DNA of 64,000 nucleotides from Chromobacterium sp. IIBBL 290-4. GTDB lineage: Bacteria > Pseudomonadota > Gammaproteobacteria > Burkholderiales > Chromobacteriaceae. This document shows, piece after piece, positions 1 to 64,000 of the stretch. Position numbers and translations under genes: made by a program. Where the stretch lies: positions 1,550,001 to 1,614,000 of the forward strand of contig NZ_CP100128.1 in the NCBI RefSeq assembly GCF_024207115.1. Reading direction: 5' to 3'. The notes beneath the pieces are model-generated. The model was not told the origin of the DNA. It searched no databases and saw only the letters and a list, made by a program, of their open reading frames with translations. Each line of letters begins with the position of its first letter. The first letter of the stretch is position 1.

Positions 1-877
1 GCGGCACACCGCCATCGGCGTCAATTTCATCGATACCTACCACCGCAGCGGCTTGTATCCGCTGGCCCTGCCCAGCAGCCTGGGCAGCGAGGCGGCCGGC
101 GTGGTGGAAGCGGTAGGCGAAGGAGTGACGGAGGTGAAGCCGGGCGATCGGGTCGGCTATGTCGGCGGGCCGCTGGGCGCTTACGCCAGCGAAAGGCTGA
201 TCGCCGCCGAGGTATTGATCAAGCTGCCGGACGGCATCGCCGACGAAGTGGCCGCCAGCGCCATGCTGCAAGGCATGACTGTCGAATACCTGGTGCAGCG
301 CACTTATCCGGTCCAACCGGGCCAGACCGTGTTGTGGCATGCCGCCGCCGGCGGCGTGGGGCAGATCGCCTTGCAATGGCTGTCCAAGATGGGCGCGGAG
401 GTCATCGCCACGGTGGGATCGGCGCGCAAGGCCGAAATCGCCCGCGCGCTGGGCGCCCGCCATGTGATCAACTACAGCGAGGAAGACGTGGCCGAGCGGG
501 TGCGCGCCATCACCGCCGGCAAAGGCGTGCCTGTCGTTTTCGATCCCGTGGGCAAGGACACCTTCGCCGCCTCGCTGGCCAGCCTGGCGCCGCGCGGCAT
601 GATGGTCAGCTTCGGCAACGCTTCCGGTCCGGTGCCGGCGCTCTCGCCGCTGGAATTGACCAAACACGGCTCGCTGTTCCTGACCCGGCCCAAGCTGTCC
701 GACTACACCGCCACCCGCGCCGAGCTGGAAGCCTCGTCCGCGGCGCTGTTCCAGCGGCTGCTGGACGGCACCATCCGGATCGCGCCCTCGCACCGCTATG
801 CCTTGGCCGATGCGGCGCAGGCGCACCGCGACCTGGAAGCCCGCGCCACCACCGGCTCGGTGATCCTGCTGCCCTGA
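1..877 (+). CDS. NADPH:quinone oxidoreductase (MDR family), 5' end outside window
   Basis: Reading is open from the window edge (codon phase begins at base 2), so the gene starts upstream and only its last ~291 codons are seen. The fragment begins in the family segment IGVNFIDTYHRSGLYP, continues with LGSEAAGVVEAVGEGV of the GroES-like domain, and has the nucleotide-binding glycine run HAAAGGVGQIALQW typical of QOR-type medium-chain reductases without catalytic zinc. Such enzymes reduce quinones one electron at a time with NADPH in the cytoplasm. An internal TTG at 53 lies inside the conserved domain and is not the start. TGA at 875-877. Family assignment is firm; the substrate is not known. 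Confidence 0.9.
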   Translation, partial: RHTAIGVNFIDTYHRSGLYPLALPSSLGSEAAGVVEAVGEGVTEVKPGDRVGYVGGPLGAYASERLIAAEVLIKLPDGIADEVAASAMLQGMTVEYLVQRTYPVQPGQTVLWHAAAGGVGQIALQWLSKMGAEVIATVGSARKAEIARALGARHVINYSEEDVAERVRAITAGKGVPVVFDPVGKDTFAASLASLAPRGMMVSFGNASGPVPALSPLELTKHGSLFLTRPKLSDYTATRAELEASSAALFQRLLDGTIRIAPSHRYALADAAQAHRDLEARATTGSVILLP

Positions 878-880
878 GGC

Positions 881-1285
881 TTATTCGAATAAGGGTAGCG
901 CCGTCGTCCGAGACTCCGCCGGCGAGTCGCCGCAGGTTTCGCCGGCGGCGCAGCCGCGTTCCGGCTTAGGCAGCCTGGCGTCGACGCATTGCCGCCGGTC
1001 GGCGCCGGCCAGGCTGCCGCAAGCCGTCTGCGCCGCAGATAGCGCTTCGCAATGCCTGCTGTCGCGCTGGCGATGGCAATTCAATGATGGGGTGTAATAG
1101 CTCAGGCAATGATGCCGGCTGGCATCGGGCATATCCTGGCAGCTGAGCAGGCCTTGCTGATGCGTGAGACAACGTTGCGGCGCTTCGGCGCGGGCGCAAA
1201 ATTCCGTCAAGGATTCCGAGCCCGCCGCCTCAGGCGCGCTCCAAACCAGGCATGCTCCCCATGCCGCCAGACGCCATGCCTTCAT
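881..1285 (-). CDS. small exported cysteine-rich protein, function unknown
   Basis: A 134-residue product opening with MKAWRLAAWGACLVWSAPEAAG, a plausible Sec signal peptide with cleavage near residue 22. The mature part holds about ten cysteines spread along its length, suggesting disulfide bonding in the periplasm or outside the cell. I recognise no domain. It lies 20 bp downstream of another small exported protein on the same strand, so the two may be co-transcribed. It converges with the quinone oxidoreductase, leaving only 3 bp between stops. The coding call rests on the signal peptide and cysteine pattern, not on homology. Confidence 0.55.
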   Translation of the reverse strand: MKAWRLAAWGACLVWSAPEAAGSESLTEFCARAEAPQRCLTHQQGLLSCQDMPDASRHHCLSYYTPSLNCHRQRDSRHCEALSAAQTACGSLAGADRRQCVDARLPKPERGCAAGETCGDSPAESRTTALPLFE

Positions 1286-1305
1286 CGCCGACTCCCGGGA
1301 AACCG

Positions 1306-1641
1306 TTATTCGGGCTGATTCTGTTCCTGCAGTTCCTGCTTGCGCTTATCTTGCCAGAAAGTCGAGCTGCGCGGCACCGGCTGGGCATGCCCATCCTGGC
1401 CGGGCGGCAACAGGCGGTTGGCCTGCCGGCGCGAAGGATCGAAGGCCATGTCGCCGTTTTTGGCCGCCTCGCGCAAATGCAAGGTACGAAGTCGACGGTG
1501 ATCGCCGCAAGCGGAACCGCTTTGACACGGCGCAACGACGGCTTTCGCCGGTTTGCCCTCGCCAACGCGCATGATATGTCCCCAGGCGGCTGCATGAGCC
1601 AGAGACATGCCGCATGCCAATATGATCATTAATCGCTTCAT
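1306..1641 (-). CDS. small exported protein, function unknown
   Basis: A 111-residue product with a clear signal peptide (MKRLMIILACGMSLAHAAAWG). The remainder is hydrophilic and basic, with one cysteine pair (CQSGSAC), and ends in the charged tail DKRKQELQEQNQPE. No domain recognised. It is the first gene of a likely two-gene unit with the cysteine-rich protein 20 bp downstream. The low-complexity charged tail suggests partial disorder. An alternative reading is that one or both of these are chance ORFs in GC-rich DNA, but two successive signal peptides on one strand argue against that. Confidence 0.5.
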   Translation of the reverse strand: MKRLMIILACGMSLAHAAAWGHIMRVGEGKPAKAVVAPCQSGSACGDHRRLRTLHLREAAKNGDMAFDPSRRQANRLLPPGQDGHAQPVPRSSTFWQDKRKQELQEQNQPE

Positions 1642-2021
1642 TGGGATATTCTATCCTGTCCTTGATATTCGCCGCCAATGCCATTCGAGTGAAGAAGTAT
1701 GAACAAGAGGCCGCGCCACCCCTCCTTCAAACGATGGGCTTACGCGCGGTTCAACGATTACGAGACAGCCGGCGCGTTCAGCACTTAAAATGCAACGCCA
1801 TGATTTGCATCCATATTTTCTTTTTCAGGCAAGACGGCCCGTCGCATCCGCCGTCCTCCTGATGTCAGCTTAAGACCAAGCATTTGCTCAGACATCAGGA
1901 CTAGCCCCACAATTGTTAACGACTGTATCGCGACGGACCGGCTTAACATCTGTAAAAACAAGCCCTGCCAGCCTCTCGGCGGTCGCGCTAAGCTGGCAAC
2001 CTAGAACACAAGGAAATCGTC
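1642..2021. other. 380-bp intergenic region upstream of ompR
   Basis: Lies between the divergent small exported protein and ompR. Short open stretches here have no coding character. It must contain the ompR promoter and probably the promoter of the exported-protein pair. Base composition drops in GC toward 1780-1960. I cannot place -35/-10 boxes or an OmpR-binding site with confidence. Confidence 0.5.
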
Positions 2022-2747
2022 ATGGAACATAACAAGATTCTCGTGGTGGACGACGACGCCAAACTGCGCGAGCTGCTGACCCGTTATCTGACCCAACAGG
2101 GCTATAGCGTGGAAACCCTGCCCGATCCCAAAGACCTGGACCGCAAGCTGGCGCGCAACCGGCCGGACCTGATCGTGCTGGACGTGATGATGCCGGGAGA
2201 AGACGGCTTGTCCGTGGTGCGCCGCCTGCGCGCCCAGGGCGAATCGCTGCCGGTGATCATGCTGACCGCGCGCGGCGAAGACATAGACCGCATTCTGGGC
2301 CTGGAAATGGGCGCCGACGACTACCTGCCCAAGCCCTTCAATCCGCGCGAGCTGACCGCCCGCATCCAGTCGGTGCTGCGCCGCCATCACACCACGCCGG
2401 CGCTGGCCGCCCAGCATGACGCCGACGACGTGATCGAGTTCGGCGAGTTCACCCTCAATCTGGGCCAGCGCGAACTGCGCCGCTCCGGCCAGGCCGTGTC
2501 GCTGACCAGCGCCGAATTCGCGGTGTTGTCGGTGCTGGTCAGCCATCCCCGCCGCCCGCTGACCCGCGAGCAGTTGATGGAGCTGGCGCTGGGCAAGGGC
2601 AACGGCGAGTCGCTGGACCGCAGCATAGACGTGCACATCTCGCGGCTCAGAAAAGCGCTGGACAACGGCGACAATCAACTGCGCTTCATCCAGACCGTTT
2701 GGGGCTATGGCTATGTCTTCGTCCCTGACGGCACCCCTCGGGAGTAA
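2022..2747 (+). CDS. ompR: OmpR-type response regulator
   Basis: 241 residues with an N-terminal receiver domain and C-terminal OmpR/PhoB winged helix. Receiver hallmarks are the acidic pocket VVDDD (8-12), phospho-acceptor Asp54 in LIVLDVMMPGEDG, Thr82 and Lys104 in LPKPFNP. The output domain ends with the typical VWGYGYVF wing. It is followed after 3 bp by its sensor kinase, so the pair is transcribed together and is the EnvZ/OmpR system. This responds to osmolarity and envelope cues and controls porin genes in relatives. The symbol is given from the combination of sequence style and partner; target genes in this organism are unknown. Confidence 0.88.
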   Translation: MEHNKILVVDDDAKLRELLTRYLTQQGYSVETLPDPKDLDRKLARNRPDLIVLDVMMPGEDGLSVVRRLRAQGESLPVIMLTARGEDIDRILGLEMGADDYLPKPFNPRELTARIQSVLRRHHTTPALAAQHDADDVIEFGEFTLNLGQRELRRSGQAVSLTSAEFAVLSVLVSHPRRPLTREQLMELALGKGNGESLDRSIDVHISRLRKALDNGDNQLRFIQTVWGYGYVFVPDGTPRE

Positions 2748-2750
2748 ACC

Positions 2751-4052
2751 TTGCTGAGCAAGCTTTTCGGCTCGCTGTTCTTCCGCCTGGCGCTGCTGGT
2801 GGTCACCGTGGTGGTGGCCACCCAGCTGTTCACCACCTGGATGGCGGAACACGAACGCTTCAAGCTGCTGGAGCGGCAGCTGTACATCCAGGTGCTGGAC
2901 ACCCTGTCCTTTCTCGAAGACTCGATGAACGGCATGAATCCGCAGGAGCGGCAGGAATACCTGGACAACTACAACCGTCCCGGCCTGCCCAATCTGTTGC
3001 CGTACAACGCCGACAAGAGCCAGAAATTCGAACCGGAACTGCCCAAGATAGGCAGGATGCTGGCCGAACGGCTGTCCCACGATTTGAACGAGCCCATCCA
3101 GGCCCATTTCGGCAGACGCGCCGACCACCGGGAACTATGGGTTCACGTGCATGTGCTGGATCAAGCCTACTGGCTGGTGATCCCCTTCGGCCGCTATCGC
3201 GACAAAATGATAGGCAGCCTGCTGCAGTCATCGTTGATCGCTGCCTTGTTCGCCACCCTGCTGGCCTCGCTGTTCGCCTGGCGCATCACCCGCCCCATCA
3301 GCCGCGTGGTGCAAGCCAGCCGCGAGCTGGCCGGCGGCACCATGCCTAAACCGGTGCCGGAAACCGGCCCGCGCGAGGTGCGGCTGCTGGCGCACAACTT
3401 CAACCGCATGGCGCTGGAGCTGGACAACGCCGCCCGCGAGCGCAGGCTGATGCTGGCGGGGCTGTCGCATGATCTGCGCACGCCGCTGACCCGCTTGAAG
3501 CTGACGCTGGAGATGCAGGCGGACACGCCGGATCAGCACGATATGCTGTCCGATATCGATGAGCTGTCTCGCATCGTCCGCCAGTTCATCGACTTCGCCC
3601 GCGCCGAGGAAAGCAATCGGCTCGAGCCGCTGGCCCTGGCCGATCTGGCCGCCAGCGTGGTGTCGCGCTTCCGCCGCGAAGGCATGGATGTGCGGCTGGA
3701 ACAGCGCAGCGAGCCCGAATTGCTGGCCGATGCGCTGGCCCTGGAGCGGCTGCTGAGCAATTTGCTGGAAAACGCCCGCCGCTACGGCCAGCCGCCGGTC
3801 ATCGTCCGCATCGAACAGCAGCCGGGCGAAGTGGAGTTGAGCGTGATCGACCACGGCAAGGGCATTCCCGCCGAATTCCGCGAATCCGCGCTGGCGCCGT
3901 TCGAACGCCTGGCCGAACATCGCGGCACCGACGGCGGCAGCGGCCTCGGCCTCGCCATCGTCTCGCGCGTGGTCAAGCAGCACAACGGAAAACTGACGCT
4001 CACCGACGAAAACGACGCGTTCAAAGTCTCCATCCGCTTCCCCACCGCCTAA
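2751..4052 (+). CDS. envZ: EnvZ-type sensor histidine kinase
   Basis: 433 residues starting at TTG with a GGGAG ribosome site just before it, overlapping the end of ompR. Membrane helix at about 8-28, periplasmic sensor region to about 155, second helix about 158-177, HAMP linker, then a dimerisation domain with the phosphorylated His240 in LAGLSHDLRTPL. The ATPase domain shows N box LLSNLLENARRYG, G1 DHGKGIP and G2 GSGLGLAIVSRVV. Inner-membrane kinase/phosphatase for OmpR, co-transcribed with it. Length and architecture match EnvZ of betaproteobacteria. A divergent sensory domain means the exact signal cannot be inferred. Confidence 0.88.
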   Translation: MLSKLFGSLFFRLALLVVTVVVATQLFTTWMAEHERFKLLERQLYIQVLDTLSFLEDSMNGMNPQERQEYLDNYNRPGLPNLLPYNADKSQKFEPELPKIGRMLAERLSHDLNEPIQAHFGRRADHRELWVHVHVLDQAYWLVIPFGRYRDKMIGSLLQSSLIAALFATLLASLFAWRITRPISRVVQASRELAGGTMPKPVPETGPREVRLLAHNFNRMALELDNAARERRLMLAGLSHDLRTPLTRLKLTLEMQADTPDQHDMLSDIDELSRIVRQFIDFARAEESNRLEPLALADLAASVVSRFRREGMDVRLEQRSEPELLADALALERLLSNLLENARRYGQPPVIVRIEQQPGEVELSVIDHGKGIPAEFRESALAPFERLAEHRGTDGGSGLGLAIVSRVVKQHNGKLTLTDENDAFKVSIRFPTA

Positions 4053-4087
4053 GCTTCCGAACCGCGGCCGGCGGAGTCGGCCGCTGC

Positions 4088-4504
4088 TTAACGAAACTTC
4101 AGCATCATCCACAAACCCGCCATGCTCAGCCCGACGCCAGCCAAACGGCCGGCCGAGGGCTGCTCGCTGAACAGCCACCAGCCCAGCGGCAGCAAGATCG
4201 CGGCGGTCAGCACATTGACGCTGAGCGCCGCGTAGCCTACGTTCCAGCCGGCGCGGTAGGCCAGCAAAAAGCCTATCTCGATGCCGAAGATCCCCAGCGC
4301 CACGCCCAGGCTGCTCCAGTTCAGCGCGGACACACCGCGCTGGCCGCCGGGAAACCACCACAAGCCGATCAGACAGAACATCAGCGCCGCGCCATAGCTG
4401 ATCGCCAGCGCAAAGAAGGGATTGGCGTCCTGCGGCACCTGCTTGATCGCCAGGTGGTACACCACGGCGCCCGCCACCGCCAACAGCAATGAAGTGAAAA
4501 ACAT
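4088..4504 (-). CDS. small EamA/DMT-type membrane protein
   Basis: 138 residues, almost entirely hydrophobic, with four to five transmembrane helices (near 1-17, 30-50, 64-84, 92-112 and 118-136). It resembles a half-size member of the drug/metabolite transporter superfamily, which would need to dimerise to transport. The GC content and codon use match its neighbours. It is divergent from the LysR gene at 4608, with a 103-bp shared intergenic region, so that regulator may control it; this is inference from layout. The cargo is unknown. SMR-type multidrug transporters are shorter (about 110 residues) and have a different core. Confidence 0.7.
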   Translation of the reverse strand: MFFTSLLLAVAGAVVYHLAIKQVPQDANPFFALAISYGAALMFCLIGLWWFPGGQRGVSALNWSSLGVALGIFGIEIGFLLAYRAGWNVGYAALSVNVLTAAILLPLGWWLFSEQPSAGRLAGVGLSMAGLWMMLKFR

Positions 4505-4607
4505 CTTCTTCCTCTTTCTTCAAACCATCCATGCAAACCGTCATGCTAAACAAATCATCACGATATAGGTAGACTGGTAAATACAGCGACAGTTATAAGA
4601 AAAACAT

Positions 4608-5471
4608 ATGACTCAAGACATCGACACCAGCTTGCTGCGCGCCTTGGCGATGGTGGCCCGCCATGGCAGCATCAATCGCGCCGCGGCCGAGCTGGGCCGC
4701 AGCCAGCCGGCGCTGAGCCTGCAGCTGCGCAAGCTGGAGCAATATTGCGGCCAGCCGCTGCTGCGACGCTCTCCCCGCGGCGTCAGCCTCAATGCCGCCG
4801 GGCGGGCGCTGCTGCCCTTCGCCGAGCGCATCATCAGCCTGTCGGAACAGATGCTGCCGGCTGACGCGGCCATGATGCCGGCAAGCTATCGGGTGGGATT
4901 GATCGAGGACGTGGTCGGCCGCCATCTGCCGCGAGTGCTGGCCGATTTCGCCATCACCCACCCGCATCTGAAACTGGAAGCCTGCGTCGGGACGGGACAG
5001 GAGCTGAGCGCGGCCTATCGAGACGGCAAGCTGGACTTGTTGATCGTCAATCCCCGCCTATGCGGCCTGGACGAGGCGCCGCGCTGGTCTCTCTCCTGCG
5101 CCTTGCCCTGGTTGTCATCCAACGGGGTTTGGCCGGAAGAGACGACTCTGCCGCTGGTGCTGTTCGCCGCGCCGTGCAGTTGGCGCGACGCCATGCTAGG
5201 CGCGCTGGCGCAGGCTGGCCGGCCGTATCGGGTAGCATTCGAGAGCGCCAGCCTGTTGGCGGTGCAAGCCGCGCTGGAGGCGGGTTTAGGCGTCGGCGCT
5301 TTGTTGCCGGATGCAATGGGCGAAAAATTGCGGCCGCTGCCCGGCGGCCATCTTCCCGAACTGCCGCCGGTGCCGCTGGCTTTGTATCGCCGCGCGGACC
5401 GAGCGGCCGACGCGGGATTGGAAAAGCTGAGCCAGTTGTTCTTTCGCGAACTCAGCCGCTTGGCAGCCTAG
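4608..5471 (+). CDS. LysR-family transcriptional regulator
   Basis: 287 residues. The N-terminal winged helix is clear: LLRALAMVARHGSINRAAAELGRSQPALSLQLRKLE, followed by the linker helix and a periplasmic-binding-like effector domain. The ATG follows an AT-rich leader. It is divergent from the small DMT protein at 4504 and overlaps by 4 bp, stop to stop, with the EamA exporter on the other strand. LysR proteins usually act on the divergent neighbour, so the DMT gene is the first candidate target. The effector is unknown. Confidence 0.88.
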   Translation: MTQDIDTSLLRALAMVARHGSINRAAAELGRSQPALSLQLRKLEQYCGQPLLRRSPRGVSLNAAGRALLPFAERIISLSEQMLPADAAMMPASYRVGLIEDVVGRHLPRVLADFAITHPHLKLEACVGTGQELSAAYRDGKLDLLIVNPRLCGLDEAPRWSLSCALPWLSSNGVWPEETTLPLVLFAAPCSWRDAMLGALAQAGRPYRVAFESASLLAVQAALEAGLGVGALLPDAMGEKLRPLPGGHLPELPPVPLALYRRADRAADAGLEKLSQLFFRELSRLAA

Positions 5472-6331
5472 CGCCGCCAGCCCAGCAACAACACGCCGCC
5501 CAGTATCAAAGCCGCGCCCAGCAGCATGGGCCAGCCCACCGGTTCGCCCAGAAACAGCGCGCCCCACAGTATGCCGAATACCGGCACCAGATAGGTCACG
5601 CCGCTGGCAGCGGTCGCGCCCAGATGATTGATCAAGCGGTAGAAAATCAGATACGCCAGCGCGGTGCACAGCAGCGCCAGCAAGCCCAGCGCCAGCCAGG
5701 CGCGGACGGGAATGGCGGCGGACGGCCAAGTCCACCACGCCAAAGGCAGCATCAGCAGCGCGGCGCTGGCCAAACCGCCGCAGGACGTCACCAGCGGCGG
5801 CATGCCGGGCAGCCAGCGCCGGGCCATATGGCCGGCCCAGCCATAACTGGCGGTGGCGCCCAACATGGCCAGCACCGGCGCGGCCGCATGCAGATCGAAC
5901 CGCGCGCCATGGGCCAGCAACAACACCGCCACGCCGGCCAGGCCCAAACCCAGGCCCGCCGCGCGGCCGGAAGTCAGTCTCTCCCCCGCCAGCGGCCAAG
6001 CCCATAAGGCGGTCATCAAGGGCGTGGTGGCGTTCAGCACCGACGCCATGCCCGCCGGCAGCGACAACTGCGCCCAGGCGATCAGGCTGAAGGGAAAGGC
6101 GGTGAAGAAAATGCCCACCACCGCCACCGCGCGCCAATGCGCCCGCCAAGTCGGCAGCAAGCCCCGCCAGCACAGCACCGGCAGCAATACCGCCGCCGCC
6201 AGGCCCACGCGCAAGGCGATCAAGGGCAGGGGGCCGAAGGCAGGCGCGGCGATGCGCATGAACAAGAAAGAGCCGCCCCAGATCGCGGCCAGCAGCACCA
6301 GCCAGCCAAACTCCCGTTTCAACGCGTTCAA
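5468..6331 (-). CDS. EamA-family (DMT) exporter
   Basis: About 287 residues with ten predicted transmembrane helices in two EamA repeats; the first begins WLVLLAAIWGGSFLFMRIAAPAFG, the second near AMLGATASYGWAG. I chose the TTG start at 6331 because a GAGGAG ribosome site (6340-6345 on the complementary strand) sits 8 bp before it and because it overlaps the TGA of the upstream repair gene, giving translational coupling. A longer reading to 6403 adds a charged, non-conserved extension. Third gene of a unit with DUF1203 and the Ada/Ogt-like gene. Related exporters move amino acids or small metabolites; cargo unknown. Confidence 0.85.
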   Translation of the reverse strand: MNALKREFGWLVLLAAIWGGSFLFMRIAAPAFGPLPLIALRVGLAAAVLLPVLCWRGLLPTWRAHWRAVAVVGIFFTAFPFSLIAWAQLSLPAGMASVLNATTPLMTALWAWPLAGERLTSGRAAGLGLGLAGVAVLLLAHGARFDLHAAAPVLAMLGATASYGWAGHMARRWLPGMPPLVTSCGGLASAALLMLPLAWWTWPSAAIPVRAWLALGLLALLCTALAYLIFYRLINHLGATAASGVTYLVPVFGILWGALFLGEPVGWPMLLGAALILGGVLLLGWRR

Positions 6332-7203
6332 ATACTGGTCTCCTCGACGGCCAAGCGGGCCGCTTCCCAGCCTATCAGATCGGTTTTTCTGTCCTCGCCC
6401 CAATGGTATTGGCCCAGCGCGCCCTCGGCGCGTATCACCCGGTGGCAGGGAATCAGCCAGGCCACCGGATTGGCGCCGACCGCGCCGCCCACCGCCCGCG
6501 CCGCGCCGGGGCGGCCCATCCGCTCCGCCAGCTGGCCATAGCTGATCAGGCTGCCATAGGGCACGGTCAGTAGCGCCCGCCAGACCTGGATCTGGAAATT
6601 GCTGCCCTGCACGCGCAGCGGCAATGGCTGGCCGTCGGCGGCTTGCAAAGGATCGAAAAGACGGCCGGCCAAAGCCCGCCCCTGTCCCGCCGCATGGCTG
6701 AGCCCAGCCCGCGGCCAGCGCGCGCGCAGCCAGGCCTCGGCAGCGTCTTCGTCGGCAAGGAACTGCAAGGCGCAGACGCCGCGCTCGGTTCGCGCCAGCA
6801 ACACCGGTCCGAAACGGCTGGGCTCCACGCTCCAGCGGATATCCAGACCGGCGCCGCCTTGCTGATATTCGCCCGGCGTCATCGCCTCCAGCGTGACGAA
6901 TAAATCGTGCAGCCGCCCGCCGCCGGACAAGCCCAGCTCATGCGACAGCGGCAGCACCGGCTCGCCGGCTGCCAGCCGCGCCTTGGCCGCCTCGCAGGTC
7001 AATTGCTGGATGAAGCGCTTGGGACTGACGCCGGCCCAGCGGCTGAACAACCGTTGCAGCCGCGATTCGGACAAATGCACGGCGGCGGCCAGCTCGCCCA
7101 GCTGCGGTTGCTCGCCGGCATGCGCCACCAGGTAGCGGATGGCGTCGCGGACGCGGGCGTAATCGCGGCTGCCTTCCAGATCATCGAGCAGAAGGGCTTC
7201 CAT
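6328..7203 (-). CDS. Ada/Ogt-like: AraC domain fused to O6-alkylguanine transferase
   Basis: 291 residues. Residues 15-115 form an AraC-type DNA-binding domain (LGELAAAVHLSESRLQRLFSRWAGVSPKRFIQ); residues 125-285 form a methylated-DNA-cysteine S-methyltransferase with the active site PCHRV (Cys253) and the helix PYGSLISYGQLA. It directly removes O6-alkyl groups from guanine and may also regulate transcription. The N-terminal zinc/phosphotriester domain of E. coli Ada (Cys38 module) is absent, so the classic methyl-triester switch is missing. It starts 1 bp after the DUF1203 stop and overlaps the EamA start, so all three are probably one transcript. Confidence 0.9.
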   Translation of the reverse strand: MEALLLDDLEGSRDYARVRDAIRYLVAHAGEQPQLGELAAAVHLSESRLQRLFSRWAGVSPKRFIQQLTCEAAKARLAAGEPVLPLSHELGLSGGGRLHDLFVTLEAMTPGEYQQGGAGLDIRWSVEPSRFGPVLLARTERGVCALQFLADEDAAEAWLRARWPRAGLSHAAGQGRALAGRLFDPLQAADGQPLPLRVQGSNFQIQVWRALLTVPYGSLISYGQLAERMGRPGAARAVGGAVGANPVAWLIPCHRVIRAEGALGQYHWGEDRKTDLIGWEAARLAVEETSI

Positions 7204-7204
7204 C

Positions 7205-7678
7205 TCAGGCGTCCCGGTTCAGCCGCAAAGCATAGCAGCCATAGGCGGGAAAACGCAGCATGGCGAAAACGATGTCGGCGCGATCCGCCCATTGATCTAG
7301 CCTCGCCTGGATCCGGGCCAGCGGCAGGATGGCCGCCTCGACGATGCTTTGCCCGGCGTCGTAAGCGCGCAGCGCCATCTCCTCGCGGAGATAGCCGTCC
7401 TCCTCGGCCAGCAAGGCCGCCAGCGCAGGCAAAGTCGTTCCGCCCGGTTCGACGCCGAAGAACACCGGCCCATATTCCTTATACGGGCCGCTTTGGCGAA
7501 ACGGGCTGTAGCTGGCCAGCATCAGTCCCTCGCCCGGACGCGCGCGGCACAAGCCATCGCGCAAGCGCTCGCCGCCATTGGCCGCCACGCGCCTCACCGG
7601 CTGGCCCTGCGCGTCGACGCCCTGTGTCCGCGCCTGCGCCAGAAACGCCTCATCCAATGCTTCTATCCGCCATGCCAT
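7205..7678 (-). CDS. DUF1203-family protein
   Basis: 157 residues, cytoplasmic, no signal peptide. The block LMLASYSPFRQSGPYKEYGPVFFG is the family signature of DUF1203, whose biochemical role is unknown to me. Strong ribosome site AAGGAG before the ATG. First gene of the unit DUF1203 - Ada/Ogt-like - EamA exporter, with 1 bp separating it from the repair gene. The association may hint at a link to stress or alkylation response, but that is only guilt by association. Confidence 0.75.
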   Translation of the reverse strand: MAWRIEALDEAFLAQARTQGVDAQGQPVRRVAANGGERLRDGLCRARPGEGLMLASYSPFRQSGPYKEYGPVFFGVEPGGTTLPALAALLAEEDGYLREEMALRAYDAGQSIVEAAILPLARIQARLDQWADRADIVFAMLRFPAYGCYALRLNRDA

Positions 7679-7758
7679 CGCCCTCTCCTTCGGTTTGCAT
7701 CATGATGCCCGAAGTCTAGGGAGACGGCAGCGCGGCGGCGACCCGATTCTTGCCGAAA

Positions 7759-8361
7759 TCAGCCGGTGTAGAGCAGCGAATACTGGATTTCCGACAAAGC
7801 CTGCGGCACGCGGATGAAGGACAAGGGCATGCCCAGCAAGCGCGCCATATGGGTGGTGGAGAACAAACCGCACAGCTCATGGTGGCCATTGGCCGGGTTC
7901 ACCTCCACCACCAGCGCGTGCTGGCGGCCCAGCTGCTTCATGGTGGCGATCAGTTGGCCGACATTGGCCGACTGCACATCGGACAATTGCAGCGCGTCCA
8001 GCCGGTCGCGCGGCGTCATCACGTCGCGCACCAACACATCGGCGTGGTGCTTGCCATGCTCTTTCATGCATTGGATAGGCCGCTCGCCCAGCAGATCGAC
8101 CGAGGTCACCAGGCCGAGCAGCGCGCCGTCGTCGTCGTGGACGAACAACAGCCGGATGCCGTGGCTGATCATTTTCTGGTGCGCGTCGCGCAGGCCGGCG
8201 TCGGCGTGGATGCCGACCGGATTGACCAAGCGCAGATCGGTCATCACGCTCAAGGCCGGGCTTTGCGGGTGGATGGGCGGGTGGGGACGCTGCTCCAGCC
8301 GCACCAGATCGGTGGTGCGCGGCAGAGACAGCGTGGGCAAGGGCAGAAATTCGCTAGCCAT
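7759..8361 (-). CDS. paired CBS-domain protein
   Basis: 200 residues with two CBS motifs. The first covers about 45-100 (VMTDLRLVNPVGIHADAGLRDAHQKMISHGIRLLFVHDDDGALLGLVTSVDLL in part) and the second about 110-180 (VRDVMTPRDRLDALQLSDVQ). No enzyme domain is attached, so it is a stand-alone Bateman module. Such modules bind adenine nucleotides or SAM and regulate partners. Ribosome site GGAG lies 6 bp before ATG. The neighbour pair UbiC-like/pheC is divergent; nothing in the sequence ties them functionally. Confidence 0.85.
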   Translation of the reverse strand: MASEFLPLPTLSLPRTTDLVRLEQRPHPPIHPQSPALSVMTDLRLVNPVGIHADAGLRDAHQKMISHGIRLLFVHDDDGALLGLVTSVDLLGERPIQCMKEHGKHHADVLVRDVMTPRDRLDALQLSDVQSANVGQLIATMKQLGRQHALVVEVNPANGHHELCGLFSTTHMARLLGMPLSFIRVPQALSEIQYSLLYTG

Positions 8362-8527
8362 GACGGCTCCTCGCTGGCAGACTCAAAAGGCAAAACGGGT
8401 TGCCCGTCTCTTGCGGTCAACCCAGCTTTAACGTTAGCGGAAAAACCGGCCGACTTCCGCATCGCGTGCGGGAACTTTGTTTCGGCAAACCGCCTCTTTA
8501 GTGTCTTTGTTCTAAATCGTGCGAATA

Positions 8528-9238
8528 ATGATGAAGACCCGCTCTCTCGCTTTTCCCCTGAGCCGGACCGCCGCGCTGCTGTCCCTCGCCTTGCTTGCCG
8601 GAACCGCGTCCGCCGACGGCTGGCCATACCCCGGCTGGAAAGGCGACGCCGTCACCCGCGTCCAGGCCCAGGCGCTGCTGCAATCGCTGAATGCCGAATT
8701 GCTGAGCAAGCCCAGCGCCACCCGCACCCTGCAGCAATGGTGCGAGGCCCATAAACTGGCGGCCGAGCCGCGCATCCGCGCCCTGCGCGACGCCAGCGCG
8801 CTCAAACCCGCCGACGCCGATATCCGCGCCCAGCTGCAAGTGGGTGCCGATGAAAAAATAGGCTATCGCCGCGTGCAGCTGGCCTGCGGGGCGCATGTGT
8901 TGTCCGAGGCCGACAACTGGTATGTGCCGTCGCGGCTGACGCCGGAAATGAATCATCTGCTGGATACCACCGACACCCCGTTCGGCACCGCGGTGCGCGC
9001 CTTCAACTTCACCCGCCGCACCGAACAGGTCAAGCTGCTGTGGTCGCCGCTGCCTCAAGGCTGGGAGCTGCAACCCTTGCCCGCAGGCGGCGCCAAGGCG
9101 CTGGACATCCCGGAGCAGGTACTGCAGCACCGCGCCGTGCTGTATAAAAACGGCAGCCAGCCCTTCAGCCTGGTGGTGGAAACCTATCGCCGCGATCTGT
9201 TCGCTTTCAGCTTGAACGGCCAGGGCGCGGCGCAGTGA
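8528..9238 (+). CDS. exported chorismate-lyase-like (UbiC-fold) protein
   Basis: About 236 residues with a signal peptide (LSRTAALLSLALLAGTASADG, cleavage after ASA). The mature protein contains a segment resembling chorismate pyruvate-lyase: IGYRRVQLACGAHVLSEADNWYVPSRLTPEMNHLL followed by TTDTPFGTAV, comparable to the NWYxPxRL and PFG regions of UbiC-like proteins. Its stop overlaps the GTG start of pheC by 4 bp, so the two are translationally coupled. Together they suggest aromatic precursor chemistry in the periplasm. Whether it still has lyase activity is unproved. Start is uncertain: ATG at 8528 or 8531, or GTG at 8519, with no clear ribosome site. Confidence 0.7.
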   Translation: MMKTRSLAFPLSRTAALLSLALLAGTASADGWPYPGWKGDAVTRVQAQALLQSLNAELLSKPSATRTLQQWCEAHKLAAEPRIRALRDASALKPADADIRAQLQVGADEKIGYRRVQLACGAHVLSEADNWYVPSRLTPEMNHLLDTTDTPFGTAVRAFNFTRRTEQVKLLWSPLPQGWELQPLPAGGAKALDIPEQVLQHRAVLYKNGSQPFSLVVETYRRDLFAFSLNGQGAAQ

Positions 9239-9993
9239 AGCGCGCCTTTGCCTGCGGCGCCTTGATGCTGGCCGCCGCCGCCGCGCAGGCCGACCAACTG
9301 GACGACATCCTCGCCCGCGGCGCGCTGCGGGTGGCCACCACCGGCGACTACCTGCCCTTCAGCGGCAAACGCGCCGATGGCGGCTATCAAGGCCTGGACA
9401 TCGATATGGCGGAAGACCTGGCGCGTTCGCTGGGGGTGAAACTGGAATGGGTGCCCACCAGCTGGCCCAATCTGATGCGCGATCAGGCGGCCGGCGCGTT
9501 CGACATCGCCATGAGCGGCATTTCGATCAGTCTGGAACGGCAAAAGCGCGCGCTGTATTCCATCAGCTATCTGAACGACGGCAAAACGCCCATCGTCCGC
9601 TGCGAAAACGCCGCCCGTTTTCAGACGCTGGCGCAGCTGAACCAGCCGCAAACCCGGCTGGTGGTCAATCCCGGCGGCACCAATGAGCGCTTTGCCAAAA
9701 GCCGCTTGAAAGACGCCAATTTGACGGTATTCCCCGACAATACCCAGATTTTCCAGCAAATCATCGCCGGAAAAGCCGACGCGATGGTGACCGATGCGGT
9801 GGAAACCCGCTATCAGCAAAAGCTGCATCCAGAACTATGCGCGCTGCATCCGGACCAGCCTTTCGACTTTTCGCAGAAAGCCTATCTGCTGCCCAATGAC
9901 TGGCGCTGGAAAGCCTGGGTCGATCAATGGCTGGCTCAGCGCAAGCAGGATGGCTTCTTCGATGAAATTTCGGCGAAATGGCTGGGAAAATAA
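9235..9993 (+). CDS. pheC: periplasmic cyclohexadienyl dehydratase
   Basis: 252 residues, GTG start overlapping the upstream stop (GTGA). Signal peptide to about residue 20 (LMLAAAAAQA). The mature protein has the family-3 binding-protein fold and matches PheC in its key blocks: LRVATTGDYLPFSG, LEWVPTSWPNLMRD, FDIAMSGISISLERQ, NPGGTNERFA and HPDQPFDFSQKAYLLP. PheC converts prephenate or arogenate to phenylpyruvate or phenylalanine in the periplasm. The enzyme evolved from amino-acid binding proteins, so a pure binding role is the alternative, but the SWPNLM and NPGGTNE blocks favour the enzyme. A bidirectional terminator follows. Confidence 0.88.
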   Translation: MKRAFACGALMLAAAAAQADQLDDILARGALRVATTGDYLPFSGKRADGGYQGLDIDMAEDLARSLGVKLEWVPTSWPNLMRDQAAGAFDIAMSGISISLERQKRALYSISYLNDGKTPIVRCENAARFQTLAQLNQPQTRLVVNPGGTNERFAKSRLKDANLTVFPDNTQIFQQIIAGKADAMVTDAVETRYQQKLHPELCALHPDQPFDFSQKAYLLPNDWRWKAWVDQWLAQRKQDGFFDEISAKWLGK

Positions 9994-10005
9994 ATCAGCT
10001 CCATC

Positions 10006-10032
10006 AAAAAACGCCCGAATGGGCGTTTTTTT
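10006..10032. terminator. bidirectional intrinsic terminator, pheC / waaA
   Basis: Stem AAAAAACGCCC / GGGCGTTTTTT with GAAT loop between two convergent genes. T-runs exist on both strands, so it can stop transcription from pheC and from waaA. Confidence 0.9.
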
Positions 10033-10057
10033 TACTCATCGGCAAACGACGCGCGCG

Positions 10058-11314
10058 TCATAGCAGCCGTTTCAGCTCGGCCAACATCCGCTCGCTGGCG
10101 CCGCGGTGCGCTTGGCTGAAGCGCGCCGCGCCCTGCTTCATCGCCTCCAATTCGGCCGGCTCGGCCAGCAGGGCCAAGGCTTCCGACACCAGCTGGCCGG
10201 CATCGCCCACCTGGCGGCCGGCGCCGGAGGCCTGCGAATCGGCGGCGGCTTGCTGGAAATTGAACACCGAAGGCCCAAACAGGGCCGGCACGCCGGCCTG
10301 CGCCGGTTCGATCAGATTGTGGCAGCCAAACGGCAATAGGCTGCCGCCGATGAAGGCGATGTCGCAAGCGCCCAGATAGCCAAACATTTCCCCCATGCTG
10401 TCGCCCAGCCAAACACGGGTCTCCGGCGGCAAAGCCGCGTTGTCGCTGCGGCGGCGCAAGGAAAAACCGCGTTCGCCCGCCAGCGCCGCCACCGCATCCC
10501 AGCGTTCCGGATGGCGCGGCACCAACACCAGCAACACCTCTTTCACCGCCTCGCCGGCGGCGCGCCAGGCATCCAGAATCAGCGCCTCTTCCCCCTCGCG
10601 GGTGCTGGCGCACAGCAACACCGGACGCTCGCCGGCCCAGCCGCGGAACTGTTTGGCCAATTGCCATTGCGCTGGCGGAATGCCTATATCGTATTTCGTA
10701 CTGCCGGCAACGTAGATTTTTTCCGCGCCCAATTGACGCAAACGCTCGCCATCTTCCGTGGTTTGCGCGCAAACTGCGGATAATTTCGCCATTGCCGGGC
10801 CAATCAGGCCGCTGATCCTGCGATAGCCTTTCAGCGATTTATCTGACAATCTGGCATTCGCCAACATCAACGGTACGCCTTGATCGGACGCGGCATGAAT
10901 CAGGTTGGGCCACAGCTCGGTTTCCATCAGGATGCCGCAGCGCGGCTGGTAGGCGCGCAAAAAATCGGCGACCGCCTGTGGATAATCGTAAGGCAGGTAG
11001 CGCACTTCTGCGTCGGGGTACAGTTGCTCGGCGGTGGCGCGCCCGGTCGGCGTCATTTGCGTCAGCAAGAGCGGCGCGTCCGGCCATTCGCGGCGGATCG
11101 CCGCCACCAAGGGCTGCGCGGCGCGGGTTTCGCCCACCGATACCGCATGGATCCAGAACGCGCCCTGGGCCTTGGGTCGCAAAGCCTGGCCGAAGCGCTC
11201 GTCCCAATGTTGCAGATAAGCCGGCGCCTTGCGCGCCCGCTTGTTCAGATAGCGGCGGATCAGCGGCGTCAGCGCCCGCCATAGCGCGTTGTACAGCGCG
11301 CGCTGCCAGCTCAC
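10058..11314 (-). CDS. waaA: 3-deoxy-D-manno-octulosonic acid (Kdo) transferase
   Basis: 418 residues from GTG at 11314, which overlaps the TGA of waaC by 4 bp; this fits the usual KdtA length and start (SWQRALYNALW). An N-terminal membrane anchor is followed by the GT-B fold of family GT30: FWIHAVSVGETRAAQPLV, MTPTGRATAEQLYPDAEVRYLPYDYP, GILMETELWPNLI (the catalytic-region glutamates), and C-terminal FIGGSLLPFGCHNLIEPAQAGVPALFGPS. It adds Kdo to lipid A precursor at the inner face of the inner membrane. Cotranscribed with the heptosyltransferase that works next in the same pathway. Confidence 0.93.
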   Translation of the reverse strand: MSWQRALYNALWRALTPLIRRYLNKRARKAPAYLQHWDERFGQALRPKAQGAFWIHAVSVGETRAAQPLVAAIRREWPDAPLLLTQMTPTGRATAEQLYPDAEVRYLPYDYPQAVADFLRAYQPRCGILMETELWPNLIHAASDQGVPLMLANARLSDKSLKGYRRISGLIGPAMAKLSAVCAQTTEDGERLRQLGAEKIYVAGSTKYDIGIPPAQWQLAKQFRGWAGERPVLLCASTREGEEALILDAWRAAGEAVKEVLLVLVPRHPERWDAVAALAGERGFSLRRRSDNAALPPETRVWLGDSMGEMFGYLGACDIAFIGGSLLPFGCHNLIEPAQAGVPALFGPSVFNFQQAAADSQASGAGRQVGDAGQLVSEALALLAEPAELEAMKQGAARFSQAHRGASERMLAELKRLL

Positions 11315-12270
11315 GTCCAGTCCCGCCGCGTTTTCAGCGCCGCCAGCACCGCCCCCACCGTCGGGCATTGTCCGATATGGCCCAGATTGGTCGCCCACGG
11401 CGTTTCCACTACCCCGGTCTGCTGCGGATCGGTGTCGGTATAGATGGCCACCAGCGGCACGTTGAGCGCATTGGCCAGGTGGGCCAGGCCGGTATCGACG
11501 CCGATCACCGCGCTGGCATGGCCGAGCAAGCCCGCCGCTTCGATCAGATTCATCTTCGGCGCGACCACCGCCGCCGGCAGCAGCCCCGCCAGCCTTTCGG
11601 CGCGGGCTTTCTCCCGTTCATTGCCCCAGGGCAGCACCGTCACCATGTCATGCCGGCTGGACAGCTCCTCGCCCAAGGCCACCCAGTGCGCTTCCGGCCA
11701 CTCCTTGGAAGCGCGGCTGGTGGCGTGCAGCAGCACCGCATAGCGGCCGGACAGCATCCAGGCGGGCCGAGCGCCCTGCCGCACGCCGAATCGCGGCTCG
11801 CCTTCCGGCGCATAGCCGAAACTCAGGCCGAACAGGCGGCGGTTGCGCTCGATCGCCGACAGCTTGCGCGAAACCGCATGCTTTTTATCGTAAAACAGGC
11901 TGGCCAGCGATTCGCGGGCGCTTTTCCAATCCAGACCGGCCAAAGGCGCGCATGCCCAGCGCGACGGCAAGGCGCTCTTGATCAGCCCCTGGCTGTCCAG
12001 CACCAGGTCGAAGCTGGACTCGCGCAGCTTGCGCCGCAATGCGCCCAGCTCCCGCCACACCTCGGGTTTCCACAGCCCTTTGCGCCAACGGCGCCAGCTC
12101 AGCGTCAGCACCTCGTCCACTTGCGGATGCAGGCGGGCGATGTCGGCAAAGCTGTCCTCGGCCAGCCAGCTCAGCCGGATATTGGGGTAATGCGTCTTCA
12201 GCTCGGTGATGGCGGGCCAGGTGTGGATCAGATCCCCCATCGACGAGGTGCGCACAATCAGCACATTCAT
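11311..12270 (-). CDS. waaC: lipopolysaccharide heptosyltransferase I
   Basis: About 319 residues of the GT9 family. It begins MNVLIVRTSSMGDLIHTWPAI, and near the C-terminus has VIGVDTGLAHLANALNVPLVAIYTDTDP, the ADP-heptose-binding block. It adds the first L-glycero-D-manno-heptose to Kdo2-lipid A. The next gene, waaA, makes its acceptor, and their reading frames overlap. I prefer the ATG at 12270 by comparison with family starts; ATG at 12273 or 12282 are possible because no ribosome site decides it. The upstream region is the DnaA-box cluster. Confidence 0.92.
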   Translation of the reverse strand: MNVLIVRTSSMGDLIHTWPAITELKTHYPNIRLSWLAEDSFADIARLHPQVDEVLTLSWRRWRKGLWKPEVWRELGALRRKLRESSFDLVLDSQGLIKSALPSRWACAPLAGLDWKSARESLASLFYDKKHAVSRKLSAIERNRRLFGLSFGYAPEGEPRFGVRQGARPAWMLSGRYAVLLHATSRASKEWPEAHWVALGEELSSRHDMVTVLPWGNEREKARAERLAGLLPAAVVAPKMNLIEAAGLLGHASAVIGVDTGLAHLANALNVPLVAIYTDTDPQQTGVVETPWATNLGHIGQCPTVGAVLAALKTRRDWT

Positions 12271-13363
12271 CATGGCGCGCATTGTACCCGAGGGGGCTTG
12301 TGGTTAACCAAGCAAAATCCTTCTCAATCGATTGTGGATAAATGGCTGTGAATAAAAATGTCCATATTTATCCACAAACCCTCCCATGCTTGCGCAGTGC
12401 AATAATCCAAGGGCTACCCACAGGACAAGCATATGAAACACAAGCTTTTTTTTGGCTTGTCCACAAAAAATCGCGCCTTCAACATTTTCATCATTTTATA
12501 GCTGCGTTAATGAAAAACTGCTGAGACCGGACTGCGTGGGCGCAAAAAAAACTACTGCACAGGCCGCTCGGCAAAACCGGTAAGCAGAATGTGGACAACT
12601 CGGGTTTTGTCTACAGACTCAAACTTATCCACAACTCGTCACCGGCTTGCAGAACCAGCTAACAACAGGATGAGATGTTTATCAATACATTGAAAATTAA
12701 GGATTAAAACCACTTACCCACAAGGGAAGGCAAGCTTCTACCAGTTTCATCCTTTTAAAAATGGGAATTCTTAGAAAAGAAAGTCGTACTGAAAAACCTG
12801 GGCTGCCCTTAACAAAACCGCGGTGTGCAAACCACTAAAAACCGTCTTCAGAAATGCAAAACGACAAGACAAGCTGGCTGACGTCATCACCGAGTGGCTT
12901 AGAACAACGTCAATAGCTTCTGCCTATTTCGCCAAAGTTATCCACGAAACCATGCTTGGCAACACGTGGCGAAACGATTCGAGCCAAGCGGAATCTAGCG
13001 AAGAAAAACTTAATTTTTATTGAAGATCAATGAGTTGAGATGAAACAGCGCGCTCCGCCGCTGGCATCGCCAGTCCTGTCGCCAGGACGCGCAAGGCCAA
13101 ATCAGGGTTTGCTCAGGGCGCTGACTGGAATGGCGGCGCTCGGCAATGACAGGTAATCGGATGGTCTTTATCGATAAACAGCCGGGGCCATGGGGACGAG
13201 CCAGCCGGTAGCTGTGGAAAATCCGGAGCGTGCCGGCGTTCCTCTTCCAAAACCATGGATGCACTCAGCTGTTCGTCCACAAGTTTGTCCTGATCGGAGC
13301 GGAGCAGGAGGTTTGGCTTGAACAAAACATTCCGATAGCATGATGTTTTGCTTGGAGCGAAGC
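12271..13363. other. 1.1-kb gene-free region, left two thirds AT-rich with DnaA boxes
   Basis: Separates divergent waaC and a GNAT gene. Between 12300 and 12950 the base composition is far richer in A+T than the surroundings and carries the DnaA-box cluster described separately. Short open stretches (for example 12823-13023, +) lack ribosome sites and recognisable proteins. From 13030 to 13340 composition returns to normal; I see nothing interpretable there apart from the GNAT ribosome site at 13352. No tRNA or small RNA structure was recognised. Confidence 0.6.
12333..12946. other. DnaA-box cluster with IHF-type site: candidate oriC or DnaA-titration locus
   Basis: Four perfect TTATNCACA boxes: 12333-12341 (-), 12347-12355 (-, TTATTCACA), 12368-12376 (+) and 12625-12633 (+). 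One-mismatch boxes lie at 12457-12465, 12590-12598, 12714-12722 and 12938-12946. An exact IHF consensus (WATCAANNNNTTR) lies at 12680-12692 beside AT-rich DNA. The first three boxes sit within 44 bp in mixed orientation, as in replication origins. No dnaA, dnaN, gidA or parAB is in the window, so whether it is the chromosomal origin, a datA-like sink or a regulatory site cannot be settled here. Confidence 0.55.
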
Positions 13364-13831
13364 ATGACTGACGCGCAGATTTTGATTCGTCTGATGACCG
13401 AGGCCGACATCGCCGCCGTGGCCAAGCTGTGCGGCGACCTCGACTACCCCACCGATCCGGACACCTTGGCGGCGCGCTATGCCGCAGTGCGGGCGTTTCC
13501 CGACAATGAGATCTGGGTGGCGGAATGCGCTGGCCAAGTGGCGGGCTGGGTCCATGGCCATGGCGGGCATTTGCTGGAAGCCAGCAGCTATGTGGAGATA
13601 GGCGGCATCGTCGTCGATCCGGCCTATCATCGCTTGGGCATCGGCCGTTTGCTGCTGGCGGCCTGCGAGCGATGGGCGTATCAGCGCGGCTACGCCCGCA
13701 TCCGCCTGCGCTCCGGCATGCAGCGGACCGGCGCTCACGACTTTTACCGGCGGATCGGTTACCAGCAGAAAAATACCAGTCTGACCTTCGCCTTGGATCT
13801 GCCAAGACAGCATCCGCAGACGGCTGGATAA
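13364..13831 (+). CDS. GNAT-family N-acetyltransferase
   Basis: 155 residues from ATG 13364, chosen because GGAG lies 8 bp upstream; a longer reading from 13340 has no ribosome site. The GNAT fold is shown by motif A, VEIGGIVVDPAYHRLGIGRLLLAACERWA, with the Q/RxxGxG/A acetyl-CoA loop as HRLGIG, and motif B, HDFYRRIGYQ. Substrate unknown. An LD-carboxypeptidase follows after 12 bp and probably shares the transcript. Confidence 0.88.
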   Translation: MTDAQILIRLMTEADIAAVAKLCGDLDYPTDPDTLAARYAAVRAFPDNEIWVAECAGQVAGWVHGHGGHLLEASSYVEIGGIVVDPAYHRLGIGRLLLAACERWAYQRGYARIRLRSGMQRTGAHDFYRRIGYQQKNTSLTFALDLPRQHPQTAG

Positions 13832-13843
13832 GAAAGGGCAAAC

Positions 13844-14839
13844 ATGCAAATACGCTTCCCACCCGCCTTGAAACCCGGCGACGCCATCGCCGTCACCGCC
13901 TTTTCCTCCGGCGTGCATCCGCAGCTGCATGGCCAATTGGATCAGGCCTTGGCCGTACTGCGCGCGCGCGGCTATCGCGTGATAGAGGGCCAATGCCTGC
14001 GCGAGGAGAAATACGACGCCAGCGCGCCGGCCGCCGCGCGTTTGGCCGAGTTGCGGCGTTTCCTGTTCGATCCCGAGATCCACGCCATCCTGCCTCCCTG
14101 GGGCGGCGAGCGGGCGATAGAGTTATTGCTAGGTCTGGATTTCGCCGCCTTGGCCGCATTGCCGCCCAAATGGCTGGCCGGCTTCTCCGACGTGTCCACC
14201 GTGATGACGCCGCTGGCGCTGCTATCGGGCTGGGGCACGCTGCATGGCCCCAATCTGATGGATTTGCCGCTGAAGGAGCGGGCGTTCGGCAATGAGGCGC
14301 TGCTGGCGGCGATGGAAACCGGCGCGCCGCCGGCGCAGGAAAGCCATCCGCAGTATTGGAAATGGAACGAGCCAGGCAAGACCTTCGCCAACCGCGTGCG
14401 GCTGCTGGACGGCGGCGCCGGAAAAATGGCAGGCCGGTTGATAGGCGGCTGCCTGGATGTGCTGGTGTCGCTGCAGGGATCGCCGTATTTCGATCTGACG
14501 GCGTTTAAACGCGAACCGGCCATTCTGTACCTGGAAAACGTCGAACTCGCGCCCTGCGCCGTTTTAAGGGCCCTGGCGGGCCTCAGGCTGTCCGGGATGC
14601 TCGACGGCCTGTCCGGCCTGATATTGGGCCGCAGCAGCGCTCAGGACGCCGCGGACGGGCAGGCATTGCGCTATGAGGACGCTGTGCGCGCCGCGCTGGA
14701 CGGTTTGCCGTATCCGGTGGCGATCGATGCCGACATCGGCCATGTGCCGCCGCAATGGACGCTGTTGAACGGCGCCTGGGCGGTTCTTGAGGTGTTCGGG
14801 GAAGGCCGCGCCCGACTCAGCCAGCGGCTGGCCAAGTAG
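13844..14839 (+). CDS. S66-family LD-carboxypeptidase (LdcA/MccF-like)
   Basis: 331 residues. S66 hallmarks: N-terminal LKPGDAIAVTAFSSG, ILPPWGGERAIELL, nucleophilic Ser in GFSDVS, and the Glu and His of the Ser-Glu-His triad in YLENVE and DIGHVPP. LdcA removes the terminal D-alanine from murein tetrapeptides during recycling; the related MccF cleaves microcin C-type nucleotide-peptides. No signal peptide, so it acts in the cytoplasm as expected for recycling. Ribosome site AAGAAAGG before ATG. It is the second gene after a GNAT. I cannot separate LdcA from MccF activity by eye. Confidence 0.88.
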   Translation: MQIRFPPALKPGDAIAVTAFSSGVHPQLHGQLDQALAVLRARGYRVIEGQCLREEKYDASAPAAARLAELRRFLFDPEIHAILPPWGGERAIELLLGLDFAALAALPPKWLAGFSDVSTVMTPLALLSGWGTLHGPNLMDLPLKERAFGNEALLAAMETGAPPAQESHPQYWKWNEPGKTFANRVRLLDGGAGKMAGRLIGGCLDVLVSLQGSPYFDLTAFKREPAILYLENVELAPCAVLRALAGLRLSGMLDGLSGLILGRSSAQDAADGQALRYEDAVRAALDGLPYPVAIDADIGHVPPQWTLLNGAWAVLEVFGEGRARLSQRLAK

Positions 14840-14870
14840 GGCGGAAGCCCGGCCCGCCGGGCGTTCCGCC
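14840..14870 (+). terminator. hairpin after LD-carboxypeptidase gene
   Basis: Two stacked stems, GGCGGAA/TTCCGCC (14840-14846, 14864-14870) and CCCGGC/GCCGGG, immediately after the TAG stop. There is no T-run, so it may be a Rho-dependent or mRNA-stabilising hairpin rather than a classic terminator. Confidence 0.45.
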
Positions 14871-15045
14871 TAAGTCATGAGTTGGAAAGTGGGAGAGAGA
14901 CGGAAGCAGGGCTGCATGCCTGCGGTCAGTAGCCAGGCGTTCCGCGGGATAAACGGCAGGGCATGCAAGGCTTGCTCGCGCGGATGCCGCGACAAAAATG
15001 CGTCGGCAAACCAGTTTGTCCACGCAATATGATGGGGAAGATGGC

Positions 15046-15073
15046 GGCAGATCGCCCCTTTGGGGCATCTGCC
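15046..15073 (-). terminator. hairpin downstream of AAC(6')-like gene
   Basis: Stem GGCAGATcGCCCC with GGGGCaTCTGCC and TTT loop, 18 bp past the stop of the acetyltransferase on the minus strand. No clear T-run; called as a probable transcript end only from its position. Confidence 0.4.
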
Positions 15074-15090
15074 CTACAGGGGAGCGGGCT

Positions 15091-15555
15091 TCACAGCGCC
15101 ATGCGGTAGAACACCACGCGCTCGGTTTCCTCGAAGCCCAGGGCCAGATGGGCGGCTTGGGAGGCGGCATTGTCCAAGGCGGTGTCAGAGGCGAGCTCCA
15201 CGCAGCCGCGCTCGCGGGCCCAGGATTGGGCGGCGAGCAACAGCCGCGCGGCGACGCCGGCGCGTCTATGTTCGGGCGCGACGTACAGGCCTTCGATGAA
15301 ACCGACCGGCGAATGGTGGGTTCCATTGACGTAGTCATGGCGAAGAGCCAACTCGATCAGCCCAACCGCGCCGCCGGCCGCATCCATGGCGATGAAAGCC
15401 GCGTAACGGGCAGGCTCGGCGATTTGAGCATCGATCTCCCGCTGGTGTTCATCGGCCGGGCAGTCCGGCCACAGCGCGGCGCGCAGCTTCCGCCAGTCAT
15501 TGAGATGGGCTGGGCAGGAGGGGGCGAACAGAATATCGGCTAAGGGATTTTTCAT
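15091..15555 (-). CDS. AAC(6')-type aminoglycoside N-acetyltransferase
   Basis: 154 residues of the GNAT fold, closely resembling chromosomal AAC(6')-I enzymes: LRAALWPDCPADEH near the N-terminus, VNGTHHSPVGFIEGLYVAPEHRRAGVAARLL for the acetyl-CoA loop, then ELASDTALDNAASQAAHLALGFEETERVVFYR. These blocks are characteristic of that resistance family, which acetylates the 6'-amino group of kanamycin, tobramycin and amikacin. It is flanked by ordinary housekeeping genes with no mobile element, so it looks intrinsic. Actual resistance depends on expression and substrate range. A generic GNAT is the alternative. Confidence 0.75.
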   Translation of the reverse strand: MKNPLADILFAPSCPAHLNDWRKLRAALWPDCPADEHQREIDAQIAEPARYAAFIAMDAAGGAVGLIELALRHDYVNGTHHSPVGFIEGLYVAPEHRRAGVAARLLLAAQSWARERGCVELASDTALDNAASQAAHLALGFEETERVVFYRMAL

Positions 15556-15628
15556 AGCTTGGGCGGGTGGCTCGGGTTCTCGTTGATGAGAGAGAAGCGG
15601 CTGGATGGAGAAGTTCCTCGCGGCTTGA

Positions 15629-16939
15629 TCATATCGACTCGAACTCCGGCTGCGGCAGGTGGTGGCGCTGCACCAGGATCTTGTCGACCCGGGTTTTGTC
15701 CATGTCCACCACTTCGAAGCTGAAGCCGTTCCATTCGAAACGGTCGGTGACGCTGGGGATGCGGCCCAGCTGGAACATCACCACGCCGCCCAGGGTGTGG
15801 ACGTTGCCGCCGGTCTCGCCGGGCAGCTCGTTTTCCAGTTCGAAAAACTCGCGGAAGCGGTCCGGCGACAGCATGCCGTCCACCAGCCAGCTGCCATCCT
15901 CTCTTTGCACGATCTCGTCATTTTCGCCGCCTATGGCCGGCATATCGCCGACTATCGCTTCCATTACGTCATTGATCGACACCAGGCCTTCCAGCTCGCC
16001 GTATTCGTCCACCACCAGCGCGCTGTGGCTGCGCGCCTGCTTGAATTGCTCCAATAACTGCATCAAGGTGCAGGTGGCCGGCACGTACAGCGGCGGCGTC
16101 AGGTCGGCGGCGAAATCCACGGTTTCGCCGCGCAGCAAACGGTCCAGCAAGCGTTTGGCGTTGAGTATGCCCAACAGCTGGTCGGTGTCGCCGCGGCAGA
16201 CCGGAAAGTGGCTGAAGCTATGTTGCAGCAGGGTGGCGCGGATGGCTTCGGGGCCATCCTCCAGGTCCAGGATCACCACGTCCTTGCGCGGCGTCATCAC
16301 TGAGGCCGCCTTGCGGTTGTCCAGCCGGAAAATGTTTTCCACCAGCTCTTGCTCGGCGCGGTCGAACACCCCCTCGTCGGCGCCTTGTTCCATCAGCACC
16401 CGGATTTCATCCTCGGTGATGGAGGGCTCGTCGCTTTTTTTCGCGCCCAGCAGCCGCAGCAAGCCATCGGTAACCTGGCTGAACACCCGCACCAGCGGTG
16501 CGCACAGCTGGGACAGCAGCTGCATGGGCCGCGCCAGCGCCATCGCCACGCCTTCCGGATTCAGCAAGGCCAGCCGCTTGGGCACCAGTTCGCCGAAGAT
16601 CAGCGACAATGTGGTGATGAACAGCACCATCAGCGCCACCGACAGCGGCTTGCTATACGGCGCCAGCATGGGGATCAGGATCAGCCGCTCGCGCAGATGC
16701 TCGGACAGCGCGGCTTCGCCGTAAACGCCGGACAGAATGCTGATGGAGGTGATGCCCACCTGGACGGTGGACAGGAAGCGGGTGGGCTCGGCGGCCAGCT
16801 TGAGCGCGGCGCGCGCGCCCTTGTGGCCGTCATCGGCCTTTTGCTGCAAGCGAACCTTGCGGGAGGAGACGATGGCGATCTCGGCCATGGCGAAGACTGC
16901 GTTCAGCAGCACCAGGCCTAGCAACAGCAGGATTTCCAC
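15629..16939 (-). CDS. CNNM/CorC-type membrane protein with CBS pair
   Basis: 436 residues: an N-terminal CNNM (DUF21) domain with about four membrane helices (1-150; MEILLLLGLVLLNAVFAMAEIAIVSS), a CBS pair at about 205-335 (VMTPRKDVVILDLED and VVDEYGELEGLVSINDVMEAIVGD) and a C-terminal CorC_HlyC domain at about 350-430 (DGMLSPDRFREFFELE). The family is involved in magnesium and cobalt homeostasis. A hemolysin label found in older annotation has little support. Single gene; ung lies upstream on the same strand. Confidence 0.9.
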   Translation of the reverse strand: MEILLLLGLVLLNAVFAMAEIAIVSSRKVRLQQKADDGHKGARAALKLAAEPTRFLSTVQVGITSISILSGVYGEAALSEHLRERLILIPMLAPYSKPLSVALMVLFITTLSLIFGELVPKRLALLNPEGVAMALARPMQLLSQLCAPLVRVFSQVTDGLLRLLGAKKSDEPSITEDEIRVLMEQGADEGVFDRAEQELVENIFRLDNRKAASVMTPRKDVVILDLEDGPEAIRATLLQHSFSHFPVCRGDTDQLLGILNAKRLLDRLLRGETVDFAADLTPPLYVPATCTLMQLLEQFKQARSHSALVVDEYGELEGLVSINDVMEAIVGDMPAIGGENDEIVQREDGSWLVDGMLSPDRFREFFELENELPGETGGNVHTLGGVVMFQLGRIPSVTDRFEWNGFSFEVVDMDKTRVDKILVQRHHLPQPEFESI

Positions 16940-17019
16940 GATAGAGGACTGGAAGTGGCGAAGCTGCTAGCTTAGGACAAGCGGTCCGCCGCGCCTAGTG
17001 GCAGGGCGGACAGTACTGC

Positions 17020-17745
17020 TCAGAACAGGCTGTTTTGCGCCGCGGTGGCGGGGGCCCAGCGGATGGGATCGCGGCCGCGGGCGATCAGCCAGGCGTTGAC
17101 CTGGGAGAAGTGGCGGCAGCCGTGGAAACCGCGGCTGGCGGACAGCGGCGAAGGGTGGGCGGCGGTCAGCACCAGGTGGCGGCTGGTGTCGATGCGCTCG
17201 GCCTTGGTTTGCGCCCAGTTGCCCCACAGCAGGAACACGCAGCCGGGATTCTGCGCGTTGACGGCGTCGATCAGCGCGTCGCTGACCGTCTGCCAGCCCA
17301 GCTTGCCGTGGCTGCCGGCCTTGTCCATCTCCACGGTGAACACGCTGTTGAGCAGCAGCACGCCTTGCTGCGCCCAATGGCTGAGATCGCCGCTGGCTGG
17401 AATGCCCAGGCCCAGATCGGCCGCCAGTTCCTTGTAGATATTGCGCAAGCTGGGCGGCACGCGCGCGCCTTCCGGCACCGAGAACGACAAGCCCATGGCC
17501 TCGCCGGCGCCGTGGTAGGGATCCTGGCCCAATATCACCACTTTGACGTCGGCCGGGGCGGCGAAGGACAGCGCGTTGAGCACTTGCGCCGGCGGCGGAA
17601 ACAGCGTTTTGCCGGCATCTTGCTGGGCGGACAGCTGCCGGTCGATATCGACCAGGCGCGAGGCGATGCCGGCTTGCTTGAGCACGGTTTCCCAGGCGGG
17701 ATGGACGCGGGCGAGGGCGGGGGACAGATAGCTCAGTGAGGACAT
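17020..17745 (-). CDS. ung: uracil-DNA glycosylase
   Basis: 241 residues from ATG at 17745, which fits family length; the frame stays open upstream to 17853 but that part has no family match. Catalytic water-activating Asp75 in GQDPYHG, the uracil-binding LLLNSVFTVE, and the His197 minor-groove loop HPSPLSASRGF are all present. It removes uracil from DNA, starting base-excision repair. The pcm-rhodanese terminator sits just upstream, so it has its own promoter in the short gap. Confidence 0.95.
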   Translation of the reverse strand: MSSLSYLSPALARVHPAWETVLKQAGIASRLVDIDRQLSAQQDAGKTLFPPPAQVLNALSFAAPADVKVVILGQDPYHGAGEAMGLSFSVPEGARVPPSLRNIYKELAADLGLGIPASGDLSHWAQQGVLLLNSVFTVEMDKAGSHGKLGWQTVSDALIDAVNAQNPGCVFLLWGNWAQTKAERIDTSRHLVLTAAHPSPLSASRGFHGCRHFSQVNAWLIARGRDPIRWAPATAAQNSLF

Positions 17746-17810
17746 AGGGATTCTTGGCTGCGGGTGAGGCGGATAGGCTGCTTTGGAGCGCGCGCGGCGC
17801 GATTCGTTCC

Positions 17811-17838
17811 AAACAAAACACCGCCCGGAGGCGGTGTT
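17811..17838 (-). terminator. intrinsic terminator of pcm-rhodanese operon
   Basis: Stem ACACCGCC / GGCGGTGT, loop CGGA; on the minus strand the stem is followed by TTTGTTT. It lies 44 bp past the rhodanese stop. Confidence 0.85.
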
Positions 17839-17881
17839 GCTAGGGCGCGCCACCCCGAAGGGGCGACGCGCCGTCAGGATC

Positions 17882-18208
17882 TCAATACCGGGCTACGGCG
17901 GGGTCCACCTGGGCGGACCAGGCGTCGATGCCGCCCTTGAGGTTGATCACCTGCTCGAAGCCGGCGTTCTGCAGGAACAGCGCCACCTGGGCGCTGCGCA
18001 TGCCGTGGTGGCAGATGGCGACGATTTCGGCGTCGTCCGGCAGTTCGTTCATCCGGATCGGGATCAGGTTCATCGGAATGTGAACGCTGCCCTCGATGCG
18101 CGCGAGCTGGTATTCCCAATCCTCGCGCACGTCCAGCAGCAGCGGACGCTTGGCGTCGGCGTTGGCCAGTTGGGCGGCGAGGGCGGGGGCGGTGATTTCG
18201 CGCAGCAT
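17882..18208 (-). CDS. single-domain rhodanese
   Basis: 108 residues forming one rhodanese domain: LLLDVREDWEYQLARIEGSVHIPM and the active-site loop AICHHGMRS with the sulfur-carrying Cys67. The protein resembles GlpE-type thiosulfate sulfurtransferases. ATG lies 2 bp after the pcm stop, so it is cotranslated or reinitiated. A longer reading up to 18925 exists in the same frame, but it is out of phase with the real pcm gene there and is not used. Confidence 0.88.
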   Translation of the reverse strand: MLREITAPALAAQLANADAKRPLLLDVREDWEYQLARIEGSVHIPMNLIPIRMNELPDDAEIVAICHHGMRSAQVALFLQNAGFEQVINLKGGIDAWSAQVDPAVARY

Positions 18209-18210
18209 GA

Positions 18211-18870
18211 TCAGAAGCTGAAACGGGCCGGTTCCACCGCTTCGAATTTCTTCAGGCGGGAGACACAGGTTTCGAACAAGGCGGTTTCGCGGAAGCTGGT
18301 GTCGGTTTCGCGCTGGATCAGCTTGCAGCTCATCACCGGCAGATCGCCGACCACCAGGATCAGGCGGCCGCCCACGGCCAGCTGGTTCTTCAGCTCTTGC
18401 GGCACCACAGGCAGCGAGCCGGCGACCACGATGACGTCGTAAGGCGCTTGTTCCGGCAGGCCCAGCACGCCGTCGGCTTCCACCAGCGTCACATTGGCGA
18501 TGCCGGCTTTTTTCAGGTTGGCGGCGGCGCGCTCTTTTTGCGCGGCGTCGATTTCCACGCTCACCACCTGCTTGCCCAGCTTGGCCAGCAGCGCGGTCAG
18601 ATAGCCGTTGCCGGTGCCGATTTCCAGAATCTTGTCGGTAGGCTGCACGCCGGCGTCTTGCGCCAGGCGCGCTTCCATTTTCGGCTGCAGCATCTTGCCG
18701 CCGTTGGCCAGCGGCAGTTCGGTGTCGACGAAGGCCAGCTGGCGCTGGTCGGCGGCGACGAAGTCCTCGCGCTTCAGTTGGAACAGCAGATCCAGCACGG
18801 TCGGATCCAGAACTTCCCACGGACGAATCTGCTGCTCGACCATGTTGAATCGGGTTTTTTCGAAATCCAT
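18211..18870 (-). CDS. protein-L-isoaspartate O-methyltransferase family
   Basis: 219 residues from ATG 18870, set by a GGAG ribosome site 9 bp upstream. SAM-binding motif I is KILEIGTGNGYLTALL, and the post-I and motif II regions VVSVEID and YDVIVVAGSLPVVPQELKNQLAVGGRLILVVG follow the Pcm pattern. Pcm repairs isoaspartyl residues in aged proteins. The substrate-binding TAAP-type loop is changed to VAGSLPVVP, so it may belong to the Pcm-like subgroup found in many beta- and alphaproteobacteria. Operon with rhodanese. Divergent from thiC. Confidence 0.85.
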   Translation of the reverse strand: MDFEKTRFNMVEQQIRPWEVLDPTVLDLLFQLKREDFVAADQRQLAFVDTELPLANGGKMLQPKMEARLAQDAGVQPTDKILEIGTGNGYLTALLAKLGKQVVSVEIDAAQKERAAANLKKAGIANVTLVEADGVLGLPEQAPYDVIVVAGSLPVVPQELKNQLAVGGRLILVVGDLPVMSCKLIQRETDTSFRETALFETCVSRLKKFEAVEPARFSF

Positions 18871-18973
18871 CAACTTTCACTCCGGAGGTCTGGGAGTCCG
18901 CCGGCGGCGGCAAGACTCTGATCATGACGATAACTTGCGATTATCCCATATTTGCCTTACCTTCACACGGCAT

Positions 18974-21095
<2,122 letters not shown>

Positions 21096-21113
21096 TGTTG
21101 CTAACAGGGCACA

Positions 21114-21137
21114 CAGGCGGCCATCGCCGCCTGTTTT
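21114..21137 (+). terminator. intrinsic terminator of thiC
   Basis: Stem CAGGCGGC / GCCGCCTG, CATC loop, TTTT tail, 18 bp after the thiC stop. Confidence 0.85.
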
Positions 21138-21196
21138 CATGCCGCTAGGCCTGGTTTGCGGTCTAGGATAAGCGTACCCGCCAAGCATGGGAGCGC

Positions 21197-21439
21197 ATGA
21201 TGGATACCAGCAATCATTTGTTGCCCGGGCTGTTTCGCCAGCTGGGTTTGCCCGACGAGCCGGCCGCGATCAAGGCCTTCATCGCCAGCCATCCGCTGCC
21301 GCCGCGGATATCGCTTGCCGACGCGCCGTTCTGGAGCGCGTCGCAAGCGGCTTTCCTGCGCCAGGCGCTGGAGTGCGACGCCGAGTGGAGCGAAGCGGTG
21401 GATGAGCTGGCGGTGCTGCTGCAGCAGGGCGAAGGCTGA
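21197..21439 (+). CDS. DUF2789-family protein
   Basis: 80 residues, acidic, predicted helical. The sequence MMDTSNHLLPGLFRQLGLPDEP and LADAPFWSASQAAFLRQALECDAEW matches the DUF2789 pattern as I know it from beta- and gammaproteobacteria. No function is known. ATG is 59 bp after the thiC terminator, so it has its own promoter. A hairpin with paired TGTGGATAA boxes follows. Confidence 0.8.
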   Translation: MMDTSNHLLPGLFRQLGLPDEPAAIKAFIASHPLPPRISLADAPFWSASQAAFLRQALECDAEWSEAVDELAVLLQQGEG

Positions 21440-21442
21440 GGA

Positions 21443-21494
21443 TTGTGGATAAAACCTGAAAAGGGCGAACGCTTGTGGATAAGCGTTCGCCCTT
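21443..21494. terminator. bidirectional hairpin terminator with embedded DnaA boxes
   Basis: Stem AAGGGCGAACGCTT (21461-21474) with AAGCGTTCGCCCTT (21481-21494) between convergent DUF2789 and the AIG2-like gene. TGTGGATAA boxes lie at 21444-21452 and 21474-21482, the second in the hairpin loop. The minus strand has a T-rich tail. This element recurs elsewhere (see findings). Confidence 0.75.
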
Positions 21495-21508
21495 TGCGCT
21501 GGCGCGGC

Positions 21509-21841
21509 TCAGGCGGCGATATACACCCAGGCGCGTTCGCCGCTGTCCAGCGTCGCTTCCACGCGCCGGTAGTCGTCCACCTCGTAGCGGTCGGCCTGTT
21601 CCAGTTCCGCTGCGCTGATGTCAAACACGCTGCCGGCGACGCGGTCCTGCGGGTTTTCGCTGGGACTGACGATGGGGTGATGAGTCTTGCCGCTGGCGCG
21701 CACCACCTCGGCGTCGCGGATTTCCAGCATCTGCTGCTTGAATCCGACCAATTGCGCCGGGCGGCCATGCAAGAGGCGGCCAAAGGTGGCGAGCTGCACA
21801 TTGTCTTGCTGCAGCGTGCCGTAAGAGAACAGTTTGGGCAT
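21509..21841 (-). CDS. gamma-glutamylcyclotransferase-like (AIG2/YtfP family)
   Basis: 110 residues. Starts MPKLFSYGTLQQDNVQ with the family YGTL substrate-phosphate loop; the later block VFDISAAELEQADRYEVDDYRRV carries the Glu expected in the catalytic position. YtfP-like proteins share the fold of gamma-glutamylamine cyclotransferases, but many bacterial members have unproven activity. Ends at the shared hairpin at 21461-21494. Confidence 0.85.
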   Translation of the reverse strand: MPKLFSYGTLQQDNVQLATFGRLLHGRPAQLVGFKQQMLEIRDAEVVRASGKTHHPIVSPSENPQDRVAGSVFDISAAELEQADRYEVDDYRRVEATLDSGERAWVYIAA

Positions 21842-21864
21842 GGCTGAGGTCCTGTTTTTATCTG

Positions 21865-22563
21865 TTAAATGGGGGCTTTCTGCGGAAAAAAGCCGTCATC
21901 CAGCAGCATATCCTCGAAAAACGCGCCATAGGGCTGGCTGGGATGGCGGATATGGATTTCCAGCACCCACAACAGCTCGCTCGGCGCATGCGCGTAATCG
22001 GCCAGCGCCCCCTGATGCAGCGCGCTGTGCGGAAAATCGGCCAGCCGGTGGCCGGACAGATCCAGATTCAACTCCCAGCCGCGGGCCTGGGCACAGGCGG
22101 CGGCAAAGCGGTATAGGTCTTGGCCGCTGCTGCCGTTTCGCAGCCAATGGCGCCTGACCTCGTGGAAAATCGCGCGCGCGTCGGCAGCGCAGCGGGCTTT
22201 TTCCGGATCGGCGCCGGTGACGAAGCTGTCGCCGCCGTCGCCCTCCCATTGCCGCCATACCGGGCCGATGTCGATGAAGAAGATATCGTCTTCGCCCAGC
22301 ACGACGCCAGGCTCGGACGGCGCGCCGAAAGTTTTCAAGGTGTTGGGGCCGAAGCGGACGTAGACCTCATGCCAGCCGCGCAGCATGCCGGCGTCGGCCA
22401 GCATGTCGCGCGCCAGCTCCACGGCGTCCTCTTCCACCATGCCGGCATGGATGCGGCCGGCGATGCCGCGGATGGCTTGCAAGGTGCGTTCGCGCACGTC
22501 CAGCATGGCGTCGCGATTGAAATGCGGGCCGACGGCTTCTTCGGGGCGGGTTTGGATTTCCAT
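21865..22563 (-). CDS. M24-family (creatinase/aminopeptidase-fold) protein
   Basis: 232 residues from ATG 22563, with GGAG 7 bp upstream. Pita-bread fold features: FFIDIGPVWRQWEGDGGDSFVTG with metal-type Asp residues, SGHRLADFPHSALH with the expected His, and EIHIRHPSQPYGAFFEDMLL with the Glu pair. It lacks the N-terminal domain of proline dipeptidases, so it is the short type. Second gene of a unit with the ferredoxin reductase 14 bp upstream, under likely control of the divergent MocR regulator. Substrate unknown. Confidence 0.82.
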   Translation of the reverse strand: MEIQTRPEEAVGPHFNRDAMLDVRERTLQAIRGIAGRIHAGMVEEDAVELARDMLADAGMLRGWHEVYVRFGPNTLKTFGAPSEPGVVLGEDDIFFIDIGPVWRQWEGDGGDSFVTGADPEKARCAADARAIFHEVRRHWLRNGSSGQDLYRFAAACAQARGWELNLDLSGHRLADFPHSALHQGALADYAHAPSELLWVLEIHIRHPSQPYGAFFEDMLLDDGFFPQKAPI

Positions 22564-22577
22564 TCGATTCTCCTGGT

Positions 22578-23615
22578 TCACTGGAAAAGGGTCAGGCCAT
22601 TGAGGCCGGGGTGCAGCCTGATCTGGCAGGCCAGACGGTGGGCGGGGCGGTGATGATCCAAAACGGCGAGCAATCTTTTTTCCTGCCGTTCCGGCGCAGG
22701 CAGGCAGGCCGACCAGGCGGCGTCGATTTCGACGCGGCAAGCGCCGCAGGCGGCCTGGCCGCCGCATACCGGCAATACCAGGCCGGCAGCGGCGAGCGCG
22801 TCCACCAGCCGGCTGCCGCTTGCGGCCGGTAGCTGCTGCCAGTCGCCGCTTGCCGCGCGCCAGCGCAGCGACAGATCTTGAGAGGAGGGCGCGGCGGTTT
22901 GCGCCGGGGCGAAGGCGTCGGCGTGGAAGCGATCCTCCGGCAAGCCGCACTGCGAAACCAGCAGCTCGCGCGCCTGCTCCACCATCGCCGGTGCGCCGCA
23001 GGCGTAAACGCGCGCCGCGCGCAGATCGGGATGGTCGGCGGCGGCGGCTTGTTGCACCCAGCCCTGGCGGCTGAGCCAGCCTGCCGGCGCCTCGCTCAGC
23101 ACCGGAACAAAGCGGAAGGTCGGCCAGCGCAGGGCCAGGCAGGCGAAGTGGTCGGCCAGATACAGGTCTTGCGGCCGCGCGCCGCCCCAGTACAAGGTGA
23201 TGGGGGTTCGGCAGCCGAGGGCGGCGGCGTATTCCAGCATCGCTTTCAAGGGCGCGATGCCGGTGCCGGTGGCCAGCATCAGCACGCGCTGGATGGAAGA
23301 CGATTCCGGCTGCCAGACGCAGTCGCCGTAGGGGCCGGACACCGTCAGCGTTTGGCCGGGCTTGGCCTCGGTCCGCAGCCATTCGCTGGCCCGGCCGCCG
23401 CGGCGCAAGCGAATATGCGCCTCCAGCCAGCCGTCGCCGCGCGGCTGGCATGCCAGCGAATAACTGCGCGCCGCGCCATTGGGCAGGGCCAGGCTGAAAA
23501 ACTGGCCGGCCTGGATGGGCATGCCGCCGTGGCCGTGCGGCCGCAGCAAAATCCGCAGCGTGTCGGCATCCAGGCTGTGCGCAGCTTGCAATCGATAAGG
23601 ATAAGAAGTCGTCAT
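22578..23615 (-). CDS. FNR-type flavin reductase with C-terminal 2Fe-2S ferredoxin domain
   Basis: 345 residues from ATG 23615 (MTTSYPYRL). FAD-binding barrel to about 100 with RSYSLA, NAD(P)-binding domain at about 110-230 (LMLATGTGIAPLKAML and RVYACGAPAMVEQA), and a ferredoxin domain at about 255-345. The cluster motif is CGGQAACGAC, with the fourth Cys in LACQI; the Cys-x5-Cys-x2-Cys spacing is that of adrenodoxin/ISC ferredoxins, not the x4 plant type. Likely passes electrons from NAD(P)H to an oxygenase or other acceptor not encoded nearby. First gene of the unit with the M24 protein. Confidence 0.85.
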   Translation of the reverse strand: MTTSYPYRLQAAHSLDADTLRILLRPHGHGGMPIQAGQFFSLALPNGAARSYSLACQPRGDGWLEAHIRLRRGGRASEWLRTEAKPGQTLTVSGPYGDCVWQPESSSIQRVLMLATGTGIAPLKAMLEYAAALGCRTPITLYWGGARPQDLYLADHFACLALRWPTFRFVPVLSEAPAGWLSRQGWVQQAAAADHPDLRAARVYACGAPAMVEQARELLVSQCGLPEDRFHADAFAPAQTAAPSSQDLSLRWRAASGDWQQLPAASGSRLVDALAAAGLVLPVCGGQAACGACRVEIDAAWSACLPAPERQEKRLLAVLDHHRPAHRLACQIRLHPGLNGLTLFQ

Positions 23616-23656
23616 CGCGCGTCTCCAAAAATCGTTTCGCATATGCTATAAGTCTG

Positions 23657-23703
23657 CTGGACCAGTAAACACATCCAGAATTTATAAATTCACTGGTCCA
23701 GTG
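23657..23703. promoter_or_regulatory. paired CTGGNCCAG palindromes, candidate MocR operator
   Basis: CTGGACCAG at 23657-23665 and the 13-bp palindrome CACTGGTCCAGTG at 23691-23703, centres 36 bp apart, in the 107-bp region between the divergent reductase and MocR genes. AT-rich DNA between them (AATTTATAAATT) could hold a promoter. The second copy overlaps the leader of the regulator gene, as expected for autoregulation. Confidence 0.7.
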
Positions 23704-23722
23704 AGTGAGAGAGAGACGCGCG

Positions 23723-25162
23723 ATGTTGAGACCCTGGCATTTATGGTTGGCGATACGCCGCGACGGCGGCTTGCCGGCGCATTTGCAGATTGCCCAGCAA
23801 GTGGCGGAAGACATCCAGCAGGGGCGCTTGCATCCGGGCGACGCCTTGCCGGGCAGCCGCGAGCTGGCGGCGCAATTGGGCCTGAACCGCAAGACGGTGG
23901 TGTCGGCCTACGAAGAGCTGGCGGCCCAGGGCTGGGTCAGCGCCGAGGGGCGCCGCGGCACCTTCGTCGCGCCGTCTTTGCCGGCGCCGGCCTTGCAGCC
24001 CGCCGCAACGGAGGCGTTGGCGCAGCAAAGCCGCGAAACTTGGCGGCAAAGAGAGCCGGAACTGATCGATTTTTCGGAGAACGCGCCGGATTCGCGGCTG
24101 ATTCCCTTCGATGTGCTGGGCCGCGCCTATCGCCGCGCTTTGATCGCCACCGCCCGCTCCGGCAAGCTGTCCTATGGCGATCCGGCCGGAGAGCCGGCCC
24201 TGCGCGGCGCGCTGGCGCAGATGCTGAACATGGAGCGCGGCCTGCATGCCGGCCTGGACGACATCTGCCTGGCGCGCGGCAGCCTGATGGGCATCTATCT
24301 GGCGGGCAAGGCCATGCTCAGGCCAGGCGACGCTGCGGTGTTCGACCGCTTGAGCTACCCATCGGCCCGGCGCGCTTTTGCGTCACACGGGGCCGAATGC
24401 CTGGACGCGGATGGCGACGAGCAAGGCATGCTGCCGCAGGCCTTGGAGGCGCTGTGCCGCAGCCATCGCGTCAAGCTGGTGTATCTGACGCCGCACCACC
24501 AGTTTCCCACCACGCGCATGATGCCGGCCGAGCGGCGGCTGCAGATTCTGGCCTTGGCCGAGCGTTACGATTTCCACATCGTCGAGGACGATTACGATCA
24601 CGAATTCCACTTTGCCCATCGGCCCATGCTGCCGATGGCCAGCCTGGCCGGCGGCCACCGGGTGATTTACATCGGCTCCCTGTCCAAGGTGCTGGCGCCG
24701 GGCCTGCGCATCGGCTTCATCGTGGCGCGGCCGGAGCTGGTCGCGCGTTGCGTGGACATCGTGCTGCTGCTGGACAGGCAGGGCAATCCGGTGACCGAGC
24801 TGGCGGTGGCGGAATTGATAGACAGCGGCGAGTTTCGCCGCCATCTGCGCCGCGCCTGGCGCGTCTACCAAAAGCGGCGGCAGGTGCTGCTGGAAAGCCT
24901 GGCGGCGGAGCTGTGCGGCCTGGCGGAGTATGAGCCGCCGGCGGGCGGCCTGGCGATCTGGCTGCGCTTTGCGGAACGGGTGGATATGGACAGGCTGGCG
25001 GCGGACGCGCGGCTGCGCGGCGTCAAGATTTTGCCGGGCAGCTTCTTCGCCGCCGACCAGGCCGCGGTGGCGGGCATGCGGCTATGTTTCGCCGATGTCG
25101 ATGAGGACAAGCTCAGGCTGGGCGTGCGGCGGTTGGGCGAGGCGCTGCGCGCCCAGCTATAG
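23723..25162 (+). CDS. MocR/PdxR-type regulator (GntR domain fused to aminotransferase fold)
   Basis: About 479 residues from ATG 23723. N-terminal GntR winged helix (LPAHLQIAQQVAEDIQQGRLHPGDALPGSRELAAQLGLNRKTVVSAYEEL in part), then a fold-type-I aminotransferase domain with the PLP Lys in YIGSLSKVLAPGLRIGF and the Asp in VEDDYDHEF. MocR proteins sense PLP or PLP-linked amino compounds and usually regulate the divergent gene. Here that is the reductase-M24 unit, and paired palindromes lie between. It overlaps the GGDEF gene by 6 bp tail to tail. Whether this is a true PdxR cannot be said; no pdxST is present. Confidence 0.9.
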   Translation: MLRPWHLWLAIRRDGGLPAHLQIAQQVAEDIQQGRLHPGDALPGSRELAAQLGLNRKTVVSAYEELAAQGWVSAEGRRGTFVAPSLPAPALQPAATEALAQQSRETWRQREPELIDFSENAPDSRLIPFDVLGRAYRRALIATARSGKLSYGDPAGEPALRGALAQMLNMERGLHAGLDDICLARGSLMGIYLAGKAMLRPGDAAVFDRLSYPSARRAFASHGAECLDADGDEQGMLPQALEALCRSHRVKLVYLTPHHQFPTTRMMPAERRLQILALAERYDFHIVEDDYDHEFHFAHRPMLPMASLAGGHRVIYIGSLSKVLAPGLRIGFIVARPELVARCVDIVLLLDRQGNPVTELAVAELIDSGEFRRHLRRAWRVYQKRRQVLLESLAAELCGLAEYEPPAGGLAIWLRFAERVDMDRLAADARLRGVKILPGSFFAADQAAVAGMRLCFADVDEDKLRLGVRRLGEALRAQL

Positions 25163-26278
25163 CCGGCGCACCTGGTTGCGGCCGCCTTGTTTGGCCTGGT
25201 ACAGCGCTTCGTCGGCTTTTTGCTGGGCGCTGGCGAAGTCCTGCACATGGCACTGCCATTCGAACACGCCGGCGGAAAAGCTGCAGCGCAGCTCGGGATG
25301 GCCCGGCAGCACTTGCAACTGCTGGAACTGCTCGCGCAGCCTATCCGCCACCAGGGAGCCGGTTTCGACGCTGGTGTCCGGCATCACCAGGCAGAATTCC
25401 TCGCCGCCGTAGCGGATCAGCAGATCGTTTTCGCGCACGCCGTGGTTCAGCACGCCGGCCAGCGCCTGGATGACGGCGTCGCCCGCCGGGTGGCCGTAGC
25501 GGTCGTTGATGGATTTGAAATGGTCGATATCCAGCATGATGACGCAAACGCGCTGGGTAGAGGCTTCCAGCGTGCGCAGCCAGTATTGCAGCGCGCGGCG
25601 GTTGCCGGCGGCGGTGAGCGGGTCGATATTGGCGGCGTCCTGCAGCCGGGAATTCTGCTTTTGCAGCACGATGTTGAGAAAGCCCACCGCGCAGCACACC
25701 TGGGCGGCCATGGCCACGGTCAGCGCCAAGGCGTGCGAAAGTTCGTGTTGGTGCGATTGATGCGGCAGCCCGTGGAACATCCGCAGCAGATCCGGTCCAT
25801 CACGCCAGATGAAGAGCCAGGCGCCGGTGAAGAACAGCAACGCGGTGGGGCTGAAGCGGTTATGGCAGATCTGCCGCTCCATTCTCTGGAACAGCCAGGC
25901 GGCGATGAAGTACAGAACGGGAATTTCCAGCGTGGTCAAACAAGCGGAGACGAAGGCTTGCGGTATCCATTTGTCCACAAAGGAATACGCCGCCACCGCC
26001 ATCCACAGTTTGCCGGGCCAGCGGATGCCGGCCAAGCGAGCCAGGATGGTCAGCTGCAGGGCGATGCCGCCATTGGTCATGCTGCTGCCTAGCGAGGTGG
26101 CCAGCTGGCTTTCGCCCAGCGCGCCGCCTTCCAGCATCATGCCGGCGGCCAGGAACAAGGAAGCCTGCAGCCAGCGCCGCCGCGGGCGCAACAAATCGGC
26201 GCGCACCGTGTGTTGCCAGGTGATGACGCCTATGCTGGCGATGGCCAGCGATACCATGACGAGCAGAAAATTGGACAT
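25157..26278 (-). CDS. membrane-bound diguanylate cyclase (GGDEF)
   Basis: About 373 residues. N-terminal membrane region with six to seven helices (1-200), then a GGDEF domain at about 215-373: DPLTAAGNRRALQYWL, MLDIDHFKSINDRYGHPAGD and active-site RYGGEEF. The intact GGEEF signature predicts synthesis of c-di-GMP. No RxxD inhibitory site is present at the usual spacing upstream (VRENDLLI instead). Start is uncertain: ATG 26278 puts the first helix at the N-terminus; ATG 26317 adds 13 residues. Ligand of the membrane sensor unknown. Confidence 0.88.
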   Translation of the reverse strand: MSNFLLVMVSLAIASIGVITWQHTVRADLLRPRRRWLQASLFLAAGMMLEGGALGESQLATSLGSSMTNGGIALQLTILARLAGIRWPGKLWMAVAAYSFVDKWIPQAFVSACLTTLEIPVLYFIAAWLFQRMERQICHNRFSPTALLFFTGAWLFIWRDGPDLLRMFHGLPHQSHQHELSHALALTVAMAAQVCCAVGFLNIVLQKQNSRLQDAANIDPLTAAGNRRALQYWLRTLEASTQRVCVIMLDIDHFKSINDRYGHPAGDAVIQALAGVLNHGVRENDLLIRYGGEEFCLVMPDTSVETGSLVADRLREQFQQLQVLPGHPELRCSFSAGVFEWQCHVQDFASAQQKADEALYQAKQGGRNQVRRL

Positions 26279-26368
26279 GCGGCTGAATGGACCGGGATGA
26301 ATGCGTATTGGTTCCATCCTAGCAAAGCCTGTTTCCTGCCGCGTGGACTTGGCGGCGGCGTGGGTCGT

Positions 26369-26938
26369 TCAGAAGCGGGCGGTCACCTTGCGGCGGATGC
26401 TGTAGTCGGGGCGCAGGCTGGATTCGGTGTCGAGGAAATAGCGGTTGCTGTCCAGCATGAAATGCGGATCGTTGCTGGCTTCGGGGTCGGCCCACAGTTG
26501 GAACAGCTGGAAGACTTGGTGGCCATGGCGGCACAGGGCCAGGCTTTGGCGGAACGGTTTTTCGCTGAACATGCGCGCGATGGCGGCCAGCAGCTGCAAA
26601 TGGCCTTCGCGGGTGTCTTGCGGCAACAGCAGGACCAGCAGGCTGTGCACGCGCTCGCCGTCGGGCGCGGAAAAATCCATGTCCCGGGCCAGGCGGACAA
26701 ATAGCGCGCGAGGCTCGCCCAGGCCGGGAATGCGGGCGTGGGGCAGCGCCAGGCCGTGGCCCAGCGCGGTGCTGCCGGTTTGTTCGCGCAGCTGCAGCGC
26801 GGTGCTGACGCTTTGGGCGTTCAGCGCATGGCGCTGTCCCAGCTGGCGGCCCAGGTAGTCGAACAGCTGGTGTGCGCTGGCGATGTCTACATCCAGCAGA
26901 ATGTCGCTGCTGCGACAAATGTCGGGCAAGGTTTGCAT
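26369..26938 (-). CDS. PTS EIIA-like protein (PtsN/fructose type)
   Basis: 189 residues from ATG 26938, chosen for GGAG at its ribosome site. Residues 10-145 form a PTS EIIA type 2 domain: ALQLREQTGSTALGHGLALPHARIPG with the phosphorylatable His, then LVLLLPQDTREGHLQLLAAIARMF. The C-terminal 40 residues (ANDPHFMLDSNRYFLDTES in part) are not part of the domain and look like an added tail. No other PTS gene is adjacent, and no rpoN/hpf context is seen, so it is an orphan regulator rather than the classical ptsN. Confidence 0.82.
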   Translation of the reverse strand: MQTLPDICRSSDILLDVDIASAHQLFDYLGRQLGQRHALNAQSVSTALQLREQTGSTALGHGLALPHARIPGLGEPRALFVRLARDMDFSAPDGERVHSLLVLLLPQDTREGHLQLLAAIARMFSEKPFRQSLALCRHGHQVFQLFQLWADPEASNDPHFMLDSNRYFLDTESSLRPDYSIRRKVTARF

Positions 26939-27027
26939 GAGCGTGCTCCGTGGGGATGACGAACTCATGCTAGGACGGCGCGGCTAAATTGAATCTAAAT
27001 AAACGACGCCGGCGCATATAAATCCCG

Positions 27028-27309
27028 TTAACGCTGGCCGGTCTGCTGCTCCACTGCGCCCTTGAGCGCCGAGGCCTGCTCCTTAAGCTGCTGCACCTGT
27101 TGTTTCAGCTCGGGATTCAGCACGGTCGCGACGCCGAGGGCGGCGCTGGCCTGTTGCTTGAGCTTGCCCAAGGGCGCGCTGGCTTGTTCTATGCCCTGAT
27201 GCGCGCTGCCGATGGCGGCCGAGGCGGCTTGCTGCAGGCTGGCCGTTTGTTGATCGGTGCAGGCGGCGAGCGGCAGCAGCGCGGCGAGAAGCAAAATGCG
27301 ATGGCGCAT
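27028..27309 (-). CDS. small lipoprotein with helical repeat region
   Basis: 93 residues from ATG 27309. Signal peptide MRHRILLLAALLPLAAC ends in lipobox LAAC, so the protein should be lipidated. The mature part is helical, rich in Ala and Gln (QQVQQLKEQASALKGAVEQQ), with coiled-coil character. No family recognised. A 115-residue reading from 27375 adds an arginine-rich stretch that would bury the signal peptide. Confidence 0.7.
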   Translation of the reverse strand: MRHRILLLAALLPLAACTDQQTASLQQAASAAIGSAHQGIEQASAPLGKLKQQASAALGVATVLNPELKQQVQQLKEQASALKGAVEQQTGQR

Positions 27310-27414
27310 GAGAAAGTCCGGTAGTGGGTGTGGTGATAGAGAGCGGCGGCGGCGGGCCAAGTTCCCATGCGCCATTGGCTATAGTGTAACGGTTCGACGG
27401 CAAGAGGCTCAGGC

Positions 27415-28125
27415 ATGAACATCGGGGGTGGCATGGCGCTGGCAGGCGGCGTATTGAGCCTGGCTTCCGCCGCCTGTCTGTCGGCCGAGCCGCTGCGGCT
27501 GGTGAATCTGTCGCCGCTGGACGCGCCCAATATGGTGGCGATGCGACGCACGCTGGATGCCGTTTTCGATAAGGCGGGCCTGAGCTACACCATCCAGTAT
27601 CTGCCGCCTGAGCGGGCGCTGGCCGACTTCATCGCCGGCCGCTTCGACGGCGATCCCAACCGCGGACCGCAATTTCACGCGTTGTTCCCCGCGGCCATCC
27701 GGGTCGAGCCGCATTTGCGCACTGCCTGGTATTACGCTGTCAGCGCCTCGGCCGATGTCCGCCCTCATTCCTGGGCGGATCTTGGGCAATACCACATCGC
27801 TTTTCTGCGCGGCCTGCATGGCATCGATCTGAAAACCCGCCATGTGGCCCGCCGCGAAATGCCGGCTAGCCAGGATGCCTGCATCCGGATGGCGCTGATC
27901 CGGCGCGTGGATTTGTGCGTGGTGTCCAGCGAAACCGCCGGTCGTTGGCCCTTGCAGGAAAAATACGGCGATCAGGCGCACGCGGTGGCTTTTGAGCATC
28001 TGAACATCTATTTGTGGATGGGCCCCGGCCAACGCGCGGCCGCCGACAAGCTGAGCCTGGCCATGCGGGAGATGGCAGCCCGCGGCGAGCTGCAAAAATT
28101 GATGGGTCCTTACCGGACGGATTGA
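27415..28125 (+). CDS. periplasmic solute-binding (family 3) protein
   Basis: 236 residues with signal peptide (MALAGGVLSLASAACLSA). The rest matches the family-3 bilobed fold in outline: EPLRLVNLSPLDAPN, PPERALADFIAGRFDGD, and the C-terminal LSLAMREMAARGELQKLMGPYR typical of these proteins. No ABC permease or ATPase is adjacent, so it is an orphan, as often found in Chromobacterium-like genomes. Ligand unknown. It may work as a sensor or scavenger instead of a transporter part. Confidence 0.78.
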   Translation: MNIGGGMALAGGVLSLASAACLSAEPLRLVNLSPLDAPNMVAMRRTLDAVFDKAGLSYTIQYLPPERALADFIAGRFDGDPNRGPQFHALFPAAIRVEPHLRTAWYYAVSASADVRPHSWADLGQYHIAFLRGLHGIDLKTRHVARREMPASQDACIRMALIRRVDLCVVSSETAGRWPLQEKYGDQAHAVAFEHLNIYLWMGPGQRAAADKLSLAMREMAARGELQKLMGPYRTD

Positions 28126-28209
28126 GCGCGCCCTGTCCGGCGATGACATTGGCAAAACGGGCGGGAGGGAGTAAGTTGAAGCTTCTTCTCGTCCCGTGGA
28201 GGCTTGCCC

Positions 28210-28569
28210 ATGATTACCGTCAGCGTTGTGTATCCGCAGTATGCCGGCGCCCGTTTCGATTTCGACTATTATCTGCAGCGCCATATTCCGCTGGTGCGGC
28301 AACTGGTGGGCAGCGCGCTGCGGGCGGTGACGGTGGAGAAAGGGCTGTCCGGCGCCGAGTCCGGCAGCGAACCGGGCTATATCGCGGCGGCGCGGCTGAC
28401 TTTCGATTCCGTGGAGTCGTTCCAGAAAGCCTTCGGCCCGCACGCGGCGCGCATCATGGGCGATGTGGCCAATTACACCGACATCCAGCCGGAAATCCAG
28501 TACAACGAAACCCTGCTGCAGGAAGCGCACCAGCCGGTTGTCAGCGGCTGGTACGCCGACGCGCAGTAA
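28210..28569 (+). CDS. EthD-family protein
   Basis: 119 residues from ATG 28210 with GGAGGC upstream. Matches EthD/dimeric alpha-beta barrel proteins: MITVSVVYPQYAGARFDFDYYLQRHIPLVRQLVG, and C-terminal ADIQPEIQYNE-like strand. Family members include a protein needed for ETBE degradation and others of unknown role; most lack a catalytic centre identifiable by eye. Single gene, tail to tail with the glycosylase at 28573. Confidence 0.85.
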   Translation: MITVSVVYPQYAGARFDFDYYLQRHIPLVRQLVGSALRAVTVEKGLSGAESGSEPGYIAAARLTFDSVESFQKAFGPHAARIMGDVANYTDIQPEIQYNETLLQEAHQPVVSGWYADAQ

Positions 28570-28572
28570 GCC

Positions 28573-29781
28573 TCAGCCGCGCAGTTTTTCGGCCAGGCCG
28601 GCCGGGGCCTGGGCGATGGCCAGCCGCGGCGTGCCGTGCCAGCGCGCCAGCCGGCCCAGCGCGGCGCCGATATCGTCCGCCAGCCGTTGGCTGGCGCGCA
28701 CGCCGGGCTCCAGATGCAGCGCCTTCACTTCGAACACGCCTTGCGCGCGGTGCGCCTTGGCGTCCATCCGGCCTATCAGCTTGCCGCGGTTGAGCAGCGG
28801 CAGCGTGAAGTAGCCGTATTGGCGCTTGGGCGCCGGGGTGTAGCACTCGATCTTGTAATCGAAATCGAACAGCTCCAGCGCGCGCTTGCGGTCCCAGACC
28901 AGCGGGTCGAACGGCGATAAAAACACGGTATTGCCGCTTTTCAGCCGCTCGTCGCGCGCCTGTTCCAGCTCGGCTTGCAGGCTGGCGTGGACGAAGGCGT
29001 CGTGGCTCCAGCCTTCCACTTTTACAGGCAGCAGCTCGCCGGCGTCGGCCAGGCCGTGCAGCAGCTCGGTGTAGGGCGCGCGCTTGAGCCGGTAGTAGTC
29101 CGCCACCCAGGCCGGCTTGACCAGGCCCAGCGCGCGGCAGCTGTTGCGCACCTGCGCCTGCCTGACCTGTTCCGGCGAAGCCAGGTCGCGCGCGTCGTCC
29201 CAATCCGGCAACACCCGCTCGGCCAGGTCGTACACGCGCTGAAAGCCGCGCCTTTCCTTCACCATCAGCCGGCCCAGCGTGAACAGCGCCTCCAAATGGC
29301 GCTTCTCCGGCTTCCAATCCCACCAGCCGCCGCCCTTGCCGTCCTTGCGCTCGAAATCGGCCGAGCGGGCCGGGCCGTGTTCGCGGATGTGCTCGACGAT
29401 GGCCTCGATGTCGGCGCGGTGCTGGTCGTACCAACGTTGCGAAAACTTCCAGCCCATAGCCTCGGCGTTTTTCATCCGGTGCCGCATCAGGCCATAGTCT
29501 TCGGTCGGCACGAAACAGGCTTCGTGCGCCCAGTATTCGAACAACGCCCCTTCGGCCAGCAATTGCTCCAGCCAGGCCGGATCGTAGTGGCCTATGCGGC
29601 TGAACAACACCAGATAGGGGCTGCGCGCCACCACGCTGATGGTGTCGATCTGCAACAGCGCCATGCGGCGGATGGCGGCCAGCGCGGCGGCCTTGTCCGC
29701 CTTGCGGCGCGGCGCGGCCAGCAGGCCCTGGGCGGCCAGTTGCAGGTGGCGGGCTTGTTGCAGCGAGAGATGAACAGTCAT
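28573..29781 (-). CDS. YcaQ/AlkX-type winged-helix DNA glycosylase
   Basis: 402 residues from ATG 29781 (MTVHLSLQQARHLQL). It belongs to the HTH_42 superfamily. The catalytic QxD motif appears as LQIDTISVV near residue 43, distinguishing the YcaQ type from the QxQ of AlkZ. Other conserved blocks are YWAHEACFVP and SPFDPLVWDRKRALELFDFDYKIE. YcaQ unhooks DNA interstrand crosslinks and removes bulky N7 adducts. The Ogt-like gene in the same window is unrelated in position. A longer reading to 30087 crosses into the divergent VOC gene and is not used. Confidence 0.88.
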   Translation of the reverse strand: MTVHLSLQQARHLQLAAQGLLAAPRRKADKAAALAAIRRMALLQIDTISVVARSPYLVLFSRIGHYDPAWLEQLLAEGALFEYWAHEACFVPTEDYGLMRHRMKNAEAMGWKFSQRWYDQHRADIEAIVEHIREHGPARSADFERKDGKGGGWWDWKPEKRHLEALFTLGRLMVKERRGFQRVYDLAERVLPDWDDARDLASPEQVRQAQVRNSCRALGLVKPAWVADYYRLKRAPYTELLHGLADAGELLPVKVEGWSHDAFVHASLQAELEQARDERLKSGNTVFLSPFDPLVWDRKRALELFDFDYKIECYTPAPKRQYGYFTLPLLNRGKLIGRMDAKAHRAQGVFEVKALHLEPGVRASQRLADDIGAALGRLARWHGTPRLAIAQAPAGLAEKLRG

Positions 29782-29910
29782 GGCGCGAGCAGTCGTGGTG
29801 GGTGGGAAAACTATAACAGGCCCTGGCTTTGTCGACATTTTATTGATGACATGGACATTAAATGTCGACTGTGGCAGTGTGGACAGCCCAGCCTCAACAA
29901 AGGACAGAAC

Positions 29911-30282
29911 ATGATCAGCCACATCGACCACCTGGTGCTGACGGTCAGGGACATCGAGGCCGCGGTGGCTTTCTATCGCCGCGCGCTCAAGCTGGACGAC
30001 GTCACTTTCGGCAATGGCCGCCGCGCGCTGCGTTTCGGCAATCAGAAAATCAATCTGCAGACGCTGGGTCAGGAAACGCGCAACCACGCCGCCATCGGCT
30101 GCGGCGATTTATGCCTGATCACCCATTTGCCCTTGGCCGAGGTGGCGGAGCATCTGAAGCGCGAGGGCGTGGCCGTCGTCGAAGGGCCGGTGACGCGCAG
30201 CGGCGCGATGGGGCCGATCACCTCGGTGTATTTCAACGATCCCGACGGCAATCTGATCGAAGTCAGCACTTATAGTTTTTGA
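29911..30282 (+). CDS. VOC-family (glyoxalase-like) protein
   Basis: 123 residues from ATG 29911 with AAGGA upstream. One vicinal-oxygen-chelate module of two beta-alpha-beta-beta-beta units: MISHIDHLVLTVRDIEAAVAFY contains His6 and the C-terminal FNDPDGNLIEVSTY the last Glu, the usual metal ligands. Family roles include glyoxalase, dioxygenase and antibiotic-binding proteins; substrate unknown. The longer open frame from 28975 is a shadow of the glycosylase. Confidence 0.88.
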   Translation: MISHIDHLVLTVRDIEAAVAFYRRALKLDDVTFGNGRRALRFGNQKINLQTLGQETRNHAAIGCGDLCLITHLPLAEVAEHLKREGVAVVEGPVTRSGAMGPITSVYFNDPDGNLIEVSTYSF

Positions 30283-30427
30283 ATAGGCATGATGACAAGC
30301 GCAAATGTGTCGATGCCGCCAGGCCGCGCAGTCCGACGGGCTGCATCAGGCCGGGCGCGGCAAGGTTTCGACGCTTGCCTGGGCAGGCTGCGAGAAAACC
30401 CGGAGCGATTCAACAGGAAGGACAGAC

Positions 30428-30820
30428 ATGGCGGAAAAAACGGTGCCGTCGGCCGAGGCGGTGGTGCGCGAATTCTGGCGTTTGATGGCCAGCAATGATT
30501 TCGAGGCGGTCAAGGCGGTGCTGGCCGATGATCTGGTGGTGGACTGGCCGCAATCTCAGGAACGCATCCGCGGCGCCGACCGCTATGCGAGGATGAACGC
30601 CGAGTATCCGGCGCATGGGCCGTGGCGTTTCCGCATCAACCGGCTGGTGGCCAGCGGCGACCAGGTGGTCACCCAGGTGAGCCTGGGCGACGGCGTGCAA
30701 TCGGCCGAGCCGGTGTCGTTTTTCACCGTGGCCGGCGGCCGCATCGTGCGCTTGCTGGAATATTGGCCGCAAGCCTATCCGGCGCCGGAAAACCGCCGCC
30801 ATCTGACCGAGCCGGCCTGA
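30428..30820 (+). CDS. SnoaL-like (NTF2-fold) protein
   Basis: 130 residues from ATG 30428 (ribosome site AGGAAGGA). Residues 10-120 follow the SnoaL pattern: VVREFWRLMASNDFEAVKAVLADDLVVDWPQS and FTVAGGRIVRLLEYW. This fold is used by polyketide cyclases and small isomerases and is often uncharacterised. A methyltransferase follows after 10 bp and probably shares the transcript. Confidence 0.82.
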   Translation: MAEKTVPSAEAVVREFWRLMASNDFEAVKAVLADDLVVDWPQSQERIRGADRYARMNAEYPAHGPWRFRINRLVASGDQVVTQVSLGDGVQSAEPVSFFTVAGGRIVRLLEYWPQAYPAPENRRHLTEPA

Positions 30821-30830
30821 AGGAGACGCC

Positions 30831-31439
30831 ATGCAGGATTTTATCGAAGTGGAAAGCCCTATTGATTTGCGCCAAACCGAAGATGCGGCGCAATGGGCGG
30901 CCGAGGCGATGATCAAGCGGCCCTGGCGCACCGAATTCTTCGACCGTTTCGCCCAGGAGCTTGCCGGCGCGCAGCGGGTGCTGGAGTTGGGTTCGGGCCC
31001 CGGCTTTCTGGCGCGGCACTTGCTGGACGCTTTGCCGCAGCTGCGTTTGGATTTGTACGATTTTTCCGAGGCGATGCATGCGCTGGCGCGCGAGAGGCTG
31101 GGCGTTCAGGAAAGCCGGGTCCGTTTTCGTCTGGGCGATTTCCGCCAGGCGGATTGGGCGGATGATCTGCCGAGTTTCGACGCGGTGATCACCAATCAGG
31201 CGGCGCATGAGGTGCGGCACAAACGCCATTTGCCGGCGCTGCATCGCCAGGCGCGTTCCTTGTTGCGGCCGGGCGCTCCCTATTTGCTGTGCGACCATTT
31301 CGCCGGAGAGGGCGGCATGGCCGACGATCAGCTGTACGCGACAGTGGAGGAACAGCGCGCCGCTTTGCGCGAAGCGGGATTTGGCGAGGCGGACTTGTTG
31401 CTGCAAAAGGGCGGACTGGCCTTGTTCCGCGCGCGTTGA
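30831..31439 (+). CDS. SAM-dependent methyltransferase
   Basis: 202 residues with ribosome site AAGGAG. Class I Rossmann motif VLELGSGPGFLARHLLDALPQ (motif I) and LYDFSEAMHALARE (motif II), then RFRLGDFRQADW. No target-specific domain. The frame starts 10 bp after the SnoaL-like gene. Substrate unknown; small molecule likely from the compact form. Confidence 0.85.
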   Translation: MQDFIEVESPIDLRQTEDAAQWAAEAMIKRPWRTEFFDRFAQELAGAQRVLELGSGPGFLARHLLDALPQLRLDLYDFSEAMHALARERLGVQESRVRFRLGDFRQADWADDLPSFDAVITNQAAHEVRHKRHLPALHRQARSLLRPGAPYLLCDHFAGEGGMADDQLYATVEEQRAALREAGFGEADLLLQKGGLALFRAR

Positions 31440-31451
31440 GGCGCGGCGGCG

Positions 31452-32219
31452 TTAGCGCGCGGCCTGCGTTTTGGCAAGGTAGCCGTTCACCAGCCTGTCG
31501 TAGCTGCCATCCTGGCGCATGGCGTGCAGAGCATGGTTGAAACGGCGCAGCAGCGCCGCTTGCGGCGAGGTTTTGTTGATGGCGAGGAAAGAAGGATTGG
31601 TCACCAGCGCCTCATGGGACAGCGGCAGGTCGCGGTAAGCGTTTTCCTGAATCGCCAGCTGCAAGGCTTCGCGTATGCCCAGCACCACATCCAGCCGTCC
31701 CAGCCGCAGCTGTCTCAGATTTTGCTGGTCGCTGTCGCCGTCCAGGGCGGCGAAGCGGCCTTGCCGCCGCGCGCGGTCGAAGGCGTTGCCATAGCTCCAG
31801 CCGGCGATCACACCCACTCTTTTGCCGTCCAGATCCTCCAGCTTGCGATAACCCTTGCCCGGCGCGGCATAGGCCATCACCACGCTTTCGTAAAACAGCG
31901 GCTGGCTGAAGTCGAACAAGACTTCGCGGTTGACGGTTTTGATGATGCCGCCGGCCGCGGCGCGGCCCGCCCCGAGCTCTTGCAAAGCCTCTCGCCAGGA
32001 TACCGCGCGCTGGACGGCGGCGATGCCGGCGCGATGGCAGATCGTGGAGACCAAGAGCGGATAGAGTCCCGCCACCCCTTGTTGGTCCTGATACATCAGC
32101 GGGGGATTGCTGGCGTCGAAATCGACGATCAAGCTGACAGGTTTTTCGCTGAGGGCGGATGCGCAGGCGAAGAGCAGCGACAAGGCGGCCAGCATTCGGG
32201 ATAGCGCGGCGATCGGCAT
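31452..32219 (-). CDS. periplasmic solute-binding (family 3) protein
   Basis: About 255 residues from ATG 32219 with signal peptide (LAALSLLFACASALS). Family-3 fold: FDASNPPLMYQDQQGVAGLYPLLV, FSQPLFYESVVMAYAAPGKGYRKLEDLDGKRVGVIAGWSYG in part, then LRRFNHALHAMRQDGSYDRLVNGYL. No transport partners adjacent; second orphan binding protein of this window. Tail to tail with the methyltransferase. Ligand is likely an amino acid, given the fold, but this is not shown. Confidence 0.82.
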   Translation of the reverse strand: MPIAALSRMLAALSLLFACASALSEKPVSLIVDFDASNPPLMYQDQQGVAGLYPLLVSTICHRAGIAAVQRAVSWREALQELGAGRAAAGGIIKTVNREVLFDFSQPLFYESVVMAYAAPGKGYRKLEDLDGKRVGVIAGWSYGNAFDRARRQGRFAALDGDSDQQNLRQLRLGRLDVVLGIREALQLAIQENAYRDLPLSHEALVTNPSFLAINKTSPQAALLRRFNHALHAMRQDGSYDRLVNGYLAKTQAAR

Positions 32220-32270
32220 AGACAAGATTTCGAAATATTGAGCTGATCTTCAGAATAGCCCGATCGAGCA

Positions 32271-32300
32271 TAAAAAAACGGAACCCGCAGGTTCCGTTTT
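32271..32300 (-). terminator. intrinsic terminator of pyruvate kinase gene
   Basis: Stem AACGGAACC / GGTTCCGTT; on the minus strand it is followed by TTTTTTT. It lies 21 bp after the stop. Confidence 0.88.
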
Positions 32301-32320
32301 CGCTTGTCCCCCGCAGAGGA

Positions 32321-33727
32321 TTACGGGTAGACGATGCGCAGCAGATTGGTGGAGCCGGGGGTGCCGAAAGGCACGCCGGCGATGATCACCATGGGCTTGC
32401 CCTGCTCGGCCAGGCCCAGCTTGGTGGCGCTGAAGGTGGTCTTCACCACCATGTCTTCCAGATTTTCCGCGTCCGGACCATGCCAGGCCACCACGCCCCA
32501 GACCAGGGTGACGCGGCGCGCGGTTTCCAGCTTGGGCGAAATGCCCAGGATGGGGGTGGACGGGCGTTCGCGCGCCAGCGACAGGCAGGTGGCGCCGCTG
32601 GTGGTGAAGGCGACCGACACCGTCACCGGCAGCAAGGTGCTGACCTTGCGCACACAGGCGGCGATGGCGTCGGTGCGGTCCGGCTCGTCGGCGGCGCTGT
32701 AATCCAGCGCCATCACCTTGCGGTAGTCCGGCGCGCTTTCCACGCGGCGGATGACGCGGTCCATGATCTGCACCGCTTCCAGCGGGTATTGGCCGGCGGC
32801 GGTTTCGGCCGACAGCATCACCGCGTCGGCGCCTTCATACACGGCGGTGGCCACGTCGTTGGCTTCGGCGCGGGTCGGGGTCGGCGCGGTGATCATCGAT
32901 TCCAGCATCTGGGTGGCGACGATGACCGGGCGGCCCAGATGGCGGCACTGGTGGACGATGCGGCGCTGCACCACCGGCACGTCTTCCGGCGGCAGCTCCA
33001 CGCCCAGGTCGCCGCGGGCCACCATCACGCCGTCGGCCAGCGTGGCGATGGCTTCCAGATCGTCCACCGCCGACGGTTTTTCGATCTTGGCGACGATGCC
33101 GACTTGCTTGCCGACGATGTCGCGCAGCTCTTTCACGTCATTCGCGGTCTGCACGAAAGACATGGCCACCCAGTCCGCGCCTTCGCGCAGCGCGAATTGC
33201 GCGTCCAGGCGGTCTTTGTCGGTGATGGCGGACAGCGGCAGCACGGTGTGCGGCAGATTGAAGCCCTTATTGCTGGACAGATCGCCGCCGACGGTGACGC
33301 GGGTGACGATGCGGCGCGGATGCATTTCGGTCACTTCGAAGGACAGCTTGCCGTCGTTCACCAGGATGCGGTGTCCCGGCTCCAGCGCTTCGAACGCCTC
33401 CGGGTGCGGCAGCGTGGCGCGCTCGGCGTTGCCTTCCATTTCATCCAGCACGAATTCATAGCGGTCGCCGGTTTTCACGGCTGTGGGGTGCGGGAACTTG
33501 CCGATGCGCAGCTTGGGGCCTTGCAAGTCCACCAACACGCCGATGGGGCGGCCCAATGCTTGTTCGGCGGCGCGGATGGCGGCCAGGCGGGCGCGATGAT
33601 CGTCGTGGCTGCCGTGGCTCATATTCAGGCGGAACACATTGACGCCGGCGCGGGCCAGATCGAGGATTTTTTCCGGAGAGCTGGACGAGGGGCCCAGCGT
33701 GGCGAGGATTTTGGTGTTGCGAAGCAT
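32321..33727 (-). CDS. pyk: pyruvate kinase
   Basis: 468 residues from ATG 33727; an upstream open stretch to 33991 is not conserved. Conserved blocks: TKILATLGPSS, FRLNMSHGSHDDH, the Lys/Glu active site IVAKIEKPSAVDD, MVARGDLGVELP and CHLGRPVIVATQMLESM with the MTAPTPTRAEANDVA region as ITAPTPTRAEA. It makes ATP and pyruvate from phosphoenolpyruvate, the last glycolytic step. Type I or II (pykF or pykA) cannot be separated by eye. Single gene with own terminator. Confidence 0.96.
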   Translation of the reverse strand: MLRNTKILATLGPSSSSPEKILDLARAGVNVFRLNMSHGSHDDHRARLAAIRAAEQALGRPIGVLVDLQGPKLRIGKFPHPTAVKTGDRYEFVLDEMEGNAERATLPHPEAFEALEPGHRILVNDGKLSFEVTEMHPRRIVTRVTVGGDLSSNKGFNLPHTVLPLSAITDKDRLDAQFALREGADWVAMSFVQTANDVKELRDIVGKQVGIVAKIEKPSAVDDLEAIATLADGVMVARGDLGVELPPEDVPVVQRRIVHQCRHLGRPVIVATQMLESMITAPTPTRAEANDVATAVYEGADAVMLSAETAAGQYPLEAVQIMDRVIRRVESAPDYRKVMALDYSAADEPDRTDAIAACVRKVSTLLPVTVSVAFTTSGATCLSLARERPSTPILGISPKLETARRVTLVWGVVAWHGPDAENLEDMVVKTTFSATKLGLAEQGKPMVIIAGVPFGTPGSTNLLRIVYP

Positions 33728-34501
33728 GGCGGTCCTTTGCGGCCGGTTCCGGCCGGTTAGGTGAGAGCGTTGTTCATGCGGCTGCCGCGGCTTTGCTGGC
33801 CTGCGGCGTCGCCCTGGAACCCATCCGGCCTGGCATGGGCGAGACGGCGTTGCCATGCTGCGGTTGTTCCATGTCGAGATAATGCCACGGCGGCAGCCCT
33901 TGTTATTTGCGCTGGGTCCAATCCGGCTCAGGAGATGAGGCCTGCGCCTGTCTCCGTGATCCGGCTCTCCCATGCCGCCATGCTGCCACAACTGGATTGT
34001 AGCGGCGGAATTACCTTAAAACGGTCGTTTGTAGGAAAATAAGCGCCGCGCTTTGTTTTTTTCAAATATGCGCATTTGTATTTTCGATTATTTTCGTATT
34101 TTTTCTTTTTCAAAATTTCAGCGGCACGAGCTGAATAGGCTTGATTCGCAAGGAATCGCGCATCGAATGGATGTTGCGATGCGACATGCGCGCCAAAACG
34201 CGTCTTGCCGCGTCTGAGCGGCTTAATTTGTATGCAGACAAGCCGAGTTAGCAGATGTAGCGTTTGACTACATTAATCATGTTATTGTTTTTATTGAACA
34301 ATTTTATTTTTAGGCGCATGGTCGAATAGTGGGAAAGTGAAAAAGCACGTTTTTTTTTCAATGGGTGATTGACATCTGTCTGTTCGGGAATAGAATTGTC
34401 CGCAAATAAAACGAACGTCATAAGCAAAAAAAGCAACATACGCGCAACGTTGACACCCCGCTGTTAACCCTGCCGATTTGCCGGCAACCAGGAGAACCTA
34501 C
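33728..34501. other. 774-bp intergenic region between pyk and glpK, AT-rich right half
   Basis: From about 34040 to 34460 the DNA is strikingly AT-rich (for example the run of T at 34352). Short open stretches have no ribosome site or homology. It must contain the divergent pyk and glpK promoters; the best promoter candidate is at 34369-34396. Nothing else is recognised. Confidence 0.6.
34369..34417 (+). promoter_or_regulatory. candidate glpK promoter with GlpR-like half-sites
   Basis: TTGACA (34369-34374), 16-bp spacer, TAGAAT (34391-34396), a near-ideal sigma-70 pair. TGTTCG at 34381-34386 lies between them, and AACGAAC at 34410-34416 just downstream; both resemble GlpR-type half-sites and the second recurs before glpD. 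Confidence 0.6.
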
Positions 34502-36004
<1,503 letters not shown>

Positions 36005-36075
36005 TCCGCGACCGCGACTACGACCCGCCGCCGCGAGCGGCGGGCATTCCTAGATAAAGTTGGAAAGAGACAATC

Positions 36076-36777
36076 ATGAATCCTTTGATGGGCGAATTCA
36101 TCGGCACCGCCTTGCTGGTGCTGCTGGGCAACGGCGTGGTGGCCAATGTGCTGCTGAAGAATACCAAGGGCCATAACAGCGGCCTGATCGTGGTGGCCTT
36201 CGGTTGGGCGATGGCGGTGTTCGTCGGCGTGTTCAGCGTGGCGGCGATCAGCGGCGCCCACCTGAACCCGGCGGTATCGGTGGCGCTGGCCGTGGCCGGC
36301 AAGTTTCCGTGGGAAAAAGTGCCGGGCTACGTGGCCGCGCAGATGCTGGGCGGCATGGCCGGCGCCGGCCTGATGTGGGTGATCTACCGCAAGCATTACG
36401 AAACCACCGACTGCGCCGACACCAAGCTGGCCACCTTCTGCACCGGCCCGGCCATCCGCAGCCTGCCGGGCAACCTGGTGTCCGAGATCGTCGCCACCTT
36501 CGTGCTGGTGTTCGCCATCCTGTCCATGGTGGGCCCGAAAATGTCGCTGGGCGCCATCGAGGCGCTGCCTGTCGCGCTGCTGGTGCTGGGCATAGGCGTG
36601 TCGCTGGGCGGCACCACCGGTTACGCCATGAGCCCGGCGCGCGATCTGGCGCCGCGCATCATGCACGCCATCCTGCCGATTCCGGGCAAGCGCGACAGCG
36701 ATTGGGGCTATGCCTGGGTGCCGGTGGTCGGTTCGCTGATCGGCGGCACGCTGGCGGCGCTGGCCTACACCTTCTGA
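36076..36777 (+). CDS. glpF: glycerol facilitator (aquaglyceroporin)
   Basis: 233 residues, six membrane helices plus two half-helices. The first pore motif is the standard NPA (64-66, GAHLNPAVSVAL). The second position is SPA (186-188) in GYAMSPARDLAPR instead of NPA; Arg and Asp of the glycerol selectivity region are kept. It lets glycerol through the inner membrane so that glpK can trap it. Gap after glpK 71 bp, ribosome site GGAAAGAGA. Strong terminator follows. Confidence 0.93.
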   Translation: MNPLMGEFIGTALLVLLGNGVVANVLLKNTKGHNSGLIVVAFGWAMAVFVGVFSVAAISGAHLNPAVSVALAVAGKFPWEKVPGYVAAQMLGGMAGAGLMWVIYRKHYETTDCADTKLATFCTGPAIRSLPGNLVSEIVATFVLVFAILSMVGPKMSLGAIEALPVALLVLGIGVSLGGTTGYAMSPARDLAPRIMHAILPIPGKRDSDWGYAWVPVVGSLIGGTLAALAYTF

Positions 36778-36800
36778 TCGGGGCTGGCTGGAATGCGATG

Positions 36801-36834
36801 ACGGCGCGCTTGATGCGCGCCGTTTTCTTTTTTT
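36801..36834 (+). terminator. intrinsic terminator after glpF
   Basis: Stem ACGGCGCGC / GCGCGCCGT, TTGAT loop, then TTTCTTTTTTT. Separates glpKF from glpD. Confidence 0.9.
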
Positions 36835-36976
36835 GTTCGTTTTTCCGATACGCGCGAGCGCGGCCGGTTTCAGCATGGAAAGTCCTTCTATTCAAAGCTT
36901 TTTCATTCATTCTGGACTATGTTTCGCTCAGGCGGATAGCTGTTGAAGATGTCTTATACCGCTGATGTGTCGTAAA

Positions 36977-36993
36977 AACGAAAAATAACGAAC
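36977..36993. promoter_or_regulatory. AACGAAN direct repeat upstream of glpD, candidate GlpR site
   Basis: AACGAAA (36977-36983) and AACGAAC (36987-36993), 10 bp apart and 80 bp before glpD, in AT-rich DNA. AACGAAC also occurs in the glpK promoter. No glpR gene is in the window. Confidence 0.5.
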
Positions 36994-37072
36994 TAAAAAT
37001 GTTTTATTTGTGTTCCTTGTTAGCTATCTTGGATAGAATGGGAACATGGAGAAACGCAAGGATCGGGCAAAA

Positions 37073-38581
37073 ATGGAAATCTTCGATTTGATGGTGATCG
37101 GCGGCGGCATCAACGGCGCCGGCATCGCGCGCGACGCGGCCGGGCGCGGCCTGTCGGTGGTGTTGTGCGAAAAAGACGACCTGGCTTCGCATACCTCGTC
37201 GGCCAGCACCAAGTTGATCCATGGCGGCCTGCGTTATCTCGAATATTACGAATTCGGCCTGGTGCGCAAGGCGCTGCAGGAGCGCGAAGTGCTGCTCAAA
37301 GCCGCGCCGCACATCATCTGGCCGCTGCGCTTCGTGATGCCGCACGCCCGCGATCAGCGCCCGGAGTGGATGATCCGCGCCGGCCTGTTCCTGTACGACC
37401 ATCTGGCGAAGCGCGAAGTGCTGCCCGGATCGGAAACCGTCAGCTTCTCCAAACATCCTGCCGGCGCGCCGCTGAAGGACGCCTTCAAGCGCGGCTTCGT
37501 CTACTCCGACGGCTGGGTGCAGGATGCCCGCCTGGTGGTGCTCAACGCGATGGACGCGGCCGAGCACGGCGCCAAGATCCACGTCCGCACCGCCTGCGTG
37601 GCCGCCCGCCGCGACGGCGAGCACTGGGTGTCCACGCTGGAGCGCGAAGACGGCAGCCGCTTCGAGGTGCGCTCGCGCGCGCTGATCAACGCCGCCGGCC
37701 CCTGGGTGCAGAGCCTGATCGAAGACAAGCTGGCCATGCCGTCCAGCAAGTCCATCCGCCTGGTGAAGGGCAGCCACATCGTGGTGAAGAAAATCTTCGA
37801 CCATTCCTTCGCCTATATCTTCCAGAACCCCGACAAGCGCATCATTTTCGCCATTCCGTATGAGAAGGACTTCACGCTGATCGGCACCACCGACGTCGAA
37901 TACCACGGCGATCCGGCCCAGGTGGCGATAGACGGCGACGAGATCCGCTATCTGTGCGAGATGAGCAACCGCTATTTCCATAGCCAGATCGCGCCGGAAG
38001 ACGTGCTGTCCACTTATTCCGGCGTGCGTCCGCTGCTGGACGACGCTTCCGACAACGCCTCCAGCGTCACCCGCGACTACGCCTTGGAAATGGACCTGAA
38101 GGGCGCGCCGCTGCTGTCGGTGTTCGGCGGCAAGATCACTACTTTCCGCAAGCTGGCGGAAGAGGCGGTGGACAAGATCGCCCCGCTGCTGGGCTGCGGC
38201 AAAGCCACCTGGACCGCCGACGCGCCGCTGCCGGGCGGCGACATGCCGGGCGCCGATTTTGGCCGCTTCCTGCAAGGCCTGGGCCAGCGCTACCCGTGGC
38301 TGCCGGCCGCCTTGGCCGAGCGCTGGGCCCGCGCCTACGGCACCCGCGTCGCCAAGCTGATCGGCCAGGCTGCCAGCCTTTCCGAACTGGGCGAGGAAGT
38401 ATTGCCCGGCTTGTACGAGGCCGAGCTGCGCTATCTGGTGAATGCCGAATGGTCCACCCGCAGCGAGGACATCCTGTGGCGCCGCTCCAAGCTCAAGCTG
38501 CATCTGCCGGCCCACGCCGCCGAGACGGTGGACCGCTGGCTGGCCGCGCAGGCCGCCACCGGCGAACGCAAGATCGCCTGA
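37073..38581 (+). CDS. glpD: aerobic (respiratory) glycerol-3-phosphate dehydrogenase
   Basis: About 502 residues from ATG 37073, chosen because AAGGAT lies 9 bp upstream and because the protein then starts like family members (MEIFDLMVIGGGINGAG). FAD-binding Rossmann motif GGGINGAGIARDAAGRG, STKLIHGGLRYLEYYEF and GTTDVEYHGDP are conserved. It oxidises glycerol-3-phosphate to DHAP and passes electrons to quinone at the inner membrane. The longer frame from 37046 is possible. Its own promoter region (295 bp) and a terminator separate it from glpF. Confidence 0.95.
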   Translation: MEIFDLMVIGGGINGAGIARDAAGRGLSVVLCEKDDLASHTSSASTKLIHGGLRYLEYYEFGLVRKALQEREVLLKAAPHIIWPLRFVMPHARDQRPEWMIRAGLFLYDHLAKREVLPGSETVSFSKHPAGAPLKDAFKRGFVYSDGWVQDARLVVLNAMDAAEHGAKIHVRTACVAARRDGEHWVSTLEREDGSRFEVRSRALINAAGPWVQSLIEDKLAMPSSKSIRLVKGSHIVVKKIFDHSFAYIFQNPDKRIIFAIPYEKDFTLIGTTDVEYHGDPAQVAIDGDEIRYLCEMSNRYFHSQIAPEDVLSTYSGVRPLLDDASDNASSVTRDYALEMDLKGAPLLSVFGGKITTFRKLAEEAVDKIAPLLGCGKATWTADAPLPGGDMPGADFGRFLQGLGQRYPWLPAALAERWARAYGTRVAKLIGQAASLSELGEEVLPGLYEAELRYLVNAEWSTRSEDILWRRSKLKLHLPAHAAETVDRWLAAQAATGERKIA

Positions 38582-38606
38582 ACCGCAAACGAATCTCTAC
38601 CTCATG

Positions 38607-38634
38607 CCCGGCCTTAGCGCCGGGTCTTTTTTTT
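38607..38634 (+). terminator. intrinsic terminator of glpD
   Basis: Stem CCCGGC / GCCGGG, CTTAGC loop, tail TCTTTTTTTT. Confidence 0.9.
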
Positions 38635-38902
38635 AGCAATCTCCTGAGCAAGGCCGCGAGTTGAACGAAGATGTGCCCGCTGTGCGGACAATGTTTTAGA
38701 AGGCGGTTCCGTCCGCTGCGGGCCAGCGGCTGTGCGGCCCGCCCCCTGGCGATCCCTGGCCGCCCCTGCATCACGCGAAACCCCGATAAAAACGTCCGGC
38801 CAGGAGCCGCTTCCAGCAATCCCGCTACTGCCCCATTAGCCGAATGCGTTTCCACGCCGCCCATCGCTGGGCTTAGCATGGAGCCAACCTGGAGGATGGA
38901 AG
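38635..38902. other. intergenic region before B3/B4 protein gene
   Basis: With the glpD terminator this gene-free stretch spans 321 bp. Open stretches on either strand have no coding sign. Ribosome site GGAGG at 38891-38895 serves the next gene. No other structure recognised. Confidence 0.5.
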
Positions 38903-39556
38903 ATGAAGGTGAAGTTGGGACAGGCGGCGCTGGCGCGCTGGCCGCAGATGCAGGTGGACGGTTTGATCGTCCGCGATCTCGATATCGCCGCGCTGGCGGC
39001 GTTCACGCTGGCGTGGCCGGATGACGGTTTCGATTGGGTGCCGCTGCTGGAGCGCTGGAAGCAGTTTTACCGCGCCTGGCCGGGCGACAAGAAGGCGCGC
39101 TGTTCATTGGCGTATCTGGCCAAGGCGGCGCAGGCGGGCAAGCTGCGCAGCATCCTGCCGCTGGTGGACCTGTACAACCAGGCGTCCTTGCTGAGCCGCA
39201 GCCCCTTCGGCGGCGAAGACCTGGCCAAGCTGGGCGGGGAGTTGAGCTTGGATCTGGCGGCTGGGGATGAACCCTTTCTGCCCTTGGGCAAGGCCGATGT
39301 CGAGCATCCGCAAGCGGGCGAGGCGGTGTGGCTGTCCGGTGGCGAGGCGGTGTGCCGTTGCCTGAACTGGCTGGAATCGGACCGTTTCAAGTTGGATGAG
39401 GGCAGCCGTTCGGTGGTTTTTGTCAGCGAACAGCCGGACGGAGCCTTCCCATCCGGCGCCGCCGGCATGGACTGGCTGGCGGAGAAGCTGGCGCCGCATG
39501 CCGGGGCATGGCGGCGCTTTCGTCTGGATGCGGCCAGCCCGGCGTATCAGGATTAA
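38903..39556 (+). CDS. free-standing B3/B4 tRNA-synthetase-domain protein
   Basis: 217 residues. The domain at about 85-210 resembles the B3/B4 region of phenylalanyl-tRNA synthetase beta: [59 protein letters not shown]. Free-standing members are assumed to edit or bind mischarged tRNA, but this is not shown for them. N-terminal 80 residues are specific to this subgroup. Stop overlaps the chemoreceptor stop on the other strand by 4 bp. Confidence 0.8.
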
Positions 39557-41175
39557 AGGCGGAACTTGCCCACCATGCCCTGCATTTTTTCCGATAGGGC
39601 GCTGAGGCTGGCCACGGTGCCGCGTAGTTCGCCCGCCGCTTCGGTATTGGAAGCCACCATCTGCGCCACGGTTTCGATGCGGTGGGCGATGCTGTTGCAG
39701 GCGGATTTCTGCTCGGCGATGGCGTCGCGGATTTCGCCCACGCCTTCGCTGGCCTCGTGCACGCTGTCGTTGGCCGCTTGCAGATGCGTCATGGTGGTTT
39801 CGATGATGCCGCGGCTCTGGCGAGTGGTGGCCAGGCCGTTGTCCACCGCGCTGCCCACCGCCTGCGCGTCCTGGCTCAGCCGGTCGGTGACGTTTTTGAT
39901 CTCGTTGGCCGCCTTGGCCGAGTTTTCCGCCAGCTTGCGCACCTCGTCCGCCACCACGGCGAAGCCGCGGCCCATTTCGCCGGCGCGGGCGGCCTCGATG
40001 GCGGCGTTCAGCGCCAATAGATTGGTCTGCTCGGCGATTTCCTGAATTTGCACCGTCAGCTGATTGATCGCCTGAGTGCTGTCCTTGAAGGCCTGCGAGG
40101 TGCTGTCCACCTGGTTCATCACCTTGTCTATCAGGGTGGCCTGCTGGTGCAGCTTGTCCACCTCGCCGAGGCCCGCCTTGGTCATCTGCGCGCTGGTGTT
40201 GGAGTCCTCGCTGATGGCGGCGGCCTGGTTGGCGATGGTGTCTATGCTGGTGGCGATCTGTTCCACCGAGGCGGCGTTGCTGGCGATGGCGTCGTTTTGC
40301 GTTTCCGCGCCTTGCGCCAGCTGATGGGCGGCGCGGCTGAGTTCGCGGCTGGTGTGGCCGATCTCGCCGGCGGCTTCGCTCAATTCGCGGATCAAGGCGC
40401 CCAGGCTGAGCCGCACCGCCTCGCTGCAGGCGGCGATCTGGCCGATCTCATCCAATCTGTCCTGTTGCACCGGCCGGGTGAAATTGCCTTCGCGCAATTG
40501 CGACAATTCTTCCGCCAGCCTGCGGGTGCGCAGGATCAGCGTGTGCTTGATGTAATACAAAAAGAAGCCCATGCCCAGCAGCGTGCCCAGCGTCATGGCG
40601 ATGCCGGCATGCCATAACGCGAGGTTGGCCGACGCCTCGGCGTCGGCGGCGGTTTGCTGGGCGCGCTTGTCCAGCTGGGCGCTGGCCTGGGTCAGCAATT
40701 CGGTGGGCGGGCGGTCCATGCCGGCCACCTGCTTGTCGCCGGCTTTGAAGTCGAAACCGGCCTGCTTGTAAGCTTGCAGACCCTTGCGGTAGTCCTCGCC
40801 CATTTTTTGATGCGCGGCGCTGAATTGGCGCAGCAAATCCTGGGTTTGCGGATCGGACACCGAAGCCGTCAGCTTTTCGGCATCGTCATGCACCTGTTGT
40901 TCGCGCTGCTGGAAATTGCCCCAGTATTTGGCCAGTTTGGCCGGGTCCTGGCCGCGCAGCAGCGTGTCCTTCCATTCCTGCACCTGTTTTTTGAAATCCA
41001 CCTGCATGGTCAGTACTTGCTGCACGCTGCGCTGGTCGGCTTCCACTTGGTCGCGGAAGGCGCGGATGCCGCCCCAAAGCTGGTAGAGGGAAAACAGGGC
41101 GGCGAGCAGCAAGATGCCGACCACGAGCGCGACGATGGCTGCCAGTTGTCCGGCGAGCGAGGATTGGCGGTTCAT
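39553..41175 (-). CDS. methyl-accepting chemotaxis protein
   Basis: 540 residues. Helix 8-30, periplasmic four-helix-bundle sensor with a charged, glutamine-rich segment (31-185), helix about 187-208, HAMP about 210-265, cytoplasmic signalling domain with the hairpin [35 protein letters not shown]. The last residues are MVGKFRL with no NWETF tether, so CheR docking at the tail is absent. It controls flagellar rotation through CheW/CheA, which are elsewhere. Ligand unknown. Tail to tail with the B3/B4 gene. Confidence 0.92.
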
Positions 41176-41261
41176 GGAACCTCCGTACTAAAACAATGCT
41201 TGTTCTAGTTGTAGGGCAGTTCGCGGCCGCTTACGAAGAAATGCGTAGTGATTTCATCGTC

Positions 41262-41301
41262 TTGTGGATATTTCTTCAAAAACGGAAAGTCTGTGGATAA
41301 A
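41262..41301. repeat. paired DnaA-box intergenic element
   Basis: TGTGGATAT at 41263-41271 and TGTGGATAA at 41292-41300, 29 bp apart, between the Lrp gene and the chemoreceptor gene. Matches two further pairs at 21444/21474 and 43103/43132 in box sequence and spacing. No hairpin here. Confidence 0.5.
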
Positions 41302-41305
41302 AGGC

Positions 41306-41752
41306 TCAGTCGCGCGGCAGCAGCGGCGGCAGGCGACGCGGCACCGGGCTGCTCTTGACGATGGAGCTGGCGGTGCTGGCCATTTCGGCCCAGCCATCCA
41401 GGATGTCGTCCAGTTCCTGGATAGTGCGCAAGGCCAGCCGGGCGATGAAGCAATCCTCTCCGGTGACTTTGTCGCACTCTATCACTTGCGGCGTGGCGAT
41501 CAGCTTGGCCTCCAAGGGCTTGAGCTGGCCGGGGAAGGGCCGCAGCCGCACCAGGGCGGTCAGCGTGTAGCCCCAGGCTTCCGGCTGGATGGCCGGCGCG
41601 TAGCCGGTTATCGCGCCGCTTTCTTCCAGCCGCTTCAAGCGCTCCGATACGCTGGGCGCCGCCATTTTCAGCTGGCGCGCCAGCTCCGCCAGGCTCTGGC
41701 GGGCGTTCTGCTGCAACAGTTTGATCAGCTCCACATCTATCCAGTCGCGCAT
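41306..41752 (-). CDS. Lrp/AsnC-family regulator
   Basis: 148 residues from ATG 41752, GGGAG upstream. Winged helix IDVELIKLLQQNARQSLAELARQLKMAAPSVSERLKRLEE in part, then the RAM ligand domain (VIECDKVTGEDCFIARLAL). Lrp-type proteins sense amino acids and often control the divergent transporter, here an EamA exporter with 127 bp between them, so it likely governs amino-acid export. Autoregulation is common in the family. An upstream reading to 42145 overlaps the exporter and is not used. Confidence 0.9.
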   Translation of the reverse strand: MRDWIDVELIKLLQQNARQSLAELARQLKMAAPSVSERLKRLEESGAITGYAPAIQPEAWGYTLTALVRLRPFPGQLKPLEAKLIATPQVIECDKVTGEDCFIARLALRTIQELDDILDGWAEMASTASSIVKSSPVPRRLPPLLPRD

Positions 41753-41879
41753 TCGAAGTCTCTCCCGGCCAATTTTTAGCTGAATCCAAGGTAACAGCGG
41801 CCTTACTGCCTTGCAATCGGCATGTAGCTTAAAACGATGTTTTTCTAGACTGTTGTCATCGCAAACAAGGGAGCGAGTG

Positions 41880-42839
41880 ATGGAGTCGAACAAGAGCATG
41901 CGTCTGGGGCAAGGCCAGATGCTGGCGGCGATGGCGCTGTCGGGCACGCTGGGCTGGTTTGTATTGCAGTCCGGCCAGCCGGCGTTCAATGTGGTGTTTT
42001 TCCGTTGCCTGATCGGCGCGGCCTGCCTGGCTTTGTTCATCGCCTGGCGCGGGCTGTGGCGGCCCTGGCCTTTCACCAGGCGCAGCCTGTTGCTGTGCCT
42101 GGCCGGCGGTGTGGCCTTGGTGGGCAATTGGCTGTTGCTGTTCAACGCCTATCGCTACAGCTCCATCGGTTTGGCCACCGTGGTGTACCAAGCCCAGCCC
42201 TTCATTTTGTACGGCATGGCGGTGCTGTGGCTGGGCGAAGTCGCCAGCCGGCGCAAGCTGGCGGCGCTGGGCATCGCCTTCATCGGCCTGCTGCTGATCA
42301 TCTGGCCGGCGCTGGGCCAGGGAACCGCGGGCGGACAGTGGTGGCTGGGCGTGAGCCTGGCTTTGGGCGCGGCTTTTTTTTACGCCTTGGCGACTTTGAT
42401 CACCAAGCGGCTGCCGGCCGGCATTCCGCCGCACTTGATCGCGTGCGCGCAAACACTGACCGGCGCGCTGCTGTTGTGGCCTTTGCTGCAGCCGGCGCGC
42501 TTGGCCGAAGCGGACGCTGCCGCCTGGGGCTGCCTGGCGGTTTTGGGCATGGTGCATACCTGTGTGATGTACATCCTGATGTACTCGGCCTTCCGCCGCC
42601 TACCGACCACCATGATAGGCGCGCTGGGCTTTGTTTATCCGCTGGCGGCGGTGTGGGTGGATTATCTGGCCTACGGCCATGCGCTGCTGCCGGGGCAATG
42701 GCTGGGCATGGCGCTGATCGTGCTGGCCAATGCCTGGCTGAATGGCTGGTTGGGGGCGCGGCGCGGGAGGCTGGCGGCAAATAAGGGCCCCCTCTCCCCT
42801 AGCCCCTCTCCCGCGGGGGGAGAGGGGAACGGCCGCTGA
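41880..42839 (+). CDS. EamA-family (DMT) exporter with repeat-derived C-terminus
   Basis: 319 residues from ATG 41880 (GGGAG upstream). Ten helices in two EamA halves, the second beginning WWLGVSLALGAAFFYALATLITKRLP. It faces an Lrp-type regulator, suggesting amino-acid export as in other Lrp-EamA pairs; inferred. The last 20 residues (GPLSPSPSPAGGEG) are encoded by a GC-rich palindromic repeat and run into the start of a tandem repeat, so the original stop was probably lost by insertion of the repeat. Confidence 0.85.
   Translation: MESNKSMRLGQGQMLAAMALSGTLGWFVLQSGQPAFNVVFFRCLIGAACLALFIAWRGLWRPWPFTRRSLLLCLAGGVALVGNWLLLFNAYRYSSIGLATVVYQAQPFILYGMAVLWLGEVASRRKLAALGIAFIGLLLIIWPALGQGTAGGQWWLGVSLALGAAFFYALATLITKRLPAGIPPHLIACAQTLTGALLLWPLLQPARLAEADAAAWGCLAVLGMVHTCVMYILMYSAFRRLPTTMIGALGFVYPLAAVWVDYLAYGHALLPGQWLGMALIVLANAWLNGWLGARRGRLAANKGPLSPSPSPAGGEGNGR
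42803..42827. repeat. REP-like palindrome
   Basis: CCCCTCTCCC (42803-42812) and GGGAGAGGGG (42818-42827) around GCGGG. Together with the preceding CCCTCTCCCCTAG it resembles the widely distributed GC-rich extragenic palindromes of proteobacteria. It is read through by the exporter gene. Confidence 0.7.
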
Positions 42840-43062
42840 GCAATGATCTGGCTGCGGTGCAAAGTGATGAAGGCCAGGGGCGTGTGGGATGGGGGCGAAG
42901 TATGCCGCCCTCCAATCCTCTCTCGTATGGGGGAAGGAAGCGGCCGCTGAGCAATGATCTGGCTGCGGTGCAAAGTGATGAAGGCCCGGGGCTTGTGGGA
43001 TGGGGGCGTAGCATGCAGCCCTCCAATCCTCTCCCGTATGGGGGAAGGAGGCGGCCGCTGAT
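42830..43062. repeat. tandem repeat, 111-bp unit, two copies plus 11 bp
   Basis: Copies start CGGCCGCTGA at 42830 and 42941, with the same motif again at 43052. The copies differ at only a few positions. Period 111 bp exactly. It is not in the translated part of the exporter except for its first bases. Confidence 0.85.
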
Positions 43063-43178
43063 CGAGGAAATGGCCGTCGTGAGTGGTCTTGGCGGAATGG
43101 GTTGTGGATAAAATCTGGAAATGCGGATGCTTGTGGATAAGGGCGAGGCGGCGGCCTCGCCCGTTTTGCTGCAGCGAA
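43063..43178. other. intergenic sequence with DnaA-box pair and terminator
   Basis: With the tandem repeat this makes a 339-bp gene-free stretch. Contains TGTGGATAA at 43103-43111 and 43132-43140 (29 bp apart), then the terminator at 43141-43167. Confidence 0.7.
43141..43167. terminator. intrinsic terminator, sugar ABC operon end / exporter
   Basis: Stem GGGCGAGGC / GCCTCGCCC followed by GTTTTG on the plus strand; convergent position suggests use by both sides. A TGTGGATAA box directly precedes it. Confidence 0.7.
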
Positions 43179-44294
43179 TCAGATGCTTAGCGCCGCTTCC
43201 GCAGCGTGGACAGGGTCCAGCCGTTGCAGCGCCTGGCCTTCGGCGTCGAAAACATGGCAGTGGCGCGGGTCCAGCGCCAGGTGGCGCAGGCTGCCCAGCG
43301 CCGGCTCGGCTTCATGGCCCGGCAGTTTCAAGGAAATCGGCTCGCTGCCGCCCTCGTATTGCAGATAGACGATCTGCTGGTCGCCCAGATGCTCCACCAA
43401 CTGCACCGTCACCGGCAGGCCGGATTCGGCCAGGTACAGATGTTCGGCGCGGATGCCCAGCGACAGCTCGCCGCCGGCGTCGCCGCTGAAGGGCAGCGTC
43501 AGCCGGTAATCGCCCGGCAGTTTCAACTCCAGGCCCGCGGCAGCGGCGCGCAATGCTTGCGCCGGGATGAAGTTCATCTTGGGCGAGCCGAGGAAGCCGG
43601 CGACGAAGCGGTTGGCCGGCTGGTTGTACAGCTCCAGCGGCGTGCCCACTTGTTCGATGCGGCCGGCGTTGAACACCGCGATGCGGTCGCCCAGCGTCAT
43701 CGCCTCCACTTGGTCGTGGGTGACGTAAATCATGGTGCTGCCCAGCTCCTTGTGCAGCCGCGCCAGCTCGATGCGCATCTGCACCCTGAGCGCCGCGTCC
43801 AGATTGGACAGCGGCTCGTCGAACAGGAACACGCCGGGCTTGCGCACGATGGCGCGGCCTATGGCCACGCGCTGGCGCTGGCCGCCGGACAGGGCCTTGG
43901 GCTTGCGCTCCAGCAGGTGCTCGATCTGCAGCGTCAGCGCCGCGCGGTGCACGGCGGCGTCGATTTCGGCCTTGCTGTGGCCGGCCAGCTTGAGGCTGAA
44001 GGCCATATTGTCGCGCACCGTCATGTGCGGATACAGCGCGTAGCTCTGGAACACCATGGCCAGGCCGCGCTTGGATGGCTCGATATCGTTGGCGAGCTTG
44101 CCGTCGATGTGCAGCTCGCCCGAGGTGATGTCTTCCAGGCCGGCGATCATCCGCATCATCGTCGATTTGCCGCAGCCGGACGGACCGACGAAAACCATGA
44201 ATTCGCCGTCGCGGATGTCCAGATCGACGCCGTGGATCACCGCGTTGCCGTCGTCGTATACCTTGCGGATGGCTGAGAGTTTGAGTCGGGACAC
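43179..44294 (-). CDS. sugar ABC transporter ATPase (UgpC/MalK type)
   Basis: 371 residues. Walker A GPSGCGKST (37-45), Q loop FQSYALYPH, signature LSGGQRQRVAIGRA (135-148), Walker B VFLFDEPLSNLD (155-166), then the MalK/TOBE regulatory domain of about 130 residues. It powers a carbohydrate importer whose two permeases and binding protein lie upstream on the same strand. Starts 1 bp after the GH3 stop, so it is the last gene of the operon. A shared ATPase for several importers is possible. Confidence 0.93.
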   Translation of the reverse strand: MSRLKLSAIRKVYDDGNAVIHGVDLDIRDGEFMVFVGPSGCGKSTMMRMIAGLEDITSGELHIDGKLANDIEPSKRGLAMVFQSYALYPHMTVRDNMAFSLKLAGHSKAEIDAAVHRAALTLQIEHLLERKPKALSGGQRQRVAIGRAIVRKPGVFLFDEPLSNLDAALRVQMRIELARLHKELGSTMIYVTHDQVEAMTLGDRIAVFNAGRIEQVGTPLELYNQPANRFVAGFLGSPKMNFIPAQALRAAAAGLELKLPGDYRLTLPFSGDAGGELSLGIRAEHLYLAESGLPVTVQLVEHLGDQQIVYLQYEGGSEPISLKLPGHEAEPALGSLRHLALDPRHCHVFDAEGQALQRLDPVHAAEAALSI

Positions 44295-44295
44295 T

Positions 44296-45816
44296 TCAAT
44301 TCTCCTGATAGGGCGCGCCCAGATCGACCGGCAGGCGGCCTTCGGCGCGGATTTCGCCGGCGAGGCGGCGGCTGACCGCCTCCAGGGCCGCGTCGGCGAA
44401 GCCGTAGCTGATCAGCGCCGGGGCGGCGATGTCGGCCGCGGCGTAGGGGTTCCATAATGCCAGATGCAAGTCCGGCCGCCAGCTTTCCTGTTCGCGCCGG
44501 CCGTAACGCTCGCGGCTGGTGGACGCCAGCACGGTGGGTACGCCGTCATGCGGCAGCGTGTGCCAGTGCAGCGCGTCGCGGCGTTCGAAGCTGATCACTT
44601 CCAGGGCATGGCGTTGCGACAGCGCGGCGATCAGCCTGTCGGCCGACAGCCCGGCTTCGGACACGCCATCGGACGGCGCCTGGCGCTGCACCACCAGCCG
44701 CAGCCTTTGGCCGGCCGGCCAGTGCGGCGCGTCGCCGCGTTCGGTGAGGGCGCGTTGCCAGGCCTCGCTGAACAAGGCCTCGTCGTTTTCGCGCTGCGCC
44801 GCCGGGTAGGCGTAATCGCCGCGGCTGGGGTAGCGGCGGATCAGCGCGTCCACCCTGTCGCCGGCCTCGGCCAGCCGCGCCACCGGCAGCGCGCCTTCGC
44901 GCAGCGCGTTCACCAGCGCGTCGGCGCTGGCTTGCATTTCGTCGGCGAATTGCAGCACCAAGGACAGATCGGCGCCGGCCTTCAGCGCCTGCACTGTGCC
45001 GGCGGGCTGGCCCCAGCGCTCGCGGATGGCTTTCATATTCAGCGCGTCGGTGATGGCCACGCCGCGGAAGCCCAGCTCGCGCCTGAGCACGCCGGTGAGG
45101 ATGGCGGGCGACAACGTGGCCGGCCATTCGTGGTCCAGCGCCGGAAAGCGGATGTGGGCGCTCATCAGCGCCGGCGTATGGGCGGCCAGCGCCTTGAACG
45201 GCGCCAACTCGTAATCGCGCAGCTCGGCCAGCGGCTTGTCCACCACCGGCAAGTCCAGGTGGGAGTCGGTATGGGTGTCGCCATGGCCGGGGAAGTGCTT
45301 GACGCAGCAGGCCACGCCTTCGGCCAAATGGCCCTCCATCCAGGCTTGGGCCAGTTGGGCGGCGCGGTCCGGGTCGGCGCCGAAGGAGCGCTCGCCTATC
45401 ACCGGGTTGGCCGGATTGTTGTTCAGGTCCAGCACCGGCGCGAAGTTCCAGTTGACGCCCAGGCTCTTCAGCCCGCGCGCCACGGCGGCGCCGACGCGGC
45501 GGGCCAGCTCGGCGTCATCCACTGCCGCCAGCGCCATCGCCGCCGGCGCCTGCGGCAGGAACAAGGTGCGCATCACGCCGCCGCCTTCCTGATCCAGGCC
45601 TACCAGAATGTCCGGTCCCAGCGCGGCTTTCAGGTCGGCCACCAGGCGGCGGGTGGAGGCGGCGTCCGGCACATTGCGGCGGAAAAAACAGATGGCGCGC
45701 ACCTGCATTTTTTGCAATTGCAGCGCCTCTTCGGCGCTGAGCACCGGGCCGGCGACATCCACCATCAGCGCGCGGCCGGCCAGTCTTTGCAGATTGGCTT
45801 GATCGTTCAGACTCAT
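44296..45816 (-). CDS. GH3 beta-N-acetylhexosaminidase (NagZ-like, cytoplasmic)
   Basis: 506 residues, ATG overlapping the permease stop (ATGA). GH3 TIM barrel: LVGLDQEGGGVMR, the His-Asp dyad loop KHFPGHGDTHTDSH (173-186) typical of NagZ-type hexosaminidases, and nucleophile Asp257 in ITDALNMKAI. A C-terminal domain of about 150 residues makes it longer than E. coli NagZ (about 340). No signal peptide: it would cleave imported GlcNAc oligomers inside the cell. Peptidoglycan fragments are an alternative substrate, but the operon with a sugar importer and porin favours chitooligosaccharides. Confidence 0.88.
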   Translation of the reverse strand: MSLNDQANLQRLAGRALMVDVAGPVLSAEEALQLQKMQVRAICFFRRNVPDAASTRRLVADLKAALGPDILVGLDQEGGGVMRTLFLPQAPAAMALAAVDDAELARRVGAAVARGLKSLGVNWNFAPVLDLNNNPANPVIGERSFGADPDRAAQLAQAWMEGHLAEGVACCVKHFPGHGDTHTDSHLDLPVVDKPLAELRDYELAPFKALAAHTPALMSAHIRFPALDHEWPATLSPAILTGVLRRELGFRGVAITDALNMKAIRERWGQPAGTVQALKAGADLSLVLQFADEMQASADALVNALREGALPVARLAEAGDRVDALIRRYPSRGDYAYPAAQRENDEALFSEAWQRALTERGDAPHWPAGQRLRLVVQRQAPSDGVSEAGLSADRLIAALSQRHALEVISFERRDALHWHTLPHDGVPTVLASTSRERYGRREQESWRPDLHLALWNPYAAADIAAPALISYGFADAALEAVSRRLAGEIRAEGRLPVDLGAPYQEN

Positions 45817-46676
45817 TTGACAGCTCCATCGAAACCGCGCAGGAAATAGCGCTGGGTGAACAGGAACACGATCAGGATGGGCAGCACGGTCAGCACCGCG
45901 CCGGCCGCCACCACCCGGGTTTTGAAAGTGAAGGCGCCGGCCAGATAGAGCACGCCGACCGACAGCGGAAACTTGTCCGGGCTGGACATCACGATGGACG
46001 GCCAGATGTACTGGTTCCACGCCGACACCGTGGTGAGTATGGTCAGCGCCGCCAGCGCCGGCCGGGTCAGCGGCAGCATGATTTTCCAGAAGATCTGCCA
46101 CTCGTTGGCGCCGTCCACCCGGGCCGCGTCTATCAGGTCTTGCGGCACCGCCTCGAAAGCTTGCTTCATCAAGAAGATGCCGACTGCGCCGGCCAGCGTC
46201 GGCAACACCACGCCGCTATAGCTGTCGGTCAGGTGCAGTTTGGACACGGTGATGAAGTTGACCAGGAAGTTGACCTCGCTGGGCAAAATCATGGTGGCGA
46301 GGATGGCGCCGAACACCAGCTTGCTGCCGGGAAAACGCATCCGCGCCAGCGGGTAGGCCGCCAGCGCGCTGACCAGCAAGGTGCCGATCACGGAGAACAC
46401 GGTGATGGCGATGGAGTTGCGGTAGAAGGCCAGGATGTCGATGCTGGTCAGCGCCTCGTGGAAATTGCCGAAGCCGGGCGCGGTGGGCAGCATGGCCGGC
46501 GGAAAGGTGAATACGTCGCCGTCGGTGGACAGCGCCGTCACCAGCGTCCACCAGAAGGGGTAGACGGTGATCAGGCCGATGGCGATCAGCACCAGGTAGT
46601 GCAGCGCGCGGTTGGCCAGGCGCTGCCAGCGCAGCGGCGCGGCGCGGCCGGCGTTTGGAATGGCGGTGGTAGTCAT
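45813..46676 (-). CDS. sugar ABC transporter permease (MalG type)
   Basis: 287 residues, six membrane helices (about 30-48, 90-110, 125-145, 160-175, 203-222, 255-275). The EAA loop is EAVPQDLIDAARVDGANEWQIFWKIMLPL, the site that contacts the ATPase. Stop overlaps the hexosaminidase start. Partner of the MalF-type permease 10 bp upstream. Confidence 0.93.
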   Translation of the reverse strand: MTTTAIPNAGRAAPLRWQRLANRALHYLVLIAIGLITVYPFWWTLVTALSTDGDVFTFPPAMLPTAPGFGNFHEALTSIDILAFYRNSIAITVFSVIGTLLVSALAAYPLARMRFPGSKLVFGAILATMILPSEVNFLVNFITVSKLHLTDSYSGVVLPTLAGAVGIFLMKQAFEAVPQDLIDAARVDGANEWQIFWKIMLPLTRPALAALTILTTVSAWNQYIWPSIVMSSPDKFPLSVGVLYLAGAFTFKTRVVAAGAVLTVLPILIVFLFTQRYFLRGFDGAVK

Positions 46677-46686
46677 GGCGGCCTCC

Positions 46687-47559
46687 TCAGTTCTTGCGCG
46701 GTTGCAGGTAGCGGAAATTGAGCCAGGCGAGCAGGATGCAGAACACCGACATCACCAGGCTGGCCGCCAGCGCGCGGCCGAAATTCAGCGACTTGATGCC
46801 GAACTCGTAGGCGTAGAACAAGGCGGTATAAGTGGATTGCATCGGCCCGCCCTTGGTCATGATCTGCACTTCCTCAAAGGCTTTCACCGCCGCCAGCACC
46901 GACATGATGGAACACAGCAGAATGGTGGGAGAGAGCAGCGGCACGGTGATGCGCCAGAAGCGCTGCCAGCGGTTGGCGCCGTCCAGCTGAGCGGCCTCGT
47001 AGACATCGGCCGGCACCGCCTGCAGGCCGGCCAGGTACAGCACCATATACCAGCCTATGCCGCGCCAGACGGTGATGAACATCACCGCGAACAGTGTGAT
47101 GTGGTCGTCGGTGAGCCAGCCTACCGGATCGTTGACCATGTGCAGCCAACGCAACACGGCGTTGAGCACGCCGTCTTCGGTGTACATGAAGTTCCAGATG
47201 ATGCCGATCACCGATACCGAGGTGACCACCGGCAGGTAATAGGCGGCGCGGAACAGCTTGATGCCTGGCATCTCATTGTTGACCAGCACCGCCAGCAGCA
47301 TGGCGAAGATCTGGATAACCGGCACCACCAACAGATACAGCGCCGAATTTTTCAGCGCGGAAATGAATAGTTCGTCGCCGAACAGATCGCGGAAATTGTC
47401 CCAGCCTACCCACTGCGGCGCGTCTATCAGGTTGTAGCGGGTAAAAGCGAGGAAGGAGCCGAAGCCGACCGGCCAGAAAGAAAACACCAGCAGCAGCAGC
47501 AGGGCCGGGGCCAGAAACAGATAGGCCTGCAGGGTGATCTTGCGGGTCTTGTTGGACAT
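46687..47559 (-). CDS. sugar ABC transporter permease (MalF type)
   Basis: 290 residues from ATG 47559 (MSNKTRKITLQ). Six helices and the EAA loop LQAVPADVYEAAQLDGANRWQRFWRITVPLL. The short form lacks the large MalF periplasmic loop, as usual for UgpA-like proteins. Follows the binding-protein gene by 82 bp, which may hold a hairpin reducing downstream expression; none was confirmed. Confidence 0.93.
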   Translation of the reverse strand: MSNKTRKITLQAYLFLAPALLLLLVFSFWPVGFGSFLAFTRYNLIDAPQWVGWDNFRDLFGDELFISALKNSALYLLVVPVIQIFAMLLAVLVNNEMPGIKLFRAAYYLPVVTSVSVIGIIWNFMYTEDGVLNAVLRWLHMVNDPVGWLTDDHITLFAVMFITVWRGIGWYMVLYLAGLQAVPADVYEAAQLDGANRWQRFWRITVPLLSPTILLCSIMSVLAAVKAFEEVQIMTKGGPMQSTYTALFYAYEFGIKSLNFGRALAASLVMSVFCILLAWLNFRYLQPRKN

Positions 47560-47641
47560 GAAGGATCTCACCGGGCAGTAGAGTGGAACAGCCCGCGGCC
47601 GTTGCCGGACGCGGGCGCGAAACAAAAAGCGCTGAAGCGGA

Positions 47642-48898
47642 TTACAGCTTGCCGCTCCAGTACGCGGCGGCCTCATCCAGCGCGGCCTTGGCGTCCTGGC
47701 GGCCGGTCACCGCTTTTTCCACCGCGGCCGACAGCTTGGCCGACAGCACGTCGGCGTTTTTCACCGACAGGAACAGGGTGCGGGTCTTGTCCAGGTTGGC
47801 GGCGGCGATGCTGACCGCGCGCTCGGCGGCGCCGGCGTTGTCGGCCACTTTCTGGAAGTGCGGATCGGCGGCGGCCTTGCGGGCGGTCGGCAGCGTGTTG
47901 GCCAGTTTGGCGAAGGCCAGCTGGTTGTCGGCGTTGGTCAGGTAATTGCCGAACTTGCCGATTTCCGGCAGCAGCGCCTTGTCCACATTCTTGGCCACTG
48001 CGAAGTTGAACATCCAGCCGCCGGCGGCGATGCCGGTTGGGCCCAGCGGCGCGGGGGCGACTCGGGTGTTGACGTAGAGTTTGGGCGCTTCGTCGCGGAC
48101 GCGGGTCAGCGTGGTCGGGGTCGATTCCAGCATCGCCAGACGGCCGCTGTTATACGCTGCCATGACCACCTGGAAATTGTCCTGGGCGAACAGATTGTCT
48201 TTCAGCAGCGCGCCGGCCTTGTAAGCCTCGGCCAGTTTCTTGACGAAGGCGACATGGGCCGGGCTGTTGAATACCGGCTTGCCGTCCTTGACCACGTCCA
48301 GGCCATTCTGGATCAGCAGCGCCTCGATCTTGGTGGGGCCCAGCGTCGGGGCGAAGCCGGCCACGCCGGTCTTGGCCTTGATGATCTTGGCGTATTGCAG
48401 TTCCTGATCGAAAGACTTGGGCGGCTTGTTCGGGTCCAAGCCGGCCTTTTTGAACAGCTCGGCGTTGTAGGCGATCACATTGGCGCCGTTGTAGTGCGGG
48501 AAGGCGTACACCTTGCCGTTGAAGGTGACGTCCTTCAGCGCGCCACTTACGTACTGGCCTTTGTCTATCACGCTGTCCAGCGGCTGGATCAGGCCTTCCT
48601 GCTGGTAGTCGTAGGCCCAGGGCACGTTCAGGTTGACCAGGGCCGGCGGCTTGCCGGCGCCGACGGCGGCGGTGAACTTGGACTGGATCACATCCCAGGG
48701 ATAGTCGGTCCACTTCACTTCCACATTCGGATGCTGGGCGTTGTACTTGGAAATCAGGTCTTTGAAATAGCTGTCGAATTTGGGCGACAGGCTCATGGTC
48801 CATACTTCCAGCACCGGCTTGTCGGCGGCTTGGGCGGCCAGCGGAGCGGAAAGGCCGGCGGCGATCAGCAGCGACAGGGTCAGAGTCTTCAGTTTCAT
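47642..48898 (-). CDS. sugar-binding periplasmic protein (family 1)
   Basis: 418 residues, signal peptide MKLKTLTLSLLIAAGLSAPLAAQA. Mature protein has the family-1 pattern (LEVWTMSLSPKFDSYFKDLISKYNAQHPNVEVKW in part, KVYAFPHYNGANVIAYNAELFKKAGLD, LPTARKAAAD). It delivers an oligosaccharide to the two permeases downstream. The outer-membrane porin lies 69 bp upstream. Ligand inferred as GlcNAc oligomer from the porin and hexosaminidase, not from binding residues. Confidence 0.9.
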   Translation of the reverse strand: MKLKTLTLSLLIAAGLSAPLAAQAADKPVLEVWTMSLSPKFDSYFKDLISKYNAQHPNVEVKWTDYPWDVIQSKFTAAVGAGKPPALVNLNVPWAYDYQQEGLIQPLDSVIDKGQYVSGALKDVTFNGKVYAFPHYNGANVIAYNAELFKKAGLDPNKPPKSFDQELQYAKIIKAKTGVAGFAPTLGPTKIEALLIQNGLDVVKDGKPVFNSPAHVAFVKKLAEAYKAGALLKDNLFAQDNFQVVMAAYNSGRLAMLESTPTTLTRVRDEAPKLYVNTRVAPAPLGPTGIAAGGWMFNFAVAKNVDKALLPEIGKFGNYLTNADNQLAFAKLANTLPTARKAAADPHFQKVADNAGAAERAVSIAAANLDKTRTLFLSVKNADVLSAKLSAAVEKAVTGRQDAKAALDEAAAYWSGKL

Positions 48899-48967
48899 TG
48901 CGTATCCCTTTTCAACACATGTCAGGCGAAAAACCGCCGCGGCCGATTGGCCGCGACGGATGCGGGC

Positions 48968-50359
48968 TTAGAAGGTTTTGCTGTAGGAGGCGATGACTTT
49001 CACGTCGTTGCGGTCTTTCTTGCCGTGGAAGTCGCCGGAGCGGAACCAAGCCGGATACACGCCGATGCTGGCGCCCTTGAGGAAGCCGCTTTGCACTGTG
49101 TAGCCTGCGCTGAGGTCGATTTCGTGCGCTTTACTGTCTGCTTGTCCGCCAGGGTTCTTCATCCCGGTGGCGTAGTTGGCGCTGGCGCCGGCGGTGAAGC
49201 CGGGCAAGCCCAGCTTGCCGAAGTCGTAGTTGACGCCCAGCTTGATGACTTGCGTGCCGTCCCAAACGAAGTCGTCGTCCTGGCCCCAGGTCTGGATGAA
49301 GTTGCGGTTGTCGCTATTGCCGTACGGCGTCATGCGGAAGTTGACTTCATCGCCGTCCGGGTTGCGGCTTTTGCCCAGACCCGCCATCAGCGACAGGCCG
49401 CCGGTGGTGTAGGTCAAGCTGCCGCTGGTGTGCCAGGCGGTTTGCGACTTGGGATTGCCCAGAGCGGCCTCGTCCTTGCCTTGGAAGTAATAAGCGACGC
49501 CGGTCAGCGTGTCGCCGCCAGCCAGTTTCCAGGTATAGGAGCCGGCGATCTGCGAGGTGCGGCGGTAATTTTTGCCTTCGCCGAAACCGATGTCGACGAA
49601 AGCGTTTTCCGGCGCATAACGGAAGCCGATGCTGTTGACGTAGTCGACCTTCTTGGCCAAGGAACCGGTTTGTCGGCCTTGCTCCCAGGAGTTGGTCATA
49701 TCCCGGAACTGATTGTCCCACTCATTGCGGAATTGGTCGGCCCAGCCATAGCCCAGTTCAAAATCGCCGATTTTGTATTTGCCTTCAAAACCGCGGTAAG
49801 AGTGAGATTGCAAGCCGCCCGAGGTGCCCATGGTGCCGATGCTGATCGGTGTGTAGCCGGCGCGGAAGGACAGGCCTTGGCCATCCTGGTTTTGACGGAA
49901 CTTCACCGCGGCCTGGCTCAGTACGGCGTCGCTCTTGTCCTTGCCGCCGCCGCCTTCGGCCGGGTTGGTCATGTCCTTGTAGTCGTGGTACAGCACTTCC
50001 GAGAAACCGATGCCGTTTGTGAGCCGGATGGATGTATGGGCGGCGGCGTCGAAGCCCAGCACGTCCCAGGCATAGCCGGATTTAAAATTCAGGCCCAGGT
50101 TCAGAGCATTGACGCGGATATCCCCGCCATTGCTGTTATTGGGTTGTTTTTCCTGTCTATCGCGGCCGTAGTACAGGGCGCTGAAAGTGGTTTCGGATTT
50201 TTTCAGCAGGTCGTAAACATCGCTTTCCGGTATGGCCTGGGTTGTGCCTTTCAGCGCAGGGCCATCGCTTGCCGGGGGAACGGCCGGTTCCTCCGCCGCG
50301 AGAGCGGCGCCGGAACAAGCGGCCAATACTGCCAATAGAAGTACGCGTTGCTTGTGCAT
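48968..50359 (-). CDS. OprD-family outer-membrane porin (chitoporin-like)
   Basis: 463 residues: signal peptide MHKQRVLLLAVLAACSGAALA, then alternating beta strands of an 18-stranded OprD-type barrel, ending in the aromatic SYSKTF typical of outer-membrane barrels. First gene of the porin - binding protein - permeases - hexosaminidase - ATPase operon. By analogy with ChiP it should let chitooligosaccharides into the periplasm; a different saccharide or amino acid is possible since OprD porins vary. Ribosome site GGAG. The promoter region carries an unusual 11-bp-phased repeat array. Confidence 0.85.
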   Translation of the reverse strand: MHKQRVLLLAVLAACSGAALAAEEPAVPPASDGPALKGTTQAIPESDVYDLLKKSETTFSALYYGRDRQEKQPNNSNGGDIRVNALNLGLNFKSGYAWDVLGFDAAAHTSIRLTNGIGFSEVLYHDYKDMTNPAEGGGGKDKSDAVLSQAAVKFRQNQDGQGLSFRAGYTPISIGTMGTSGGLQSHSYRGFEGKYKIGDFELGYGWADQFRNEWDNQFRDMTNSWEQGRQTGSLAKKVDYVNSIGFRYAPENAFVDIGFGEGKNYRRTSQIAGSYTWKLAGGDTLTGVAYYFQGKDEAALGNPKSQTAWHTSGSLTYTTGGLSLMAGLGKSRNPDGDEVNFRMTPYGNSDNRNFIQTWGQDDDFVWDGTQVIKLGVNYDFGKLGLPGFTAGASANYATGMKNPGGQADSKAHEIDLSAGYTVQSGFLKGASIGVYPAWFRSGDFHGKKDRNDVKVIASYSKTF

Positions 50360-50410
50360 TTTTTATCAGCTCCAGGTCCAGTTGCGGAATCCATGCTTGG
50401 ACGTCCTGAG

Positions 50411-50449
50411 TGGACCTTATCTGGTCTGATAGTGGTCTTCAAATGGTAT
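50411..50449. repeat. four TGGNNN hexamers at exact 11-bp spacing
   Basis: TGGACC (50411), TGGTCT (50422), TGGTCT (50433), TGGTAT (50444): starts every 11 bp, about one helical turn. TGGTCT is the half-site of DasR/NagR-like GntR operators (TGGTCTAGACCA) used for GlcNAc genes, here as direct repeats. Likely operator for a sugar-responsive regulator. Confidence 0.7.
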
Positions 50450-50541
50450 TGGACATTTTTAATGAATATCATCTGTCATGGTGTGGCAATGTTGCCATGC
50501 AAGCGAATTAATTAAGAAAAATTTCAAAAAAAGCACAGTAT

Positions 50542-50568
50542 TTATCAATAAAAGACACTTATTGATAA
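50542..50568. promoter_or_regulatory. perfect inverted repeat TTATCAATAA
   Basis: TTATCAATAA (50542-50551) and TTATTGATAA (50559-50568), 10-bp perfect arms with a 7-bp spacer. No T-run makes a terminator unlikely; more like a protein-binding dyad. Confidence 0.6.
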
Positions 50569-50703
50569 TTAATTGCAACTAATCCATTGGTAAATTCCAA
50601 TTGAATTTCGTTTTTAGCGGTATTGAAACGTAATCCACTAAAATACCAATTATAATTTTTCACAAAGGAAATTAATCATTCGAATAGGAATGCTGCAGTG
50701 CGG

Positions 50704-50711
50704 TATTTAAA
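50704..50711. repeat. left copy of 8-bp target-site duplication
   Basis: TATTTAAA directly flanking the left end of the insertion sequence; identical to 51743-51750. Confidence 0.9.
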
Positions 50712-51742
50712 GGCTATGTCCCAATAATGTGTTGCAAGGGACGACCCACTGCCTCCTGCAAGCAGTGGCAAGGCTGCATGGTTTGCTGATAGCGCTCCAG
50801 CATCCGTCGCCACCCCAGATAGTTTTCAAGGTATTTGGTGGCAACCCCGTGGAATCGAGCCATCCAAAGCTTCAAGCGGCTATGGTAGGCATTCACATGC
50901 TGGATATGGAACGCCCCCTCGCGTACCCGCTGTCCCGTCTTGGCATGCACGACTCGATGGGTAATGCCATGCTGCCTGGCAAAGGTCGAGTACACCGCTG
51001 CGCCGTCCGAACACAGGATGGCGTCGCTATCCACCAACGGGGCTAAAGCCGCTTCCACATGAGCGCCATTGAGCTTCTTCAACTTGAAGTCCGCTATATG
51101 TCCCTCTCGGTCCTGCACCACCATGATGGGAATCTGATCCGGCCCGGTTCCCCGTGTTTGGCTGACGCCACCCCGCTGGCGCGGCGCGCGGGGGAGGCAC
51201 CGCTGCCCTTTGAATGATTCCAGAATGAAGGTTTCATCTACTTCGACGATGCCTCGGGCTTGCGCCGCCAGATGGTCTGATGCGCGATGCAAGAAGCGAT
51301 GCCGCCATAGGAAAGCCGTGTTCTTGCTGATGCCGCATGCACGAGCGGCTGCTCGCACGGTCAAGCCATCCTGCAGTGCTTGGGCGTAGCTCAGCCAGCG
51401 ATCGGCCTTGCGCAATTTGGCTAATGGACTGCCCGACAAGGCATTGCAGGTCCGGTGGCACTGTTTGCAGCGATAACGCCGCAGGCCTCGGCCCCAGCCC
51501 CATAACGCCAACTGGTTGGCCTCGGCCTGGCAGTGTGGGCAAGCCGTCAGGTCAGGCAAGGCGTCCTGAATGGCGTCATGGTGAGTGGGATGTTTAAGCG
51601 CAGAAGACAGCAAGCTCCTCTGTTTGAGCGTGAGCTGATCCAGTTGGGCAAGAAAACGCTGAAAACTCTGGGCATCCATGGCGCGACTCCCGGTCTGCTA
51701 CTGTATTCAGCATAGCTCCCAACACGGAATTGGGACATAGCC
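50712..51742. mobile_element. IS1595-family insertion sequence, complete, 1031 bp
   Basis: Bounded by 14-bp perfect terminal inverted repeats (GGCTATGTCCCAAT / ATTGGGACATAGCC) and an 8-bp duplication TATTTAAA on both sides. It carries one intact transposase on the minus strand. Intact ends, identical duplications and an intact gene point to a recent insertion. It lies between the porin promoter and the second chemoreceptor. Confidence 0.95.
50714..51679 (-). CDS. IS1595-family (ISXO2-like) transposase
   Basis: 321 residues. N-terminal zinc ribbon CPHC...CKQC (about 47-80), helix-turn-helix [20 protein letters not shown], then the DDE-type core: [16 protein letters not shown] (first Asp), [20 protein letters not shown] (second Asp) and [15 protein letters not shown] with the Asn-type third residue and Lys. 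This matches IS1595, which uses DDN/E-K. The gene reaches to within 2 bp of the left end. Full length, no frameshift, so it may be active. Confidence 0.93.
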
Positions 51743-51750
51743 TATTTAAA
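51743..51750. repeat. right copy of 8-bp target-site duplication
   Basis: TATTTAAA directly after the right end of the insertion sequence; 8 bp is the family's usual duplication length. Confidence 0.9.
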
Positions 51751-51803
51751 CGGCAGTTTACGTGTAGCGCGGTAAAAACGTTGATTCGGGGCGGCGTTCA
51801 ATG

Positions 51804-51830
51804 AAAAAAGGGCCAGGAGGAACCTGGCCC
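51804..51830 (-). terminator. intrinsic terminator of second chemoreceptor
   Basis: Stem GGGCCAGG / CCTGGCCC with AGGAA loop; TTTTTT follows on the minus strand. Position 20 bp after the stop. Confidence 0.9.
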
Positions 51831-51849
51831 GAATGGCAGGGTTACGTCT

Positions 51850-53544
51850 TTAAGCGACAAGCGGCGCGCTGGCGGGATGCAAAGAGGGGCCGGACGATTG
51901 CGGCTGGCCGCCGCTGGGCAGGCGGAAATGGCTGATGGCGGTTTGCAACGATGCGGCCATCTGTTCCACCTGGGTGGCGGATTGCGCGGTCTGCATCGCG
52001 GCGGTGCTGGTTTCCTCAGACATCTGCGCCACCTGTTCCACATTGGCGGCGATGGCGGTGCCGGCCTGCTGCTGCTCATTGAGCGAAATGGTGATGCTGG
52101 ACAGCGACTGCTTGACGCGATCGACATTGCCGCTGATGCCGGCGATGGCTTCACGGGCGCGGGTGGCCTGGGTCAAGCCGACTTCCATCTTGTCCACGGT
52201 GTTGTGGATGTTGTCCACCACGTGCTGGCTGCAATCCAGCATCTCGCGGATGCTGCTGCTGATTTCGGTGGTGGATTGCGCAGTGCGCTCCGACAGCTTG
52301 CGCACCTCGTCGGCCACCACGGCGAAGCCGCGGCCCTGCTCGCCGGCGCGGGCGGCTTCGATGGCGGCGTTGAGCGCCAGCAGATTGGTCTGCTCGGCCA
52401 CATCGCGTATCACCTGGATGACATTGGCGATTTCCTGCGAGCGTTCGCCCAGTAAGTCGGCCTGCTGCTGCGAGGCGCGGGCCTGATCGGCCACATGATT
52501 GATGGTCTGCAGCGTTTCATCGATGATGGCCTGGCCCTGGCGCGCCAGATCGCCGCTGGCGACCGAGTCTTTGGCCACGTCGCCGGTATTGTCGTTGACC
52601 GAGCAGATGCTGACCGACAACTGCTCTACCGAGGCGGACATCGACGACGCAGCGCGGGTCTGCTCCTCGGCGCTGGACGCGACTTGTTCCGACGCCGCCG
52701 CCAGTTCGGTGGCGTTGTTGGTCAGTCGCAATGTCACATCCTGCAGATTGCGCACCAGCTGGATCAGCGAGCTTTGCATCAAGGCCATCGAGGCGGCGAT
52801 GCTGTGCTTGTCGCCTTCCTTGACGTTCAGCTTATGGCTCAGATCGCCTTGCGCGATGCGGCCGGCCAGCGCCACCACGTCGCGCGGTTCGCCGCCCAGC
52901 TCGGCCAGCAGGCCGCGCACAATGATGTAAGCCAGCACAAAGCCGAGCGCGACGCCGGCGGCGATCAGGCCGATATTGGCCCAACGGCTGAAGGCGGCGC
53001 GCTGTTGCGATTGGGCGAACTCTTCCGCGGCGACTCTGAGCTGGAGGTCGACCAAGGCGGTAATGCGCTTGGCCACCGGGTCCATCGCCGGGTACATGTC
53101 TTTTTCCACATAGCTGTCCAGCGCGGCGGCATCGCCGCCCTGCACCACTTGCTTGAGCTTGTCGGCGCTGCGGTTGGCCACGCCCATCGCCTCCTCGGCC
53201 TGGTCGGCCAGCTGCTTTTCCTCGGGGGTCAGATAGGTGGCGCGATAGTCGTCCCATTGTTTCTTGATGTCAGACTGCGCCTGCTGCAGATTGACCAGGA
53301 ATGTGGACTGCGTCTGGCTGTGATTGCGCAGCTTGTGGGCATTGTCGACGATGCCCACCGCGTAGCCGTCGCCGACGATCTTCAATTGCTTGAGGCAGAC
53401 CACCCGGTCGTTATAGGTGGTGGCGAAATCGCCGAGGATGCCGTCCTGAGTATGCAGTCCAAACAGGCCGACCAGAATGGGGATGATGAGGAGAACGATA
53501 ACCATGGTGGCTAGTCGCTGACCGATGGTGAAATGGCTGAACAT
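51850..53544 (-). CDS. methyl-accepting chemotaxis protein (4HB sensor)
   Basis: 564 residues. Helix about 12-31, four-helix-bundle periplasmic domain to about 190 ([13 protein letters not shown] and [21 protein letters not shown]), second helix about 192-212, HAMP to about 265, then the signalling domain with [38 protein letters not shown]. Tail ends SAPLVA with no NWETF. Single gene; ligand unknown. Its upstream region is divergent from the RlhA-type gene. Confidence 0.92.
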
Positions 53545-53746
53545 GACGGGCTCGCAGGATAGGAGGGCGCAGCCTCCGATATTTTCGGGGTAGCAGCCGG
53601 CATAAAGCTAAGCAATCCGTATAAACCGGTTTAGGTAGTCGCACCTAGTACCAATGTACAAGCGCTATCTATAAACCCATGATTCTGCTATGATTCCGGC
53701 CCCGCTAGTCGGTGAGATTCAACCCTTTTCACAACCCGGAATTCCC

Positions 53747-55723
53747 ATGAGCCTGTTGCCGCATCAAGTCGAACTGCTGTCGCCCGCCAAAACCGCCGAA
53801 ATCGGCCGCGAAGCCATCTTGCATGGCGCGGACGCGGTGTATATCGGCGGCCCCTCGTTCGGCGCGCGCCATAATGCCTGCAACAGCGTGGAAGACATCG
53901 CCGGGTTGACTGCCTTCGCGCATCGCTACCATGCGCGCATCTTCGCCACGCTCAACACCATCCTGCACGATGCCGAGCTGGAAGGCGCGCGCAAGCTGAT
54001 CTGGCAGCTGTACGACGCCGGCGTGGACGCGTTGATCATTCAGGACATGGGCATTCTGCAGATGGACCTGCCGCCTATCCAGCTGCACGCGTCCACCCAA
54101 TGCGACATCCGCGACGCCGACAAGGCGCGCTTCCTGTCCGACGCCGGCTTCAGCCAAGTGGTGCTCGCCCGCGAGCTGACCATTCCGCAGATCAAGAAGA
54201 TCGCCGACCGGGTGGCCGATTCCGCCGCCATCGAATACTTCATCCACGGCGCGCTGTGCGTGGCCTTCTCCGGCCAGTGCTACATCAGCCACGCCGACAA
54301 CGGCCGCAGCGCCAACCGCGGCGACTGCTCGCAGGCCTGTAGGCTGCCGTACACGCTGACCGACGAAAAGGGCGGCGTGGTGGCCTTCGACAAGCACCTG
54401 CTTTCCATGAAGGACAATAACCAGAGCGCCAACTTGGAAGCGCTGCTGGACGCCGGCGTGCGGTCCTTGAAGATAGAAGGCCGCTACAAGGACGTGTCCT
54501 ACGTCAAGAACATCACCGCCCACTACCGCATGCTGCTGGACGAAATCTTCGAGCGCCGACCGGAGTTGGCGCCGGCCGCCAGCGGCAGCAGCGAAATCTA
54601 CTTCACGCCGGACCCGGACAAGACCTTCCACCGCGGCGCGACCGACTACTTCGCCACCGGCCGCAAGCAGGACATCGGCGCCTTCGATTCGCCCAAGTTT
54701 GTCGGCGTCGGCCTGGGCACGGTGCACAAGGTGGGCGACAACTGGCTGGAGATCGCCACCACGGAGCAGATGTCCAACGGCGATGGCATCAACTTCATGA
54801 AGAAGCGCGAAGTGGTGGGCATGCAGCTCAACACGGTCAAGCAGGTGGGCAAGGCCGAGGGCGGGCTGCTGGTCTGGCGCTGCGAACCTAACGATCCGGC
54901 GGCGCTGCAAGGGCTCAAGCCCGGCGTCGACATCAGCCGCAACCGCGACCACGCTTGGGAGCTGGCGCTGCTGAAGAAGTCGGCCGAGCGCCGCGTCGGC
55001 GTGTGGGGCGCGCTGAGCGAAACCGCCGGCGGTCTGGAGCTCAGCTATACCGACGCCGACGGCTGCAGCGCCAGCGCCTGTATCGACATGGAGCTGGAGC
55101 CGGCCAAGGACGCCGCCCGCGCCGAGCAGAGCCTGCGCGACGCCGCCGCCAAGCTGGGCAACACCATGTTCCAGGCGCACGACGTGTCGTTGAGCCTGAG
55201 CCAGCCGTGGTTCGTGCCGGCTTCGGTGATCAATGGCCTGCGCCGCGAAGCGGTGGAAAAGCTGGAAGCCGCGCGCGCCGCCGCCTGGGTCCGTCCCGAG
55301 CGCAAAGCCGCTGTCGAGCCGCCGGTCGCCTTCCCGCAAAAGGAGCTGAGCTATCTGGCCAACGTCTACAACGCGCTGGCCTGGGACTTCTACAAGCAGC
55401 ACGGCGTGGAAGTGATAGAGCCGGCTTACGAGGCGCACCAGGAAGAGGGCGAGGTGAGCCTGATGATCACCAAGCATTGCCTGCGTTTCTCCTACAATTT
55501 GTGCCCCAAGCAGGCCAAGGGCGTCAAGGGCGTGATGGGCCAGGTGCGCGCCGACCCGATGATTTTGAAGTCCGGCGACGAGACCTACACGCTGAAGTTC
55601 GAGTGCCGCCCCTGCGAGATGCACGTGATGGGCAAGATGAAGAAGCACATCCTGAAATCGCCGCCGCCGACCGAAATACCGGCTTCCGCGCCTATCACCT
55701 TCTTCAAGCAACGGCCGCAATGA
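53747..55723 (+). CDS. U32-family protein, RlhA (YdcP)-type
   Basis: 658 residues from ATG 53747 (MSLLPHQVELLSPAKTAEIG), the size of RlhA. Peptidase U32 core with VELLSPAK, GADAVYIGGPSFGAR and the cysteine region FIHGALCVAFSGQCYISHADNGRSANRGDCSQACR, then a DUF3656-like C-terminal half. RlhA makes 5-hydroxycytidine in 23S rRNA with prephenate-dependent chemistry; older labels as collagenase are not supported. The alternative is TrhP, shorter (about 450), so RlhA fits better. Terminator follows. Confidence 0.85.
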   Translation: MSLLPHQVELLSPAKTAEIGREAILHGADAVYIGGPSFGARHNACNSVEDIAGLTAFAHRYHARIFATLNTILHDAELEGARKLIWQLYDAGVDALIIQDMGILQMDLPPIQLHASTQCDIRDADKARFLSDAGFSQVVLARELTIPQIKKIADRVADSAAIEYFIHGALCVAFSGQCYISHADNGRSANRGDCSQACRLPYTLTDEKGGVVAFDKHLLSMKDNNQSANLEALLDAGVRSLKIEGRYKDVSYVKNITAHYRMLLDEIFERRPELAPAASGSSEIYFTPDPDKTFHRGATDYFATGRKQDIGAFDSPKFVGVGLGTVHKVGDNWLEIATTEQMSNGDGINFMKKREVVGMQLNTVKQVGKAEGGLLVWRCEPNDPAALQGLKPGVDISRNRDHAWELALLKKSAERRVGVWGALSETAGGLELSYTDADGCSASACIDMELEPAKDAARAEQSLRDAAAKLGNTMFQAHDVSLSLSQPWFVPASVINGLRREAVEKLEAARAAAWVRPERKAAVEPPVAFPQKELSYLANVYNALAWDFYKQHGVEVIEPAYEAHQEEGEVSLMITKHCLRFSYNLCPKQAKGVKGVMGQVRADPMILKSGDETYTLKFECRPCEMHVMGKMKKHILKSPPPTEIPASAPITFFKQRPQ

Positions 55724-55755
55724 TGGATTGGCCTCGCGGCCGGCGGCAAGACCAA

Positions 55756-55783
55756 GGCAAACCCTGACGGTTTGCCTTTTTTT
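55756..55783 (+). terminator. intrinsic terminator after RlhA-type gene
   Basis: Stem GGCAAACC / GGTTTGCC, CTGAC loop, TTTTTTT tail. Confidence 0.92.
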
Positions 55784-55893
55784 GCGGGCTCGCCCTGGTT
55801 CGCATAATGACATTTCAATTTGTTTGACCTAGTGGCATGCTGTCTGCACTCAGCGGCTCCATCGAGCCGCGCCCATGCGCTCAGGGAGGCGAG

Positions 55894-57189
55894 ATGGATA
55901 GGGATGGCAGGCCGCAGGCGGGGGAGGATTCGACATTGTGGGTGCTGGCATGCAGCGGCACCGGCGGCGATATCCTGCCCTTCATCGACTTAGGCAAGCG
56001 ACTGGCCGAGCGCGGCCGCCGGGTGCGGCTGGCGGCGCCGGCGTATCATGCCGACTGGATTCGCCGGCAAGGCCTGGATTGCGAGGCGTTTGGTTCGAAG
56101 GCGGCTTTCCAGGCTTGCCTGGATGACCCGGATCTGTGGGACGAGCGCAAGGGCTTCGGCGTAGTGTGGCGCAGCGTGGCGCCGCACCTGCAGGTGTTGC
56201 GCGAACTGGCGGCGCGGGAGTCCGGGCGCTGCGTGCTGCTCTGCCATCCCCTCATGCTGGCGGCCGCGCATCTGGCCAAGGCGGCCTATCCCGATCTGAC
56301 CGTGGCGGCGCTGTACTTGTCGCCGTCCGGCTTATGCAGCAGCCATGACATGCAGGTGCTGGGCTCGCTGACTTTGCCGGCCCGCTTGCCGGTGTCGTGG
56401 AAACGCCAGCTATGGCGCTGCTTGTATCGCCTGGGGCTGGATCCTCAGGTTTTGCCGGCCATCAATGCCGCGCGGCGGGAGATGGGCTTGCCGCCGCTGC
56501 GCAGTTTTCAGCGCCTGTTGAGCGAGACGCCGGAGCAGGTGTTCGGCGGCTTTCCCAGCTGGTTCGCCGCGCCGCAGCCCGATTGGCCAAGCCCCTATCA
56601 GGAACTGGGTTTTCCACAGGCGGCGGAGCGCGATGGCACGCTATCGGCCGAGCTGCAGGCCTTTATCGATGCCGGTCCGGCGCCTGTCGTCTTTACCCCG
56701 GGCACCGGCCACCGCCATGCCCGCGGCTATTTCGAAGCGGCGCTGGCGGCCTTGGCGGCGGTAGGCGGACGCGGGATCTTCATTACGCCGTATCGCGATC
56801 AAGTGCCGGAGGCCCTGCCCGGACATGTGCTCTGGCAGCCGCATGCGCCTTTTTCCGCGATATTGCCGAAGGCGGCGGCGGTGGTTCACCACGGCGGCAT
56901 CGGCACCTGCGCCGAGGCGTTCCGCGCCGGCGTGCCGCAGCTGATTTGTCCCTACGCCTTCGACCAGTTCGACAATGGCTGGCGCGCGCGCCGTCTGGGC
57001 GTGGCAGAAGTGTTGCCGGCCCGCAAGTTGAGCGCCAAGAAACTGGCTGCGGCCTTGCGACGTTTGAGCGCCTCCGGCGAGGTGGCGCGCGCGTGCGAGC
57101 GGACGGCTGCGCAGGCTCGCGCATCAGGCTTCGCATCCGTGGAACTGTTGGAGCAAGCGTTGATGGATGCGGTCTGGGCTCGACGATAG
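55894..57189 (+). CDS. GT1-family glycosyltransferase (MGT/RhlB-like)
   Basis: 431 residues from ATG 55894, decided by AGGGAGGCGAG just upstream; an earlier ATG at 55837 has no ribosome site. Two-domain GT-B fold: N-terminal LACSGTGGDILPFIDLGKRLAERG and C-terminal sugar-nucleotide loop VVHHGGIGTCAEAFRAGVPQLICPYAFDQFDNGWR. Family members glycosylate sterols, flavonoids, macrolides or hydroxyfatty acids (RhlB). Acceptor cannot be read from sequence. Followed after 11 bp by a GNAT gene, likely one operon. Confidence 0.88.
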   Translation: MDRDGRPQAGEDSTLWVLACSGTGGDILPFIDLGKRLAERGRRVRLAAPAYHADWIRRQGLDCEAFGSKAAFQACLDDPDLWDERKGFGVVWRSVAPHLQVLRELAARESGRCVLLCHPLMLAAAHLAKAAYPDLTVAALYLSPSGLCSSHDMQVLGSLTLPARLPVSWKRQLWRCLYRLGLDPQVLPAINAARREMGLPPLRSFQRLLSETPEQVFGGFPSWFAAPQPDWPSPYQELGFPQAAERDGTLSAELQAFIDAGPAPVVFTPGTGHRHARGYFEAALAALAAVGGRGIFITPYRDQVPEALPGHVLWQPHAPFSAILPKAAAVVHHGGIGTCAEAFRAGVPQLICPYAFDQFDNGWRARRLGVAEVLPARKLSAKKLAAALRRLSASGEVARACERTAAQARASGFASVELLEQALMDAVWARR

Positions 57190-57200
57190 CGGGAGCGGCA

Positions 57201-57686
57201 ATGGAAATTCGCTTGAGAAGGGCAATGCTGCAAGAGGCCGCCGCGCTGCACGCGATGCAGCTTGCAGCGTTTTTGCCGCTGCTGCGTAAATATCAAGACC
57301 ACGACATCAGTCCGGCGACCGAGACTTTGGCATCATTCCGCGGCAAATTGGCGCAGGCCGAGTCCCACTTTTACTGGATAGAGCGAGGCCCGCAAGCCGT
57401 GGGCGGCTTGCGGGTGGCGGCTTTGCCCGGCAGCGGGCAATGCCGGATCAGTCCGCTGTTCATCCTGCCCGCCTTCCAAAACCAGGGCATCGCCCAGGCG
57501 GCGATGCGGCTGGCCGAGCGCCTGCATCAGCCGGATCATGGTTGGCGGCTCGATACCATCCTGGAAGAGCGCGGCAACTGCCATCTGTATGAGAAATTGG
57601 GTTATGTGAGGGTAGGGCAAGCCCGCATGGTCAAGCCGGGCATGCATCTGGTCGTCTACCACAAAGCCTGTGCCGCGACGCGATGA
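57201..57686 (+). CDS. GNAT-family N-acetyltransferase
   Basis: 161 residues from ATG 57201 (GGGAG upstream). Acetyl-CoA loop is SPLFILPAFQNQGIAQAAMRLAERLH and motif B LYEKLGYVRVGQARMV. Acts on an unknown amine. Probably cotranscribed with the glycosyltransferase. Confidence 0.85.
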   Translation: MEIRLRRAMLQEAAALHAMQLAAFLPLLRKYQDHDISPATETLASFRGKLAQAESHFYWIERGPQAVGGLRVAALPGSGQCRISPLFILPAFQNQGIAQAAMRLAERLHQPDHGWRLDTILEERGNCHLYEKLGYVRVGQARMVKPGMHLVVYHKACAATR

Positions 57687-57910
57687 GAGTTTTTCTTCGG
57701 TCGATGCTCATAAGACATGCTGACGCCCGGAACGGACAAGCGCTGCGCCGAGGCCGCGCAGATCTGAGCCTGCGCCGCCTGGGATGGGCGCCGCGTCTGG
57801 TTTGGATGGCGACGCGGGGTTCACCGGACGGCGGCGATGCGGGTATGCTGAACCGATGCGGCGGCGCGGCCGCCGTCCTTTTGCCTATGCCTAATCCGTG
57901 GGAGCCGACC

Positions 57911-58687
57911 ATGTCGAATCATCCGCCCGATCAGATATTCCGCACCGAGCGCCTGGCTGTCCGCCGTTGGCGCGACGCCGATATGGACGCGTTGTCGGCG
58001 GTATGCGGCGATGCCCAAACCATGCGCTGGGTGGGCGATGGCCAAACCTTGGCGCGGGCCGATTGCCGGCGCTGGCTGGAGGCGACGCGGCGCCATTACG
58101 CCGCGCGCGGCTATGGCATGTTCGCCGTCGAGGATGGCCTCAGCGGCGAGCTGCTGGGGTTTTGCGGGCTGACGCACCCGGATGGCCAGGCCGAGCCGGA
58201 GTTGAAATACGCTTTTTTGCCTGCCCATTGGGGCCGAGGGCTGGCCAGCGAGGCGGCGGCGGCGATGATCGCGCATGCCGCCGCGCAATGGGGGCTGCGC
58301 CACATCATCGCCACCGTGGCGGAGGCGCATCCGGCGTCGCAGCGGGTGCTGCTCAAGGCCGGCATGGCGCTGGGCGAGTCGCGGCGGGAGGCTGACGGCA
58401 GCCGGACCTTGCGATTTCATTGGCGGGCGCGGCAGGACGCGCCAGCCAGCGCGGCTGGGCCGCGAGCGGCGGACAAACGCCGTTTCAATGTCTATGGCCG
58501 GATTCTGGCGGTGGAGCGGCGCGAGGGCGGCTGGCGGGCTTTTTGGGCCGGCGGCGACGGCAAGCGCCGTCCAGCCGGCTTCATCATTCCCAATGATTTG
58601 GCGGCCGGCGATCTGACGCAATACCTGGAAGACCTGTTCCACGAAAACGCCACGCCGCGCAATGGCGAGGTGAGGGCATTGGATTGA
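57911..58687 (+). CDS. RimJ/RimL-type GNAT fused to a small C-terminal domain
   Basis: 258 residues from ATG 57911. Residues 1-170 are a GNAT of the RimJ/RimL kind (FRTERLAVRRWRDADMDAL, AFLPAHWGRGLASEAAAAMI, ASQRVLLKAGMALGES). Residues about 185-258 (RRFNVYGRILAVERREGGWRAFW, PNDLAAGDLTQYLEDLFHENATP) resemble a small family normally found alone, which I believe is DUF7661. Linker is Ala/Gly rich. Fusion partner function unknown. Spacing from the upstream GNAT is 224 bp. Confidence 0.85.
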   Translation: MSNHPPDQIFRTERLAVRRWRDADMDALSAVCGDAQTMRWVGDGQTLARADCRRWLEATRRHYAARGYGMFAVEDGLSGELLGFCGLTHPDGQAEPELKYAFLPAHWGRGLASEAAAAMIAHAAAQWGLRHIIATVAEAHPASQRVLLKAGMALGESRREADGSRTLRFHWRARQDAPASAAGPRAADKRRFNVYGRILAVERREGGWRAFWAGGDGKRRPAGFIIPNDLAAGDLTQYLEDLFHENATPRNGEVRALD

Positions 58688-58732
58688 GGGGGCCTGGTCG
58701 GCCCCGGATGAGTGTGACGAAAGGGGAAAGGC

Positions 58733-59698
58733 ATGAATGATTTGCAAGTGGCGACGATGCAGTTTGAAAACGCCAGCGGCGACAAGGCGTTCAATCTGGC
58801 GCGGATCGAAGCCTTAGCCGAGCAGGCCGCCGCCGCCGGCGCGCGGGTGGCGGCGTTTCACGAGTGTTCGGTCACCGGCTACACCTTTGCCCGGCGCTTG
58901 AGCCGGGAACAGCTGGCCGAGCTGGCGGAGCCGATACCGGATGGCCCCAGCGTGAAGCGGCTGGCCCAGATCGCCGCCCGGCTGGACATCTATCTGCTGG
59001 CAGGACTGTTCGAGCAAGGCGAGGACGGAGAACTGTACAAGGCGCAGGTCTGCGTCGGCCCGCAAGGCCTGGTGGCCAAGCACCGCAAGCTGCATCCCTT
59101 CATCAATCCGCATCTGGCGCAGGGATCGGCGTATACGGTGTTCGAGATCGACGGCTGGAAGTGCGGCATCCTGATCTGCTACGACAACAACGTGATCGAG
59201 AACGTGCGCGCCACCGCCTTGCTGGGCGCGGAAATCTTGTTCATGCCGCATGTGACCATGTGCACGCCGTCCACCCGGCCCGGAGCCGGCTTTGTCGATC
59301 CGGTCCTGTGGCGCCAGCGCCAGCAGGACCCCACCTCCTTGCGCATCGAGTTCGAGGGCTTGAAGGGACGCGGCTGGCTGATGAAGTGGCTGCCGGCGCG
59401 CGCCTACGACAACGGCGTCTACGTGGTGTTTTCCAATCCGATAGGCATGGACGACGATCAGCTGAAAAACGGCTGTTCGATGATTCTGGACCCGTTCGGC
59501 GACATCCTGGCCGAAGGCCCGCGCCTGGACGAGGGCATGGCCTTGGCGCGGCTGAGCCGCGACAAGCTGGCCCTGTGCGGCGGGCACCGTTATCGACAAG
59601 CGCGCCGGCCGGAACTGTACCGCGAGATACTGGGCCAGCCGCACGAGCCGCGCCAGCAGGTGGCGTGGATGGCAGGCAAGGCCGTCGAGGCGGATTGA
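58733..59698 (+). CDS. nitrilase-superfamily carbon-nitrogen hydrolase
   Basis: 321 residues. The Glu-Lys-Cys triad is visible: Glu44 in FHECSVTGY, Lys119 in AKHRKLHP and Cys149 in ILICYDNN. The type resembles amidases and beta-ureidopropionase-like enzymes rather than true nitrilases. Ribosome site GGGGAAAGG. Cytoplasmic. Start overlaps no neighbour; substrate unknown. Confidence 0.9.
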   Translation: MNDLQVATMQFENASGDKAFNLARIEALAEQAAAAGARVAAFHECSVTGYTFARRLSREQLAELAEPIPDGPSVKRLAQIAARLDIYLLAGLFEQGEDGELYKAQVCVGPQGLVAKHRKLHPFINPHLAQGSAYTVFEIDGWKCGILICYDNNVIENVRATALLGAEILFMPHVTMCTPSTRPGAGFVDPVLWRQRQQDPTSLRIEFEGLKGRGWLMKWLPARAYDNGVYVVFSNPIGMDDDQLKNGCSMILDPFGDILAEGPRLDEGMALARLSRDKLALCGGHRYRQARRPELYREILGQPHEPRQQVAWMAGKAVEAD

Positions 59699-59728
59699 TC
59701 CACCCCCCGCCCTAGCGGCTCGCGGCGG

Positions 59729-61363
59729 CTAATGGTCCACCACGAAGCGGCGGATCTGGCTTTGCAGCGAGGCGCTGACATCGCGCAGCCGGCCGCTGCC
59801 CTGGCTGGCGCTTTGGCTGGCGCGCAGGCTGTCGTCGGCCAGGCGGGCGATTTCCGAAACGCTGTCGGCGATGGCCTGGCTTTCCCGCACTTGTTCCGCG
59901 ATGTCGGCGGCGAGGCGGTCCAGCCCGCCGACGGTGGCAGTGGCGCCCTGTTTCAGCTCGGTCAGCGGCGCGACGATTTCGCCTATCAGCCGCACGCCGC
60001 GCGCCATCTCGCGCTGGCCTTGCTCGATGCGGCCCATGGCGTCGGTGGTTTGCTGGTCCATGGCGCTGATCACCTCATTGATTTCGCGGGTGGCGCGGGC
60101 GGTGCGCGCCGCCAGATTGCGCACTTCGTCGGCCACCACGGCGAAGCCGCGGCCCATTTCGCCGGCCCGCGCCGCCTCGATGGCGGCATTCAGCGCCAGC
60201 ATATTGGTTTGCTCGGCGATGTCGGTGACCGATTCGATCATGCCGTGCATGGAGTTCGCGCGCTGGCGCAGCGCGTCCACCGATTCGGCGCTGCCCTGGA
60301 TCTGCCCGGCGATGGCCTGGATCTCGCGCGAGGCGGTTTCGATCAAACATTGGCCAGTGTCGGCCAGGCTGGCCGAGTCGCGCGCCTGCTGCTGCGCTTG
60401 CCGCGCCGTGTCGGCCGCGCGGTCCAGCTTGGCCGCGAAGGCGCCGACCACATCGTTGATCTGATGCAGCTCCGCCTGTTGCCGCTCCACGCCGCCGGCC
60501 AGTTCCGCCGCGCTGTCGCGGGTGGAGTGCGCAGTGTCGGCCACCACATCGGCGGAACTGCGCAGATCTCTCACCAGCGCGGCCAGACCATGCTGCATGG
60601 TTTCCATCCGTTGCAGCATTTGCGAGGTTTCGTCGCGGCCGGCGGAGCGGACCTGGCTGCGCAGATCGCCCTGAGCCATCGAATCCAGCACCGCCACGCC
60701 ATGCTCCAGCGGCCGGGTGATGCTGCGGGTGACGCTCCAGGCTAGCAACAGCACGGCCAGCGCCGCCGCCGCGCTGCAGGCGAGCAGCAGGCCGCGGGTC
60801 AGGCTCATTCTGCGCAGCGCGGCGGCCATTTCGGCGTTCATATGGCTTTGCTGCTCCGCCGACAGCGCCGCGGTGGCGGCCAGCAGCGCTTGCAGCGCGG
60901 GCCGGGTGTCGCTGCCGAATTGCTTGGCCAGCGCGGCCGGATCGTTCGCCTCCACCAGGTCCACCGTTTCGAGAAAGGCTTTGGAATAGGCCGCGCGCAA
61001 CTGCGCCAGCGCTTGCAATTTGCCGGCCTGTTCCGCCGGCCAGGGCAGCGCCTTGAGTTGCTGGAAGGTCGCGTCGGCGCGGCGGTTGGCCTCGTCCATC
61101 GCCGCGAACAGCGGCACGCGCTGATTGCGTTCCGGCGTGGCGATGATTTGCAGCAGCAGCAGCGCGGCGTTCTGCGCATGGCGGTCCAGGCCGGCGGCGG
61201 CTTGCTGTTTGCTGGCGTCGTCGTTGACGATGGCTTGGGTGGAGCGCTCTATGCTGTCCAGGCCGGTCCAGACGCTGGCGCAGATGCCCAGCAGGATGGC
61301 GAGCAGCAAGGTGAAGGACAGCGCCAGGCGCGGGCCGACTTTGATCGATTGCAACAGGCTCAT
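59729..61363 (-). CDS. methyl-accepting chemotaxis protein (4HB-type)
   Basis: 544 residues from ATG 61363 (GGAG upstream). Helix about 13-32, four-helix-bundle sensor 35-190 with [38 protein letters not shown] in part, helix about 195-215, HAMP, then signalling domain with [38 protein letters not shown]. It ends IRRFVVDH, no NWETF. It is the third chemoreceptor in this window; ligand unknown. The antisense open frame running to 62659 merges it with an unrelated gene and is rejected. Confidence 0.92.
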
Positions 61364-61519
61364 GCGGCTTTTCTCCGAGTACGGTGGCAGTGAGTCGGAT
61401 GCTGCGGGGCATTCTGTCAGGGTAGTTCCGCCCTTGCGGCCTGTCATCTCCAAGATTGACAATGGCATCTCGGCCGGGCCAGCATGCTGGCTTTGGCGAA
61501 CGGATGATGAGGTGTCGGC

Positions 61520-62701
61520 ATGGAGAACTGGAACTCGCGCTTTCCCGGCGCGGCCTGGCCGGATTATCAAGGCGGCGGCCTGCTCAATCTGATGCAGACG
61601 CTGAGCCTGGAGCTGGGCGGGCCGGATCTGGGCCACGCCCCGCTGGACAGCGAGGTTCTGGCCGGCATCGGCCGCCATCGCCATGTCTGCCTGCTGCTGG
61701 TGGATGGCTTGGGCGAGGCGCAATTGCGGCGGCTGGGGCCGAACAGCCGCTTGGCGGCCTTGCGGCGGCGCAGCCTTAGCAGCGTGTTCCCGCCCACCAC
61801 CGCGGCGGCGGTCACCACGGTGTTGACCGGCCAGCCGCCTTCGGTGCATGGCCTGATAGGCTGGCACCAGCTGCATGGCGAGGAAATCATCGCGCCGCTG
61901 CCGCTGTATGTGCGCCACCCGGCCGATTCCGCCAGCGCGGCGCAGCAATTGGCCGATAGCTTGTTTTGCGCGCCGCCCTTGTTCGAGCATTTCGCCCGAC
62001 CCGCTTTTTTGATGCTGCCGGCCGATATCGCCCACTCGCCCTGCACCCGTCATCATGCCGGCAGTTGCCTGCGTCTGCCTTACCGCGACTCCGCCGATGC
62101 CTTCGCGCAATTGAGCGCGCGGCTGAGCTCGCCGGCGCCGGCTTTTCATTATCTCTACCTGCGCCAACTGGACGCGCAGATGCACGCCACCGGGCCGGAC
62201 AGTCCGCAAGCGCAGCAGGCGCTGGCCGAACTGGACGACGAGCTTGGCCGTTTGCTGGAGGAGGCGCGGCAGTGCGACGCGGCGGTGGTGGCGATCGCCG
62301 ATCACGGCTTCACCGCCGCGCCGGCGGCGCAATGGGTGGACGTGGATGCCGACCAGGAGCTGTATGGCTTGTTGGCGCGGCCCTTGTCCGGCGAAACGCG
62401 GATGGCTTATTGCCATGTGAAGCCCGGCTGCGTCGAGCGCTTTCTCGCCTTGGCGGAAGCGCGGCTGGGCCATGCCTGCTGGCCGGCAAGGAGCGCCGAG
62501 CTGCTGGCGGCGGGGGTGTATGGCCCTGGGCCGGCGCATCCGGATTTGGCGCGCCGTTGCGGCGATGTGGTGTTGATCGCCAAGCCGGGCTGGAATCTGC
62601 GCGACACGCTGCCGGGGGAAAGGGTATTCCTGGAGGCTGGCATGCATGCCGGCGTTCATCCGGACGAGATGGCGGTGCCCTTGATGGCATGGCGGCCGTG
62701 A
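61520..62701 (+). CDS. alkaline-phosphatase-superfamily nucleotide pyrophosphatase/phosphodiesterase
   Basis: 393 residues, no signal peptide seen. Metal-site blocks [42 protein letters not shown] with the nucleophilic Thr, [16 protein letters not shown] and VAIADHGF match type I phosphodiesterases/NPP enzymes. These hydrolyse nucleotide or phosphodiester bonds. Divergent from the chemoreceptor. Substrate not assigned. Confidence 0.88.
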
Positions 62702-62773
62702 CGAGCACGTTTTTACAAGCGCCGGCTATCGGGGCGGCGCAGAATGGCCGCCTTCTAGTTTGGAATGTCGTCA

Positions 62774-63568
62774 ATGCAGTCGCAACAATGCTTGCCTGAC
62801 GCCGGGCTGCGTCCCTGGATACACAGTTACCGCCGCTACCATTTTGAGCAGGGCGATCCTGAGGTTTTGACGCTGCTGCCGGGCACCGGTGCGGAGTTGT
62901 GGCTGGGCGAGGGCGGCGGGTCGGCCTTGCTGTGCCCGAGGCACCGCGTGCAACAATTGGCGCGGCCGGCGCGACCGGTGTTCGCGATTCGTTTCCGCGC
63001 CGGGGCGCTGCCCTTGTTCGGCGTGCCCGCCTTGTCGGGCTTGGTGGATCGCGAGACGCCTGCGCGCCAGCTCTGGCCTGAGGATGCCGATGCGTGGGCG
63101 CGGCTGGGCGGCGCTGATTTCGAAACGCAGTGCGGGCAGGCCAGCCTCTTGCTGCTATCACGTCTGCGCGAGACGCCTGAACTGGAGCGGATGCGCAGTC
63201 TGGCGGGCCGGATGTTCGCCGACAGCGCCGGCTTCGCGCTGGGCGTCTACGCCGATGAGGCGAACGTGGACCGATGCGGCCTGTCGCGCCGTTTTCATGC
63301 CAGCCAGGGCGTGACCGCCAAGTTTTATCACCGGCTGTGCCGTTTCGAGCGTTTTTTGCGCGACGCGGTTTTCCAGAGCCGGCCTTCCCTGGCTGGCTTG
63401 GCCTGGGAACACGGCTATTTCGATCAGGCCCATCTGCACCGCGACGCGCGCAGCTTGGTTGGCTTGCCGCCGGCGCGCTTGCTGAGCGAACCGGCGTGGT
63501 CCTTGTTTTACTCTCCCCTGGCGGTTCAGCCCAATTCATCTCCGGAACGGTGGCCCAGCAGCGGATGA
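62774..63568 (+). CDS. AraC-family transcriptional regulator
   Basis: About 264 residues (ATG 62774 or 62765). N-terminal cupin-like region GTGAELWLGEGGGSALLCPRHRVQQLARPARPVFAIRFRAGALP in part (DUF6597-like), C-terminal AraC helix-turn-helix pair LSRRFHASQGVTAKFYHRLCRFERFL and LAGLAWEHGYFDQAHLHRDARSLVGLPPARL. It runs 43 bp into the opposite-strand DUF6506 gene. Target unknown. Confidence 0.82.
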   Translation: MQSQQCLPDAGLRPWIHSYRRYHFEQGDPEVLTLLPGTGAELWLGEGGGSALLCPRHRVQQLARPARPVFAIRFRAGALPLFGVPALSGLVDRETPARQLWPEDADAWARLGGADFETQCGQASLLLLSRLRETPELERMRSLAGRMFADSAGFALGVYADEANVDRCGLSRRFHASQGVTAKFYHRLCRFERFLRDAVFQSRPSLAGLAWEHGYFDQAHLHRDARSLVGLPPARLLSEPAWSLFYSPLAVQPNSSPERWPSSG

Positions 63569-63828
63569 GGGTCGAAGCGCACCACGCCTACGGACGCTAG
63601 CGAGCCGACCGCTGCCGCGACGAGAGCGGCGCCCTGGTGGCCGAAGCCGCCGCACAGCTCGATGGCGGCGCAGCCTTGCTCCGCCAGTTCGCGCGCGGTT
63701 TCCGCGGCTTGGACGTAGCTGGAGACGGCGATGGTGGCGACTTGCACTTCAGGCGTCTCGGTGATGGAACGATGTCGCGAGGGATCGCCCTGCGGGGCGA
63801 TGAAGATAAAGGCGGCTTTCAAGGCCAT
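63526..63828 (-). CDS. DUF6506-family protein
   Basis: 100 residues. Pattern MALKAAFIFIAPQGDPSRHRSITETPEVQVATIAV and GCAAIELCGGFGHQGAALVAAAVGS matches the small family I know as DUF6506, unknown function. Its 3' end overlaps the AraC gene by 43 bp, tail to tail. Both fits to family and codon pattern support it as coding. Confidence 0.7.
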   Translation of the reverse strand: MALKAAFIFIAPQGDPSRHRSITETPEVQVATIAVSSYVQAAETARELAEQGCAAIELCGGFGHQGAALVAAAVGSLASVGVVRFDPHPLLGHRSGDELG

Positions 63829-64000
63829 GGCGCGCTTTCTGCGTGGTGGATGGAAACGCGAGCTTAAGCGGGGGCCCTGGCGCGATCTTGGAAAAATGTG
63901 CGGGCGGCAAGACCCGGCAACCGTGGATAAGGCCTAAATATGCCAATGATATGTTTTGGTTTATGATTGGCTGATTCGAATATTCATTCAGGGTGGCCGA
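63829..64000. other. right-edge sequence without recognised gene
   Basis: AT content rises toward the end. A one-mismatch DnaA box, CGTGGATAA, is at 63922-63930. No start codon with ribosome site is seen before the window ends. Confidence 0.4.

Follow-up and report, generated by a model that had tools for sequence, protein, structure and literature searches.

A conserved DnaA-box array with a tandemly duplicated module, far from dnaA, is very probably the chromosomal replication origin of a Chromobacterium species

The DNA analysed here (the window, 64,000 nucleotides) comprises bases 1,550,001–1,614,000 of the complete 5,117,379 bp (5.12 Mb) chromosome of Chromobacterium sp. IIBBL 290-4. A waaC-like heptosyltransferase gene (11311–12282, minus strand) and a GNAT acetyltransferase gene (13340–13831, plus strand) diverge, as an earlier note on this DNA had described, from a stretch that holds a cluster of DnaA boxes, with an LD-carboxypeptidase gene also lying to the right of the cluster. 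The stretch is as rich in A+T as the note had stated, with a G+C fraction of 0.425 in 12283–12781 and 0.476 in 12283–13339, against 0.641 for the whole window. It is free of genes over 1.1 kb in the window, but this gap is partly a scar, since in most relatives it measures about 500 bp and is followed by a glycosyltransferase gene. Positions 10001–16000 gave no Rfam match, ruling out a known RNA element at the locus.

Four exact TTATNCACA boxes start where the earlier note had placed them (12333, 12347, 12368 and 12625), whereas the single-mismatch boxes of the gene-free stretch number six (12299, 12457, 12590, 12714, 12938 and 13213) and not the four it had counted; a further one, at 12222, lies within waaC. 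The whole window contains 10 exact boxes against 0.40 expected, and none of 100 shuffles reached ten; in 12283–13339 the four exact boxes compare with a mean of 0.022 across 2,000 dinucleotide shuffles of that stretch, not one of which had four. The boxes are thus clustered beyond chance, one of the criteria for an oriC. Exact TTATCCACA occurs 39 times in the chromosome, and the cluster is the sole place where three fall inside about 300 bp. The array is limited by a box within waaC at one end and by a box within a former glycosyltransferase gene at the other (Table 1).

Table 1 Features of the putative origin region and its surroundings (window coordinates).
Feature	Position	Strand	Remarks
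waaC-like heptosyltransferase (PF01075)	11311..12282	-	Conserved left neighbour of the array
Very probable oriC, whole conserved DnaA-box array	12222..12946	+	Offsets of boxes shared with relatives; GC skew changes sign and has its cumulative minimum here
DnaA box in waaC	12222..12230	-	One mismatch here; exact in most relatives
DnaA box TTAACCACA	12299..12307	-	Sequence conserved
Module 1: boxes a1, b1, c1 and AT-rich segment	12333..12502	+	Box spacing of 35 and 89 bp shared with relatives
DnaA box a1	12333..12341	-	Exact match
Module 1 additional DnaA box (TTATTCACA)	12347..12355	-	Exact match
DnaA box b1	12368..12376	+	Exact match
DnaA box c1 (TTGTCCACA)	12457..12465	+	Single mismatch
Candidate DNA unwinding element 1	12477..12519	+	Conserved AT-rich segment past box c1
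Module 2: boxes a2, b2, c2 and AT-rich segment	12590..12780	+	Spacing of module 1, offset 257 bp
DnaA box a2 (TTGTCCACA)	12590..12598	-	Single mismatch
DnaA box b2	12625..12633	+	Exact match
IHF-type site	12680..12692	+	Exact consensus in window; loosely conserved
DnaA box c2 (TTACCCACA)	12714..12722	+	Single mismatch
Candidate DNA unwinding element 2	12735..12780	+	Begins CTT CTA, 12 nt past box c2
Likely remains of family-2 glycosyltransferase (waaE-like) gene	12781..13000	+	Open frame in 32 of 42 relatives
ATAG-N7-CTAT dyad	12913..12927	.	Within glycosyltransferase gene in relatives
Last DnaA box of array	12938..12946	+	Within glycosyltransferase gene in relatives
GNAT acetyltransferase gene	13340..13831	+	Right flank; diverges from waaC
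Direct DnaA-box pair, 21 bp spacer	21444..21482	-	After thiC, 9 kb from oriC
Direct DnaA-box pair, 20 bp spacer	43103..43140	-	31 kb from oriC

GC skew across the window genome, determined from 20 samples of 20 kb together with the window, is negative in all samples on the arc that leads from 4.22 Mb past zero to the cluster, and positive on the arc from there to 3.86 Mb. The sign therefore switches at the cluster and between 3.86 and 4.22 Mb, two points approximately half a chromosome apart, and the cumulative minimum falls inside the window at about 13,000, so that a skew switch of the kind taken as a criterion for oriC is found at the site. The dnaA gene lies on the same chromosome at 1,266,055, a separation of 296 kb from the cluster, and the 20 kb surrounding it contain one exact DnaA box. 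These features make it very probable, as judged from sequence, that the DnaA-box cluster is the chromosomal replication origin (oriC) of this species. The earlier note's proposal of a replication locus away from dnaA is borne out, and two outcomes that it had named as counting against the reading, a skew minimum elsewhere and boxes lacking conservation in relatives, both turned out in its favour, the minimum falling at the cluster and the array being conserved.

The same note had also raised a datA-like DnaA sink. Under that reading the cluster would be a datA- or DARS-like control locus and the real oriC would adjoin dnaA; DnaA boxes accompanied by an IHF-type site 296 kb from dnaA are what such a locus could look like, and E. 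coli datA is described as five boxes with an IHF site (PMC4585315). A DARS, for its part, is marked by a core of three DnaA boxes that stimulates the release of ADP. A datA-type control site is, however, one that stands apart from oriC, and with the skew minimum located here the sink reading is unsupported. With the skew switching at the cluster and not at dnaA, a single exact box inside the 20 kb around dnaA, and AT-rich segments in the array at the distance expected for an unwinding element, an oriC beside dnaA was rejected and a datA- or DARS-like role is highly improbable.

The assignment of the cluster as oriC extends to relatives. In all five other complete Chromobacterium genomes (G005, G006, G009, G015 and G017) the skew passes from negative to positive across the orthologous locus, the nearest samples lying 3–16 kb off, with noise in the form of slightly negative samples past the locus (−0.009 at 1.815 Mb in G006, −0.004 at 3.84 Mb in G017 and −0.004 at 20 kb in G005). 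Across dnaA the sign is unchanged in four of these five, and in G017 it drops from 0.028 to −0.004. Outside the genus, the skew of G387 and G226 also switches at the locus, the weak samples flanking dnaA in G226 (−0.008 and 0.002) also differing in sign, and in G446 a sample 3–23 kb before the locus is already at 0.004. A control genome with an origin adjacent to dnaA, G061, shows the sign change across dnaA, although its 60 kb sample is slightly negative. Nine parS-like sites (at most two mismatches to the parS consensus) lie at genome positions 1,632,797–1,732,541, on one side of the putative oriC and 70–170 kb away; a control pattern gave one.

Adjacency to dnaA, a usual (non-defining) trait of oriC, is absent from all 19 family genomes measured, in which the distance is at least 15 kb. 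It amounts to 161–296 kb in six complete Chromobacterium genomes, 236 kb in G016, 15 kb in G022, 15–146 kb in ten other family genomes and about 0.08–0.18 Mb in G433, where it runs across the record start and was calculated with a rounded genome size. By position and strand, dnaA opposes the inferred fork direction in G000, G006, G009, G015 and G017 and is co-directional in G005; these differences in orientation among Chromobacterium suggest an inversion involving dnaA.

A scan with waaC alignment yielded 80 named loci, 77 of which were examined (L158, L167 and L173, with incomplete geometry, were left out). Of the 45 loci whose waaC is closest, 42 carry the array, with 2–9 exact boxes each and at least eight when one mismatch is allowed; they come from Chromobacterium, Aquitalea, Pseudogulbenkiania, Gulbenkiania, Craterilacuibacter, Crenobacter, Paludibacterium, Vogesella and some bacteria without a genus name. 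The 42-locus set used below is L106–L150 minus L135 and L136 (Cupriavidus, without the array) and L149 (Aquaspirillum, with another array); the exclusion of these three followed the array survey, so that counts ‘of 42’ refer to loci already known to be array-positive. Measured from the start of waaC, the box offsets hardly vary across Chromobacterium, and the array thus has the conservation at the same place in relatives that is a further criterion for oriC. Aquaspirillum serpens (L149) has about 15 DnaA boxes (at most one mismatch) upstream of waaC, several of them 11–12 bp apart, in an array that is larger. The two Cupriavidus loci have a waaC about 60% identical to the query and lack the origin array, perhaps as a result of gene transfer.

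The position of the array between divergent genes would also suit a promoter-control region of these LPS genes. Against this, the array persists where no intact right-hand gene was found; of the 34 loci without the array (waaC of other Betaproteobacteria, counting both from Cupriavidus), one carries two exact boxes, two carry a single one and none carries three; and no sigma-70-like promoter was found in 12200–13400. That promoter control is the main function of the boxes is very improbable, and an origin remains the preferred reading.

The repeating unit within the origin array is a module made up of an inverted DnaA-box pair (a and b, 35 bp start to start), a third box (c) 88–90 bp further on and an AT-rich segment approximately 12 nt past it. 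With strict spacing, the module occurs twice in 36 of the 42 loci, once in four and not in two, and even a single one was absent from all 840 base-shuffled sequences. In the 36 loci the second copy lies 245–340 bp downstream of the first; this variable distance between modules of fixed internal spacing is what a functional unit would give. The conserved region spans about 12222–12946, and its main feature is the duplicated module, which the earlier note had not mentioned.

In both modules the segment past box c exceeds 90% A+T at 39–45 nt (mean of 36 loci). Four of the 20 sites of lowest predicted stability in the window fall inside 12283–12781, one of them at 12477, so that an AT-rich segment beside a box pointing at it, a criterion for oriC, is present in terms of sequence and predicted stability. 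In module 2, the sequence CTTCTAC is kept in all 11 Chromobacterium and all seven Aquitalea loci aligned, module 1 being more variable; in the window, CTT CTA, 12 nt past box c2, forms two DnaA-trio-like triplets. By the strict basal-unwinding rule (at least three NAN trios, 0–16 nt from the box), the window modules were rejected as members, their longest runs being one (module 1) and two (module 2); across 37 twin arrays, the window included, eight of the first modules and 12 of the second conform to it.

Between boxes b2 and c2, the perfect WATCAANNNNTTR (IHF consensus) reported by the earlier note is present at 12680–12692. What holds for the window does not extend letter for letter to relatives: only three of 36 have an exact match in module 2, one of these on the opposite strand. 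When one mismatch is allowed, a match between boxes b and c of module 2 is found in 24 of the 36 relatives, a count over both strands that carries no chance level, and conservation of an IHF site is possible on this sequence basis. No GATC occurs in 12283–13024, and in 12283–13339 the only ones are at 13025 and 13292; the locus is thus not GATC-rich as an oriC of the E. coli type is, and Dam/SeqA control of that type is not expected.

Taken together, these elements suggest how the origin could work. DnaA would bind the boxes of both tandem modules, and a bending protein acting between b and c, IHF or another, would probably join the inverted pair with box c, the box proximal to the DNA unwinding element (DUE). 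From boxes a, b and c a DnaA filament would then grow and open the AT-rich segment approximately 12 nt past box c, and the opened segment would permit helicase loading and the departure of two forks.

Whether both segments would open bears on a second possibility, namely that the origin lies here but only one module opens (module 2, by its stronger sequence conservation), with module 1 as an accessory DnaA-binding half like oriC1 of Helicobacter and Bacillus. This is a strong contender, falling only a little short of even likelihood. The bipartite origins tested are described as unwinding in one half only (PMC5043019, PMC8235120), and the contrast between a constant CTTCTAC in module 2 and a variable module 1 in the aligned Chromobacterium and Aquitalea loci points the same way. 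On the other hand, module 1 has an AT-rich segment just as far from box c, one whose predicted stability is similar or slightly lower, and in six Vogesella-type loci (L144–L148 and L150) the longer trio-like run is in module 1.

The origin array extends into the neighbouring gene. In relatives, a family-2 glycosyltransferase gene (PF00535) begins where module 2 ends, and an intact frame was found in 32 of the 42 loci by rule (an open frame no shorter than 200 aa that carries one or the other of two motifs; ‘no intact gene’ below means none by this rule). Across these 32 loci, excess codon conservation is strongest in an eight-codon span that starts at alignment codon 73 and scores 37 against a median of 7, the score being a ranking and not a test because related genomes are not independent. 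With its neighbours, this span covers the codons for ATAG-N7-CTAT and GTTATCCAC, so that the dyad is under strong synonymous constraint in relatives. Isoleucine is encoded there by ATA in 88% of cases, against 14% of the isoleucines in these genes, and valine by GTT in 97%, against 13%. The dyad is present in 39 of 43 arrays (the 42 loci and the window), six of the 39 having no exact GTTATCCAC after it in the stretch searched. In five genomes without an intact gene, the window included, the 35-nt element is 66–89% identical to the consensus of 17 intact relatives, compared with 42–50% before it and 27–50% after it. Since the element outlasts the gene with higher identity than its flanks, the dyad and DnaA box seem to be kept for themselves, as an origin element independent of the glycosyltransferase. 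The dyad resembles a half site of OxyR or another LysR-type protein (T-N11-A), which may be coincidence.

A sequence-only model, R1, was built from 28 module sequences of 14 loci, whose genomes match by construction. In the window it matches module 1 at genome positions 1562368–1562508 and module 2 at 1562625–1562767. Of the 61 family genomes, 60 have two matches, neither more nor fewer; the exception, G437, is 84% complete. A simple DNA comparison (22 of 41 genomes) had left G011, of the same genus, without an origin; this was rejected, R1 finding both modules there, and that comparison therefore undercounts. A pattern of box plus CTTCTAC, found in 14 of 399 genomes of the order, is too strict, because it misses the window itself (box c2 is TTACCCACA).

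Across the order, 133 of 300 genomes have an R1 match at E 0.01. The distance to dnaA was taken for 53 genomes picked from those with matches, 42 of them non-family. In 19 of these 42 a match lies within 2 kb of dnaA, as expected if R1 recognises origins, a proportion that is no estimate of frequency given the selection; in the other 23 the listed match is elsewhere, on another contig or tens to hundreds of kb away. A match is thus not by itself proof of an origin, and R1 recognises ordinary dnaA-linked origins too. An origin far from dnaA is probably not unique to Chromobacteriaceae.

Outside the family, double R1 matches (at most about 450 bp apart) were found in family f51, where five genomes (G116, G155, G226, G256 and G286) of the six listed have them, and, among the matches listed, more weakly in at least G031, G099, G115, G154, G250 and G319. 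The twin arrangement may therefore reach beyond Chromobacteriaceae, and the duplication may be older or have arisen more than once. The f51 matches are separated by approximately 220–260 bp, and those of G226 lie about 0.4 Mb away from dnaA. Three f44 genomes (G223, locus L245; G253; G151) have two R1 matches on opposite strands, 1.3–3.4 kb apart and either 180–200 kb from dnaA or on another contig, perhaps a split origin.

DnaA boxes also recur near the origin as direct pairs. The pattern TTATCCACA-N18..23-TTATCCACA occurs 114 times in 18 of 19 genus genomes, the spacer being 20 or 21 bp by eye, against none for the reversed control pattern; such pairs are present in 37 of 61 family genomes and in three of 146 genomes outside the family, in a searched set that included four family members as well. 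Six complete Chromobacterium genomes contain 35 pairs, none of them further than 0.353 of a replichore from oriC; 29 are oriented towards it and 16 fall within 40 kb of it, where 0.7 would be expected in 2% of the chromosome; p-values for these positions overstate the case, since related genomes are not independent. The gene thiC lies inside a 5 kb stretch at 15 of 20 pairs, a figure that holds for pairs 8–23 kb from oriC on the same contig. For the remaining TTATCCACA sites of the window genome (24 sites, KS p 0.09) no clear concentration is seen. The two pairs of the window (Table 1) belong to this family-wide, origin-proximal set; a near-match to a pair is found at 41263–41300, and the box at 21474 spans the loop of a hairpin with T residues after it (by eye).

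The direct pairs may take part in DnaA titration. A tentative and rather unlikely synthesis would be a duplicated Chromobacteriaceae origin in which two complete tandem modules of boxes, bend and unwinding segment are both opened (for example, for one helicase each), together with the gene-embedded element and a ring of origin-proximal direct box pairs that buffer DnaA once initiation has taken place.

Among the papers listed, neither a Chromobacterium oriC nor a tandemly duplicated unwinding module appears in titles or abstract beginnings, a scope outside which lie DoriC, subscription papers and supplements; the location of the origin may already be in DoriC. An oriC is a known kind of locus; as far as checked, its tandemly duplicated unwinding module, the element embedded in a gene and the remoteness from dnaA together make this one a variant not described before. 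Such a clean internal duplication makes this a tractable family for asking whether one origin can use two unwinding elements, and its separable module halves offer a route to how two helicases are loaded. The locus also presents an origin element that constrains the coding sequence around it and survives the loss of the gene, and the origin-proximal paired boxes are a defined element for studying DnaA titration outside E. coli. Chromobacteriaceae genomes numbered from dnaA do not begin at the origin.

The left half of E. coli oriC consists of the DUE, the R1 box, an IHF site and further boxes, the same order as DUE, box c, IHF-like site, b and a in each module. E. coli oriC has one DUE and many GATC sites, whereas the array described here has two DUE-like segments and lacks GATC in 12283–13024. 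As here, E. coli oriC lies apart from dnaA (PMC8287927), and its DUE and R1 box are separated by 13 bp (PMC8235120), close to the 12 nt between DUE and box c in each module. The spacing in module 2 (box c, 12 nt, CTT CTA) also resembles the basal unwinding system, for which a spacer peak of 10–13 bp and a rule of at least three DnaA-trios 0–16 nt past the box are given (PMC8287927); the window has two trio-like triplets, not three.

Laribacter hongkongensis is a relative of Chromobacterium. Its oriC has been predicted by Ori-Finder, with eight DnaA boxes (PMC3135505). The bipartite origins of Helicobacter pylori and Bacillus subtilis likewise have two DnaA-box clusters in one origin (PMC5043019, PMC8235120); those clusters flank dnaA and only one contains a DUE, whereas here a single type of module is repeated in tandem, far from dnaA, and either copy has an AT-rich segment. 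DnaA boxes as sinks, in datA and DARS, and their enrichment near the origin are described for E. coli, the enrichment also for Salmonella (PMC12371093); that account speaks of density, whereas the origin-proximal sites of Chromobacterium are direct pairs with a fixed spacer of 20–21 bp.
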